Assembly: GCA_947652605.1 (NCBI GenBank)
Contig: OX393581.1
Location: 27,522,788 to 27,586,787, forward strand
Origin: Elmis aenea
Taxonomy: Eukaryota > Arthropoda > Insecta > Coleoptera > Elmidae
Reading direction: 5' to 3'
Length of the DNA stretch: 64,000 bases
Position numbers and translations under genes: made by a program
Part shown: positions 1 through 64,000 of the stretch, piece after piece
Layout: the number at the start of each line of letters is the position of its first letter
Position numbering within the stretch: position 1 is the stretch's first letter
The notes under the pieces: generated by a model
The model's database searches: none
What the model was told of the DNA's origin: nothing
Seen by the model: the letters and a program-made list of their open reading frames with translations, nothing else

Positions 1-165
1 AGGGGGGGTTTATATAATTTTTTTCCCTTGGAATCTCCTTTTCGGAGTTCTACTCTTCTAAAGGGGAGCGGTAAAATTAGGTTTTTATTTTATTTTTCAA
101 ATTTGGAGATGTGTAGGAGAATGACATTTGGTAGATGTATTAAACTTATTGAAAGGTTTTTCTAG
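1..165. mobile_element. Foldback MITE family P, copy cut by the window edge
   Basis: This is one arm of the element seen whole at 31095-32155 and again at 53730-54535. Shared landmarks are an AGGGGAGCGGTAAAATTAGG block at about 62-82 and a GTAGGAGAATGACATTTGGT block at about 114-133. The tip (TACAGGGTGTTTCTTA in the whole copy) lies outside the window. Similarity fades after about position 165. No coding sequence. Confidence 0.6.
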
Positions 166-983
166 TGTTCCATGATCGATCTCTGAAATCTCTAGCACCC
201 ATTGCTTTTGAAATTCTTCTTCCAACGTTTTTATGGCCTTCGTATAGGTACCTACTACATACTAATTTAATATACTAAGTGTAAATTAATTTTGTGTTTT
301 CATAAACGAATACAATTCATCAAATTAGTATTGTTCAAACATAAGAGACAGTTGTTTTGTTAGAGATTGTTATTTATGGAAAGGGCTCATGTAAGGGAAT
401 TTGTTAAAATTTAAATTAAGTGCAATATCTATGAGATGTACAGAAAGTAATCCAAGTTGCCAAGATAATCTGTGGTGAATAGTTGATCTTAAGGCACCAC
501 ATGTAAACGATGTTTTAAAACTTTACATTTAGATTTACTACGACTAGACAGAGGGCGTTCAAGTTGGTTTATACATTCAAACACAAATTACGTGACATGC
601 GTTTTAAGTTCATGGCTGATAACGTTATGAAAACGGTGCATAGTGGATGTAGAAAGTGAAAACATATTGTGCAAATTTTAGTTTATGTCTCTATTTTGCT
701 TTTTTACAATTATTTTCTTTGCGAGTTGTAAGAAATGTGTGTTTCAATAATTAAACGAGCTTTGTGAAGACACCACCGACATGCCGTTTTGTTAATACAT
801 TCTCAAAATATTTATAAATATATCTCCCATGGTTAAACAGATTGACTTTTTTGAATATTACGAAACGTTCTCTCATCACATACACACAAATAAAAAGTCT
901 AGATCGCAAATAAAGTAGGTATATGATAGAAACGGCTCTTAATAATTATTGTCGTCAACTGTTTGCTTTGCGTGTGAATATTG
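166..983. other. Unannotated AT-rich DNA
   Basis: No coding-like frame, RNA gene or repeat with recognisable ends was seen here. Probably intergenic or intronic. Confidence 0.4.
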
Positions 984-1723
984 TCAAAAAGTAGGTGCAT
1001 ATTCCTGAGTGAAAATGATGACCATTTGTCAAATATTTTGTTATCCGAAAATGCTTCCTTTCAAAGTTAGAGACCTCCAAAGTTGCAAGGAAAAAAAAAA
1101 TCAAAAAATCGATTACGTCCTAGCCGTTTAAGCTAGAGCTATCAAACGGCCGAAATGTTTAGTTGTTTCCCATTGACTTTGTGAAATAATTAGAAAGAAA
1201 ACACGTAATTGGAAGTATGATTTATAGTCAGGTCAACCGCTTACCATCTTCGTCCATAAGAAAGTACGACTTAAGAGGAAAAAATTCGTCCCTCTGTGTT
1301 TTTTTGCTGTAGACGTAGCCGTTTTCGAGAAAATTAGCGCTAAAGATGCATCGACAAACTCTGTTTATACCCCTCAAACATTTTTTTACTAAACTTGGTT
1401 GGCTAATGTCATGCTTGACTTAAGGCTTGTTCATAATAATTAAGCGGATGACCTGACTATAAATCTTACTTCCAATTACGTGTTTTCTTTCTAATTATCC
1501 CACAAAGTCAATGGGAAACACCTAAACATTTCGGCCAAGTTTGATAGCTCTAGCTTAAACGGCTAGGACGTAATCGATTTTTTGTTTTTTTTTTCTTGCA
1601 ACTTTGGAGGTCTCTAACTTTGAAAGGAAGCATTTTCGGATAACAAAATATTTGACAAATGGTCATCATTTTCACTCAGGAATATGCACCTACTTTTTGG
1701 CGGTGTATAATTGGGACACCCTG
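984..1723. mobile_element. Foldback (inverted-repeat) element A
   Basis: Two arms of about 250 bp mirror each other: 984-1243 against 1440-1700. Both contain the blocks AAGTAGGTGCATATTCCTGA, AAATGCTTCCTTTCAAAGTT and ACACGTAATTGGAAGTATGA. The right tip ends GGGACACCCTG, the same terminal motif as the other TA-CAGGGTG elements here. The left tip is lost. No transposase remnant was found in the spacer of about 200 bp. Non-autonomous Tc1/mariner-like MITE by analogy with 16427-17933. Confidence 0.7.
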
Positions 1724-1733
1724 AATATGTATA

Positions 1734-2528
1734 CCGGGCGTAACTGAGTTCTGGTACACCTCCTTCTTTTCTTTAGTTTTGATTTTTTTAAATGAAATTT
1801 TGTACCGATGATATTTTTAAAAAAACCGGATTATTTGAACAGTAGGTATCTACACTATTGTTTCATTTTCGGTTTCGCCAGAAATGACCCCAACTTGGTT
1901 GTTTCAAATGGAGCACCCTGTATATTTTTACATTTTTGGAAAGTAGAAGCAATTTTAAATACCAGTGCACCATTTTGGTTAATTTTTATAACCTCAAATA
2001 ACTTTTGGACAAGAATTAATTTTTTTATTGTCAACAAGAGTGCGAAACGTTTTTGTAATTTTTAATTAACAATTAGGTTACTTTAATCGGCTTTGAAGGT
2101 CGCAGAATCGGCGTTTTGATAGAAAAAATATACTTTTCGTCAAAAAAGCGATATTGCAACCTTCAAAGTCGATTAAAGTAACCCAATTATTAATTAAAAT
2201 TTACAAAAACGTTCTTGGACTTTTGTTGACATACTAAAATTAAATTAATACAGGTCACGGCACACCTAATATAAAAATTAATGTTCGTTCAAAACTTTGT
2301 TCAGGTTATAAAATTAACCAAAATGATGCAGTTGTATTCACAATTGCTTCCTTTTTCCAAAAATGTAAAACTATACAGGGTCCGTCGATACTGGAAGTGA
2401 AACAATGGTGTACATATTATGTTCCAATAATCCGGTGTTTTATAAGTATTATATATCTAAAATTTTATTTATTTAAAATAAAAACTACAGAATAGAATGG
2501 GGGTGGACCAGAACTCAGTTACACTCGG
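1734..2528. mobile_element. Foldback element B with TA-flanked CCGGGCGTAACTGAG tips
   Basis: The left end TA-CCGGGCGTAACTGAGTTCTGG is mirrored by CCAGAACTCAGTTACACTCGG-TA on the right. The arms extend roughly 370 bp each, up to a centre near 2110-2150 where CTTTGAAGGT faces ACCTTCAAAG. Each arm also holds a CACCCTGTATA or TATACAGGGTC tip at mirrored positions (about 1912 and 2373), so a smaller MITE end is present in both arms. The open frames at 1808-2065 and 1855-2037 are a result of this symmetry and not genes. Confidence 0.75.
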
Positions 2529-5500
2529 TAAAAAACTTTGAAAAAACGTTTTTTTTCCAGGTTTACAAAAAGCATCGGTTACAGTTTTTTTCATATTTGT
2601 CAGTAATAAAATTGTTCATAATTATTTTTTGAAAATAATCATTATGTGTAACAAAGTGATATGAGTAACGTCTAAATCAAGCAACGTTGCCAAAATCAGT
2701 GAAATAAGATAAAAAAAAAAAAAAGGTTTTATGGTACGTAGATATTACCACAATTTGAAACTTTTTGTATAATGTCGTTAGACGTAAACCAAGTCATAAA
2801 TCGTCGAATAAGAAATTATGTATGTAGGTTAGAGCACTATCATACCTTACTCTCTTTGTTGACTAAATAGGTCGACGAGAATCTAAGGGATCAGCAGCAT
2901 GCCCACATGAATGCCTCCAATTTCTCTTGATCTAAGAACACTGGCACTTGTAATGAGAGATGCGAGGAAAATTTATAATGATACGTAAATTGCTTCAACA
3001 TTAGACACGATTGTCTTATTAAATATTGAGAAATTTGTTGGTGTATTGTTAATTTTAAAGATCATAAACACCCTATAGATGTTATCTTATCTATGGGAAC
3101 TTGATATTTGCGCAAGATATTTAGAATTTCACTTATATGTTACATTCGTATTACAAAGTGTTTGTAAAGTGTATTGAGCAAATTTTATGGCTGTTTTTTT
3201 CCTAATACCTACAATCTACATACTGCTAAAATGTTTTTATAACAATAACATCACATTTATTCAACTAAAAATGCACCATAACTGATTAGTGTTCCTCATG
3301 TAACAAAAATAATTTGAGGTTTACATATTATCTTAATCTGCAGGTAGAACAATACGATAAGTTTTGCATAGTCTTAAATTGTTTTGCAACATATTTTAAA
3401 GTAATTGTTTAGTTAATTTCTTTATATGCAATCAGATATGAAAATGTTATTCTTTAGACTCAAGCATACTAAACTAATAGGGCTAATGTATTACTTGGCT
3501 ATCCTAAAGTGACGTCATTAATAATGCAAAAAATTATAAACCGCTGTCTTAGATTTTATGTTGCATGACAAGTTCCAAAGTATAGGTAGTTGACATTAAT
3601 TGAATAGCTCACCAAATTTTTTTTTTTTGTTAAATTTTATGTTCTTGTTGATTCCTTTGCCAAATAAGATAAGGTTTCTTATAAACCAAATGGGTTGATT
3701 TACATAAACCTGAACGTTTTATACATGTGTGATATATGAAATTTCTGTCACTTTATAAATAACATTTGTAGGACGTAATAGGTGACGTCAATAATATCCC
3801 TCTTTCGTCATCGATATGTTTACGAATTTCGTCGGATGGGCCATCCTATTAGTTTAGTATTTTTGCTTTTTAGACTAACTAAAGCCAATTATAATTATTA
3901 ATGTACTGGCCGATTTATTTACTACTAAATAATTACAACTTGTATTCGATAATCGATAATATTTTACACAAACATAGTTTACAACCACTTACCCAATTTA
4001 TTTACTTAAAGTAATTTTACTTCTGCTAAATACGGAAGGGAAAATCTAGGAAAATTTAAAACTTTTAAACACATTTTAATTAAACCTTTTTTGTGTTATT
4101 TTCCAATAGTTGAAGATAATATTTTTTGATGATATTTTTGTGTTGTTTTATCTTGGTTAAAATAAATTTAATATAGAGACTTCATAATGTACTTATACGC
4201 AGTTACATAGTAAATAGTTTCACTGTTTCTATTTCTGATATCTTTATAGAACCCTTCGAATTCAACATCAAATGTTTAGTAATCGCTCGTTTTTCTTAAG
4301 GATTGTTTTTATTTTGAGAACAAAAAGAGATCAAAAGGAAAACTTTATTTTGATGAAATCCATGAGCGTATAAAAAAAAAATTAAATGGTAATATAATGT
4401 TCAAATAAAAAAACCTAATAAAAGAAAACACAACGAAAGGAAATTTTAATGAAATGTATAATTAAAAACACACTTCAATTTGCAATATTGTGTAGGTACA
4501 TCAAATAATTTTTAAATTACTATTATATTTTTTGTACATCAGCATAGCCTTAAAAGTTTTATTTATAAGTTCAGTACTTATTCTTATGAGTTAAACCCAA
4601 AATTCTCCATTTCAACTGCCGTTGTTTTAGGTGCATATTTAAACTCCTCCATTGATGTTTACTTAAGTGATATAAACGAAACAGCGGAACAGAACAATCG
4701 TGGATTAATCTTTTTTTTTTATATAAAACATGTTTACAGTGAGGTTTTCAAAGAAACGAACGAAAAACCAATAAAAACAAGAATACAATTTTTGCTATGT
4801 CTTATAGTTTATCTATTTCAAAACATGCAAATCTTTGTATAATCAAGTTGCGGTACAAAATATATTAATTTATTGAAAATTTAATGTAAAATATAATTTT
4901 TTAAAGAAATAAAAAATTGAGGTTTTGTATTTTGTTATATTTTTTTTTTTTGTGTAGCAATAAAGCTTTTGTATACGAAAGGAATTGTACACAATACACA
5001 TGATTGGAGACACGCAGCCCAATTCCTTCTTACTGCAAAATGAATTTTAAATTTCATGTAGGTAGATGATAGAATAAAACGATGTCTTTAGCATTCAAAT
5101 TGCTGAAAATTTTTGAGTCTTTCAAGTTCTAACCAAATGCACAAAAAAAGATTGTTTACTTATTCTGTAATTAAATAAATGTCATTTCAAAATACGAGGC
5201 TAAGTTTCGCTAAATTTGCACTTACACTTTTCAGTATTATAAGAAATTACCCTGTCGACTTCGGAACGTACATCAGGAAATTTCCCTTTTTTCATTGTAC
5301 TTAGGATAAAACCTAAATAACATTGGTAAATATATGAGTCTATAAGGATCGGCTAACCTTACTTAAACTTATCTACATGAAATGTCAACCTTTAACAAAC
5401 GATCTTCGAAACATTTCTTAAAATTACTAGAAGTTCGTAAATTGTTAACAATAAAGGAAAAATAATAATTAAAAGTAAAGTATGTGCTTTTGCGCAACTT

Positions 5501-6003
5501 TTTCAAACTAATTCAATTTGGATTAAGATTGTGCATCCATCTTACATTAGGAATTTGATACAAATGTTTTAAAAATTACTATAAATATTCAGGATTCTAA
5601 GAACAAAGTTTGTTAAACATGCTATCAAAACAATTTTCGCTTGATTCCGTTTTAACTCGTAGTTTTAGGAACGATTTACATACAAAGCGAGTGAACTGCT
5701 TGCAGTTTAAAAAGTTAAGTGCACATCAAGTCGCCAGCGTTTTATTTTCCTGAGAAAATACATTCTGTGGAAACAAAGCATACATTTATATTCTTGTCTT
5801 ATCACAAACAAAAAACAAATGTATATCACGTGATGATATCATGATACAAAAATGAAACATTTATAATATGAATCGTTTATAATTCATGACTTGTAGAATA
5901 TTCTGCAGATTTTTCCGAAATTGTATCTACTATTGTGACAAACATAATCAGAAAATATTCTGAATATTAAGAGATGTGCGCTTTGTGAAAAGAGTACCTA
6001 AAA
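2529..6003. other. Long unannotated AT-rich stretch
   Basis: Apart from the weak MITE candidate at 3466-3860, nothing with coding potential or clear repeat ends was recognised. There are many homopolymer A/T runs and short stop-filled frames on both strands. Confidence 0.4.
3466..3860. repeat. Possible short inverted-repeat element
   Basis: ATACTAAACTAATAGG at 3466 is mirrored by CCTATTAGTTTAGTAT ending at 3860. Just inside lie GTGACGTCATTAATAA (about 3509) and GTGACGTCAATAATA (about 3783). No clear target duplication was seen, so superfamily assignment is not possible. Confidence 0.35.
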
Positions 6004-6438
6004 GGTTCGTTCTAGTTAGAGGCTATGCACGATCCAATAGACTGATTATCAGGTAAAGCGCAGTATCAATACCGCGTTCCAGAATAGTCTTTGATAAATC
6101 TTCGGACGGTTAGTCGGTTGTTCCAGCAGTTATCGGAACAATTTATAAACTAGTTTTGTGGACGGTAAAAGCAGTACATGAACGAAGGCAAGAACTAGCA
6201 CTGGAATGCGTATGCGCTGTCCACAACTAATGTGGCCTCTGGTAGCTATGCATCGCTCCTCCAGTCCCTTGTAGTACTGGTTTATTAAGATGCTTACACT
6301 TGCAATCCTTAAATGTCTATAAATTCAATTGATAGAAGTAGTATTTACAGCGCCCAATGCATTTATAAGTCCATAGTTGACGCATGTGCATAAACCAGTT
6401 TATATGAATTAGTACAAGATCGTCTGCAAGAACAAACC
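6004..6438. mobile_element. MITE family T, copy 1
   Basis: Ends are GGTTCGTTCTAG at the left and AGAACAAACC-TA at the right. The interior matches, in inverted orientation, the copy at 59941-60349: shared blocks include ACGGTAAAAGCAGTACATGA (about 6161) and the GATGCATAG / CTATGCATCGC stretch. No coding capacity. The TA next to the right end suggests a TA-targeting superfamily, but the tips resemble none of the other families here. Confidence 0.6.
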
Positions 6439-6899
6439 TAAAGTATTCATATTTCTACGGTATAATTGTAATGAAAATAATGAAATGGTTGCCAAGATTT
6501 TGAAAAGACAGAAAAGTTGTAGAATATCAAAAAGTAGTATCATATTCTTGTTCTTGCAAATTTTAATAGATTTTTTAAATTGTCTATATCGATGTATAAA
6601 GTCATTTACCTACATTTGTTTTGTTAAATACTCAAATTGCTATAATTTTTCGAAGTGTCTAAAATAAATTTTAAAACTTAATTATTATACATGGTCATAT
6701 TAGGATGAAATTCTCAACCAATATTTAATAAAATACTATGTTTTTAACAAATAAAAGTTAACTTGCGCTGTGTTGTCATAAATCACGTTGCTCAGAATTC
6801 TTACCTTAAAATATGAGATTCATTGTTTTTTTTTTTTAATGAAAAACGTTATAAAGGCTCGACATGCAAATTGAGTTTACATGATTATACATGACATGA
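6439..6899. other. Unannotated AT-rich DNA
   Basis: The only frame of note is a 60-codon one at 6485-6667, whose composition is that of random AT-rich DNA. Nothing recognised. Confidence 0.3.
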
Positions 6900-7140
6900 T
6901 ACTTGATACAATCCTTTTACTGTTCACTCTAATAGACAAGTGTGTTCAAGTGAATTACCTGTGGAAATTAAACAAACAACTTCCATATCAAATTTTAAAA
7001 AACTGTGTTCAGAATATGTTAAAAATAATGTTCAGATTTAATAGTTAAGTAAATATGTACAAATAAATATAAGCAGCATTAAGATAATGTAAAATTAGCT
7101 AAAAGCTAAATAAAGATTTATTATTATTATTATTATTATT
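6900..7140 (+). mobile_element. LINE 3' end: ORF2 C-terminus, AATAAA and (ATT)n tail
   Basis: Frame 6943-7041 encodes CSSELPVEIKQTTSISNFKK followed by LCSEYVKNN and a stop. This resembles the extreme C-terminus of many non-LTR retrotransposon ORF2 proteins (LP-x-EI-x(4)-S-x(2)-NFK-x-L). It is followed by a short 3' UTR, AATAAA at about 7109 and a (TTA/ATT)n tract running to about 7140. A 5'-truncated LINE insertion is the simplest reading; the clade cannot be named from this little sequence. Confidence 0.6.
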
Positions 7141-7432
7141 CGTTTGCTTTAATTTACAGTAGTGTTTGTAGTTTCTGATAAAAACAGATAAATGTGTAAA
7201 TCTTAAAAATAGAGGTGAGATTAAATAATTGATAAATTTTTAGATTTGTTTACTATATGTCATTTGATTAAAGATATGTGTAATGCAAAATACCTTCAAA
7301 TTGTTGGCTTATTTTATAAAAGAAAATTACATGCTATTAGGTTGCTGTTTGTTTGACGGAAAAACAGAGATACATACAAAGCTGTACAATAGTTTTTGTT
7401 TTCAAGCATACATGAAATGTATAAAATGTATA

Positions 7433-8004
7433 AAGGGGATTGGAGCGAAGCGCGGAGCAGTGGAGCAATGGGTTTTTGCCCGGAGCGGGAGCGGAGCCCG
7501 GAGCAAAGACTTTTGATTGCTCCACTGCTCCACTTTACTATTATAAACTACAACTTTTTTTTTCATGAATTATTCTCATGGGTATAGTATTTAATAAAAT
7601 TATAAATAAACTAAATTTGATTTTTTTGAAGTAAAATTATTGTAATGTAACTTTTCTGAATATTAATTTTCATTATTTTGTATTTGAATTTTGAAAAATT
7701 TTAAAGGACTTTTTTTTTTAACTTTTTTAACTGAAGATCAACAATTTGTTCATTTATTTAACTTCACTTGTTTCTTAGGGTCAAATATTGTAATTTTTGG
7801 TCCATTTCCACATGTCTCATAAAATTTTAGCTTTGTTTTTAAAAACAAATTTTTAAATAAAAAACTTATTTTATTAATATTTGGAGCGCGCAGCGGAGCG
7901 GGAGCGGAGCGGGAGCGGAGCTGGAGCGGAGCTGGAGCAGGCATCTGATGCCGGAGCGGAGCTGAAGCGGAGCAACTAAAAAATTGGACTGCTCCAAACC
8001 CCTG
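7433..8004. mobile_element. GGAGC-rich hAT-like remnant
   Basis: The left end AAGGGGATTGGAGC and the right end GCTCCAAACCCCTG form an imperfect inverted pair; the intact form would be CAGGGGTTTGGAGC, a hAT-style tip. Subterminal blocks are dense runs of GGAGC and GGAGCGGGAGC (7441-7505 and 7882-7975), much richer in G+C than the surroundings. No 8-bp duplication is visible. Frames through the GGAGC arrays (7283-7516, 7750-8013) are low-complexity translations, not genes. Confidence 0.5.
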
Positions 8005-10123
8005 AAAAAACAAATAAATATTTTTTATTACGATGTAGTTTAAGTTTTAAATTTTTCACAGCCCAATGATTTTTTGTAAAGCGTATAATAATTTTGTTTC
8101 TTTTAATTAAAATCTACTGACGTTACATAGAACAACTTTTATTTCTCTACAATTTAAAAAAAAAAAGGTATTTTATAGGCTATGGTTGTTAATGGATTTT
8201 TGTTGTGTATTACGATAACAGCTCAACTTGAAAATATGTACGTCAGTGTCTTATTGAAAATCTATCAAAATTGTCTAAAAGTTTATCTCTACAATTTTTT
8301 CTAAACTTTTATAGTTAAATAAATACATAGATATTTGTGTTTGAACATATTTTTATGATGTTTCAGTTTTCAATTTTCTAATAAAATTAGCGTCACCGCA
8401 ATTTTTTTAAAATTGCAGTCAATTTGTTTTTGTAATGTTTTCCAACTTCGCTAAATTACGCAACTCTTTAACTCTTGTAATAATCAAGTTACTCATGTAC
8501 TCATGTAACGCGGTAAATATTTGACACCCCATATATGCAGGCGTTTGTTTTTAATCTTTTTAATTCTTTTGTATATTACTCTCCACATATTTGTTTTATT
8601 AGTGTTACATATTTAGATTTTATTATCGGTTTATTTCCAGTTATGGTATGTAATCTAAATGAAGTAATTGAATGACTAAACTTCATTGTTTAATTAGATT
8701 AATGTTTTGTGTGCATATCATTCGATAATGCAAGTTGCTAAAGCCTTTATTGAAACGTTCATACTACTAAGTATAGGTGTTTGTTTAAAACTTCATTTCA
8801 GCTTTTTTTAAATTTGTCGCACAGAAGTCGTTGAAAATTTTCAAGCCTAATTTTAATAAAGCCTTTTAAACAGGGGAAAGTCACGGAACGGTTTCAGTGG
8901 CTGAGTGTTGAATTTTGACACCGTATTAATTATAATTAGTTATTATAACCTGCATAATACGTGATACAAACAGAAATGAAAAAGAAAATGCTAAAAAAGA
9001 TAATTACTCCCGTCTTAAACAATATAAATAATTTGCCTTATTATCTATGTAACAGTTATCTGATAAATTCTGTAAAACAACCATACAAAAAGGATCGCTA
9101 GTGGTTTCTTAAGTTGTGTATTTATTCATTTTACCCACGCTAATTATTTTATATTTGTTATTATGTACATGTTTTATTCGCAATAAATAGCAACACGTTA
9201 GGCAACTCTTACAAATCCTTTTGATAAAAATTGCTGCCCACTTAGAAGCAAGATGCCTGCATGAAATCTGCAAGCATTTTTGTTACAGCATTTGTGCACA
9301 ATTTATTTGTTAAGAGTTAAAAATTGCTTTTATCAATTGTTAAGTTGTTCATGTAATATGAAAGCTTTAAAGCGAATAAACCCATTTTTAGACGTTTTGG
9401 TTGAAAGAACTGTCAAATATCGATAAATTTTTAACGTTAGCCTGGTTGGCTGATATCATAATGTAAATATTACGCAGGAATTAATATATAATATTTTAGA
9501 GGAAAATACTGGATAACAATTAAATTTTCTTCTTCGCAAAGGTATTCAAGATTTCTATTAAATCTTTCGCGTCTACGACTCTTCAGAATAGAATATTTTA
9601 AGCGCAATAACTTTTTGTACATAAATAAGTACGTAAAAGCATTTCCTGCTTTATTGAATAGTGAATTGTGTACAAGTTATAAAAAACTTCTCATTTTATG
9701 GCAGTTAAAAAATGTGTATCTATTGATGGTATATAGTGATGGTATGTCAGACTTTCAACGGCTTTTATTTTATTTAAATGTAAATTAAATTTCATTGCTC
9801 AACAGTAAATATTTTATTACTGTTTTATTGATATTGCAAATGAAAGGAAAATAAAATGGCCGATTATTGTTCTTAAATTTTCTTATAATTGTACCATTTT
9901 GGTTTACAAAATAAACCATTGTGTTCACCGTTTTATTCTTCGATAAAACCAGTATCCTTTTATGACTATAGTAAAATGTTTTACGCAAACACATCATTGT
10001 TTTTTTCCTAACCACCAACATAATTACTTTACTTGCTTATGCAAATTTTCGCAGACACTGGCAAAGCTACAATGATATTCTTAGCAGAAAATTATATCTT
10101 AATATGTACTTTCAGTCTGTATA
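8005..10123. other. Unannotated AT-rich DNA
   Basis: No repeat ends, RNA genes or coding-like frames were recognised. A 78-codon minus-strand frame at 9785-10021 has no recognisable motif. Confidence 0.35.
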
Positions 10124-10560
10124 CCAGGTGATTCTGTTTAGGTAACTGTCGCACCCCTTTAACTTTTTAATTATTGAAAATAACCCCAACAAACCTTATA
10201 TTTTTGGAAACGGCGACAAATTCTCTACTACGTGATGTGCATTGTCATCTCTACGATGACGTATGTCAGATCGGCGATAGGCAATTGTTTTGTTTTTTTT
10301 AATTACATATACATTTTTTTGTTGATTCGGATAGAGAATTTAATTTTGAATCCGGCCGTGTATTAAAAAGGTATGCTTACATGAGAAATTTTTCGAGAAA
10401 AATCAGTTAAAAGTTTTTTCAAATCATAGCAAACAGTCTATTTAACAAAACAAAAAACGATCAAACCTTAAAAATTATACTGTAACTGTAAATGGAAATG
10501 TATTAAAAATTTATTTTTATTAAAAATAAAAACAAATAATAAACGTCGACGTTGTAATCA
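10124..10560. mobile_element. Single arm of the CCGGGTGATT foldback family
   Basis: From the tip (TA-CCAGGTGATTCTGTTTAGG) onward this matches the left arm of the complete element at 48153-49092. Shared blocks include CCCCAACAAACCTTATATTT, CATCTCTACGATGACGTATG and GCAAACAGTCTATTTAACA. The mirrored right arm is missing, so this is a half element. Confidence 0.7.
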
Positions 10561-10608
10561 AAAATAAAGAAGTTTGTTTTAATTTTTGTGCTTTATATAT
10601 TTCATATA

Positions 10609-11229
10609 CAGGGTGTGTATATTGGCGGAAGCGCTACACGTGACGATATTCTTCGTAAAATTCTAAGTCGAAAATCTTAATACAAAAATGTTGTACCATG
10701 CTTCCTATGGCCTCAGGAACCATTTAAAGAAACAAAAATTTGGCAACATCGCATCCACTGATTTGCGTTAGGACATTTTTTTATTAGCAATTTTTACTTA
10801 GGTATTTGTGATATTTGTCCGAACTGAAAGCCTCAGTTCGTATATACATAGCTGCAAACTTTTAGGTATCGTCTAACACAAACTAGAAACAATTAAGAGA
10901 AAAACAGATATGACATCTAATGACAATGTTGCCATGTTTATTATTTTCATTCAAATCAGTGATCGACATATTTTCAACAGCAATTTTTGAAAGTAAAATC
11001 ACAATATCTAGGAAAAATAATATTCGAAATTTATTTTTATTCCAAATCGCAGCTTTTTTATTAAAAAATATTAAATAACAACGCTTTTTAAAGGACTGAA
11101 TGTCAAAACTTTGAGGACCTCTTGCAGACACAGCAAGCATGATACACGATTTTCCTATTAAAATTTTCGACTTAGAATTTTACGAAGAACATCGCCACGT
11201 AGCGCTTCCGCCAATTTATACACACCCTG
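10609..11229. mobile_element. Foldback MITE D (621 bp), TA-flanked
   Basis: TA-CAGGGTGTGTATATTGGCGG on the left is mirrored by a right end closing in ACACACCCTG-TA. The terminal arms are about 70-80 bp, including GGCGGAAGCGCTACACGTGA against CACGTAGCGCTTCCGCC. The interior of about 460 bp has no transposase motif; the 85-codon minus frame at 10883-11140 is unrecognised. Non-autonomous Tc1/mariner-type element judged by TA duplication and tips. Confidence 0.8.
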
Positions 11230-11657
11230 TATAACTGCTGTAGACCTGTATATTACGTAAAACAACGTTTGAGAATACAACTACCTTATAGAGACAATCA
11301 AGAGTCATACTTCCCTAACAGTGCGAGCCATTGTAGCACGGCCCTTTGCAGTACCTTCAGAAACAAAAAATAAATTAAGTTAAATAAGAAAAGTACGATT
11401 TCCGAGTTATTTTGGACAGACTGTACAATGTATAAAATTTTATGTTTTTGTTTATCACAAATTTTATTCCCAAAGGTTGCACTATTGTGACTGACCAAAC
11501 CTTTATGTCATACGTATTTCCAAATGCTTTGCCACCAACAATTATCATGAGATGTTATATTTATATCAAAAAAGTTGATTTGTGGTTTAAAATGTTTGTC
11601 ATAAACTAATCTTTTTATCTAAAATGCATTTACGCCTTTAATGACCATAGTGTGGTT
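11230..11657. other. Unannotated spacer
   Basis: Short DNA between two MITEs; nothing recognised. Confidence 0.3.
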
Positions 11658-11912
11658 CAGAGGTTCCCAAAGTGCGGCCCGCGGGCCAAATGCGGCCCGC
11701 GAACCCTAAAAATACGGCCCGCGCTATGTCAGACCATCCGCCATCTTGATATCATACCAGGTAATTTTCTTTTTACAAACGTACATATTTTGACATTTCG
11801 AGATTTTGTCGGTTCTCCACGAATTAATGTCTCAAAAACACTTTTTTTTTGGCCCGCCAAATATTCGGAGTCTACAATTTGTCCCGCCTGGTGAAAACTT
11901 TGGGAACCCCTG
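11658..11912. mobile_element. hAT-type MITE with GCGGCCCGC arms (255 bp)
   Basis: CAGAGGTTCCCAAAGTG on the left pairs with CTTTGGGAACCCCTG on the right, a tip style typical of hAT elements. GC-rich subterminal words (GCGGCCCGC repeated at about 11674, 11691 and 11715) contrast with the AT-rich surroundings. Flanks TGTGGTT and TGTAGTT are similar but not identical, compatible with an aged 8-bp duplication. Non-coding. Confidence 0.6.
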
Positions 11913-11933
11913 TGTAGTTAGATCAATCATATA

Positions 11934-14887
11934 CAGTGTGTATAAAAAATAACGTAACGGACCACTTATGACAACTTTACAAAAAACAGTTTCGAATAAA
12001 AGTTGTTTGTGGTTATTTACTACATAACCTTCAATTATTTTTAGCTATACACAGTGTTTTGTTTACGTCACTTTATTTTTTTAAGTAAAACACTATATAT
12101 TTTGTATTTTTAAGATGTAAAATAGAATTATCTTTCAAAAATATATAACTTTTATACATCTAAAATCCGTAAATTATCAAGAAAACCGCAAAAACTCAAG
12201 AAATACTGATTTTAGACATAATTAACCTTAACAAGTTTCTGAAGATAATTACATTATCAATAAGAAAATGTAAATATACAGGGTGCGCCATTAGTGCGAT
12301 AAAGTCCATTATTGCCCTTAATGTCAACTTAATAAAAAAAAGTTTTTATTGAAACTTATAGTATTTCTAAACGTGCATGTTTTAAAATTAGTTTCAAGTA
12401 TACAGGGTGTTTCATAAAAGTGGGGCGTCACTAAAGGTATTTTTTTTAAATTGAACACCCAGTATATTTTTGCATAATCGAATTCAGCAAGAAAATCTCC
12501 ATATGACAGTATTTTGTTTTTTTTATTTTTTTGCGACGTTGCCAATTTATCTCAAAAAATCTTTGAATTTCCAGAAAAACAGGGTACAATACTTGTCAAG
12601 AGCGCAACGTTATGAATAATAATTGGCAAATGATATTTTGCACATACAAAGTCAAAAGATGTAGTCATAGTCTAAATACATCAAAATTAATTTATATTAT
12701 ACAGGGTGTTTCTTAGAGATGTGCCAACTTCTCAATTTTCAAACATCAATAACTTAATATTTTCAAATGGAACACTCTGTATATTATTACGTCATTTTGT
12801 TGCATTTTTGTTTTTCTTCAACTTTTCTTAATACTTACCTATACCTAAAATGAATATTTTCGGAGATATTTACATTTTACTTATTCTTATAAGCGTTGTG
12901 TAGGAATTTCCTAGTTTTCTCGGAGTAGGCCCCGACTTTGACAATAGAAACAATAATTTCTGTAGTAACAAATGTCAGAGTAAATTGCTTTCAATTGTTA
13001 AAACATAAATAAATGAGTATAACATATTCAATATGAATTTTCCAAAAAAAGAATTGATTGATACGGTCTATGTTCAGGGTGGCGTATTTTCGATGCCCAT
13101 ACAGGGGGGGGTATCTCGGTAATTATCAGAGATTTAAAAAAACTAAGTACGTAGTCTCGATTTCTTTTTTCGAGAGGAATTTATTGTCGTACACAGATTT
13201 TTGATATCTTTTTTAATTTTCGAAATATAGTCAAAACCGGATTTTTGTCAATTTTCGAAAATGTTAAATATCTCGCTTAAAGAAAAAGATGAAGAAAAAC
13301 TTTAGACATTTTTGCATAGTTTTTTGTCCTTAATAAGATAGCAATATTATTATTTTTTAACTCATACGAATATCGATATATTACACCTAACTTTCTTATT
13401 TTAAATAGCAACCATAAGCAAAAAGCAAATCATATATTTTTGAAAAGCGCAAAAAGTAAGCTTTTGATGTATATCAAAGCCAACCATGGTGGCCATTTAA
13501 AATAAGAAAGTTAGGTGTAATGAATCGATATTTATATAAGTAAAAAAATTGTTTACGACAATAAATACCTCTTAGTTTTTTTAAATCTTTGATAATTACC
13601 GAGATTATCCCCCTGTATGGGCATCGAAAATACTCCACCCTGAACATAGACCGTATCAATCAATTCTTTTTTTGGAAAATTCATATTGAATATGTTATAC
13701 TCATTTATTTATGTTTTAACAATTGACAGCAATTTACTCTGACATTTGTTACTACAGAAATTATTGTTTCTATTGTCAAAGTCGGGGCCTACTCCGAAAA
13801 AACTAGGAAATCCCTACACAACGCTTATAAGAATAAGTTAAATGTAAATATCTCCGAAAATATTCATTTTAGGTATAGGTAAGTATTAAGAAAAGTTGAA
13901 GAAAAACAAAAATGCAACAAAATGACGTAATAATATACAGGGTGTTCCATTTGAAAAAAAAAAGTTATTGATGTTTGAAAATTGAGAAGTTGACACATCT
14001 ATAAGAAACACCCTGTATAATATAAATTGATTTTGATGTATTTAGACTATGACTACACCTTTTGACTTTCTATGTGCAAAATATCATTTGCCAATTATTA
14101 TTCATAACGTTGTGCTCTTGACAAGTATTGTACCCTGTTTTTCTAGAAATTCAAAGATTTTTTGAGATAAATTGGCAACGTCGCAAAAAAATAAAAAAAA
14201 CAAAATACTATCATATGGAGATTTTCTTGCTGAATTCGATTATGCAAAAATATACTGGGTGTTCAATTTAAAAAAAATACCTTTAGTGACGCCCCACTTT
14301 TATGAAACACCCTGTATACTTGAAACTAATTTTAACATGCACGTCTAGAAATACTATAAGTTTCAAAAAAAACTTTTTTTTATTAAGTTGACATTAAGGG
14401 CTATATTGGACTTTATCGCACTAATGGCGCACCCTGTATATAGGCTGTTCCATTTAAAAAAACTGACTTATTCGTGCTTGAAGTTTGACTAAATGGACCA
14501 AGCATAAGGAAAAGAAAAACCTGTGTATTATTTTAAAATTTTAACTTGTTAGAAACTACCCTGAGACGATTGTCCTACAAAGTTTCAAAGTAATTCGTTC
14601 TGACACAGCCAAGTTGTGACATACGTTTTTTTTGAGACTCCTTTTTCTATCAATATTTTTATAAAAACCTAAATAACGTAAAAACGACTGCTTTTTATAG
14701 ACACATTAAACCTATGCATTTTTGAAAACGAATTGAATTCTTCATCTAAAAATTTTAAAATATACTGGGTGTTCTATTTAAATAGGTTATGTAGTAAATG
14801 ACCGCAAACAACTTTTATTTAAAACTTGTTTTTGTAAAGTTGTCAAGACGAGATATTGATCCGTTACGTTAATTTTTGTACGCTCTG
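11934..14887. mobile_element. Foldback family F, copy 1, split by the 2.2-kb palindrome
   Basis: The left arm (11934 to about 12045: CAGTGTGTATAAAAAATAAC, then AAAAGTTGTTTGTGGTTATT) is mirrored by the right arm (about 14785-14887, ending GTACGCTCTG). Between them sits the separate element 12279-14436. Without that insert family F is about 800 bp. Related copies begin at 30925, 36937 and 42789. Small CAGTGTTTT...AACAC inserts occur inside the arms. Confidence 0.65.
12279..14436. mobile_element. Giant near-perfect palindrome, TA-CAGGGTGCGCC tips (2158 bp)
   Basis: The left arm (12279 to about 13130) and right arm (about 13590-14436) are inverted copies over about 850 bp with only scattered differences visible. 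TA flanks both tips. Two small MITEs appear in both arms at mirrored places: CAGGGTGTTTCATAAAAG at 12403 with its mirror ending 14314, and CAGGGTGTTTCTTAGAG at 12702 with its mirror ending 14015. A further CAGGGTGGCG pair (13075 and 13642) frames the centre, which holds a smaller inverted pair (TTACACCTAACTTTCTTATT against its complement near 13500). No transposase frame was found; the arms would fold into a very long hairpin if transcribed. Confidence 0.85.
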
Positions 14888-14962
14888 TATTTCATTCATG
14901 TACGAAAAACTTGTACAATTTGCTTTATCGTTATTCACAGTTTGTGTTTTCTTTAATTTCAG

Positions 14963-15231
14963 ACTGAAAATCGTGCACTGAGATTAAAAGAAGGCGTAAC
15001 GATGGCACTATACAGCGACGATACAGGCCAGGGCCCCGCAGTACCGATGGTGCTTCAAAGTTTTGAGAGCACCGATGGCCGACTTACGTGGAATTATTTT
15101 GATGAGGCCGGATACATTTCTCGAGGCGGACTTCGAGCCGGAGAAGATCCTTACATCCGTAACCGTTTTAATCAAGAAGCCAGTGACAATTTGCCCAGTA
15201 ATAGAGATATCCCTGATACGAGAAACGCAAT
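14963..15231 (+). CDS. Exon of a polypeptide N-acetylgalactosaminyltransferase (pgant family)
   Basis: Internal exon bounded by a good acceptor (pyrimidine tract then CAG at 14960-14962) and donor (GTAAGT from 15232); it enters in phase 0 and leaves two bases into a codon. The 89 complete codons include [20 protein letters not shown] and then [15 protein letters not shown]. The pattern N-x-FN-x(2)-x-SD...R-x-IPDTR is the conserved linker just before the first cysteine and GT-A catalytic domain of Golgi polypeptide GalNAc-transferases, which start mucin-type O-glycosylation of Ser/Thr. The tail matches best, from memory, the insect pgant subgroup carrying [10 protein letters not shown]; the exact paralogue is not certain. 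The upstream signal-anchor and stem exons and the downstream catalytic exons were not found, so introns on both sides appear large and repeat-filled. The GC content and codon regularity stand out from the surroundings. Confidence 0.8.
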
Positions 15232-15908
15232 GTAAGTTATTTTCATGAATATTTTTAAATATATTAATAACGTTGTATGTGTTGAATACTGTAAACATGA
15301 CGCATGGAATCAATACAATCGAAAGTTAAATATTTGCTACCGCAGTAATTTAAATGCCAAGTGCGTTCCATGGGCAAGTTCTTTTATGGACAGTTGCCAC
15401 ATTAAGTTACCGGTCAGCACTACTTTCAAGTGGAAATCAAAGTGTTTTATGTAGCCACGTGCTTAGGAAACGCCACTTTTAATTCAGTAGTACTTTTACT
15501 GCAATTAATCAGATATGAATGTAGGTAGTAAGTAGGTACCTTTAATATGTTTCTTCATAAATTATTAGTTGAGTAATTGCCTGATAAATTTGTTGCTTGA
15601 CTTCTCGTCAAATTTACAATTTCTTATTATATTGTGCAGTCTTTGCTCATCACGAGTATCACGCTATTTTTATGGTACACCTTTTTGTATAGGTACGGGA
15701 CGTTAAAACCATTAGACATGGAATAATTGATAAATCGACGGATTTAAATAGACATTATGCGAATGTTGCATATAGTGATATTTTAAATATAATTGCAAAG
15801 GGTGCTTTCTTCTGCCCGATAAAGTAGGGATATTTCAGTACAAAATTAGCGTTCTTAACGACAGAAAAATATAATACACGACAAGTATTTTAAATATGAC
15901 AAATAAAG
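15232..15908 (+). other. Putative intron sequence after the pgant exon
   Basis: Begins with the donor GTAAGTTATT. No further exon was recognised in this stretch; two frames (15245-15454 and neighbours) show no motif. Confidence 0.4.
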
Positions 15909-15957
15909 TAAGTGAACGATAAAATATTTATTTTAATGGCAAGAAATGTAAGTGAAC
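15909..15957 (+). repeat. Short tandem repeat unit (left part of an interrupted array)
   Basis: Unit of about 45-50 bp beginning AAGTGAACGATAAAATATTT and ending in AAGTGAAC. The same unit continues at 18235-18290 (AAGTGAACGACAAAATATTT), so an array was split by the hAT insertion 15958-18234. Confidence 0.6.
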
Positions 15958-16426
15958 CAGAGGCGACTCGACCATAGCGGCTGCGGAGCTGCAGCCCTTC
16001 CCCCAAATTTAAATGAATTTGTGCATGTTCTTTGAATTTGTTTCAATTTTTACTCAAAACCGTTATTTTGTCGTTTCCAGTGCACTTAAGCTCGATGGTT
16101 TACATTTCGTAGCAATGGCTGTGTCTTATAAAATTGATACGCGAACTTTTCTTCAGCCTCAACCGCTAGCATAACATAATATACGACACGGCTAGCTGTC
16201 ATGGAGCAGGGGGTGAAGCTTAATATGCGTGCTATTGGGGCTGCAGTCAACTAGTGCGTATTTCTTTCAGATCTAGTTTATTATTCAAAATAGAACAAAA
16301 TCTCGCTTTTTTTTTTATTGGAAATCATAAGTTACATGACCTAAAATTATTTTTAGCTGTACCAAGTGTTTTGTTTCTGCACACTAATAAGCAACTTTTC
16401 TACTGTCTACATCATCTCGTATAGTA

Positions 16427-17933
16427 CAGGGTGATTTAAATTCGAGGGCGGCCATGGGAATCTCACTTATTATAATAGCTAGAGTAAAGGTTTAAATTTG
16501 GAAAAGTTGCTAAATTTCGTGCTCAATAATCGGAAATATTTCAAACGGTATTAAAAATTTCAGGAAAATCTGGAAAATGCGATTTTTAAAAATCGTCTAT
16601 ATTGGAGTTTAAAATATTTTAAATGTATAAAAACATCGCTTAAGCTACTTTTTAAGCCGCACGGACGGTGGTCACAAATTTTTCCTAGATCGATTCGTTT
16701 TTGTTTTATGACAACCAATTTTATTTTTTCTTATGGGCGCAATTTTTGCCATTTACATAATCAAATAGCATTTTATTTTCTGAATCCATTGATGTATTAC
16801 ACATGGTATTTTACTTCTTCATTCAATGTCAAATTTGAAAAAATGCATTTTAAACAACAACCACGATAAATCAGATAAGCCGGTCATTGTAGTTTATGTT
16901 GGTTCCATAACAACCAATCAACAAACTGAAAGTTTCGGAAGTCTCTTACGTGTCACATTAATAAATTCGTAAAAATGAACTTTAATAAGGAAGAAAAACG
17001 CGATATGCTGCGAATTTTTTGTACCGTTCTTTTGTTTTGTTATACTTTATCACATGCTTTATACAAATTTACTTATAATTCTGTTTAATGTAGTGTTTTT
17101 TCGGGATATGTTTGTCATAAAAATGTTTTTTTTACTTTCATCTAAAACCTTTCTGCCATATTATCTTCTGGGTTTGGCAAAAGCCAATATTTCCCTAAGT
17201 ATTTGTCCAACGTACAAAAATATGTGTGCGAAGGTTGTCTTCTTTCTGGATATGTTTCTGCATATCGTTAACTTGACAATTGACAATTCCTATTATATGA
17301 ATACAAAATTCGCAGCATATCGCGTTTTTCTTCCTTATTAAAGTTCATTTTTACAAATTTATTAATGTGACAAGTAAAAGGCTTGCACAATTTTCAGTTT
17401 GTTGATTGGTTGTCATGGAAACAACATAAACTACAATGACCGGTCTACCTGATTTATAAATGGTTATTGCTTACAACCTTTTTCTTTTAATTTGGCAGTG
17501 AATAAAGAGGTAAAATACCATGTGTGATACATCAATGGATTCGGAAAAATAAATGCTATTTGATTATGTTAATAGCAAAAATTGCGCCCATAAGAATAAT
17601 TAAGTTGGTTGTCATAAAACAAAAACGAATCGATCTAGAATAAATTAGTGATTACTATCCGATGCGGCTTAAAAAGTTGCTTAAGCAATGTTTTTACACA
17701 TTTGAAATATTTTATACTTCAAAGAAGTTTTAAACTATTTTCAAAAATCGTATTTTCTGGTTTTTCCTACTTTTCTCGGATACGGTTTGAGATTTTTCCA
17801 ATTTCTCTTCGAACTATTAATGAGCACAAAATTTAGCAGCTCTGCCAAATTTAAACATATACTCTAGCAGCTAGAGTCTAGCTAATATAATAAGCGAGAT
17901 CCCCATGGTCGCCCTCGAATTTGAATCACCCTG
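16427..17933. mobile_element. Foldback mariner derivative H with duplicated transposase 5' end
   Basis: TA-CAGGGTGATTTAAATTCGAGG on the left is mirrored by a right end closing in GAATCACCCTG-TA. The arms are about 590 bp (16427-17015 and about 17320-17933) with a spacer of about 300 bp. Both arms contain the start of a mariner-like transposase (MNFNKEEKRDMLRI), at 16975 on the plus strand and at 17348 on the minus strand. The element therefore looks like an inverted duplication of the 5' terminal part of an autonomous transposon. Confidence 0.8.
17130..17348 (-). pseudogene. N-terminal remnant of a mariner-like transposase
   Basis: Reading from the ATG at 17348 gives MNFNKEEKRDMLRILYSYNR, then after an in-frame stop a segment containing YAETYPERRQPSHTYF. 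The second block matches the YAE-x-YPDR-x-x-P helix-turn-helix region near the N-terminus of IS630/Tc1/mariner-type transposases. A related N-terminus is at 51866 (MFTNEEKQEMYDVY). The catalytic domain is missing, so it is inactive. The 95-codon plus-strand frame at 17054-17341 is its antisense shadow. Confidence 0.65.
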
Positions 17934-18234
17934 TATTTTTTATTTTTTAGATTTCAAATTAAATTCTCCTTCAAAAATATAAATGGTTTTTGTACCTTTC
18001 ATCTATTGTTTTTTAGTGATTAACTTTGTGGACCAGATAGAACGAAGTATAAAATTTCAGTATAGGTAAATAAATAAAATAAAAATGTGACTTAAAGTTT
18101 TATAAATAAGTAATGTTTTTGCTTAAATTTTTACTGGTAATGTGAATTTTTAAACCGCGCCTATAGTAATAATTTTGTCACGTTTATCGCTACAGCCCCT
18201 CCACTCCAATACAAATTCTTACGAGCCTGCACTG

Positions 18235-18290
18235 AAGTGAACGACAAAATATTTGTTCTAAGGGCAAATAATTTAAGTGAACGACAAAAA
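18235..18290 (+). repeat. Tandem repeat units, right part of the interrupted array
   Basis: AAGTGAACGACAAAATATTT followed by a second AAGTGAACGACAAA at about 18278. Continues the unit seen at 15909-15957. The first AAGTGAAC is the hAT target duplication. Confidence 0.6.
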
Positions 18291-18958
18291 AACGGGGGTT
18301 AGGTTAAAGGTTGGTGATTTTTTTAATGAAAATAAATCTGTTACCTTATTTTTCATTATTCATTTAAACATCCAACCTTTAACCTGACCCACCATTACTG
18401 ACCAAATAAATTAGGGGCAGGTTGAAAGTTAGTTAAACCTTTGTTTATTGAAACAAAAGTACCTATTAGTTAATATAATGTGTTATAATGACCATGTTAT
18501 CATATGTTATAATTGTTCATAACTATATGTTATTTATATTTTTTGTGGATTGTGACGTTTTATATAATTTTGTGATATTACTTGCAATAGATCAATGTAT
18601 TTAAGGTTACATTTACAGATGAGTTTTTATCCCAATTTTTATATATTACGCTATTTAATTTAAAAACATATTACATTCCAACAAATATATTATAGCAAAC
18701 GAAATTTATACTTACTACTGATATTAATCTGTGTTGTGCGAATAGCGCAATTCGTCGTGACATGTCTCCTTTTTGTCTTATTTATACTTGAAGTTTGATG
18801 TAACCTATTTTGTTGTGCTGTATGTAATTATGTCGTGAACTGTTTCATTTTTGTCATTGTATATTGCTGTTCGGTTTTAATTTTATATATTACCATTTTA
18901 TATTCCCCAATTGCAAATAAGGTACGAAATGGAAAATTAATCTTAAGCTAATCTTTTA
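18291..18958. other. AT-rich spacer with one small hairpin
   Basis: GGTTAGGTTAAAGGTTGG (about 18297) faces CCAACCTTTAACCTGACC (about 18372), a potential hairpin with a loop of about 55 bases. Otherwise nothing recognised. Confidence 0.35.
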
Positions 18959-18969
18959 TCTTCTATATA

Positions 18970-19217
18970 TGTAAAATGGAAAATATTCAGAGTCTGGTTT
19001 AACGGATTTTATTAAATTCTAAAAGAATAATAAACATGTAATTATGTATGTAAGTACAAATGAAATAACAGAATTACATACCTAAAAGAATAATTAAATT
19101 ACACGTTAATAAATGTGAATTATGAACTATTAAAAATGACACAAAATAAATAATAACAAAATCTAGTAAACGTCACCAAGTCAACGGTTACTAGAGATGT
19201 AGAAATAATAATTTACA
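18970..19217 (-). repeat. 3' LTR of the gypsy-type element
   Basis: 248 bp, TG...CA bounded, apparently identical to 23803-24050. Confidence 0.9.
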
Positions 19218-19229
19218 CCTCCCCCCTTC
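19218..19229 (-). other. Polypurine tract
   Basis: On the sense (minus) strand GAAGGGGGGAGG lies immediately before the 3' LTR, the expected plus-strand primer site. It starts 11 bases beyond the stop codon of the Gag-Pol-like frame. Confidence 0.85.
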
Positions 19230-19240
19230 AAGAGACTTTC

Positions 19241-22200
19241 TCACCTGAGAAAGGTGACAACTTGGTAGCGTGAAAATAGTTGGACTCCTTTTTCCGTTTT
19301 CCAGTGTCCATAAATTAAATTCGAGATTCTGTTTAGGATTTTGAAAGGTCCCATCCGCACTTTGTCTGTCTTCTTCCTATTTGATCTGTTGCCATTTTCC
19401 ACGTAGACTTCATCTCTGACATTAAATACATGGTCTTTGTGATGTCTATCTATTGTTTCCTTATTTATTTTAAAACTGCTCATTGAGTTTAAAAATGCTG
19501 CTTCCCTGTCTTTATCGAGGTCTCCTTCTTGTATTAAGTTGATTGTAGAAATAAGCGATCGTTTTCCAAAAAGCAAGTACTCAGATTCAAATTTGGTAGA
19601 GCTATGTACCGTTCTGTTATACTCCTTTACGCAATCTTCTGCTACACAAGACCAAGCTCGCATGTCTCCGCCATTTATCTTACATCTGATTCTGTTAACT
19701 AAAGTCTGGTTTACCAGTTCATTCAGTCCATTTGACTGCAGACAGTCTACAGACCTAAATATTAATTTAATATTCATCTTATTTAAATGGTTTTTAAGTG
19801 TTTGAGAATTCAATCCAGTGTACTGATCCGCTAATAAGGTCTTTATTATTTTCGTTGCTGCTATAGGATGAATCAGTTTAATGAAGTCTTCAGCTGTCTG
19901 GCCCACTGTAGTCGAAATCCAGACATATCTTGTAAAATGTTCAATTAAAATGTGCATGTACCGTTTTGGAGATCGGTTTCCACCAAAATCACCAACGGAA
20001 TCTATAGACATGATCTCGTATGGTTTCTCAGGCGGACCTAGTTTGGACATCAAACCAATAGACCAGCCTTTTCGTGTCTTATTCTCTTTACATATTGAAC
20101 AGCATTGGCAATATTCATTTATTAACTTATCTAAGTTCTTAAAATAATAAATTGGTCTAATTTTATCTATAATTTGTGCAGCACCAATGTGTCCATAAAA
20201 ATCATGTACTTGTTTAACTATTTTTTTACCAAACGGAACTAAAACAAATATTCTAGATCTACCTTTTAACTTCTTAAAGACAATATTTTGACGTCTTTCG
20301 ACGTTCTTAGCAGAATTCAGCTCCTGTCTGTTTTCTTTTTGATCAGTTATCATTTCTTTCAACTCGATTAAATTTACTACTTGAAAAGCATCTTCATTTT
20401 TAAAATACTCCAAAACTGGCTGTCTCGAGAGTAAATCAGCTAAAACGTTGTCTTTACCTTTCTTATAAATAATTTTAAAATTAAACTGAGACAGGTAGTA
20501 TACTAAATCTCCCAATAACTCATCCGTTCTTGATTTAGTTTTGAGACTTTCAAGAGGTTTATGGTCGCTGCATACGATGAACTCTCGGCCGATCAAGTAG
20601 TACTGCCAATACTTGATAGCATCTTTAATGGCTTTACATTCAAGGTGAATTATATCCATTTTCTTCTCCTTTGCGGACAACCTTCTTGAAAAATAGGCAA
20701 CTAGATGCCGCATACCATCCATTTGGGGCTGCTTAAGAGTAGCTCCAATACCAGTAAAACTGGCATCTGTTTCAATAAATATGTCTTTCTCTTGATCATA
20801 AATCGCCAAAATTTGAGATGAACACAAATATTCTTTTATAAAATTAAAACTTTGTTCACATGCATCAGTCCATTTAAAATCTACATTCTTTCGCAACAAA
20901 TTATGTAAAGGTTCAAATTTTTCTGCACTGTTTTCTATATATTTAAAAAAATAATTAATCGAACCTAATACACTTCGGACACCTGATTTGTCTTTTGGTC
21001 TCTGCAGATTTTTAATTGCAATCAAATTTTCATTCGCTGGTGATATTTTATTTTCCTGAATAAAATGTCCAAGATACTTAATAGATTTTGCAGCGAAAGT
21101 AAATTTTTCTAATTTTAGTTTAAAACCTTCTTCTTTCATTGTAATATCAGTTTCTGTAGTATCCCCTTCCATGTTATCATTATCATCCTTTTCTAATGAA
21201 CTAGGACTGCCTTCGTCTGACATATTCTCCTTTCTTCTTCCTACTAAATCATCATCTACATTTTTGACATCTACAACCTGAAGCAAATCTTCTGTGTCCA
21301 TTCCTCGATCTTTCACCATGTCTTGTGTTTTCGATAAAGTCTGTTCTTTCGTATCATCCGTAGGATGTTCATTTTTATCTACATTTTCAGTCTTTTCTAT
21401 CTGAGTATCACTAACATTTTTCTGGCAATCAACAGTATCATCAGCATTGGTAGTTTCACATTCAGCACTCTCCTCAGAACTTATTGCTGTATCTGTGTTT
21501 TTAACTGGAGACTTATTGTTACAATTTTTTTCAGCATTTGTACAGTCAAATTCATCAAGAAGTTTAGCTTCCAATTGTTCATCTATATTGTCTTTTGAAA
21601 ACATATCCATGTCGTCAATTTTTATCATTTCATCTTCTTTGTCAACAGACAATTCACTAGATTCATTACTTTCTACTGATAAATCTGTTTTACAATTTTT
21701 TATTACATCCTTATCCAGAGAATTCTTGCTTTTAATTTCATCATTGATTATTTTATCATTAGGTACTTGAACAGTTTCACCTGAACAATTATCAGTAATA
21801 TTTGTTGGTTTACTACTACATTTTACTAAATTAACATCTGAGTCATCAACATTATTTAAACTTTTACAATTGCTATCTGAAGAAGGATTGGTTTCATTGT
21901 TCTTACAATTCTTTTCACTGCATTTACTTTCTTGCAATGCATCTTTGTGTTCACTAATACCTTTTTCTGGTGATTTTATTTCGTTTCCAGATGGAAACGA
22001 ACATTTATAAGCTCTAGAAGTACCGTATTCATCTTTTAATAATTTGATCTCAGCTGCTCTTGCTTTTACATTTCCCACATCAAATTTATCCTGAGCAAAA
22101 ATATGTTTATATTTTGCTAGCAGTTTATATTTTTCTCTTCTCTTTTTTACATCTTCAATATGATTCACCTTTTTATTAAAAGCTTTCTCATCTGTAAGTT

Positions 22201-23767
22201 CATTCAAATTGATCGAACTAACTTCTGTATTTTCTTTGTCAATTCTTTGCAACACCTGCAATTTTTCGTCTTGAATTAATCTAAATTTTGTAATAGAGTC
22301 AAGGCCTAGTAATAAATCATAAGAGAAATCATCGTTCTTAACAACGTAAGTATTTAAATTGTTTGTTATGTTTCCAATCTTCAGCATCAAATTTGCCCGG
22401 ACAGAACAGAAATTCAACCCATTTATCGTCTTGAAAGCATTCTTATGTTTTATTAATTTTGAATTCAAAATGTCCACAATTCTTTTATTTATCAAACTGA
22501 CATTCGAACCACTATCGTAGACTGCTTTAACAATAATCTTGTTATCGATAAGAACGTTTATTTTTATCAATGGGTTTAATTTTTCCGGCTTTTCTAGTTT
22601 AAAGAATTTGGTCTTAATTTTCATCATGTTGTCAGATTCTTCTTTATTATTATCCTCAACAGTATTTAAATTAACTTGTTTCCTTGTCGTGTATAAAGTT
22701 TTGTTCGCGCACTCCATTGTAGGGTGATAGCGATTTGGCCATCCTAATGCTTCGCACATGAAACATGGTCTCTTCAGTGTGTCTACAGGATGTTTCCTTT
22801 GTTCTTCATACCTAAACTTCTGTTTCTCTGACTTCTTGTTTGTATTTTGAATTGACGTTATCTCTTTCTTCATTTTTCCAAATGAATCATCTAATTTCCT
22901 TAACTGTGTAAACAATTTTTCAGTCGTGACAGTCTCTTCTTTATCTATTTCATCTTGGACTTCTATAGGTAGACCTACCACGATCATATTGATTCGTGAC
23001 GATATAGTACTTGTACTCTCTGCTTCTAGGCAAAGTTTCTCCTTGGCTAACGCATAATCAATTAAAGAACCTCCTAAATACTTGTAACTGTACGCCTTTC
23101 GAATCTTAGACCAGCCTTTATCTACAAACACATTCAAGAAAGAATACCTCCAAACAGACCAGTTTGATAAACCAAGCTTTGTCATGTTAGCTTCATACCA
23201 ATCTGAGGCTGGTCCTTCAACAAAAAATCGAAGTGCTTCTACCATTTTTGTATCATTATTCACTTGATGTCGAGCACATTCAGTTTCAAATCTATCTAAC
23301 CACTGAATAGGATTTTGCTTTTTATCAAATTTATTTAAAACAAACTTCTTCTCAACATCATGGATCTTTATTTCATTTAAATTCAATTTACTTTCCAGCT
23401 CTTTTATTTTCCTAATTAAAAAAATTTCATCTTCAGAGGTACATGAATTAGTAGACTCATTTAATTCTTCTAATGGACAATTTTTAAAACAAATGTTATC
23501 ATCGCTATCGAAGTATTCTTTCTTCAGATCATCATCAAGTTTTATTCCTACCTTGCGATATCCATTTATTGGTCTGATGGTAAGAATAGTACTTCGAATC
23601 GTTGATTTAGTCAGCAATACCTTGTGATTGTTCAAGTTTTGATGCTTCTCAGGCAACACATACCACAGTTCTTTGTTTTCAGATAATCCTGCCAACTCAT
23701 AGTCTTCTTCACCTCTTTTAATAATGTGAGCAAACAACTTGGCCTCCTCTTTATTTCGGGGATCCAT
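19241..23767 (-). CDS. Gag-Pol-like polyprotein, RT fingers/palm replaced by an acidic region (1508 aa)
   Basis: Start: the first ATG is at 23767 (MDPRNKEEAKLF); a longer reading begins only with TTG at 23782, so residues below count from the ATG. Gag-like part about 140-300 (WLDRFETECARHQ, GPASDWYEA). Zinc knuckle 335-353 (C-x2-C-x9-H-x4-C). Aspartic protease at about 400-430 with DSG at 418. Residues 540-592 match the lead-in to gypsy RT (LAKYKHIFAQDKFDVG, YKCSFP). Then, in place of the fingers and palm with its YxDD motif, comes an Asp/Glu/Ser/Asn/Lys-rich stretch with scattered Cys, about 593-880. Homology resumes with the RT thumb (KYLGHFI at 897), RNase H 980-1115 with D (ETDAS), E (HLECKA), D (CSDHKPL) and D (DNVLADLLSR) present, integrase zinc finger 1188-1226 (H, H, CSIC) and DDE core (SIDSVG, LLADQ, SNGLNE; 35 residues between the second D and E). 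A GPF motif lies near 1473. It should be a capsid, protease and integrase source unable to copy its own RNA. Confidence 0.9.
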   Translation of the reverse strand: MDPRNKEEAKLFAHIIKRGEEDYELAGLSENKELWYVLPEKHQNLNNHKVLLTKSTIRSTILTIRPINGYRKVGIKLDDDLKKEYFDSDDNICFKNCPLEELNESTNSCTSEDEIFLIRKIKELESKLNLNEIKIHDVEKKFVLNKFDKKQNPIQWLDRFETECARHQVNNDTKMVEALRFFVEGPASDWYEANMTKLGLSNWSVWRYSFLNVFVDKGWSKIRKAYSYKYLGGSLIDYALAKEKLCLEAESTSTISSRINMIVVGLPIEVQDEIDKEETVTTEKLFTQLRKLDDSFGKMKKEITSIQNTNKKSEKQKFRYEEQRKHPVDTLKRPCFMCEALGWPNRYHPTMECANKTLYTTRKQVNLNTVEDNNKEESDNMMKIKTKFFKLEKPEKLNPLIKINVLIDNKIIVKAVYDSGSNVSLINKRIVDILNSKLIKHKNAFKTINGLNFCSVRANLMLKIGNITNNLNTYVVKNDDFSYDLLLGLDSITKFRLIQDEKLQVLQRIDKENTEVSSINLNELTDEKAFNKKVNHIEDVKKRREKYKLLAKYKHIFAQDKFDVGNVKARAAEIKLLKDEYGTSRAYKCSFPSGNEIKSPEKGISEHKDALQESKCSEKNCKNNETNPSSDSNCKSLNNVDDSDVNLVKCSSKPTNITDNCSGETVQVPNDKIINDEIKSKNSLDKDVIKNCKTDLSVESNESSELSVDKEDEMIKIDDMDMFSKDNIDEQLEAKLLDEFDCTNAEKNCNNKSPVKNTDTAISSEESAECETTNADDTVDCQKNVSDTQIEKTENVDKNEHPTDDTKEQTLSKTQDMVKDRGMDTEDLLQVVDVKNVDDDLVGRRKENMSDEGSPSSLEKDDNDNMEGDTTETDITMKEEGFKLKLEKFTFAAKSIKYLGHFIQENKISPANENLIAIKNLQRPKDKSGVRSVLGSINYFFKYIENSAEKFEPLHNLLRKNVDFKWTDACEQSFNFIKEYLCSSQILAIYDQEKDIFIETDASFTGIGATLKQPQMDGMRHLVAYFSRRLSAKEKKMDIIHLECKAIKDAIKYWQYYLIGREFIVCSDHKPLESLKTKSRTDELLGDLVYYLSQFNFKIIYKKGKDNVLADLLSRQPVLEYFKNEDAFQVVNLIELKEMITDQKENRQELNSAKNVERRQNIVFKKLKGRSRIFVLVPFGKKIVKQVHDFYGHIGAAQIIDKIRPIYYFKNLDKLINEYCQCCSICKENKTRKGWSIGLMSKLGPPEKPYEIMSIDSVGDFGGNRSPKRYMHILIEHFTRYVWISTTVGQTAEDFIKLIHPIAATKIIKTLLADQYTGLNSQTLKNHLNKMNIKLIFRSVDCLQSNGLNELVNQTLVNRIRCKINGGDMRAWSCVAEDCVKEYNRTVHSSTKFESEYLLFGKRSLISTINLIQEGDLDKDREAAFLNSMSSFKINKETIDRHHKDHVFNVRDEVYVENGNRSNRKKTDKVRMGPFKILNRISNLIYGHWKTEKGVQLFSRYQVVTFLR

Positions 23768-23802
23768 TTTTTTATTCAGCAAATAATAATTGTAATTTAA
23801 TT

Positions 23803-24050
23803 TGTAAAATGGAAAATATTCAGAGTCTGGTTTAACGGATTTTATTAAATTCTAAAAGAATAATAAACATGTAATTATGTATGTAAGTACAAATGAAATA
23901 ACAGAATTACATACCTAAAAGAATAATTAAATTACACGTTAATAAATGTGAATTATGAACTATTAAAAATGACACAAAATAAATAATAACAAAATCTAGT
24001 AAACGTCACCAAGTCAACGGTTACTAGAGATGTAGAAATAATAATTTACA
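23803..24050 (-). repeat. 5' LTR of the gypsy-type element
   Basis: 248 bp. Only 35 bases separate it from the ATG of the reading frame, and no TGG-initiated tRNA primer-binding site follows it directly. Confidence 0.9.
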
Positions 24051-24054
24051 TATA

Positions 24055-24722
24055 CAGGGTGTAGACTCGGATCACGCAACATAGCAATTTCAATGGTAAA
24101 ATTTTAAAAGTCGAATTCTTGCTCCGCTAATTATTTTAGAAAAAAAGTGCAAATACGTTTTTTGTAGAGAAAAAAATTCTGTATCCATAAATGTAATCAA
24201 TATTACTTTTTCGTTTTCCAAAAACAGAAAAATAAGCAAATTAAAAAACGCGTTTTCGCGAAAATCTGTAGTGCCTTGGAATTATGCTACGACAACTGCC
24301 CATCTTACTAACACTTACTGTCACTTTGACGTTTGAAGTTTATTCTTAATTATCATTTTTATTATCTCTTGCAATGAAAACATAACTAATTGTGTAAAAT
24401 AAATGTTTGATAAAATATAAAGTATAATTAAGAATGAATTTCGCGTCAAAATGACAGTATAAGTGACATTAGGCTGGGCAGTTGTCACAGCATAATTCCA
24501 AGGCACTACAGATTTTAGCGAAAACGCGTTTTTTAATTTGCTTAATTTTCAGTTATTGGAAAACGAAAAAGTAATATTGATTACATTTATGGATACAGAA
24601 TTTTTTTCTCTACAAAAAACGTATTTGCACTTTTTTTCTAAAATAATTAGCGGAGCAAGAATTCGACTTTTAAAATTTTACCATTGAAATCGCTATGTTG
24701 CGTGATCCGAGTCTACACCCTG
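24055..24722. mobile_element. Foldback element K (668 bp), TA-CAGGGTGTAGACTCGG tips
   Basis: The arms mirror each other for about 270 bp: CAGGGTGTAGACTCGGATCA against TGATCCGAGTCTACACCCTG, then GAATTCTTGCTCCGCTAATT and CAAATACGTTTTTTGTAGAG with their complements. A spacer of about 130 bp lies at the centre. TA lies on both sides. It sits in the TA-rich 5' tip of the Helitron-like element. The minus-strand frame 24321-24506 only reflects the arm sequence. Confidence 0.85.
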
Positions 24723-25234
24723 TATATAAAAGAGCTTGTTTGTGTGTTTGTTTGTTTGTTCGCTATAGAATCCTAGGTCCGTTGACCGATCGGGACCAAA
24801 TTTTGCACAGTTACTATTTAGGACCTTGCAGATCTAACGCCAAACTTTAAGTACAAGCACATATTACCAATTTAAAAAAAAAAAATTACTTGGACGGGAT
24901 TCGATCTTACGTCGGCAAAAACATGGTCAAAACACGATACGGCGCGGTGTATTTCTCAAGTAAAGATTGTTTTGTATACAATTAGTAATAAATGTACATG
25001 AAGTATTATTTTTATTAGTACATTTAAAATTGAAACAAGACGAAAGAAAATAAATTTGAGTTATTATTCAATTTTTAAGCAATAAATAGTTATTTTTTAA
25101 TGAATTATAAGAAAATGGAAAGATGATTGATCAGAGTATGTCATTTGTGTATGATTTGGAATTATTGGGCTTATTCAAGTTAAAAAAGTAATTAAAATTG
25201 TAATCGCCCGTGCAACGCCGGGTAAATCATCTTG

Positions 25235-26608
25235 TGTTCAATAAAATAAAAGTCTAGGTTTTCGGGTATAGGACCGTATTGGCGGTAGGCCTCCAGAGAA
25301 ATCTCTGTCTTGACATTTCGACAAACTCTTGCTGGTCATATTCGAGATCAGTTTTCATGTTCTAAATAATAAGTTTTTTATTTACTTCAGTACTATTTGG
25401 TCAGTAAAATTGGTTTTTATAGAATTAAATTCGTTGTAAATTGAAAACGGCTGGTTTATCCATTTTTAATAATTAAAACTTTTTGCGTTTAAAGACCTTA
25501 AAACTTTAAAAACTATATTTTTAAATGTTTCGAAATTGAAGTTTTGTGAATGTTAAATAATATTAGAATTTTTTAAATTTGCAGTTACACCGTGAAAGTG
25601 CAAACTTTACTGTAAAACTTTACTTTTTAGTGATCGTTAAAATAAATTCTCAGTTTATTTATTTGTTACTTCTTACGTACAAAGAATGATTTGTTGTTAT
25701 ATTTAGAATATTTAGAAAGTTTTGCCTTTTTGTGAATAAAACTAAAGCTTAAAGTTATTACTTCTTAAACCACAAACGCTAGCACACAATAGTATATTTA
25801 ATAAATGTAATTTTAATCGACTCATCTAATTTATTTGCGGAATTCAGATATTTTTCGGTGGCAATGATTTAACATTTCACTGAACTGATTCGATGAGATG
25901 CGTTACGATATCTATATGTCAAATAAAAACGTTTTTATAGCAAGTTAATAAATAATTTTTATTAAAAACAAATGGCTCTTGTAGATATCTTAGACTTTAT
26001 TTGCTAAACTCTGCTAGTAAATATGCATTTTGATTTATTACATCTTTTTGTAAATATTATTTATAATTTGTCTCGTTAATATTTTTCGATTAAACGTAAG
26101 TCTCTAAAACATTCTAGATGTATATATTTTTTAAGTTTTTACTTTTTTTTTTGGTAATACTGTTGGTTTTTTGTCTAACTTATATATTTTTGGTTAAATA
26201 CAAGGAGTATTATTTTATTTACTTAAAAATTAACAAGATTTTTTTTCAGTATTTGGACATATTATCACATTTGTTCTTTTTACCTTTGCCTTATTTTTTA
26301 CTCTTTACCCATCATATGATGTATTTTAGCTCGTGCTGGTAGATACTTAAATAATTCTGAACTGTTTATCCAAACTTCTACGTTTTCTGTCTAGTGATCT
26401 TCAAACAAAGTTAACAGGATAAATAAAGTAAAATAGTCTACCGGAGTTCTGCAGATACCTATTTGTAGAAGCTTTAATTAGCAAGGGTTGTTTAAGCAGT
26501 TGTGCAATTCTTTTAAATGTAAGAAAAAATAAACATTACGATAAAGACATGATTCTTATGCATTAACTATTATGCACACGCATTCTCTTAATTAAAAAAA
26601 AAGATATA
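25235..26608. other. Unannotated AT-rich DNA
   Basis: Nothing recognised with confidence. A 74-codon plus frame at 26118-26342 is hydrophobic (Phe, Leu, Ile, Tyr from T-rich DNA) and has no family motif. Confidence 0.3.
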
Positions 26609-26861
26609 CAGTGAGCTCGCGTTATAAGCAACTAACGGCGGCCAATTCCGATCTAAAAGTTGCTTATAACGTGAAAGTTGCTTATATGATAGAAATAGAA
26701 ACGATTCGATTTTTAACATAAATAAATTTTGTTTTTAGCAGTAAAACTAAAAACAAAAGTTAACACCATAACAACGCGATCGTGGTCGCGTTGCTATGGT
26801 GATCTGTACGTACCTATGTCAAACGAAATACGCGCGTGCCACGTACCTTTCGTCGTGATCT

Positions 26862-27065
26862 ATGTACTTATACATATCTCAAATAAAAAAATATGATGTG
26901 ATTTCATGGCAAGTATGCAGAGCGGATGAAACGGCCTTATTTTACAAGTGTTTACCGGACAAAACTCTTGTTCATACACGTAAGAAAAATATTCCCGGGA
27001 GAAAAATATCTAAGCAACGAGTAAGGTACTATTATACCGTGTGCAAATTCCACCGACAATCATAA
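26862..27065 (+). pseudogene. pogo/Tigger DDE transposase fragment
   Basis: The 67-codon frame contains ADETALFYKCLPDKTLVHT, matching the N-x-DET-x-LF-x-K-x-LPD-x-T signature around the first catalytic aspartate of the DDE_1 (pogo/Tigger/CENP-B-like) family, followed by KQRVR where the family has KDR-x-T. The N-terminal DNA-binding domains and the rest of the catalytic core are missing, so this is a decayed remnant. Confidence 0.75.
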
Positions 27066-27146
27066 ATTGAACTTATGGTCTTTGGTAAATTATATAAAGC
27101 CAAAAAATTTTAGTAATTTAACCTACGAGTTTATTACATTATTATA

Positions 27147-28022
27147 CAGCGTCATTCAAAAAGTCTGCAAGAAATAGAAATTTTTTTTATTATTAATTTC
27201 TCAAAAAAATTTATTCCTGATAAAAGTTGGTGCATGGTCTAAAATTAATTTAAGGGGAAAAAAAGTTTGATAAAAAGTCATAGAACACTAGATTTTACCG
27301 ATTTTTGAAATATTTGCAAGTGTAAAGAGCCCTTAGTTTAAGAGTTACAATAAAAATGTACTTATGAGAAAAAGTTATGTAGAATCCAAAAATAAGTCTA
27401 GATTTAAATTTTTACGGTAAAATTCAATTTTTATTTTTTAAGAAATTTTAACATTCAAAAAGTCTGCAACAAATGGAAAAGTTTTTTATTATCGATTTTT
27501 CTGAAAATTTTATTCCTAATGAAGTTGGTATATGGTCTAAATCTAATTTTAAGATGAAAAAAAATTAATAAAAAGTCATATGACACTAGATTTTAATGGT
27601 TTTTGATTTTTTAAATGTTAAAATTTCTTAAAAAATAAAAATTAGAATTTAACCCTCAGAATTTAAACCTAGTTCGGTTTTTAGATTCTTAATAACTTTT
27701 TTCGATAAAAATAAAATTTTCCATTTGTTGCAGACTTTTTGAATGTTAAAATTTCTTAAAAAATAAAAATTGAAATTTGACCGTCAAAATTTAAATCTAG
27801 CCTTATTTTGGGATTTTTAAAAACTCTGTCCATAATTTTCTTTGTATCTCTTAAAATATTTTAAAAATCACTAATATCTAGTGTCATATGATTTTTTATT
27901 GAACTTTTTTCATCTTAAAATTAGTTTTAGACCATGCACCAACTTTTATCAAGAATACAATTTTCTGAGAAAAAAATAATAAAAAACTTTTCCATTCGTT
28001 GCAGACTTTTTGAATGACGCTG
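27147..28022. mobile_element. Foldback family N, copy 1 (876 bp)
   Basis: TA-CAGCGTCATTCAAAAAGTC on the left, GACTTTTTGAATGACGCTG-TA on the right. The motif CATTCAAAAAGTCTGCAAC appears again inside at about 27452, with its complement at about 27727, so the element has an inner inverted pair as well. Other copies: 59437-59940 and 61645-62659. No coding content. Confidence 0.8.
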
Positions 28023-28549
28023 TATATTAATAATCTCCTAAAAATAAAATGATTGTTAAAAAATCTATTGTTAATCTAGATTTCACACGATATTTTACTG
28101 CCCTTTTAAATAGCCTGAATGTTTAAAAAAAAACTGAAAGTGCTATATCACTCAAAATTTTCGTAAAAATGTAAATATTTTGAAAACTGTTGACTTTAGA
28201 TTAGACCCATATAACCTTTTACATTTATTAAAGTAAATTTTAAGACAAATTCAAAAATGTAAAAATATACAGATGTTCTATTAAAAATTTCAAAGTTTGA
28301 GTCCGTTTCCGGTTGAACCGGAAGTCGTATTGCAACCTTAATATTTCCATCGAATCCGAAAAATACCATAACGCTCAGATACAAAATTTCATTGTTATAT
28401 CTGCAATAGTATTTTAGATATTTGTATTTTTAACTGTCACACTGACAGTTGCTTATATCGTGTACTTTGATACGATAGTTGCTTATATCGAGTGTTGCTT
28501 ATAACGCGAGTTGCTTATATCGTGGGTTGCTTATAACGCGAGCTCACTG

Positions 28550-28968
28550 TATCTTAACAAAATTAAATTGTGATGCACTTATGATATATTTAAACTATTA
28601 AATGTTAAAATTTTAATGGATTGGGTTTTATCTAACTTTAATAATACAAAGTTAAAATGATATAATGCGCCCAAATACATCAGCCCACATTCAGAATAAA
28701 TGATTTATTGTTTTCTCGTAACAACAGATCAATTGCTAACCAATACAAATTTCAAACAGTGATATATACATATTTCATGGTTTTGGAAAAATATCTGCAG
28801 ATGTAACAGTTTTGTACACATGTGGCATTTACAATAGCTGATGCGTTTAATCCATTGTTTCGTGAATGTGTAATTTTGTAACTGGTGTATGAGTTGCAAT
28901 GTACTTTATTTGATTGTTTTAAATTTCGGGCTTTACCAGTGTTATCTGCAGTATTTTACGATGAATAA
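28550..28968. other. Unannotated spacer
   Basis: Nothing recognised. Confidence 0.3.
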
Positions 28969-29373
28969 TGGGTAGTTCACACGGTGACATTTAAAGTCGC
29001 GACTTTTATGTCACCGTGTGAACTATCAAAAGTCGCGACTTTTAATGTCACGCAAAGTCGCGACATCGATTTGACAGTTCGGCATTTGACGTAAGCCTAC
29101 CATACTTTTATATTTTGACATCAGACAAATAGGTTAGGTTAACCTAACCTAATATACATTTGTTTGTCGATTTCGAATTTATCATGTCCTCAATAGATGT
29201 TTCAACGATTTTAGAGCGTTATCAACAAATAGCAACTTCAAAATAATTAGTTGCTCTACTACACTCGATGCTGCAATTACAAGAGCGGCCATTTTTATTT
29301 TGAAGTCGCGACTTTCAATTTGGGTAGTTCACGCGGTGACATTTAAAGTCGCGACTTTAGTGTGAACTACCCA
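28969..29373. mobile_element. PIF/Harbinger-type MITE with AAAGTCGCGACTTT palindromes (405 bp)
   Basis: Tips TGGGTAGTTCACACGGTGAC and GTGTGAACTACCCA are flanked by TAA at 28966-28968 and 29374-29376, the 3-bp TWA duplication of PIF/Harbinger. AAAGTCGCGACTTT occurs repeatedly. At 28984-29025 a complete inner hairpin reads CACGGTGACAT...ATGTCACCGTG. The centre also carries GGTTAGGTTAACCTAACC (about 29132), two TTAGG-like units facing their complements. Confidence 0.75.
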
Positions 29374-29376
29374 TAA

Positions 29377-30924
29377 GCTACTGTTTTATAAATTATTTTT
29401 ATTAGTGCTTGAAACGAGTCGCTATAGTGTCCTGTTTACTTTTATGAAATCCTTAGACTGATTAAAAATAACAAAATTATTAAAAACAATTTAATATACC
29501 TTGGAAACCGTTTGGCACGAAACCAAGGAGAGTAAATCATTTTTTCGTGTAAAAAAGAAGGATACAAAAAAACTCACCAACGTTTTTGATGTCGTACTCG
29601 TAATGATAGTTAAGATGTCCGTTTTCGAAGATTGCCCTACATCTATTGCTTTAAACAACTGCATTTTAACTTTAAAACGCTTTGGTACGGATTTTATTTT
29701 ACTCAATTAAAAAAAAATATTATTGGCAGTTTTGCAATATTTATCACGTAACTATGCTTTAACTTCATTTTTGAATTTTTTCGTCCACCAATTTTTCAAA
29801 AAAATGTCTTGGTCGTATATATCCTACTAGGTTTTATAGTAGGAAATATACATACGTCCCAACAGTAATAAAAATAAAAACATTTATTGAATACAAAGAT
29901 GTGTTTACAGTTTCATCAATCCCAGTTAGTAATTAACTTTCCAATACATGATCTTTATCCATTTGTTCAGGAATGTAATCTGAATCACTATCTGTTGTGG
30001 CATATGGGTCTTTGGGTTCCGATTCAATGTCGGACAAATGTTCAGCAAAATGCTGCAGTTGTGATTCCGACAAAGGCAAATAATATCCACACTCGTGATA
30101 AAAAGTCGAATATTACTGCCTTGGTACAAAAATAACTATTAGATTTTTTTATGTTACGCGTTTTCGTCTTAAAAAGTTTTCTGTACTTATACCCCAACTT
30201 TTTTGGAGCTTTTTAATGCTACTAATTATACCTAAAAAAAAATTTATTTTACCTTAAAGGTGGCCACAGTTTGCACTCACTAATTAATAGCTAGAATGAT
30301 TCTACTTATTTTAGATGTTTTTTAAAACTTATCATTCACAGTTTTTTTTTTTAAGTAAATACAAGGTTGATTTGTTACATGAAAAATGTAAATAAATTGA
30401 AGACATATGGACCGACAGTTATAATGCTACTTTGTTTAGCAATTTTTCTTTGAGACTTACCTACTTAAGCTGTTCCGTTTCATATGTACCACTTTTACGA
30501 TGTTCAATGCTTAAGATTAGCTAGATCTTTGCAATAGTACGGAAAAAAAAACTAAATTTATTACCTTCCATATACAAGTGCCTTAACCTAACATTTACAT
30601 AAAGCGACTGTTTAGGGTTGAGAACTACATTCCGTTCTTATTATTTATTTTATTCCTGTGCTTGCTCTTTTGTTAAAATTGCTTGGGAGTGTTATCATTT
30701 CGCTTTTCATTTGCTCACTTTTCCATTTTTGCAACTTTTATTGTACAGTGTTTAAAATTAGTTTCAGAATATGTACAACTTTTGTTTGTAAATTTTTTTA
30801 CCCTTTGTTAGTTTTTTGATTACATTTGATAATATGTGCAGTTAATGCTAAGCACAATCGAATATTTATAGTTGATTCTTTTGTTTGTTAAACCTGCATA
30901 ACAAATAGGCTATTTATACATATA
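29377..30924. other. Sparse region with two exon-like minus-strand segments
   Basis: No repeat with clear ends was found. Two segments look more coding-like than their surroundings (see the 29933-30109 entry). The rest shows nothing. Confidence 0.3.
29933..30109 (-). other. Exon-like segment of unknown identity
   Basis: A minus-strand frame without an early Met reads STFYHECGYYLPLSESQLQH, then an acidic tail with SDIESEPKDPYATTDSDSDY and IPEQ before a stop at 29933. Composition is more protein-like than nearby frames, but no family is recognised. A second short candidate lies at about 29570-29630 on the same strand (AIFENGHLNYHYEYDIKNV) between an AG and a GTGAGT. Both could be exons of a host gene or scraps of a transposon. 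Confidence 0.25.
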
Positions 30925-32460
30925 CAGTGGGTACAAAAATTAACGTAACGCGTCAATATCTCGTCTTGTGATAATTTTACCAATACCATTGCCACCAAAC
31001 AAAAAAAGCTCGTAGCTATATGGTTTTTACATAATATTATGTTTGATGAGTAGTATATTAAAACAATGACCACCACCATATTGCATAAAATATACAGGGT
31101 GTTTCTTAGGTATTTCAGGAGGTGATTTCTTATCGAAAATTAAGGAGTATCTTTCATATAAATTTTTTTTCTTAGACGTCTTCTTTCGGAGATACACCCC
31201 CCTAAAGGGGAACGGTAAAATTAGGTTTTTATTCAATTTCTCAAATTTTGATAAATGTAGGAGAATGATATTTGGTAGATATTTTATATTTTTTAAAAGG
31301 TTTCCCATACTAATATTTTTAATCATCTTCCACCTTCACAGGGGGCTGAAAAGTGCGACCCCTGTTGTTTTTTTTTATCAGAACTTTTTAGTGGGTTAAA
31401 ATTTTGCTTTTTAAAACTTTTTATTTGAAAGCTTGCTTTTATTTAGAAACTTTTTTTATTCTTTAGTTTTTCTCGTAAAACCTACAATTACCTAGTGAGT
31501 GAAAAATAAAATAAATAAACATGAACCATCAAACATTCCCATATTAAACGAATCATTTTGGTGGTTGCCATGGTTTGATTATGTTTATGTTGGATAGTAG
31601 CTTTGTCGCCGCGTAAACTGCGAAATGAATTTCACCCCTTTATTTTACCCAACATGATCATAAACAAACCGTGGTAACCACCAAAATGATTCGTTTTATA
31701 TTGGAATATTTGATGGTTCATGTTTACTTATTTTATTTTTTACTCAAAAACTGTAGGTTTTACGAGAAAACTAGAGAATAAAAGAAGTTTCTAAATAAAT
31801 CAATCTTTCAAAAAAAAAAAAAATTTAATGCATAATTTTAACCCATTAAGAAGTTCTGATAAAAAAAAAACAACAGGGCTCGCACTGTTCAGCCTCCTGT
31901 GAAGGTGGGAGATGATTAAAAATATTACTATGGGAAACCTTTTAATAAGTATAAAACATCTACCAAATATCATTCTCCTACATTTATCCAAATTTGAGAA
32001 ATAAAATAAAAACCCAATTTTACCGCACCCCTTTAGGGGGGTGTATATCCGAAAGGAGACGTCTAAGGAAAAAATTGTGTATGAAAGACCTCCCTTAATT
32101 TTCGATAAGGAATCACCTCCTGTTTTTTTTTTTGCCACACTTAAGAAACACCCTGTATATTAGCTTAAAATGTACCGGGATTCCGGAAAAGAAACACTAC
32201 TGGTAACCCTAGGTTTGATGTACCTAAAATCAATCGTTTTTAAGTTATTCAAGGTTTTTGAACATTTTGACAGGAAGAGAACTCTAGAAAAATATTAATA
32301 ATAACTACTAACTTGACAACGCCAGAACGAATTCCTTTAATACTTTAGCTGGAAATAGTGTCATAGTAGTTGCTGACTAGTTAAAGTTTTAAAATAATAC
32401 ATAAGGTGTTTCTTATTTCTGATCCATTTGGCTAAGTGACGACCACTCAAAGGTTAAAAA
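30925..32460. mobile_element. Foldback family F, copy 2 (split by a family P element)
   Basis: CAGTGGGTACAAAAATTAAC at 30925 matches the family F tip. After the nested element 31095-32155, sequence from about 32200 (TTGACAGGAAGAGAACTCTA, CCAGAACGAATTCCTTTAAT) matches internal parts of the copies near 14530-14690, 37040-37220 and 43040-43200. The right tip is not preserved. Confidence 0.55.
31095..32155. mobile_element. Foldback MITE family P, complete copy (1061 bp)
   Basis: TA-CAGGGTGTTTCTTAGGTAT on the left, mirrored by TTAAGAAACACCCTG-TA on the right. The arms mirror for about 500 bp, including GGAGGTGATTTCTTATCGAA against TTCGATAAGGAATCACCTCC and the AGGGGGCTG-type block near the centre of each arm. 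Partial copies: 1-165 and 53730-54535. The frames at 31027-31326 and 31800-32138 are translations of the two arms and not genes. Confidence 0.85.
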
Positions 32461-34181
32461 CCACTGTCTTTAGACATGCTAGCATAATGTTTACTTTTTT
32501 GCCACTTTTAATGTCAGGTGTACCAAACTGTTTTTTTGTTATCATTGTCTTTCTATACAATACAGATTCAATCGTGTTTATTGTAGTAACAGGTTAATGA
32601 TTTCACTATCGGTAGTCGCTGAATTTGAACGGATTCTCTTTCAACCAAGCGATTGTTAAGCTAGACAGCTGTAATAAATTCTTTTCACGTTGTAATTATC
32701 ACATAATTAAATACAGTTTTATATTAGCTATCGATACTAAAAAGGTAACTTATACGTATAGAAAAACATTTTCACTGTGTATCTTTATAAAAATATTTTA
32801 ATGCTTAAAATTTTGATTGTAGAAAATAATGCCTGAGCACTATATTATGTAAATCCCCTACGTATGCTACCTATAAATTTTTATAAAACGTTAGCAACGC
32901 TGGATACAAAATAAATACGGTAATAGAATTTAGATTATTAAACTTTAACAAAGATAAAATTGTAATAATAACAACCAGTTTAGTTTAAATAAATAAAGTA
33001 TTATACTTGTTGATAATACTAATATATACATACTTTTGATAATAAAATACATTTAAAAAATTATACAGACCGATTGATATTCAAATTCTTATTATTGGAG
33101 GCGCTAGAGCATTGGTTTAAATTTCGTAGTTAAATTTTATGCTAAATAATACTTTCTAAACAAATTTCCGATATCTAAAAGAACATTTATGAAAACAATA
33201 AGTTTGATTCATTTATTTTTTGTTTTTTGCCTCTGCATTTAATTGTTTTCATTACGAATGTATTATTTTTGCATCGTTTTATGCTGCTTTTTTAAGAGTT
33301 AGAAAATATATAAATTGCAATTGTTTTTATCAAAGTAAGTAGGTACATTTTGTTTATTTCCAAAAATATCTGGATTGTGCAAAAAACATTTTTATAATAT
33401 AATGTAAATTACATAATCAAGAATTACATTTTTAAACCAAAATAGCTATTAACCAACTATTTAAAAATTATAAAAAAATAATCGCAAAGTTACTGAAGGA
33501 AAAACAAATCAAACGAACAAAAAAAGCTAAATTTGTTAAGTCTATTAAATGTGAAAGAAAAAGTTGATGACCACTAAATGCGAAATAAAAAGTAGCTGTA
33601 GGTTTTTACAAAAGTTTTAAAAACGATAAGCCTAGAATTTGCCAAATGTGTCCACCCAATTACATCACTTTTTATAGTCATCAGACTGTTGTCAATTTTA
33701 AAACTTTTTTATTAATGTTATATATAAAATGTTACCTAATTTATTTAATATATTTTAAAGCATTTCCTGAGCTTTTTTATGAAGACGATGCCGCGCAACT
33801 AGATAATTTGGATTAAAAGGGATATTCATTAAAAAAAAATTGTTGAAAAATCTATAAATTTATTACTAATTATTTATGGAAGAAGTGCGAAAGGTGATAT
33901 GTTGTCACGTGAGTGCGGCACAATAATTTTTGTGCGTGATACATATTGTAGAAAGTTAAGAAAACGTTTTTGAACGTCAAACACTTCCAGTAAATATCAT
34001 AATAATAAGCATGCTTTAATGTTGACCTTAAGAGTCTCAATCGCAACATTGTAAAGAAGCTTACGGTAAAGTATCATTTTGCGCACTGAAATGAATGCGC
34101 AAATGCTTATTTTGCGCACGGTTGTAGAAAAAATACATCACAGTACTTATTTATGTAGGTAAGTATAAATGTTATCCCCAA
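32461..34181. other. Unannotated DNA downstream of the galactosyltransferase gene
   Basis: Very AT-rich, with no exon, RNA gene or repeat ends recognised. The part nearest 34181 should be 3' UTR and flank of the minus-strand gene. Confidence 0.35.
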
Positions 34182-35279
34182 TTAATTTTGTTCATCCTTT
34201 TGATATTTAAGGTCAACCATAATCCTGTGATTCAATAAAGTCGAGACTACTTTAACAACCGTGTAATTTAAATCGCTTAAACCGCTACGGAAGTGGTCCA
34301 ACACATCTTGTTTAAAAATTTCGTTTCTAAAAAAAAAAAGAATTATATGTAGAACTACTTTAAGTGAATAACCAAGTAAAACAAAATGTATAATATACTT
34401 TTTCTTATAAGTGTTTATTTAAAATTAAAAGAACAATGATTTTAATTGTCTTACATAAACCACGAAACCTTAAGTAACGCACCTTGTGGGGTTGGCTTTT
34501 TCTTTTACATGCTTTATTGCAGTGTATCGTGATATGTTTAAATTTGGTTTTAATGCAGTGAGATTGTAGTAGATAACTCTTTTATACATATCATCATCTT
34601 CGACTCCCCAACCCCAAAAATTATTTGAAAATCCATTAACTGTTTTAAAATGAGTTTTTTTGAACGATGTTACTCCACCAAAAAATGTGTCATAAATTCG
34701 TCTACAAATGAAATTTTTATTAACTTGCATGCAAACTATACGAGACCTATTCAACTAAAATCAGCAGTTCTTGATGCAATAATCTATTACGTTGGTTTTC
34801 GAAAATGTGTGTACTTGTTTGTACCCTCTATTTTTAAGAAATAAATATAACTTACGAATAATTGCTACTACTACGTGCCCCAACCATACGCGTGGGGTTG
34901 TCAAGACATTTGTAAATATTGTTATCATTTTCTGGCAATAAATCCACGTCGTGAAAAATAAAACAATCAAAATTGTCTAACTTGATTGCTTCTTTAAATC
35001 CAGCGTTCAATAGTTTTGCTCTATTAAATGGATCATTTCCATATTGTTCTATAATAAAAACTTTGTAATCCAAGTCTTGTTTTTTGAGAAAAGGATGCAT
35101 GTGTTGTAAAAACAACAAAAGTTGATCAGGTCTATTACGATATGGAACAATGATAGCTAGTTTTTGTTGTGGCCTGCATCGTTTCGGAGAAAAATGTCCA
35201 CCAAAGCGTAGCCAGCTAAATTTTTTGGTCAAATCTTCTATGGTTGGAACAGGAGAGGTTATTACGTTTACATTACCCA
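34182..35279 (-). CDS. Beta-1,4-galactosyltransferase family enzyme, three 3' exons
   Basis: Three exons on the minus strand: 35279-34856, 34701-34483 and 34326-34182, joined by introns of about 154-156 bp with donors GTAAGT and GTGCGT and TAG acceptors. Phases fit: TC+A gives Ser, AG+A gives Arg. Together they give about 261 residues ending at TAA (34184-34182). Motifs in order: GGHFSPKRC, LAIIVPYRNR (nucleotide-sugar binding start), FNRAKLLNAGF, FIFHDVDLLPEND (metal-binding DVD), DTFFGGV, NGFSNNFWGWGVEDDD (acceptor and catalytic loop), ISRYTAIKH, and a C-terminus with SGLSDLNYTVV. These are the landmarks of GT7 enzymes of the Golgi that add Gal or GalNAc in beta-1,4 linkage to GlcNAc. The family usually has WGWGGEDDD; here the second Gly is Val. 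The stretch before FFGG (ARSSSNYSRIYD) is also divergent. The cytosolic tail, membrane anchor and stem lie in upstream exons not found. GalT versus GalNAcT specificity is undecided. Confidence 0.85.
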
Positions 35280-35354
35280 CTAAAACATTTTATAATTATA
35301 CACATACATAATTAAGCATTACAATTACAACGTTCATTGATCAGTAATCTTCTA

Positions 35355-35719
35355 TCTTCTATATATATAAAAATGAATGTATGTATGTATGTTTGTCCTT
35401 TATGCATTCCTATACCACTCATCCGATCCTGACCAAATTTGGCACAGACAATCTATAGGACCATGGAAAGAACATAGGCTATATGAGAATTCCCAGAAGT
35501 TCCAAAAATTCCCAAAAGAACCAAAATTCCCAAAAGATCCAAATATCACAAAAGTTTCAAAATTCTCAATAGATACAAAAATTCTTAATAGATACAAAAA
35601 TTCCCAAAAGATCCAAAATTCTCAAAAGGTCAAAAACGTCCACCGGGCGCGAGCACGAAGCGCGAGTAGTCTGTGATTGATAAAAAAATTCACCGAGCGA
35701 AGCCGGGTCACTACGCTAG
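35355..35719 (+). mobile_element. Non-autonomous Helitron (365 bp)
   Basis: Starts TCTTCTATATATATAAAAATG and ends GGGTCACTACGCTAG, with A before and T after, which fits Helitron TC...CTRR ends and A|T insertion. The interior has CCAAAAGATCC / TTCCCAAAAG short repeats (35490-35630) and GCGCGAGCACGAAGCGCGAG. It is nearly the same as 56588-56933. Frames on both strands here (35377-35676, 35400-35597) are repeat translations. Confidence 0.7.
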
Positions 35720-36936
35720 TTGTTAATAAAGATAATCGATACAAATCTATCTGTTTTGTTAAATTTAAGTGTACCTACTCTAGAAATTTTTATTTTGTGA
35801 TAATGGTTTGTCCATTATTGTATAAATTTACTTTTTTAAAAAAGTACAATTTTTTAACATGTTTTTTGTTAAATTTTTCATTTGCCTTTCAGACACATCC
35901 TTGATGAATGTGCATAAAAAGCATGGAAAACAACGCAATGAGAGAAAATGATAAAAATAAATATTTTATATAAGAATGTAATACTGGATATACCATTGTA
36001 CCAGAATTAAAAAAATTAAAATACACCTTAATTCACTAAAATAGGTTTTTGGGATAACCAGTACTTAATGAACATATGTAGATAACTTACCTAAATACGA
36101 TAATGGTTCTGAACATGGTGGTAGAGTAAAAAAAATATTCTGAAAATCAAAACTCAGATAGCATTAGTAGAAATTAGATGTAACAATATCGTTAACAATA
36201 AAACTTACTTTTTGCATAAAATAATATTTAGAAAATAAAAAAAAAACTAATACAATTATGGTTTTTGTGTGTAAGTCGTGTCTGAACCAGCAACCCATCA
36301 CTTTTTTCGATAATTAATAAACCTAATTAATAAACATATAATGTAGATAAAAATTATTTTATGCACAATTATTATTTACTCTTACCTTTTGTTTAGACCA
36401 ATGATTTAATCTAAAAGTTACCACATCTTTATACCTCTTGCAGCTACGACCCCGTTCGACTAAGCTAACCCCTTGGTCGTGACAATATTTTCAAAACCAA
36501 CTAAGCGCGTAAAAATGTAGAAAGGATCTAAAAAATAATTCATTTACAATGGCAATTTTACGTTGACAATATTAATCGCAGGCTTGCTCTGAATTAAAGG
36601 TTAAAAAGCTCTAAGTGATAAAAATGCCTAACTTTTAAATCTTTTGCCCAACAACGAGTTCTGCAGTTTTAATTACTAATAAGCAATATAATTAATAATA
36701 TCTTTAAATTATAACTTTTTGCACATATTTATATTATTAGTAATAACATATAATAAATTGGCATATAATTATGTTCTATTTTGTACCAGCAGACAACCAA
36801 TTAAATACGACACAATAACAATAATTATTATTATATTAAAATATTTACCTACTGGTATTCCAAGTCAGCTATAGGTTTAGAACTGCTTTTAATTGAACAG
36901 TAGAGTTTTTATCTAACTTCGCTGTATAGATAGATA
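35720..36936. other. Unannotated DNA upstream of the recognised galactosyltransferase exons
   Basis: No further exon of the minus-strand gene was recognised. AT-rich, with nothing else of note. Confidence 0.3.
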
Positions 36937-37319
36937 CAGTGTGTACAAAAAGTAATTAAATTATAGCTAAGAAAACGTAAAAATATATAAGGTGCTCCAT
37001 TTTAAAAAAGTTTGAAATTAAGCCAAATTGGCCGGACATAAGAAGAACGCTGTATATTATTTTAAAACTTTAACCAGTCAACAACCATAATGACACTATT
37101 GTCAACTAAGGAACTAATAAATGTATCATAGGAATTCGTTCTGACATTGCTAAGTTGTGAAATATTAATGCTTTTTTAGAGTCCTGCTTCTGTCAACATT
37201 TTCGTAAAAACTATTAATTTTAAGTACCAAGGATTATTACATTTCTGCAAGAGAATTTAATTTTGCACCTAAAATGTACCAAATATATAGGGTTTATTTA
37301 AGAAAACTTCTTACATCTA

Positions 37320-38400
37320 TTAGACCGTCACCCTTTCAGGTGTAGAGCCTCGCCTATCTACCCTCACGGGTGTAAGGCATTGGGTGGAGTTGAGTTTTAT
37401 CTTATATCTTTCCCATGTCCTTTATCATTGATTGTGTCATTTCCGACAACTGCTTGTTATCTTTTCTTATTAATTATTTTTACATTTATTTTCTTTCTCA
37501 TGTCCTTTTTCTTTGCCTGGGTCTGTCCTAATATTTCTGTTATTGTCTGTCAGTTTTTTGAAGGTTATTGGTTTGTTGTTGTTTTATTTATCAGCTTTTC
37601 CTGCTCCCTGTTCCATCTCCATTCTTTTCCATCTACGGTAATTTTTTTATATCCTATTTTCGTTGTTCTCCCTTTCTGTCTCTCTTCTTCCGCTATTTGT
37701 TTTAACTTCTTTTGAATTTCCAGTTCCCCGTTAGTCATTTCTTTGTTTCTCCTTTTTCTCTTTTTGAGGTGTCCTGTTAATCTTTTTACTTTTTTTGCTC
37801 CCTTTAGATATGTCTTCTATGTCCTGTTCTCTTTTTCTTTTCGAATCTTCCGACGTATACTGGTCGCTCTCAAGATGTTTTATTTCTTTCATATCTTTCA
37901 TTACTTCGTCCATCAAGTTCGTAAAGATATCTATTTTATCCATTTTAGGAACACCAATATCACTGATATTATATACGTGATTGTTGATTTTATATCACTT
38001 TATAATTTCGGAATTAAACTGTTTTGCACACTACTCATTATCATGCCTCTACTCATTATCCAACTTGTCGGAGCCGACCGTCGGGAACTCCGTGTTGTGT
38101 GTTGTCTACACACCTCCCGACCAGTCCAACCAACACAGCATAAACGTCATAACTTTTTTTGTTATTTTGGCTCTGATGCCATTTTGTGCATAACAAATTT
38201 ATAAATAGCGTTAAATTTTCGGTTTAATAGTCCTTATCTAGAGGAATGTGGTGGGGCGGTTGGCTTGTTGGATGGTCTGGCCACCCGACCGTTCCAACTG
38301 TCGTGTTGGTCGGGTGACAGACTACACATTAAACAATTTATCGAAATGGTCGGTCGGTTGTCCCGACAAATTGGTTGGTGAGTAGAGGCCTTTAGCTGAC
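37320..38400 (-). mobile_element. Probable LINE 5' fragment (leader plus ORF1)
   Basis: The minus strand has a GC-richer leader (about 38400-37950, with repeated GGTCGG / CCGACC words) followed by a lysine-rich ORF1-like frame. The layout fits the 5' end of a non-LTR retrotransposon. No RT is present and neither end is precisely defined. Confidence 0.4.
37565..37943 (-). pseudogene. ORF1-like lysine-rich protein, one frameshift
   Basis: From the ATG at 37943: MDKIDIFTNLMDEVMKDMKE, then a charged coiled-coil-like segment and a basic stretch (SKRKREQDIED, KKSKKINR). A frameshift near 37745 leads into NGELEIQKKLKQIAEEERQK and KITVDGKEWRWNREQEKL before a stop at 37565. The VDGK-x-W-x-WN motif recalls ORF1 proteins of insect LINEs; this is from memory and unproven. 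The plus-strand frames 37380-37715 and 37743-38204 are antisense shadows. Confidence 0.45.
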
Positions 38401-38585
38401 CAAACTCACCTCCATTTTTTTAAGAAAACAAAGTGACGTATTGGTGCGCATAAACAAAACAATATGTACATTTGAAAATAATTTAACATTATGCAGTAAA
38501 TGACCACAAACAACTTTTAGTCAAAACTTTTTTTTGTAAAGTTATCACAAGACGAGTTATTGATACTTTGCTTTTTAACACACCG

Positions 38586-39204
38586 TATAAAGAAGCATAC
38601 CTACTCGTTATTGGAAACTGGTATTGTGATAAGAATAATTAATGAAGATGTTTGATTGGCGTATTTAGCTACAAAATTTAATAATCTGAAATCATTCACT
38701 AACGCAAAAAATATTGTAATTTATTGTATGGTATGTAACTTGTAACATACGTTACCGGGTAACTGTATTTACTCAACTCGCAGGCCTACTGGCTACTCGG
38801 TCAGTGAAGTACCACTTTTAGATCTTGTTTGGGAAATATCTATTGCCGAAAATATTAAAATATAAATGTTTTTACGACCGTACGCTTTTATTTTATTGTG
38901 CAAAATGTCAGTTTTTTTTTTATATGTGTCGTTCATTTCATACCATCACGGATAAGCTCTATATAAAATAAAATTCCATGAAAACAAGACCGCATTGATA
39001 CCTTATCTATCGATTTACCGCATTATTCGTTCAGAATATCGCTGAGTTTTTACTATTTTACTTGATCAATTCTTTTTTACCAAATAACAAAACTAATTGC
39101 ATAGTATAATATAAATGTCTAGTAAACGCTTGGCTTTAAACAAACAGCCAAACGTAGCGGTACACGTACAAGTTTATCTTTCGGATTTTTCGTAACTTTA
39201 ACCA
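38586..39204. other. Unannotated spacer
   Basis: Nothing recognised. Confidence 0.3.
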
Positions 39205-39207
39205 TAA

Positions 39208-39442
39208 AGGCTCCCCCAGACAGACGCGTTATACCGCTCGGTACGATACAATCGGTATGGGGATTACCCTTACAAGATTACCCAAAAAGAATCAAACTTA
39301 TTTCGGACATACAAATTAAACCCCCTTGTCATTGCTAAACAGGTATATCGCGCTCATCATTAGTGTGGGCGCTTCCATATGCCGCAATCTTATTAAGATA
39401 TCGTCCCGAATCGTACCGTACCGCCTCTGTCTGGGGGAGCCT
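39208..39442. mobile_element. PIF/Harbinger-type MITE (235 bp)
   Basis: Tips AGGCTCCCCCAGACAGACGC and CTCTGTCTGGGGGAGCCT are flanked by TAA at 39205-39207 and 39443-39445. CpG-rich subterminal words (CGGTACGATACAATCGGTA against ATCGTACCGTACCGCC) lie inside. Non-coding. Confidence 0.75.
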
Positions 39443-39445
39443 TAA

Positions 39446-40489
39446 TGTGTTAACCCTTATTGAATCGTTCAATGAAATGTATTTTTTTTTTCATATGGTA
39501 CCTCAATGGGTTTCCCGCATTTATCGTTTTGTTTAAAAGGCTTTTTAGAAAACATTAGCTAGCGAACCAAAATCGATTATCTATCTACTATCGATCAAAT
39601 ACCATAAAAGCATTTTTACTGTTTAAAGAAATTATCTTTGATAGAAAACTATTTTTGTGGCAATATTTAAAAAATAATTTCTAAATATTCGGATATTTAA
39701 TGTATGTATTACATAGAGCAACATTTTTGTTATGCTTGCTAAGTGGATTACAATTAAAATTTTAATAAAATTTGTGCCTTAAAACTTGTTTCATCTAGCC
39801 TGGTTTTGTGTAAGTCGTATAAACTCGACGGGACAACTTGCTTTCGTTACACGAGTACCTTTGCATAAAGCAAGCGGTTTCTTAGAAATAACGATCTTTG
39901 TGGTTCACCAAAGCCCGTTATTTGAAACTCAAAGTACCCGTTCTACTGAGCAATTTAGATCAGATTTGTTAGATCTTATATTGAATACTTGAGATTCAAC
40001 ACAAATATCATGGACTGAACGTGTACTAAACCGTTGATTTGCCTTCTGCTTATAAGATATTTTACAAAAAGGTTTTACCGTACATAAAGTTTATACCATC
40101 GTTCTAGTTAAATTAGTTAGAAACTGCGTCTGCAAATTATGAACATCAATCAAAAACTGCAGTATATGAATGTAATCGGTGTGGAATTGTTACAAAATAT
40201 TAGAGTCATACTCCAATAAATATTATTCTAAAATGCAGCTTAACTTGAAAGCATCCATTAAGGACATTATGCAAAAAAAAACGTGAACTTTATGAGTTAA
40301 GCTATTAAAACAATTAAAAAAAAGTAACTTTTTTAAAAATTTGTTTAATATCAAGGAGCATATAGTCTTCAAATTCTTAATTAATTTATCTGAGGGATAA
40401 TGCTTTAGGACAAAATCGATAAAATGGACTTTTCAACGGGCCATTTATTATACACTTATTTTTAAATCTTGAATAAGAATTATAAAAAT
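39446..40489. other. Unannotated DNA
   Basis: A 68-codon plus frame (39786-39992) has fairly even composition but no recognised motif. Otherwise nothing. Confidence 0.3.
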
Positions 40490-41475
40490 CGTCTTAATTT
40501 TTTTCTTGATCAGCTCACTTTGGTTCACATGGTGTTTTTTAACTTCTTCTAGCCAGGTTTTTCTCGGTCTACCTATTTTGTTTTTTCCTGTGGCCTTGCT
40601 CCATAGGCTTTTCTGGTTAACCTCTCTTCTTTCATTCTACAAATGTGGCCGAACCAGCCCAGCTGTCTTTCTTGTATTTTTGTTTCCACAGATTTTTTAT
40701 TTAATAAACACAAAATTAAACAAACATTTCCGATGCTATCCGTTTTGGTTCTTCCGTGTTTCTTTAAAATTGCATTTCTACCGCATTTTACACGGCTAAT
40801 CTTTCTGTTTGTCAGTGTCCACGTCTCGCTTTTGTAAAAAAAAGTGTTGGATTTACTACCTTTTTACATTTACTTTTATTCCTTTTGGTATTTCTCTGAT
40901 TCCAAAAAATCGTGTTCTTAAGCTATTAAATATTCTCCCCACATTTCATGTACTTCGGCTTATTTTTTTGTCCATCCCTCCATTACTCTCTATGGTCACT
41001 CCTATATATTTAAAGCTTTCTACCTCTTCCAACCTAAGCCCCTATAATGTGATGCTATGATAATCGTCCTCTGGTGTAATGATCATAGTTTTAGTTTTTT
41101 TCTGTATTTATTTTCTTTTTCTCTCCCAAATTATGGCCTAGTCTAGAGTGTCTAGATTATGGTGCAGATTCTTTTCCGGTTCTGCAACTATGACCATGCC
41201 ATCTGCGGACGTGAGCTCCGCTATTTAATTTTTTTTTCCATTTTATAGTTACCAAAATGAAATCGTCGCATGGTTTTTTTTTTGCTTCTTTTACTGCACC
41301 ATCTACCACAACTGCGAAAAGTTATGGACTGAGCACATATCTCCGTTTCAGACCATCGGCATCGTTTGTTTCAAACTCAGCAAATTCTTCGTTCTGGGTT
41401 CTAATAATATTTATCATTTTTTTATACGAGTACATCGCTTTTATTATGTCGGTTGTTTCTATCTATTCACTAAAA
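40490..41475 (-). pseudogene. LINE reverse transcriptase, C-terminal half, decayed
   Basis: Minus-strand pieces in order: IKAMYSYKKMINIIRTQ; LKRRYVLSP-stop-LFAVVVDG (QG-x-VLSP-x-LF motif of LINE RT); AELTSADGMVIVAEPEKNL, where the catalytic YADD has become SADG; LRLEEVESFKYIGVTIE; SETWTLTNRKISRVK; LGWFGHICRMKEERLTRKAY and GRPRKTWLEEVKKHHVN. Several frameshifts and stops separate them. This is the RT and C-terminal region of a Jockey/CR1/RTE-like LINE, clearly dead. The plus-strand frames 40506-41478 are antisense shadows. Confidence 0.8.
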
Positions 41476-42788
41476 TAATGATACATATTTTTAATCGCAT
41501 TACTCCCAAAGCTACCATCGGTAATTATTACCACTGTTTAAATTTTATCAAGCTACCGAACTGAATAATTGTTGCATCTTAAAACTCAACTGACCTGTAT
41601 TTGCTAATTTAAAAGCGTTTCTAATTAAAGTTGCCTCGGCAGTAATTAATGAATTACAGAATTTATTCGAATCTCTTTTAAAATTTATAATTACTGACAT
41701 TTTGTGTCTAATTGTATAATAATTATTTAAATATGCCAAATGTTATTACTATTACTAAGTACTGCTGAAATGAGTAATAGGACTTAATTTTGTTAATTCG
41801 TAATTACTGTTTCATCACAATTTATATTTTGACTGCGATAAGCAAAATATATTTTGAGATAGAATATTAAAATACTTTACGTATAAATGTCTGAATATTT
41901 ACCATCATACGATGTAGATAACCTAAATCGTAAAAGCGCCCTTGAGACTGCCTCTAACAGGAAGTCTCGACATTCAATATTTTTTCATCAAAACTGGACG
42001 GCAAATTCGAGTAGATCTCAGATATATTTAGCGTCTAACGTTACCAAGATGGGTGGGTATTAGTGTTTATCAAGTAAATATATATTGATGCACTACATCT
42101 AATGAAAACAACAAAAAAGTTCTTTTTCAAACATTATTTATTCTACAGCATGGCGGTGCATTGTTACAAACTTAAATATCTTAATGCTTAGGTTGAAAAA
42201 TCACGCTGAGCATAAGTTAACTTTTCATTTACTATATCATTCATATAGTGTATGTAAATTTCTACTCTATTGCATTTGTTGTTGACTAGTCGTGTCTACC
42301 TCAAAAGTTATTACACGACTCTTTTAGAATGATAAAATAATATAAGAAGTAAGTGGTTTAGCAATATGTGTTGAAACATATAAATACCATTCATCTAAAG
42401 TACAGGCTTCTAACATGAACACATCCGTGTTGATGGAATTTTAAAAACCTAAAAAGTTAAATAATTTACGAAATGAAGATTTGATGGTGTCAGTGAGTGC
42501 CATCAAAATACTCGTGAAATCATCCAACAACTAGATAATTTACAGATTTAATGTAAAGTCTGTGTTTCTTCTGAAGGCATCGGTGTAAGTATATCTTTTA
42601 AAAAACAGTAGCTGATGTACTTAAAGCAATCCGATATCGTCGTAAATAACTTTAAAAAATAATTTAATCGAAAGAAGGTTTAACTATTTTGACCTATTGA
42701 TTTGATTACTCAAATAAAAACTATTTACAAATATGATTTTGTATTTAGACCAATATGATTCTAACCTATGTAAGTAACATTTTATATA
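41476..42788. other. Unannotated DNA
   Basis: Nothing recognised; frames are short and stop-rich. Confidence 0.3.
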
Positions 42789-43282
42789 CAGAGTGTAAAA
42801 AAGGTAACGTAACGGATCAATATCGTCTTCTGATAATTTTACAAAAAAAAGTTTCGAATAAAAGTTGTTTGTGGTAATTTACTACATAACCTAAAATTAT
42901 TTTCAACTATACACAGTGTTTTATTTTTGCGTACCGATACGTCACTTTGTTTTGTTAAATAGAACACCCTGTATATTTTGCACTTTTTAGATGCATAATT
43001 AAATTGTCTTGATTTTATGGGCCTAAAATTAATTGTTATTTAAGTTTTTTATGAAAATTTTGACAGAAACTGGACTCTAAGAAAATATTGATATTTCACA
43101 TAGCAATTTCAGAACGAATTCATTTGAAACTTTGTTCTACAACAGTATCATAGTAATTGCTGACCAGTTAAAATTTTAAAATATTACACAGGGTGTTTTT
43201 TATACTCGGTCTAATTGCTTAAACTTCAAACACGGATGTCATTTTTTTTTAAATAGAACATTCTATATATTTTTACATATTC
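42789..43282. mobile_element. Foldback family F, copy 4, with mini-MITE inserts
   Basis: Tip TA-CAGAGTGTAAAAAAGGTAA at 42789, then AAAAGTTGTTTGTGGTAATT. Two short inserts have classic tips: CAGTGTTTTATTTTTGCG...GAACACCCTG-TATA (about 42913-42970) and CAGGGTGTTTTTTATACTCG...GAACATTCTA-TATA (about 43188-43270). The right arm of family F is not present. Confidence 0.5.
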
Positions 43283-44099
43283 TTACCGATAATTTAATTA
43301 CCTTTAAAATTTGTTAAGTTTAAAGGTTGTTTGTCTTGAAATTTCAAAGTTAACTTAAGTCAAGATTGACAAGACGTATAACTACGTGTGTATTGTAGTA
43401 GTACGAATGGAGTACCGAGTAGTGAGTAATGAAATTTAAAGGCAAATTAAATCAAAGGCAAATTTTTGTTTATAGTTAATTGGCGTGGGAACGTGGTGCT
43501 TGTCGCGCTCTAGTTTATCAGGTGCATCGCCTGAAATCTTAAATATGTGTTAAAATAAGCAAAGTGCAAATGTTTTGGGTGGAACATGGAATATGTCAAA
43601 TAGCAGGTCGTAAAGATTATGCAGTCATGGGTACGTCGGAACTGCGAGCCATCTGGCCAGCAGGTATCGAAGGCAATTGGGTCAAAATTACGAACTTTAA
43701 TACACTGTTTTTAGCTCTTAGTAATACCGGGTACTTGCATTTTTATTAGTTTTATCGAATGGGATAAATTGAATCTGGAGAATAATTTAAATTTGTTAAT
43801 TAGTAAGAATGGTTTAAATCGTTTACTTTGAAATGTAAATTAATTAGGGTATAAGCGTGGGAATTACATTTTTCAGTCATTGCTTTAAAGTGGGGATAGG
43901 AAGGGTTGCTGATTTTCTAACTAAGTTGAGTAGAGGGAATGTCAGTCACGAATCACAAAAAAGTAAATCTAACATTCTGCATACGTCACAATTTGCCTCG
44001 AATTAGTAACAAATGAGGATGAGAAAATTATTAAAATAAACGCCTATTTGACGCGGGGTAATGCATAGATTTACAAAAATGCAGGGAGGAGTTTGAAGA
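43283..44099. other. Possible LTR or leader sequence of a retroelement
   Basis: A 61-codon frame at 43564-43749 (MQMFWVEHGICQIAGRKDYA...) is unrecognised. The composition is less AT-biased than the surroundings from about 43490 to 44560. It may be the upstream part of the structure described at 44100-44406. Confidence 0.25.
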
Positions 44100-44406
44100 G
44101 GTGTATAAAAGTCAAAACTCGCGAAGGTAACGGGACTCACGACCTTTTATCCGAACCTCGACAGAGTTTTCCTGGCGTTCTGCGCTGAGAGCCGAACTCT
44201 GGTTTCCTATATAAAATATTATTTTTATCCTTCCTTGTGGGTTCTTCTTGGCGTTTTGCGCTGGGAGCTGAAGTCCAAGGAACTTCCTAATTACGCGAAA
44301 GCTTTCTTGGCGAGAAATCGCTGGGAGCCGAGCTGCGCGTTCCTTTTACCTTTTGTTTTTAATAATTGATTCTTCCTGGCGAATCGCTCGCTGGGAACTG
44401 AATTTA
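44100..44406 (+). repeat. TATA-box-led leader with four imperfect CTGGCG...GCTGGGAG repeats
   Basis: A TATA-like GTATAAAAG at about 44101 is followed by four copies of a stem-forming word: CCTGGCGTTCTGCGCTGAGA (44171), CTTGGCGTTTTGCGCTGGGA (44246), CTTGGCGAGAAATCGCTGGG (44305) and CCTGGCGAATCGCTCGCTGG (44374). Each is followed by a GCCGA-, GCTGA- or ACTGA-type continuation. Spacings are about 75, 59 and 69 bp. An AATAAA-containing stretch lies near 44560. After the piggyBac insert the host sequence resumes with CTGGCAAACTACGATCCAAC (45837), which resembles the sequence after an LTR. A retroelement LTR is possible but unproven. Confidence 0.4.
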
Positions 44407-44614
44407 AATTCTATACGACGCGACGTTGACAATTTTCTAAGAAATACAACGGAATCATTACATTCCGTTTTTTTATTTAATTGTAAAATAACGAAAACGA
44501 CATAGTTTTGTAGAGCTGCGAGAGAGCTTGCAACGAAAATAGATAAATATATACCCAATAATAAAATTCCATCTGTGTTTTATTTATTACTGTTTTGAGA
44601 GCTACTCTAGTTAA

Positions 44615-45832
44615 CCCTTTCGCGACGATTTTTTTTCTGAGAGATATAGGAATACTTTTGTGATTTTTTTATGTTTGTATAAGTCAATTTAAGCTTTTAT
44701 AATAAAAAATCTAAAAAAAAACATCAAGGGGTTGAAGAGGGTAGTGGTACATATAAGCACCATTAGTCTTTTGTTGTGGTGCTTTTATGTACCATCAGTC
44801 CTATAGAAAAACTTTCTTTGGAAAATGTTAAATGTTTTTATTGTATATAATTCAATGTATTTTAAGAATGATATGCTGCAAAACATTTGTAGCATAACGG
44901 AATGTCACATTCTTGACAAATTGTCGTTGTGCGTTTTTGAATATTATTTCCTGCGCATCTCTTGCATCTTCTTCGAGTTGCACCTTCAACTGGAAGATGT
45001 AAAGATACATTTTCGAGCCGCTGTCTTTTCCCAGATGGTCTTCCTTTTTTCGATAGACGTCGCACAGTTGCTGTTTTTCTTCCTTCAGCTATCATTTCTT
45101 CCGCCAGGGGCACTAGAAATTGCAGGAAAGGAATTTTTTTCTTTGTCTTCTCTTTATAGATAATCCATGCGTTTACGACAGCCATCATAAGCAGACGATA
45201 GAAAACTTTCTTCCACCATTTGTTTGATTTGCGATCGAGTTCGTATAATCCCATCATCTGGTCGGCCAAATCAACCCCTCCCATAATCTCTCTATATGAA
45301 GCAACCATTTCTGGACAAGGAACACTGATTTTGGAGCCATCTTTCAAAGTTTTATTGACAGACATAACATTCGCATTATGGCAATTGCTCAACATAAGGA
45401 CCTCTTTTGTGTCTTGCCATTTCACAAACAATAGTCCATCTTTGCTGCACTGAAACACATATTCACCTCTTTTCAGTTTATCCTTGATTTTCGGTAAATT
45501 TTTTCTATTTTGATTACAAGTTCCTAGTGCTGCATAATCTATATCCTGTAGTAGAGTAATCGAAGTAAAAAAGCGATCAAAACAAAAGGTGATATCTTTC
45601 TCTAAATTCAATGAGAACGCTAACCTAATATGCTGCCTGCTCGAATAAAGTAAACACGTGTGAAGAAATCAAAACATTTTGAGTCGCAGATGCAGACACT
45701 AGATGTAGACACTATGCTAATACATTAAAAAACTAAATGGTACACATATAAACCGACTTAAACAGAATTAAAACTGTTTAGTCCTGACATAAAATTTACT
45801 GGTGCATATGTGTACCAGGAGTCGCGAAAGGG
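44615..45832 (-). mobile_element. piggyBac element, internally deleted (1218 bp)
   Basis: TTAA at 44611-44614 and 45833-45836 flanks mirrored tips CCCTTTCGCGAC and GTCGCGAAAGGG, the hallmark of piggyBac. Subterminal words such as GGTGCTTTTATGTACCAT (44780) and GGTGCATATGTGTACCAG (45801) echo each other. Only the C-terminal half of a transposase remains. Confidence 0.9.
44862..45665 (-). pseudogene. piggyBac transposase, C-terminal half
   Basis: The frame is open from about 45665 to the stop at 44862. It contains DITFCFDRFFTS (second catalytic Asp; the usual DNFFTS has Arg for Asn), REIMGGVDLADQMMGLYELD (third catalytic Asp in GGVDLADQ), NKWWKKVFYRLLMMAVVNAW, and a C-terminal Cys-rich finger (RRCKRCAGN, ICQECDIPLCYKCFAAYH). 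The N-terminal third and the first catalytic Asp are deleted, and no Met starts the remaining frame; the ATG-like start at 45611 is a TTG. It cannot be a full enzyme. Confidence 0.85.
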
Positions 45833-45836
45833 TTAA

Positions 45837-46159
45837 CTGGCAAACTACGATCCAACAACGTCCAGTTCCCAACCACCACAACAGACAATGACGAGCTTAC
45901 AAAAAAAAGTTAAATAAAAGAAAAAAAGAAAGTAACCAAAAATAAAGTACAAAGTTCATAGCGAACTGTTACAGTATATTAGCCAAAAAGCCGTTAAAAA
46001 CGTAGGTATTATGGGTTCGTAGAAAAAGTAAGCTACATAACACGAGTTGTAAAGCAATCAAGCACTCGTGGAAATACGCATTAGCCGCCACGCGGCTCCG
46101 TGCGCAACTTTTCCACTCGTGCGTAATATGCTTCTTGTTATGTAATATACAATCTACAT
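45837..46159. other. Continuation of the piggyBac target sequence
   Basis: The first about 50 bases (CTGGCAAACTACGATCC onward) are GC-richer and may belong to the retroelement-like unit at 44.1 kb. The rest shows nothing. Confidence 0.25.
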
Positions 46160-46903
46160 ACATATATATATATGATCTCTGAACTAAGTGGCGTCCATCA
46201 ACATCCCTCGCACATTACATGTGGCGTCCCGTTACTAAGTGGACTCCGTATACGGACGCCACATAGTTTCTCTATTGAAACGGACTTTAAAGCACCGGTA
46301 CTGTGACTGGAATTAATTTTAGAGGGACGCCACAAATCCGAGATTTTGTACAGTTTGAATATTATAGTTGGACCGTTGGCCGTTCTTGGATCGTGCGCTC
46401 GCGTCGCGTGTATATCGGAAGGGTATATATATTTTTTCGATTCACAGTGGAAGTGGCATCCAGGATATCGGCAATATATGTTTGTGTGAATTGTAAATTA
46501 AATATGCTGTGCGGCAACCATTAAAAAATACAAAATTAGAGCAATTTGAAATGTTGTTGATTCTGTAACTTTTACTGCCATTATTAACGTTTTTAATGAT
46601 TAACAACAACAATAAAGTTTGATGACAAACTGACAGTAGTGTCATGTACTATCATGATTTTGTGAACGTTATTTTAGTTATTATATTAATATTATTTAAA
46701 ACAACCAATATAGAAATGTTTTGAAATGCAGTTTTCTATTCTGCATCCGAAAATTTCAAAAATACAGAATTTTATTGATAGGTATTTAAAAGTAATTTTG
46801 TTGCGGTTTATAATGTAATTTTGTTGGAAAAGGTTTAAATTAGCTTCCACTACACATTTTTTGACAATATTCATTTAAACCTTATTCCCATTTTTTTAAT
46901 GAA

Positions 46904-46927
46904 AATAATAATAATAATAATAATAAC
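46904..46927 (+). repeat. (AAT)n microsatellite
   Basis: About eight perfect AAT units. Confidence 0.85.
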
Positions 46928-48152
46928 TAACTATATGTATATGAATTTATAGGTACTAACGATATAAAAAAAGTAGAATACAAATGTATCTAACGATGGT
47001 TGATACAGCTTAAGTAAATTCCAAACAGGAAAGGTTTAAAAATGTACAAAAAAATTATAATGTAGAGTGAAGCCGTTTTTCAAAATTTTTTATTTGTGAT
47101 TAAAGTCCGTGCGTGACTTAAAACTGATTATTTTTGTGCAAAATTAATATCGCCGTTTTGATGATAATTTACGGGCATCAACACAATATTTAATAAACTT
47201 GAAGGCTTTGAAAATATTACGAAAATATGTTTTAAATAAAGGACAAAAAAAAGTATTTGTCATTATTTATTGTTCCATTAGTTTTCAAATACATAAATAA
47301 GTTTATATTGCTTGGACATTTTATGGGGGTGTCATATAAATTCGACACTATGATTTATTTTATTGTTGTGACAAACTAATTTGTCAAAAAATGGTAGACG
47401 GTTTTTAACGCAAAATTACTGTGTAAAGCGCAACAAAATTACTTCCAAATAAAAATACATTTAAAGTATGTGTAATGCTATAATTCAAGCAAAGTGGTGC
47501 TACTTTAAATATGTCATTATTCACTCCACAAATTTTGAGTTAAAACGTACCAAAAATATTTCATACATTGTCTATGTATAAAGATATTGCCTTTTAATTA
47601 AAAATTATTTTAAGATATTTTTTTAACTAAATAAATACATCCATACATTTTGTTAAGTTACGGTACTAATGTGTGGTATATGTTAACTGTTTCGTTCACT
47701 TATTTTAATTTGTTAATCACATATAACTACTATTGAATAATAAAGCTGATTTAAAATTTCAACCCTATTGCCGTTTATTTAAGGAGTTTATTGACTTTAT
47801 GGTAAAAAATTTAAAAAAAAGGTAAGTAATGTTTAATTAGGTAAGTAATGCATATTTATTTTTTTATGTGATATTAGCCCGTACTTGTAAGGCGTGTTAT
47901 TTTATATTTTACCTCATCCTGTTTCCTATATAACTTTTTTTTCTGACCTACATTTCTTACCTAAATTACCTAATATGTTTATCTCCATGAATTTGGCCCG
48001 AACTTAGGAAGCACACATGATGCTATAATTTTTTTCAGTTATTGCTTCTTAGTGCTTCAAAATCGATAAACAAAACTTCGAAAAAATGAAAAGGTTTTAT
48101 TACTTAAAGTATAGTATTAACAAATACTGTTAAAACAATTATATACCCTATA

Positions 48153-49092
48153 CCGGGTGATTTAGTTTGACTGTAGCACCCCTATAACTTTTTAATTATT
48201 GAAAATTACCCCCAACAAACCTTATATTTTTCGAAACGGCGACAAATTTTCTATCAAGTGATGTGCATTTGTCATCTCTACGATGACGTATGTCAAATTC
48301 GCGATAGGCAACTGTTTTTTTTTTTAATTACATAGTATACATGTTTTTGTTGATTCGGATAGAAAATGTAATTCTGAATCCGACCATGTATTAAAAAAGT
48401 ATGCATACATAAGAAAATTTTCGAGAAAAATCAGTTTAAAGTTTATTCAAATTGTAGCAAACAGTCTATTTAACATAACAAAAAAACTATCGGATCTTAA
48501 ATATTATAGTATAACAATCAATGGAAATATATTAAAAATAAATTTTTAGTAAAAATAAAAGCAAATAATAAACGTGTATTAAAGCAGTTACAAATAGAGG
48601 ACAACTGCGTTTGGAAGCGGGGGGCGGTCACTTTGAACATATTAAAGTCCAATTTTTTATGTCAACGTTAATTAATTGTTTTTTATTTTATTAAAAACTA
48701 ATTTTTAATACATTTCCATTGGTAGTCATAGTGTAATTTTCAAAATTTGATCATTGTTTTTTGTTATGTTAAATAGACTGTTTGCTATAATTTGAATAAA
48801 CTTTGAACTGATTTTTCTCGAAAATTTTCTTACTTATGCATACTTTTTTAATACATGGTCGGATTCAGAATTACATTTTCTATCCGAATCAACAATAAAA
48901 TGTATACTATGTAATTTAGGAAAAAAATTAGTTGCCTATCGCGGATTTGACATACGTCATCGTAGACATGACAAATGCACATCACTTAATAGAAAATTTG
49001 TCGCCGTTTCCAAAAATATAAGGTTTGTTGAAACTATTTTCAATAATTAAAAAGTTATAGCACCCCTATAACAGTCAAACTGAATCACCCGG
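48153..49092. mobile_element. Foldback mariner derivative, TA-CCGGGTGATT tips (940 bp)
   Basis: Left TA-CCGGGTGATTTAGTTTGACT, mirrored at the right by AGTCAAACTGAATCACCCGG-TA. The arms are about 400 bp each. The centre keeps a transposase C-terminus (48584-48646). A half copy is at 10124-10560. Confidence 0.85.
48584..48646 (+). pseudogene. C-terminal scrap of a mariner-like transposase
   Basis: Reads AVTNRGQLRLEAGGGHFEHI before arm sequence. The GG-x-HFEH ending is the conserved C-terminus of many mariner-like transposases; compare NGGHFEQFK at 52894-52920 in the longer transposase copy. Confidence 0.65.
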
Positions 49093-50300
49093 TATTGATT
49101 TTTATATAAGGAGTTCATTTGCATTTTAAATTTCACAAAAACAATAATTTTACCGCCAGGATAAATACTTGTGAGTTTTGATGATAAACTTATTTACTAA
49201 TATTCATTGCGTTATTCCCTTAAATTACAAAATTTAAGTCAGTAGCAGGTTAGGCACACTTTTATGATAGGGCTTTAAACCACACATAAAATACAATTCG
49301 TTTCATTCAGAACTAAGGCAGTAAATCTCCAATGATTCTTTTTGAATAAGTACTAAAAAAACGACATGTCGTAAATCTTATTTGTACATTACCCTTTTTA
49401 CTTCAATTTTTTTTTAAAAAAAAACCCCTTCGGTCTTGAACATTCGTAGCGCTTGTGATAGCTGTCTTTACTTCAGTTTTTTTTCGTAATAAATTTTTTT
49501 AAAAACAGTTGTAAACATATCCCAAATCAGTGTTCTCCCCAGAATTTATTTTTTGCCGGGCGGACGCAAAAGGTTGCCGGGCGCCCCCCCTCGCCCCCAA
49601 TGAATTTTTGGTCTTATTATTTTATAATTACATATAATTTTGTATTATTAGTTTTTAAATTTACACAAATATTTTGTTCCAAACAAAATTATTTATTTGT
49701 AATAAATATCGCATTTTAAACAATAATATAATACAATTTAATTTAAGGAATTTTAAGAATTTAAAGAAACTTTGTTTAACTAAATAAAAAATAAACTATT
49801 CGCTAAAAGAACCTTCGTCCTCTTCAACTTCCTGGTTTGAAACCAAAGTTGTTTTAGATTGCTTTTCATTGTTTTGAGCACTTTCTTGTTTTTTAAAAAA
49901 ACTAAATAAATTAGTCTGATTTGACTTTAAAGTTATTATTCATGTCTGAAGTATAAAATAAAATTAATAATTAACAGTGTGGTATCTTTATATGTTCAAA
50001 ACTTATTGATTTAATGGAAATATGACATAATTTTTTTGCTAAACAATTTATAGATTTGATAGTGGCCAATAAATAATAAGCAGTAACAGTTGTTCTCTAT
50101 TACCTTAACTATAATATACAGAGGAAAACGCATACACACATACAAGTACGCTGGATGCACACACATTGTTAAAAAACACAAGAAAATTTTGACCAATTTA
50201 CATTAATTTAAATATTTAGAAATAGTTAGTACGGTGTTATACCCGTACTAAAGCTAATGAAAAGCAGAACAACGCAGGACGTCACTTGGTACGTAATTTT
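49093..50300. other. AT-rich DNA with a possible hAT end at 49531
   Basis: CAGTGTTCTCCCCAG at about 49530 followed by GC-rich GCCGGGCGGACGC and GCCGGGCGCCCC resembles a hAT terminus, but no matching right end was found. The remainder is unannotated; the minus frame 50011-50196 has no motif. Confidence 0.3.
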
Positions 50301-50552
50301 TTAAAGTGTATACGTTGCGGACGCCTCATAATTGGTATTTTATATAGAGGTTATTTATTGCGTTGATTATACGGACTTCAAATATCACGCAAATTGTATG
50401 AAAATTTGTATCACAATTTTGTATTGCACCATCGCCATGTGTTTGTAAAGGTGATAAAACGGAATATACATTAAACAGATTTCATATATTCCAGCTCAAT
50501 CTAGTGGACGCCAAAATACTGCAACACATGTTGGACGCCACATGGATAGTGA

Positions 50553-50556
<4 letters not shown>

Positions 50557-50583
<27 letters not shown>
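50557..50583 (+). repeat. (TA)n microsatellite between two large elements
   Basis: About 13 TA units. It forms the right border of 46160-50583 and the left border of the CGCCTCC-bearing structure. Confidence 0.85.
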
Positions 50584-51297
50584 TTGCACGCCTATCTTAC
50601 TCGCCTCCATACGTACAAAGGACGCACAGGCCTCCACCTTAAGGGATCGATTAATCTGTGTGTATTCTGCAGAAAATAATTAAATAATGTAGCACTAATG
50701 CCGGTGGCAAAAGAGGGGAAAGGATTTTTCATTTTTATTATATACAAAAAAAGTGATAAACACAAAATAGTAACTGAACTCCACTCATAGAATGGTTAAC
50801 TCGCCTCCGGAGTATATAAAACACTAAAGATGTATGTTAAAGTTGCCTCCAGCAACGTTGCCATCATTCTGCAAGCTTAGTAGCATTGAGAAGCTATGTA
50901 TCATATCCCAATCGGTGAATATATGCTTGACGCGCGAATTGTAAACAATCAAGTAGGTAGGTAATTTCGATTGTGATTGTTGGATAATTCGTGTCAATTA
51001 ATAGTTTTGAACTATGTACGTAATATTTTATTTTAATAACGCATCGTAGGTCACGTATTTGTTAAACCTTCAACTGAACAAATTATATGCAAACTTTTTA
51101 GTGACAGTTATGTAAATTATAAAGGGGATATTTTAATTATACCGATTTTGACTTATCAATATTTTTACATAAAGGATGTCTTTTTTTGATAGTATCAGGG
51201 ATGGAAAACGTAACGTAACGATACCCGATAACGTTATAATAACGATTCAACTTTCATTTTTTATACAATAACGTAACGATATTTTTATAACGTTATA

Positions 51298-53493
51298 CAG
51301 GGTGGTGCTTTTTTCGATGCTCACCATTGCTATCTTGGAAACGGTAAGAGATACAAGGTCGTTTAAATTAGAGAAAAGTTGCACATTTTTATGGCGATTA
51401 AAAATCTGACAAGAAATCCTGGATATTTTGATTCGTTTTTGTTTTATTACAAAAAAACTGAAAAATGTGATTTTAGAAAAATATTATTATCTTCCCTACC
51501 ACTGACTCTATTTCATTTAAACTTGGTCACTCTATGTTTTTGACCGTCCTGGGTTTGATGACGTCAACAGAAATTTTCTAAGCCTTCTAGATTTCAAGTT
51601 GCGATAGTCAACTTTTTTATTTCTTATGGCCGCCATATTGGATTTTTGCACCATCAGACAGACAAAAAAAATTAGCTTTTCAAATTGGTAACCAAAATAC
51701 CTTTTTTCTTTCAAAAAACTTGTTGAAATTTGAAAATTTGTATAAATAATCTACAAAATCGAGAATGCTCTGAAAAACAATTGAAACTATGATATCAATA
51801 ATAGTGACAGATTGCGTGCAAGTGACGTACGTAGAGTTTCTTTATCGTCTTTTTTGATTATCAAGATGTTTACGAATGAAGAAAAGCAGGAAATGTATGA
51901 TGTCTACATTCTAAACCGTAAAAACTCTCTTTAAGCGTCTGAAAATTACGCAAATTTATATCCAGAGAGAGAGAGCAACCCCACAGGATAATGTTTACGA
52001 GGATTTCAAGAAGTTTGGGTAATTATGGCATGTTTAAAAGACCGCGAGGGCCGTATAGGAAAAAGATTAATGTTAATGAAGTGAATGTGTTGGCTCAAAT
52101 AGCAATTAATCCAGAAAACTCCACCCGGAAAATTGCTTAAGAGTGTAGTATTAATGATGCATATGCCAGAAAAATAATAAAAAAACATAACTACCACGAT
52201 TATAAATTCTCAAGGGTACAAACTCTTTATCCTGGTGATACTAACAGATGATTGAACTTTTGTTATTAGTTTCGGCAAAAACTGCAACAAGACCCACATT
52301 TTTCCAGAAAAATACTATGGACTGACGAGTCCTTACTCACAAACTCGGGAATGTTTAACAGGAAAAATGTTCATCATTACGCTACAGTGAATCCCCATTT
52401 AATAAGAGAGACTAGGCCGCAAATTCGATATTGGCTGAACGTATGGGCTGGTCTTTAAGATAATACGATTCTGGGTCCCTTTTTCATCGATGGACATTTG
52501 GATGGGCCTGGATATTTAAGATTGTTGGAAACAAATTTAGAAGATATGTTAGATGAATTGCCATTATTAACCATTCAAAATCTTCAATGGTTTCAGCAAG
52601 ATGGAGCTGGTCCTCACAACGCCCGAATTGTAAGAGAATATTTAAATGCACGCTTTCAAAATTGGCTTGGTACGTTTGGTCCTGTTTATTGGCCTCCACG
52701 ATCGCCATGTTTAACGCCCATGGATTACTTTTTGTGGGGCAATGTAAAACATGTTGTTTATGCAACCCCCACGGATAATATTGAACATCTTCGTCGTAAA
52801 ATAAAAAATGCATTTGACTCAATTTCGCGACAGACTATCCTAAAGGCAGTGGACGAAATGAATTTAAAAACTGACCTCTGTATAATACATAACGGCGGAC
52901 ACTTTGAACAATTTAAATAATTACTTATATCTGGTGTTTTAAATTTATTTTCAATTTGTTATCATTAGACCAATAAAATGTTAAATCTTTTATTTATATC
53001 ATAGTTTCAATTTGTTTTTCAGAGCATTCTCGATTTTGTAGATTATTTATACAAATTTTCAAATTTCGACAAGTTTTTTGAAAGAAAAAAGGTATTTTGG
53101 TTACCAATTTGAAAAGCTAATTTTTTTGTCTGTCTGATGGTGCAAAAATCCAATATGGCGGTCATAAGAAATAAAAAAGTTGACTATCGCAACTTGAAAT
53201 CTAGAAGGCTTAGAAAATTTCTGTTGACGTCATCAAACCCAGGACGGTCAAAAACATAGAGTGACCAAGTTTAAATGAAATAGAGTCAGTGGTAGGGAAA
53301 ATAATAATACTTTTCTAAAATCACATTTTTCAGTTTTTTTGTAATAAATCAAAAACGAATCAAAATATTTAGGATTTCTTTTCAGATTCTCAATCGCCAT
53401 AAAAATGTGCAACTTTTCTCTAATTTAACCGACCTTGTATCTCTTACCGTTTCCAAGATAGCAATGGTGAGCATCGAAAAAAGCACCACCCTG
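51298..53493 (+). mobile_element. mariner-like element with inverted repeats of about 500 bp
   Basis: TA-CAGGGTGGTGCTTTTTTCGA on the left, TCGAAAAAAGCACCACCCTG-TA on the right. The arms 51298 to about 51800 and about 52990-53493 mirror closely, including the CCGCCATATTGGATTTTTGC and CTGTTGACGTCATCAAAC-type blocks. The single gene between the arms is a decayed transposase. It is the closest thing to a parent copy for the many CAGGGTG foldback elements of this window. Confidence 0.9.
51866..52920 (+). pseudogene. mariner-like DDD transposase, inactivated by stops and frameshifts
   Basis: The N-terminus MFTNEEKQEMYDVYILNRKN at 51866 meets a TAA soon after. YANLYPERES follows, then in other frames KRPRGPYRKK and VNVLAQIAINPENSTRKIA (helix-turn-helix linker region). 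The catalytic part reads WTDES (first Asp 52324), VWAGL then a TAA at 52456, FFIDGHLDGPGYLRLLE, WFQQDGAGPHNAR (second Asp 52600), WPPRSPCLTPMDYFLWG (third Asp 52723) and ends NGGHFEQFK. Forty residues lie between the second and third Asp, longer than the 34 of classic mariner. At least three stops and one frame change make it dead; the largest open part is 52498-52920. Confidence 0.9.
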
Positions 53494-53729
53494 TATAACG
53501 TTATAATAACCGATAACGTTTCATTAAAAGTTATTTTATATCGTTATTTTCTATAAATTAAATTTTTATATGGCAATCTTTTTATTTTCAGAAGATATAA
53601 TATTTTGTCTCTATTTTAAAAATTAAAATGAAAATAATAATATCTCAACGTAAATTTGTACTATTTTTTAAATTTACTTTTCAGATTCCAAAAATAATTT
53701 CAGAGTTACAACTAAAAATTATTTTTGTA

Positions 53730-54535
53730 CAGCATGTTTCTTAAATAATGCGAAAAAATTCTGGAGGTGATTCCTTATCGAAAATTAAGAGGGGTCTTTC
53801 ATATAATTTTTTTTTCTTTAGGATCTCCTTTCGGAGTAACACCCCATTAAAGGAGATCGGTAAAATTGGGTTTTTAGTTTATTTCTCAAATTTGGGTTTA
53901 TGTAGGAAAATGATATTTGGTAGATGTTTTATACTTATTAAAAGGTTCCCCATATTAATATTTTTAATCATTTCCCATCTTCACAGGGGGTTGAAAAGTG
54001 CGACCAATGTTGTTTTTTTTATTAGAACGTTTTGGCAGGTTGAAATCTAGCAATGTATTTTTTTTTTGAAAACTTGATTTATTTAGAAGTTTTTTTTTTC
54101 TTTAATTTTTTTCTTTAAACCTACAGTTTTTGTGAATGAATATGAACCATCAAATATTCCAATATAAAACGATTCATTTTGGTGGTTAGCATGGTTTGTT
54201 TATGTTGTAGGATTTACGAGAAAAACTAAAGAATAAAAAATGTTCTAAATAAATTAAACTTACAAAAAAAAGTTTAAATCAACAGGGGTCGCACTTTTCA
54301 GCCCCCTGTGGAGGTGGGAGATGATTAAAAATATTACTATGGGAAACCTTTTAATAAGTATAAAACATCTACCGAATATCATTATCTTACATTTATCTAA
54401 ATTTGAGAAATAAAATGAAAACCTAATTTTACCGATCCCCTTTAGGGGAGACGTCTAAGAAAAAAATTTTATATAAAAACCCCACTTAATCTTCGATAAG
54501 GAATCACCTCCCGAATTTTTTCGCATTATTTAAGA
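53730..54535. mobile_element. Foldback MITE family P, copy 3
   Basis: Left TA-CAGCATGTTTCTTAAATAAT; arm content matches 31095-32155 (GGAGGTGATTCCTTATCGAA and its mirror at about 54495). The right tip is eroded to ATTATTTAAGATAA. The central spacer is shorter. The frame at 53748-54050 is an arm translation. Confidence 0.75.
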
Positions 54536-54664
54536 TAATTTATGTAACGTTATATAACATAACAATTCATTTTTTTAATGTTATTTATAACGTTATGTAA
54601 CGAAAACCAATAATAAATAACGTTATTCAATAACGTAACGATTTAAAACGTTATTCCATCCCTG

Positions 54665-55080
54665 GATAGTATTATGAACAGCTAATCCCACTCAACATTT
54701 CTAATCTAATATTAAACAATTAAACAATTAAGAGAATTAAAAAAAAAGAAAAATTAAATTTTTTTCTTAAAAAACCAGATATATTAAAAAACGAATAACG
54801 TTTCATTACTAGTTAACTATTAAAAATATTTATTTAACAATAAAATAAATAACTAACTAACTCTTATTTCATTCCGGTTAACTATCTCAAAAATGTCCAT
54901 TTAATAAACCCTGATACACAAGGTACGAAAAATCAATTCTTCTTATAAACAATTGAATTTTCAAAATATTTAAATTTTTAATCACTTTACTAATAAACTA
55001 TAATTTTAAAATTTTTTTCTATCTAAATAACAAAACAAAAAAATCATTTAATTAAAACAAATAAAAATAAATTAAAAAAT
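54665..55080 (-). pseudogene. Nuclear copy of mitochondrial 16S rRNA (5' part)
   Basis: In rRNA sense the stretch contains TACCTTGTGTATCAGGGTTT, GAGATAGTTAACCGGAATG, GTAATGAAACGTTATTCG and GTGGGATTAGCTG, which correspond to conserved blocks of insect 16S. It runs up to the hAT right border. Only the part nearer the rRNA 5' end is certain; whether 16S sequence resumes left of the hAT (before 51188) could not be judged. Confidence 0.75.
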
Positions 55081-55083
55081 TCA

Positions 55084-55152
55084 AATTAAATTGAATTGCA
55101 CAATTAATTTTTTAATGTAAATAAAAAAACTTTCTAACAAGCTCTAATCTGA
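55084..55152 (-). pseudogene. Nuclear copy of mitochondrial tRNA-Val
   Basis: In gene sense it contains TTTACATT around the anticodon TAC (complement AATGTAAA at about 55114) and TGCAATTC at the T arm. It lies exactly between 16S and 12S, as in insect mtDNA, where tRNA-Val separates them on the same strand. Confidence 0.65.
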
Positions 55153-55460
55153 TCATTCTAGGTACACTTTCCAGTACACCTACTTTGTTACGACTTATCT
55201 CAAATTAAATGAGAGCGACGGGCGATATGTACATATCTTAGAGCTTAAATCAAACTGCTTAATTAAACATTTTTACTTTCAAATCCAATTTAATGATGAA
55301 TATTTCAATTATTAAACCATTTAAATAAATTTATTGTAACCCATTTCTTCTTTAAATTTTTATTTTAATAATTGAACATTAAAATTCTTATAAAATATTT
55401 AAAACAACGACGATATACAAATTATTAAAGTAAGTAAAGTAAATCTCGTCAAAAGTAATG
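55153..55460 (-). pseudogene. Nuclear copy of mitochondrial 12S rRNA (3' part)
   Basis: In rRNA sense the 3' end reads GTAACAAAGTAGGTGTACTG, preceded by ATCGCCCGTCGCTCTCA (the universal 12S primer site), AAATGGGTTACAATAAA and TATATCGTCGTTG. The 5' half, with the GGATTAGATACCC-type site, is not present. Orientation matches the neighbouring 16S and tRNA pieces, so it is one transferred segment (numt). Confidence 0.85.
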
Positions 55461-56470
55461 TTTAATTTTTAAATTACTACAAAAATTATTGTTCCTATTT
55501 CTTTTGAAAAGAAAAGTTAGTAACCCCTTCCACAAATTGATTTTTTTAAAATTCCAAGTTCCAATCTACATCACCTATTTCTTTTGTCAATAAATAATGA
55601 CTATTACAGCAAAAGTTGTTTCATTTTATACCATAACATTTGAACAAATAAATTATAATAATTTTACACAATTTTAGTATCACTTAGATCGGATGCTTCG
55701 AATTTTCTAACAAACCAATACATAAACAACAAATTGCATAAAAATTAACTAACATTTGAAGAGTTTCAACTCAAAACCCGCTTTAAATTTTTCACTAGTT
55801 TTTTTTAATAATTTATATTATTTTTTTATTTAATTTAATAATCAAGTTCAGTAACGTTTTTAAATTAATACTTTATTACGAATATCTAGAAACAGAATTA
55901 AGATAAAATTCGTTTGTTTTCATCATCTAAATTGCAAATATTTATTAGCAGATTTTGGATCTAAAAAGTCACATAGCGGGCTTTAAATCTAGACAGCTCA
56001 TTTGTTAGATGTTAAAAGTTTAATTTCTTATTAATTGCTCTAATTTGGAAGTTGTTTACTAAGGATTACTCGTTTTTAGTAAGTATTGATCAATTTGCAT
56101 CCAGAATATAATTTTGTGTGATACCACTAATTTTAAATGTGCTCCCGCCACTTGTTTTACGCTATTCCACTTAAAACCCTCTTCAAACACCACAATGGTT
56201 ATTTTTGATAAGCATACATACAAAATACTAATGTGCCTCCTTGCGCGTTTGCCAAGTTTCGGACGCAAGAAAGTGTGTTGTGTGTGTGGAGGTCTGTCAG
56301 TCAAGCATGTCTATGGACATGTATATGTGTATTAGTTGGTGGCGCCACCTAATAACATTTCTGTTAACTCAAGTGTATAACTGTATATGTATAACCATCG
56401 AACTAGCCTCCACCATAAAATTCGCTATGCGCTTGTCCGTGACGTCTTTAAGCATTTAAATCACATATAC
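55461..56470. other. AT-rich DNA right of the numt
   Basis: May include more diverged mitochondrial sequence, but no conserved 12S block was recognised. Two overlapping frames near 56059-56459 show no motif. Confidence 0.3.
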
Positions 56471-56587
56471 ACGGGGATACCTAGTCGCCTCCGATTTTAC
56501 TTACTCGCCTCCGTTTTCGGAGGCGAGTAATACTTTTACACGTATACATACGGAGGCAAGTTTGACGTTTTGCATATATATATATAT

Positions 56588-56933
56588 AAATGAATGTATG
56601 TATGTATGTATGTTTGTATGGATGTTTGTCCTTTATGCATTCCTATACCATTCATCCGATCCTGACCAAATTTGGCACAGATAATCTATAGGACCATGGG
56701 AAGAAGATAGGCTATATAAGAATTCCCAAAAGTTCCAAAAATTCCCAAAAGAACCAAAATTCCCAAAAGATCCAAATATCACAAAAGTTTCAAAATTCTC
56801 AATAGATACAAAAATTCCCAAAAGATCAAAAATTCTCAAAAGGTCAAAAACGTCCACCGGGCGCGAGCGCGAAGCGCGAGTAGTCTGTGATTGATAAAAA
56901 AATTCACCGAGCGAAGCCGGGTCACTACGCTAG
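56588..56933 (+). mobile_element. Non-autonomous Helitron, second copy
   Basis: Near-identical to 35355-35719 from AATGAATGTATGTATG through to the end GGGTCACTACGCTAG, followed by T. Its 5' TCTTC is missing because the TA tract of the neighbouring large element takes its place. Frames at 56633-56857 are repeat translations. Confidence 0.7.
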
Positions 56934-58958
56934 TATAGGTACCATAAAAACACACTATAGAACCTGACTTTTTAAAAGTATTTTGATGAGGTGTTGTTTT
57001 TTTTTTAAATGTTAATTGAAAACGAAATTTGTAAATATAACAATGTTTAATTATTTGATGTGACAACCAAACACCAATAAATTGTAATCGAAATACGTGT
57101 ACGTATTATGAAATATGGAAAGGTAAAGGATAAGAGGATGTCGGCAAAATATTTATCCTTTGGTAGGTGTTACAAATGAAGCATCAAATTTTATCATAAA
57201 AATACCTATAAACATTCAAAATTTGGGACCAAAATATAAAAATATATATCAGTTTAAAATTTCGAATGTGTGTTATTTTTTTGTTGTGAAACTTATTCTG
57301 TGGGTAATTTTTTCCTGTGTAACTTCTTCTCTATATAATTTCTTTTGTGTAATTTCGGTATGTAACAAAAATTTGCAAAAAATTGTAAAGCGGGGAATTC
57401 GCAAGGCAAGGTGATATTGCCCGTTCACAACTCTTTACAATTGTGTGCGTTTGATTCCTACATTCATAATGTTCATTGAAGAGCTATTGCGTTTTCTTCT
57501 GGCGAATAAAGATATCCGTTTCTGTACTACGCGTCAGAATTTTAAATATATTTTAACTTCTTTTATTTTGAAGTAACAAATCGTAAATGCAGAGTTTTGT
57601 AAAGCGGGTGGTTTTTAAGTGGTCTGTACCCTCAATTAATGTACCGGTAAAACAATTAAGCAATATTGCTCCAATTTAGCCCGACTTCTAAGATAAACAA
57701 TGTACTTATTTTGGGCTTCAGATTTTGGACACTATGTTTAACATTTATTAAATTGCGAATTGCCGTTACTACGAAAATCCCCACTGCCTATTAGTAGGTA
57801 CCTACTGCATTATACTAACAAAACTTTTTTTTCGTTTGCTTGATTATTGATTCCTGAAAACCGCGTCGTTAAGTAAACAAACCGTGAGCGAGCACTTAAA
57901 TTTTATAGAAAAACCATTTTCCGTTTTATCAATTACACTATCATCGCCTAGTATAAATGTAAAAATCCTTTTTAAATTGCAAAACAGGAATTTATATAAG
58001 AAAGTATTAAATATTATGTGTCTAAGGTAAAAAGTATATCTTTTTGTTTTAATAACATTCGTAGCCGTCACGAGACAACTACCTACCTAGTGACTTGTGC
58101 ACGCGGATCTGCTGCTGGCAACGTAATTCAGAAAAACTTTATTTACAGTATGAGTATTACATAGCAAAAGTCATAACTCAGAAAAATCGTTAAGTGAAAA
58201 AATTATTACCTATTTCCAGTCACACAATCATCTCTAAGGTTCAATTAATATCTGTTTACACATTATTTCTATTTGTGAACAGTTTTTTTTTAATGTATTT
58301 AAAACCTTTTTTTGTTTGTAATAGTTTTGATAACATAAATGATTATTTAGATCAAGTAAGTGCTTTCTCGCTTTCTGCAACACTATTTTTAAATCGATTT
58401 ACTAAGTGATAGTTCAATTAGAACGTCCAAATATAGAATAGATTATGTCTCATGCAGATTTATTTTAACTATAATCGCGACAGTTGATACGTATAAATAG
58501 AATTGCCATAAAAATTGAGGACAAGGTCTTTTCTTTTAACTGTTATAAACTCTTAACGTAACCAATTAAAAAGAAATTAGTAAGTTGTTTATATAAATTA
58601 AGCTGAAACAATCTAAATAATCGATAGTTATGTAAGAAAATTTTTAAAATAAGAGTCGCACCTTCATTTGGAGGCGACAATGAAATCCTATTATTCTTGT
58701 GACATTTAAAGTTATTCGTGTTTGGATCATCTTCTTTAAGTTCAAGGTATTGATATTTTGTAGCGGATTTTATTGCAAAAGAAACTCATTGAATTTAAAT
58801 CACTCCAAGCATTACCGAAACAGGTGTTGTAATAATTTTTAATAATATTCGCAGTTTCTAGGTGTAAAACTGGTAGGTTCTCATGACAGTTTTGATGAAA
58901 CGCATGAAATCTATTTGTTCTGTGTGTTATAAGAAAGTATTATGGGTTTTGTTGAAAT
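56934..58958. other. Unannotated DNA
   Basis: Nothing recognised. Frames such as 57160-57414 and 58194-58409 are T-rich hydrophobic translations without motifs. Confidence 0.3.
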
Positions 58959-58970
58959 AAAAGTGTATCA

Positions 58971-59225
58971 ACCGAGCTCCGTGGCTGGTTGGTACGCAAC
59001 CTTCCGAGTTAATCGGGAGGTCGTGGGTTCGAATCCCACGGCCGTCTGTCATCGTAGAGGTTTCAGGTGGTTTCCTCTACCTACTATAGGCAAATGCTGT
59101 GACAGTACTTCCACCTACCCTTACCTTACCCAACCTTTCCTTGTTCCCCGCCCCCTCCTCCCGGACGCTAATGGCCATAGCAGTCGAAGCGTCCTTAAAC
59201 ACTCAATTAAAAAAAAAAAAAAAAA
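58971..59225 (+). mobile_element. tRNA-derived SINE with 12-bp target duplication
   Basis: The head (58973-59047) has a pol III A-box-like GTGGCTGGTTGGTAC and a B-box GGTTCGAATCC, and folds partly like a tRNA (ACCTTCCG faces CGGGAGGT; GTGGG faces CCCAC). A unique GC-richer body of about 160 bp is followed by an A tract. AAAAGTGTATCA flanks it at 58959-58970 and 59226-59237. It was inserted by a LINE partner not identified here. It is a SINE, not a working tRNA gene. Confidence 0.85.
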
Positions 59226-59436
59226 AAAAGTGTATCATATTAAATTCAATGTAACGTGTTGTACAATTTGTTTCTTAAGGTTATTTAAAATCCGACTTTA
59301 AGACGAGCTAAACTTAGCGTACTTGCGCAGTGTGTTTTTAAATATATTTAATGATTAATTAGTATTATTGCTTCTTTAACATACATCAAGTACGAAACAT
59401 TGTTATGAAAAACTAACATTCTTATTTTTATAATAT

Positions 59437-59940
59437 TGTGTCATTCAAAACGTATTAAAAAGAAATAAAGTTTTTTAATTTATTATACTCAAAAACTTAT
59501 TATTTTTGCAAGCTGGCTCATGGTTAAAAAAGTTTCGTGCAAATTCATATGACACTAGATTTTAGTGATGTTTTCACACGAATAATTTTGAAAATAACAG
59601 CATGTAACATATGAAGCTTTTTTATTATTTTTAAACTGTAGCTTTTTATGTTGCATTTTGTTTTCAAATTCGAACATGGCGTATAATTTAAATTAATTGA
59701 AAACTATTATAGTTACAAGTGAATAGATATATCAAATTACAAGGAGCTTAAATGTGAAACGATATAAAAACCAAAATTTCTGCAAGTGATGTAAGCTATC
59801 GCGTAAGTACAGATAACGACTAATTATTTTTCCCGTTTAATTGGTTTTAGACCATGCACCAACATTAATGAACAATACAATTTTTGGGAATAACAAATTT
59901 AAAAAACTTTTATTTGTTGCACACTTTTTGAATGACACTA
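59437..59940. mobile_element. Foldback family N, copy 2 (about 500 bp)
   Basis: Left GTGTCATTCAAAACGTATT, right TGCACACTTTTTGAATGACA. Internal words such as CATATGACACTAGATTTTAG (59548) and TTAGACCATGCACCAAC (59847) are shared with 27147-28022. Confidence 0.65.
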
Positions 59941-60349
59941 GGTTTGTTCCAGCAGTGTGTTTTGTTCTAATTCATGCACTGATAAACTATTTTATGCAAA
60001 TGCGTCAACTATTAAGTAATAAACGAATTAGCCACTGCCGGCACTAACGAAATGCGTAACTGTAAATGACATTTGTATCTATAGAGTTCATAGAAATTTA
60101 AGGAGCGCAACTGTAAACTTCTTGAGAAACCAGTACTAACTTGGGACTGGCAGGGCGATGCATAGTTACCAGAGGCCCCGTTAGTTGTAAACAGCGCATG
60201 CGTGTAATAATCTCAGCGCTAGTTCTTCCCTTCGTTCATGTACTGCTTTTACCGTCCGATGAACGATCAGAACCATGCTGGAACGCTATATCGATACTGC
60301 GTATGAATGATCGTTCATTACATCGTGCATAGCCTTGCTGGAACAAACC
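59941..60349. mobile_element. MITE family T, copy 2 (409 bp)
   Basis: TA-GGTTTGTTCCAGCAGTG on the left and TTGCTGGAACAAACC-TA on the right form inverted ends. It matches 6004-6438 in inverted orientation (for example TCATGTACTGCTTTTACCGT at 60236). It abuts family N copy 2 directly. Confidence 0.7.
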
Positions 60350-61463
60350 TACTGTATATAAAATGTAGAAGTACAGGGCAAGTATGGACACATGCGTGCG
60401 AAACAAGCCTTTATTATTCAATCTTTTTTCATATAGCGCAAAGTATCATTAATTTACATAGAATACATACTATAGAATTACGAATATCATTTTTTTCCTT
60501 GTCTGAATGATATTTTGTTCGTACAACTTAGATTGCTTAGATTATGTCATATAAGGTTGAAAACCACAGGGATGTTTCTTGTAATATCCTCTTAAGGATA
60601 GTCGGTAGCCGTCGTTTTAGTGTTATTCTGTAAAGCGTTAAAAACAGCATTTTTTAAGGTTCAATGTCTTCGTAAAGTTCAATAAAACGTATTTTAACTA
60701 AAAACTAGCAAAATTAATAGCAAATTATTTTTATTATAATTCGTATCTTGAATTTTTTTTTAATGTTTTGCACAATATGCGGTTTAAAGTTTAAAAACAT
60801 CATTTTGTATATTAGTTTGCATTGTGCAAATATTGTCCGTCTCGTGCAAAAGTTAAGACAAGTAGAACTGATTCTGAAATGACTTGGCAACTTTTTGTGT
60901 ATTTCATGTAAATGACTGGTTCAGCAAGAACTTTTAAGTACAACTTTGGATCTGATATCCCCACGTATCCAATTCGATCGTAACGTTTCAAATTGTCCAA
61001 ACTCTAGCAATCCGCCGCAGCCGCAGTCAGTATTTTTGACCGCATAGGCTTTAAACTTCATCGTTAGAACTTCAGCATTAACGTTATTACAAGCTTATTG
61101 TAGACCTAATCTACAAATGGGAAACATTTAAAATTTAACAAATCGTACTAATGCGATTACTTACGCTTGTTCTTATTAATTGCTACATTCAGTTCAGTTT
61201 ATAAACAGGCAATAAAATTTAATGTTCTTCTGTTATACAGAGTTAAATGTGCCTAAGTAATAATATACAGAACGGCCCAGAGACAATTACAACTACAATT
61301 ATCTCGTTTGCTTTTAGAAAATGACCCAACAAAACTTGCCTAATATTAAAAGGAGAAGAATGTTGTTAACAATGGCAAAAAATGTAGGCATTTGAATTTT
61401 TGATGTGATACGTTAACTTTTTAGGCTCATCCTTGACTCTACCTTTTTTTTATAGGCGTATCC
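60350..61463. other. Unannotated DNA
   Basis: Nothing recognised. Confidence 0.3.
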
Positions 61464-61471
61464 CCTTTAAT

Positions 61472-62947
61472 CAGGGTTGGGCAAAATTGCATTTTTATTT
61501 AGAAATATCAAAAATCATTGATTTAAATTTAAAAAACCAAAAAAATCTAAAATTCGTGTTTTTGTGTTTTTTTTAAGAAACTTGACTGTTTTTTCTTTTT
61601 ACAACTAATTTATTCATTATTTACCCTACATTGTATCTTCTATACAGCGTCATTCAAAAAGTATCAACAACTAAAAAAGTTTTTTATGAAAAATTTCTCA
61701 AAAACTTTTATTATTGATAAAAATTGGTGGATGACCTAAAACTAATTTTAAGATGAAAAAATGTCTCAAAAATTTATATGATACTAGATTTTAGTGATTT
61801 CAGAAATATTCACGAGAGTAAAGTGGCCTTATTTTAAGAGTTGCAAAAAAGCTTCACAGAGAAAGATTGTTTAAAATTCAAAAATACAATCAAAAGTGAA
61901 ATTTGTCGTTAAATTTAAATTTTTATTTTTATAATAATTAATTCTAACAGCCAAAAAATCTGCAAAAATGGAAAAGTTTTTTATTATCGGTTCTCAAATA
62001 ATTTTATCTTTAAGAAAAGTTGGAGCATGATGTAAAGCTAATTTTAAGTTAAAAAAAGTTCAATTTAAATTCATATAACACTAGATTTTAACGATTTTAG
62101 AAATATTAGGAAGAGTAAAGGACCCTTATTTTAAAAAGGTTTAAAAAAAAGTCGTTTACAATCTAAAAATAATAATATATAAATTATCGTTTCCCCTTGA
62201 TTTTTTTAGTCCTAAAATAAGACCACTTTAATCTTGCGAACTGTTCTAAAATCGCTAAAAGCTAGTGTTTTTTTAAACTTGAAATAAGTTTTAGACCATG
62301 CACTAACTTATCTCAAGAATAAAACCTTATGAAAAATTTTTAATAAAAAACTTATCTATTAGTTGCAAGCTTTTTGAATGTTGAACTACTATAAAATTCC
62401 AAAATGAAATTATAACGTCAAATTTCGTATTGTCATATTTGTGATTTCTAAACAATTTTTTCCCATGAATTTTTCTGTAAGTTTAAAATAAGGGCACTTA
62501 ACTTTTGCGAATATTTTTAAAATAGTTCAAATGTAGTGTCAGATGATTTTTTTTCCATCCATTTTAGGTCATGCACCAACTTTTGTAAAGGATACAATTT
62601 TCTGAGAAATTGATAATAAAAAACTTTTTTAATTGTTGCAGACTTTTTGAATTAAGCTGTAGATCTTTTGACCGTAAAATTAATTATTATTGTGAAAATT
62701 TACAAAGTAAAACTACCGGAACAGGAAAATTCCTGTAGAGACTTTATTTCTCCCTAACCTATAAGAAGGCAATAGACAACATTTCCGGCGGTTGTAAAAC
62801 GTACATTTAATTTATGTGACGTGTGACGTTGACTAGTGAAAATAAATAAAAATTTATTTAAATCATGATTTCAATTTTAACAAACACCTGATTTAAATCA
62901 TGAATTTAATCATGATTTTAATCATGATTTTAATCAGGCCAAGCCTG
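61472..62947. mobile_element. hAT element with AATCATGATT subterminal repeats
   Basis: Left tip CAGGGTTGGGCAAAATT; right tip, reverse complement, CAGGCTTGGCCTGATT. Flanks CCTTTAAT (61464-61471) and CCCTTAAT (62948-62955) agree in 7 of 8 positions. AATCATGATT / TTTAAATCATG words crowd the right end. It contains a nested family N element. No transposase. Confidence 0.6.
61645..62659. mobile_element. Foldback family N, copy 3 (1015 bp)
   Basis: TA-CAGCGTCATTCAAAAAGTA on the left, GACTTTTTGAATTAAGCTG-TA on the right. The interior is a series of inverted repeats of the AAAAGTTTTTTATTA / CTAGATTTTA type shared with 27147-28022. Confidence 0.75.
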
Positions 62948-62955
62948 CCCTTAAT

Positions 62956-63429
62956 CCTTAAGATTTTTTTAAATTAGTTCCAGATTATGGTATTTTTTAA
63001 TTTAATTTATTTGTTTACAGACCAGAGTAATGTACATTAGTTATTACAGCAAATAATAATTGTGTTGGATTGTATCCAAAGTGCAAACAAATTTATTGTG
63101 AAGCAATGTAAAACGACACAGAACAACTGTGATATTGCAAATTACAAAATGTTCACAATTAGCTCTAAAATTTGTGTATAATAAGTAAGATTGAACGTGT
63201 CCTCGACACCGAAAATTACAAGAGGATCCGATTAAGAAGAAGAAATTTAACGTACATATTTAGCAAAACAAGCTGGGAAACACAGAAAGCCATTCGCATA
63301 CAGTTGTTATGCTGATAATATTAATAAATCACTTGTTTTCAGTTCGTATCTTTGGATCTTAGTAAATTAAATTTTTTACAAAACAGTTAGAACAGATTAA
63401 AGCAATGTTTAATAATAACTTAAAATGTA
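62956..63429. other. Unannotated DNA
   Basis: Nothing recognised. Confidence 0.3.
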
Positions 63430-63538
63430 CAGGGTGAAATGTGTTGTTTGGGTAACTTTGTTATTATAAGAGTTACTTAGTGGGTTGAATTAGCAAAGTT
63501 GGGCTAATAAGTCAAATGTCAAGATTGTTGTCACCCTG
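63430..63538. mobile_element. Mini-MITE (109 bp), TA-CAGGGTGAAATG tips
   Basis: TA-less left flank (GT) and TA on the right; CAGGGTGAAATGTGTTG faces GATTGTTGTCACCCTG. Too short to code. Confidence 0.65.
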
Positions 63539-64000
63539 TAGTGTATAGTACTACACCAAAAATAGTTTCTTTATTTACAAAAACAAAAATCAAACTAAGT
63601 TTTGAGTAATAATAAGCAAATTTGTGCCATCTTATTAGGGACGGATTTAAGATTAGTTAGATCCTAAACTTAAAAAATTAAATTAAATTAAAATTGTACT
63701 GCTTTTGTAAAAATAAATTGTTTATTATTGAAATAAGTAGTATTTCTGGTAGACTTACCCGTACCCTCTACACAAAGCGGTAATGCATAATATGTTATTC
63801 CACTCTATTGCCAATGTTTACTGACTGCTAAATTGTCTTAGGCATTGTTGGCACATTAAGAATGAAACTTTATATTTTATCTTTGAGTAAATTGTTTCAC
63901 AATTTAAAACTGATTACATAACCCAAGATTAAACATTGTCGTTATCATTTTTGCTTGTGTTAATAAATTTTAAACCAAGACTTGTTGTTATATCGTTTAA
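63539..64000. other. Unannotated DNA to the window end
   Basis: Nothing recognised. Confidence 0.3.

Follow-up and report, generated by a model that had tools for sequence, protein, structure and literature searches.

The window analysed here, a 64,000-nucleotide stretch of Elmis aenea DNA, contains a long Gag-Pol frame in which the fingers and palm of the reverse transcriptase (RT) are missing and an acidic stretch stands in their place. This raises the question of where the stretch comes from, how it entered the frame, and how an element that has lost its polymerase core could still have spread. The frame belongs to a complete LTR element of 5081 bp on the minus strand (window 18970-24050), which is delimited by an LTR pair and a target site duplication (TSD). 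The features of the element are as follows, with the basis of each in brackets.

18970..24050, minus strand: complete LTR element, 5081 bp (LTR pair and TSD)
23803..24050, minus strand: 5' LTR, 248 bp, TGTAAA...TTTTACA (0 mismatches against the 3' LTR)
18970..19217, minus strand: 3' LTR, 248 bp (LTR comparison)
24051..24054, no strand: TSD TATA, 5' side (flanks read)
18966..18969, no strand: TSD TATA, 3' side (flanks read)
19218..19229, minus strand: polypurine tract GAAGGGGGGAGG, just before the 3' LTR (read from the sequence)
19241..23767, minus strand: single Gag-Pol frame, 1508 codons plus stop (ORF translation)
22709..22765, minus strand: Gag motif, which we take to be CCHC-like, from residue 363 of 1536 (position computed)
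22502..22519, minus strand: protease active site YDSGSN (Pfam and motif position)
21140..21973, minus strand: captured part of a windei/ATF7IP exon, 834 bp encoding 278 residues (DNA match)
20432..21136 (end approximate), minus strand: RT thumb/connection remnant and RNase H (PF17919/PF17917)
19757..20227, minus strand: integrase H2C2 and DDE core (PF17921; PF00665 below the cut-off)

The frame holds 1508 sense codons without an internal stop (stop-to-stop length, 1536 residues), and the preliminary description of it as one uninterrupted reading frame is borne out. The residues named there for the protease (DSG, D446 of the 1536-residue frame), RNase H (D-E-D-D) and integrase (DD35E: D1284, D1342 and E1378, the last two spaced by 35 residues) are all located, and these are presumably the catalytic ones. 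In the Pfam search, RT_RNaseH_2, RT_RNaseH and Integrase_H2C2 are matched above the cut-off and the protease and rve domains only below it, and neither RVT_1 nor a chromodomain is reported in the frame. The retained order of protease, thumb, RNase H and integrase fits a Ty3/gypsy LTR retrotransposon, as do the LTRs, the TSD and the polypurine tract; the RT palm with YxDD that marks an autonomous Ty3/gypsy element is not found. The element is in all likelihood a non-autonomous, Ty3/gypsy-type derivative whose product is unable to polymerise. With its 1508-codon frame it is protein-coding and, as had been proposed, unlike the coding-free LARD and TRIM elements.

The insertion of the element lies at the border of an inverted repeat (24050-24727) with 268-nt arms that are 96% complementary. 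Nested inverted repeats of 41-153 nt are also present at 16602-17722 and 27153-28000. Elsewhere in the window, ARAGORN predicts a tRNA-Val(tac) (55080-55152, minus strand), and a 268-residue open frame with PF13843 and PF13842 (44862-45668, minus strand) represents a transposase remnant, which we assume to be of the piggyBac type.

The extent of the RT loss is apparent from a comparison with relatives. Ty3 homology picks up again at residue 905 of 1536, in the RT thumb, which agrees with the original reading that the fingers and palm are absent. A query consisting of the RNase H-integrase part matches 256 proteins, and PF00078 is present on all 120 relatives listed. Across the fingers and palm, 119 of these 120 have 168-173 residues from one anchor to the other (in the remaining one the anchor is misplaced) compared with 285 in the window element, and an xxDD motif is present in 119 of the 120. 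In total, 163 residues of the RT fingers and palm are out, and 278 residues are in.

The RT-bearing sister element for which a search had been suggested is present in the genome as one broken fragment (L028, C3:27726247 onward). Between flanks shared with the window element, this fragment carries an ordinary RT segment of 163 residues with FIDD, and RVT_1 is matched with E=4.6e-36. The left flank is 93.0% identical to the window copy (13 mismatches and 1 gap opening in 199), with a match that extends 8 bases beyond the junction; the right flank is 97.1% identical (6/207 mismatches) and the sequence further right 96.9% (45 mismatches and 3 gap openings in 1598), so that the two are approximately 97% identical over RNase H-integrase. 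The fragment is damaged in that it starts within pol and is interrupted by other DNA, and it differs from the window copy by one stop and a few small indels. Its palm DNA is found in the assembly at one place at 100% and at eight others at 71%.

The foreign part, which had been placed at residues 590-880, is measured at window 21140-21973; in the 1508-codon protein this corresponds to residues 599-876, in near agreement with that estimate. In the 516-Mb assembly the stretch is found at four places, all such place counts from the assembly DNA search being lower bounds: three element copies (the window, C5:51392670 and C6:12277961) and one host locus that is not an element (C2:43659860-43660704). 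At the latter, the match sits within a 461-residue open frame that extends past both captured ends. The DNA identity between the foreign part and this host exon is 97.2% (811/834 bp), which places the donor of the domain in the same genome and confirms the suggestion that it is host-derived.

The host gene is predicted to have five exons; at 4/4 joins the splice sites are GT-AG and the phases match. Its predicted protein of 987 residues is acidic (pI 4.88). The captured part corresponds to residues 75-352 and lies within one exon, on which no Pfam domain is found above the cut-off. The coiled coil, assigned through homology and not by a predictor, begins at approximately residue 540, and an FNIII domain begins at approximately residue 895, its exon matching PF16794 with E=1.3e-35. 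Of 7990 proteins scored against residues 500-987, 458 match at E<=0.01. The four top matches are from fireflies (47-51%), a pattern that on its own would suggest an elateroid beetle as the host. PF16794 is present on all 120 homologues listed, and many of those that carry a name are labelled windei or activating transcription factor 7-interacting protein. Because the PF16794 match, the named homologues and the splice sites at the four joins agree, the donor is identified, on sequence grounds, as the windei/ATF7IP orthologue.

Windei/ATF7IP is a cofactor of the H3K9 methyltransferase SETDB1/Eggless. Drosophila Windei, which the title of its report terms an essential cofactor of the H3K9 methyltransferase Eggless, is described there as acidic (pI 4.55), with a central coiled coil and a C-terminal FNIII domain, and a fragment holding the coiled coil suffices for Eggless binding (PMC2730569). 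In contrast to Windei/ATF7IP, the element contains only the acidic part, from the interval between the N-terminus and the coiled coil, and has neither the coiled coil nor the FNIII domain. The captured part is predicted to be disordered by charge and hydropathy (H 0.367 versus a boundary of 0.464), and the disorder suspected earlier is thus supported by composition. When the captured region was searched within the whole frame against 5.8 billion proteins, nothing was obtained for it at E<=1 (1639 candidates).

The element copies all switch sequence at the same two points, and the host exon runs on. Firefly Windei N-termini align with the first host exon (P0003, E=3e-9), and host residues 292-539, which include the last portion of the captured stretch, match Photinus at 4e-6. 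By BLAST, the captured part alone matches the 120 listed Windei homologues weakly (best E 0.006). Two patterns, picked after the sequences were seen, were sought upstream of the coiled coil, or in the first half of the protein where the coiled coil was unrecognised: [DE]TE[DEHNQ]LL occurs in 6/120 listed homologues against a shuffled mean of 0.3, and [LI]E.[KR]LL.[DE] in 5/120 against 0.05. Firefly and click-beetle Windei carry an acidic region and the short motifs at the corresponding place. A transfer from the element to the host is rejected, since the host exon extends beyond both captured ends and the firefly and click-beetle proteins hold the region in place. Transfer from host to element appears by far the simpler direction.

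Copies with the same junctions, for which a search had also been suggested, are found at three loci in total, on two chromosome-scale contigs (C5 and C6) and within unrelated flanks. The window copy has LTRs with 0/248 mismatches and the TSD TATA; a second copy, L025, has the TSD TGTA at its outer ends and flanks that differ from those of the window copy, and no TSD is visible at the ends of the third, L026. Between the window copy and each of the others, the difference is approximately 1.2% (43 mismatches in 3758; 36 in 2951). The copies are closer to each other than to the donor, which indicates that the copying came after the capture. Since new insertions with TSDs arose after the loss of RT, we infer that the RT-less derivative moved again after capture with RT supplied from elsewhere in trans, and the source of this RT would be the parent subfamily or the relatives at 71%.

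A search of the assembly with the LTR gives 21 matches. Eight further LTR loci, inspected over short stretches, look solo, partial or rearranged, and the two of these with both ends visible have the TSDs TATA and CCTA, as read by eye. L025 (C5:51391685-51395591) is truncated in pol and fused to an inverted partial LTR, and it looks like an aberrant cDNA that was integrated. Additionally, L029 (C1:56738004-56739334) is a mini-derivative in which the 5' LTR and a partial gag are joined straight to the 3' LTR.

The manner in which the element is primed bears on its possible helpers, and two further features are relevant here.

23791..23802, minus strand: probable self-priming site, the first 12 nt past the 5' LTR (complementary at every base to LTR positions 115-126)
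23925..23936, minus strand: LTR stretch able to pair with 23791-23802 and presumed to be the primer, at the 5' end of R (complementarity)

A 12-nt complement of this kind is held by 3/5000 shuffled LTRs, and of the 4573 internal 12-mers, the one directly after the LTR is the only one complementary to the LTR. A similar complement of 10-12 nt, taken as the best over a small range of end positions, is present in 4/8 relatives examined, namely those with a fitting LTR pair (L031, L033, L034 and L035); in L032 and L038 the repeat found was judged not to be the LTR of the element, and no LTR pair was obtained for L036 and L037. Inspection by eye after the 5' LTR reveals no classic tRNA primer site. 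As the post-LTR 12-mer complements the LTR interior and four relatives have a similar pair, self-priming of the Tf1/sushi type rather than a tRNA primer is suggested, and possible helper families may share the priming signal.

That the helper was the 71% RT-bearing family and not the lost parent subfamily is possible but on balance unlikely. Four of these relatives have LTR pairs that are 98.4-99.6% identical, a purine tract and the similar complementary pair, and the L031 LTR aligns with the window LTR and has similar ends. However, the proteins are approximately 37-73% identical over the matched stretches, with gag mostly at 44-47%, so that cross-packaging is uncertain.

The junctions indicate how the parent and donor sequences may have been joined. 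At the 3' junction, a 7-nt match, CAATGGA, is common to the parent and the donor at the switch point. All three copies read CAATGAA, and this is one later change. At the 5' junction, parent GAAATAAAAACCCAG and donor CAAATTAAATCACCAG join in the element as GAAATAAAATCACCAG, with three strictly shared nucleotides within an imperfect near match. Ahead of the donor part, L025 and L026 read PDEKEIK, the parent reads PDKKEIK and the window copy reads PSGNEIK. The changes at window 21983-21991 (SGN before EIK, where L025 and L026 have DEK) are clustered in three codons and occur in the window copy alone. The divergence of the window copy is 2.8% from both the donor (23/834) and the parent (45/1598), which is expected if one event joined the two.

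The donor, the parent fragment, the junctions, the orientation, the frame and the later insertions (two with TSDs) are directly observed in the assembly, and from these we infer a capture at the RNA level during reverse transcription. Most probably, reverse transcription switched template twice, exchanging the RT core for windei mRNA sequence, and the derivative later transposed with RT in trans. During minus-strand synthesis on an RT-bearing parent, probably self-priming, the enzyme would have come off the RNA of the element at CAATGGA, a short match immediately upstream of the part encoding the RT thumb. It would then have copied 834 nt of co-packaged, sense windei mRNA and rejoined the RNA of the element at AAATnAAA, where the second match is imperfect. 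In the outcome, 278 residues of Windei, acidic and disordered, would stand in frame where 163 fingers/palm residues had been, giving a product that retains Gag, protease, RNase H, integrase, the LTRs and the polypurine tract and does not polymerise. Template switching is favoured because the sense orientation, the frame, the microhomology and the equal divergence agree, and patch insertions of host sequence at fortuitous microhomology are described for retroviruses in a review (PMC4997597). Several observations weigh against this explanation: the three shared nucleotides at the 5' junction, the single broken parent fragment, the lack of a visible TSD in L026, the weak BLAST result for the captured part alone, and an excess of synonymous divergence towards the host (11/152 sites, compared with 10.5/~358 towards the parent), for which we can offer no explanation beyond small numbers.

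The main rival to template switching is a DNA-level patch, in which a genomic parent broken in RT received windei DNA through microhomology-mediated repair and was then transcribed and mobilised. Because no exon boundary falls inside the fragment, intron loss offers no means of telling an mRNA donor from a DNA donor, and the microhomology is equally compatible with end joining. However, the sense orientation and the maintenance of frame on both sides would be coincidences in such a repair, whereas they are simple under template switching between two sense RNAs, and the DNA-level swap is considered quite unlikely.

A further question is whether the Windei piece serves the element. The captured 834 bp has no stop or indel in 3/3 copies; the changes unique to the element are 6 synonymous and 12 non-synonymous, and dN/dS among the copies is 0.35-0.66 on 12-15 changes per pair. 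Elsewhere in the frame, dN/dS between copies is 0.42-3.43 for gag-protease (10 pairs) and 0.24-0.92 for RNase H-integrase (9 pairs, all <1), with few changes in either case. For the 46 changes over 2628 shared bp, the probability that no stop arises by chance is 0.07. These copy comparisons could not demonstrate selection on the captured part, and the changes among the copies appear near neutral, with weak constraint possible.

A similarly low probability is given to an adaptive capture. In that case the windei piece would serve the element either through its protein, as bait, or through its RNA, as a hostage: small RNAs directed at the element would also target windei mRNA, and H3K9me3 silencing would be weakened. 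Such a capture would account for a sense fragment of 834 bp with 97.2% identity to an exon of a silencing cofactor, for the open frame that spans the captured part in all three copies, and for the excess of captured-domain copies (3) over the RT-bearing parent (1). However, the Egg/SETDB1-binding coiled coil and the FNIII domain were left uncaptured, and both the dN/dS values, with so few changes per pair, and the 0.07 chance of stop absence speak against it. The more specific proposal that small-RNA attack on the element lowers windei and thereby lets the RT-less derivative outnumber its parent is a shade less probable still. The Windei piece is regarded as mainly a passenger, for which a function is possible but unsupported. 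An assembly chimera, a doubt raised with the preliminary description, has a negligible probability and is contradicted by the junctions shared at three separate loci on C5 and C6 with different flanks, a recurrence beyond what chance or a join made in assembly would give.

At this locus, an LTR retrotransposon of an animal has captured part of a host gene, and the event is young and can still be traced: the donor, a parent fragment, the product and both junctions are all present in the same genome. On this evidence, an element whose polymerase catalysis is lost, but whose remaining Pol stays in one frame, is still able to spread. Because the captured gene belongs to an element-silencing pathway, the effect of the capture on silencing is directly testable; if the hostage proposal were true, silencing the element would become costly to the silencing pathway itself. 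A literature search, with most subscription journals outside its coverage, returned no precedent for the capture of windei/ATF7IP, for an in-frame RT-core replacement in an insect, or for a silencing-cofactor fragment standing in place of an RT core.

Compared with known systems, the element resembles the self-priming Ty3/gypsy elements of the Tf1/sushi type in its post-LTR complement of the LTR interior and in its single Gag-Pol frame, which is the layout of Tf1. It differs from them in that it is without RT and without a Pfam chromodomain, and its self-priming is presumed from complementarity. The gag-onc fusions of acute transforming retroviruses provide another comparison. Capture of host genes by LTR elements is already known from Bs1 and crocodilian ERVs. 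In acute transforming retroviruses, and in crocodilian ERVs with KIT-ligand or nectin3, host mRNA was likewise captured, which sometimes costs the element a gene (PMC4299795, PMC4997597). The crocodilian captures described there either sit between pol and env as an ORF of their own or take the place of env (PMC4299795), whereas the capture in the window element is internal to Pol and removes polymerase catalysis. Bs1 of maize is similarly an LTR element with host gene fragments in a chimeric frame, but it is a plant element and contains pieces of three other host genes (PMC13317346, PMC7264820). In the window element, by contrast, one fragment of a silencing cofactor replaces exactly the RT core, and RNase H and integrase stay in frame.
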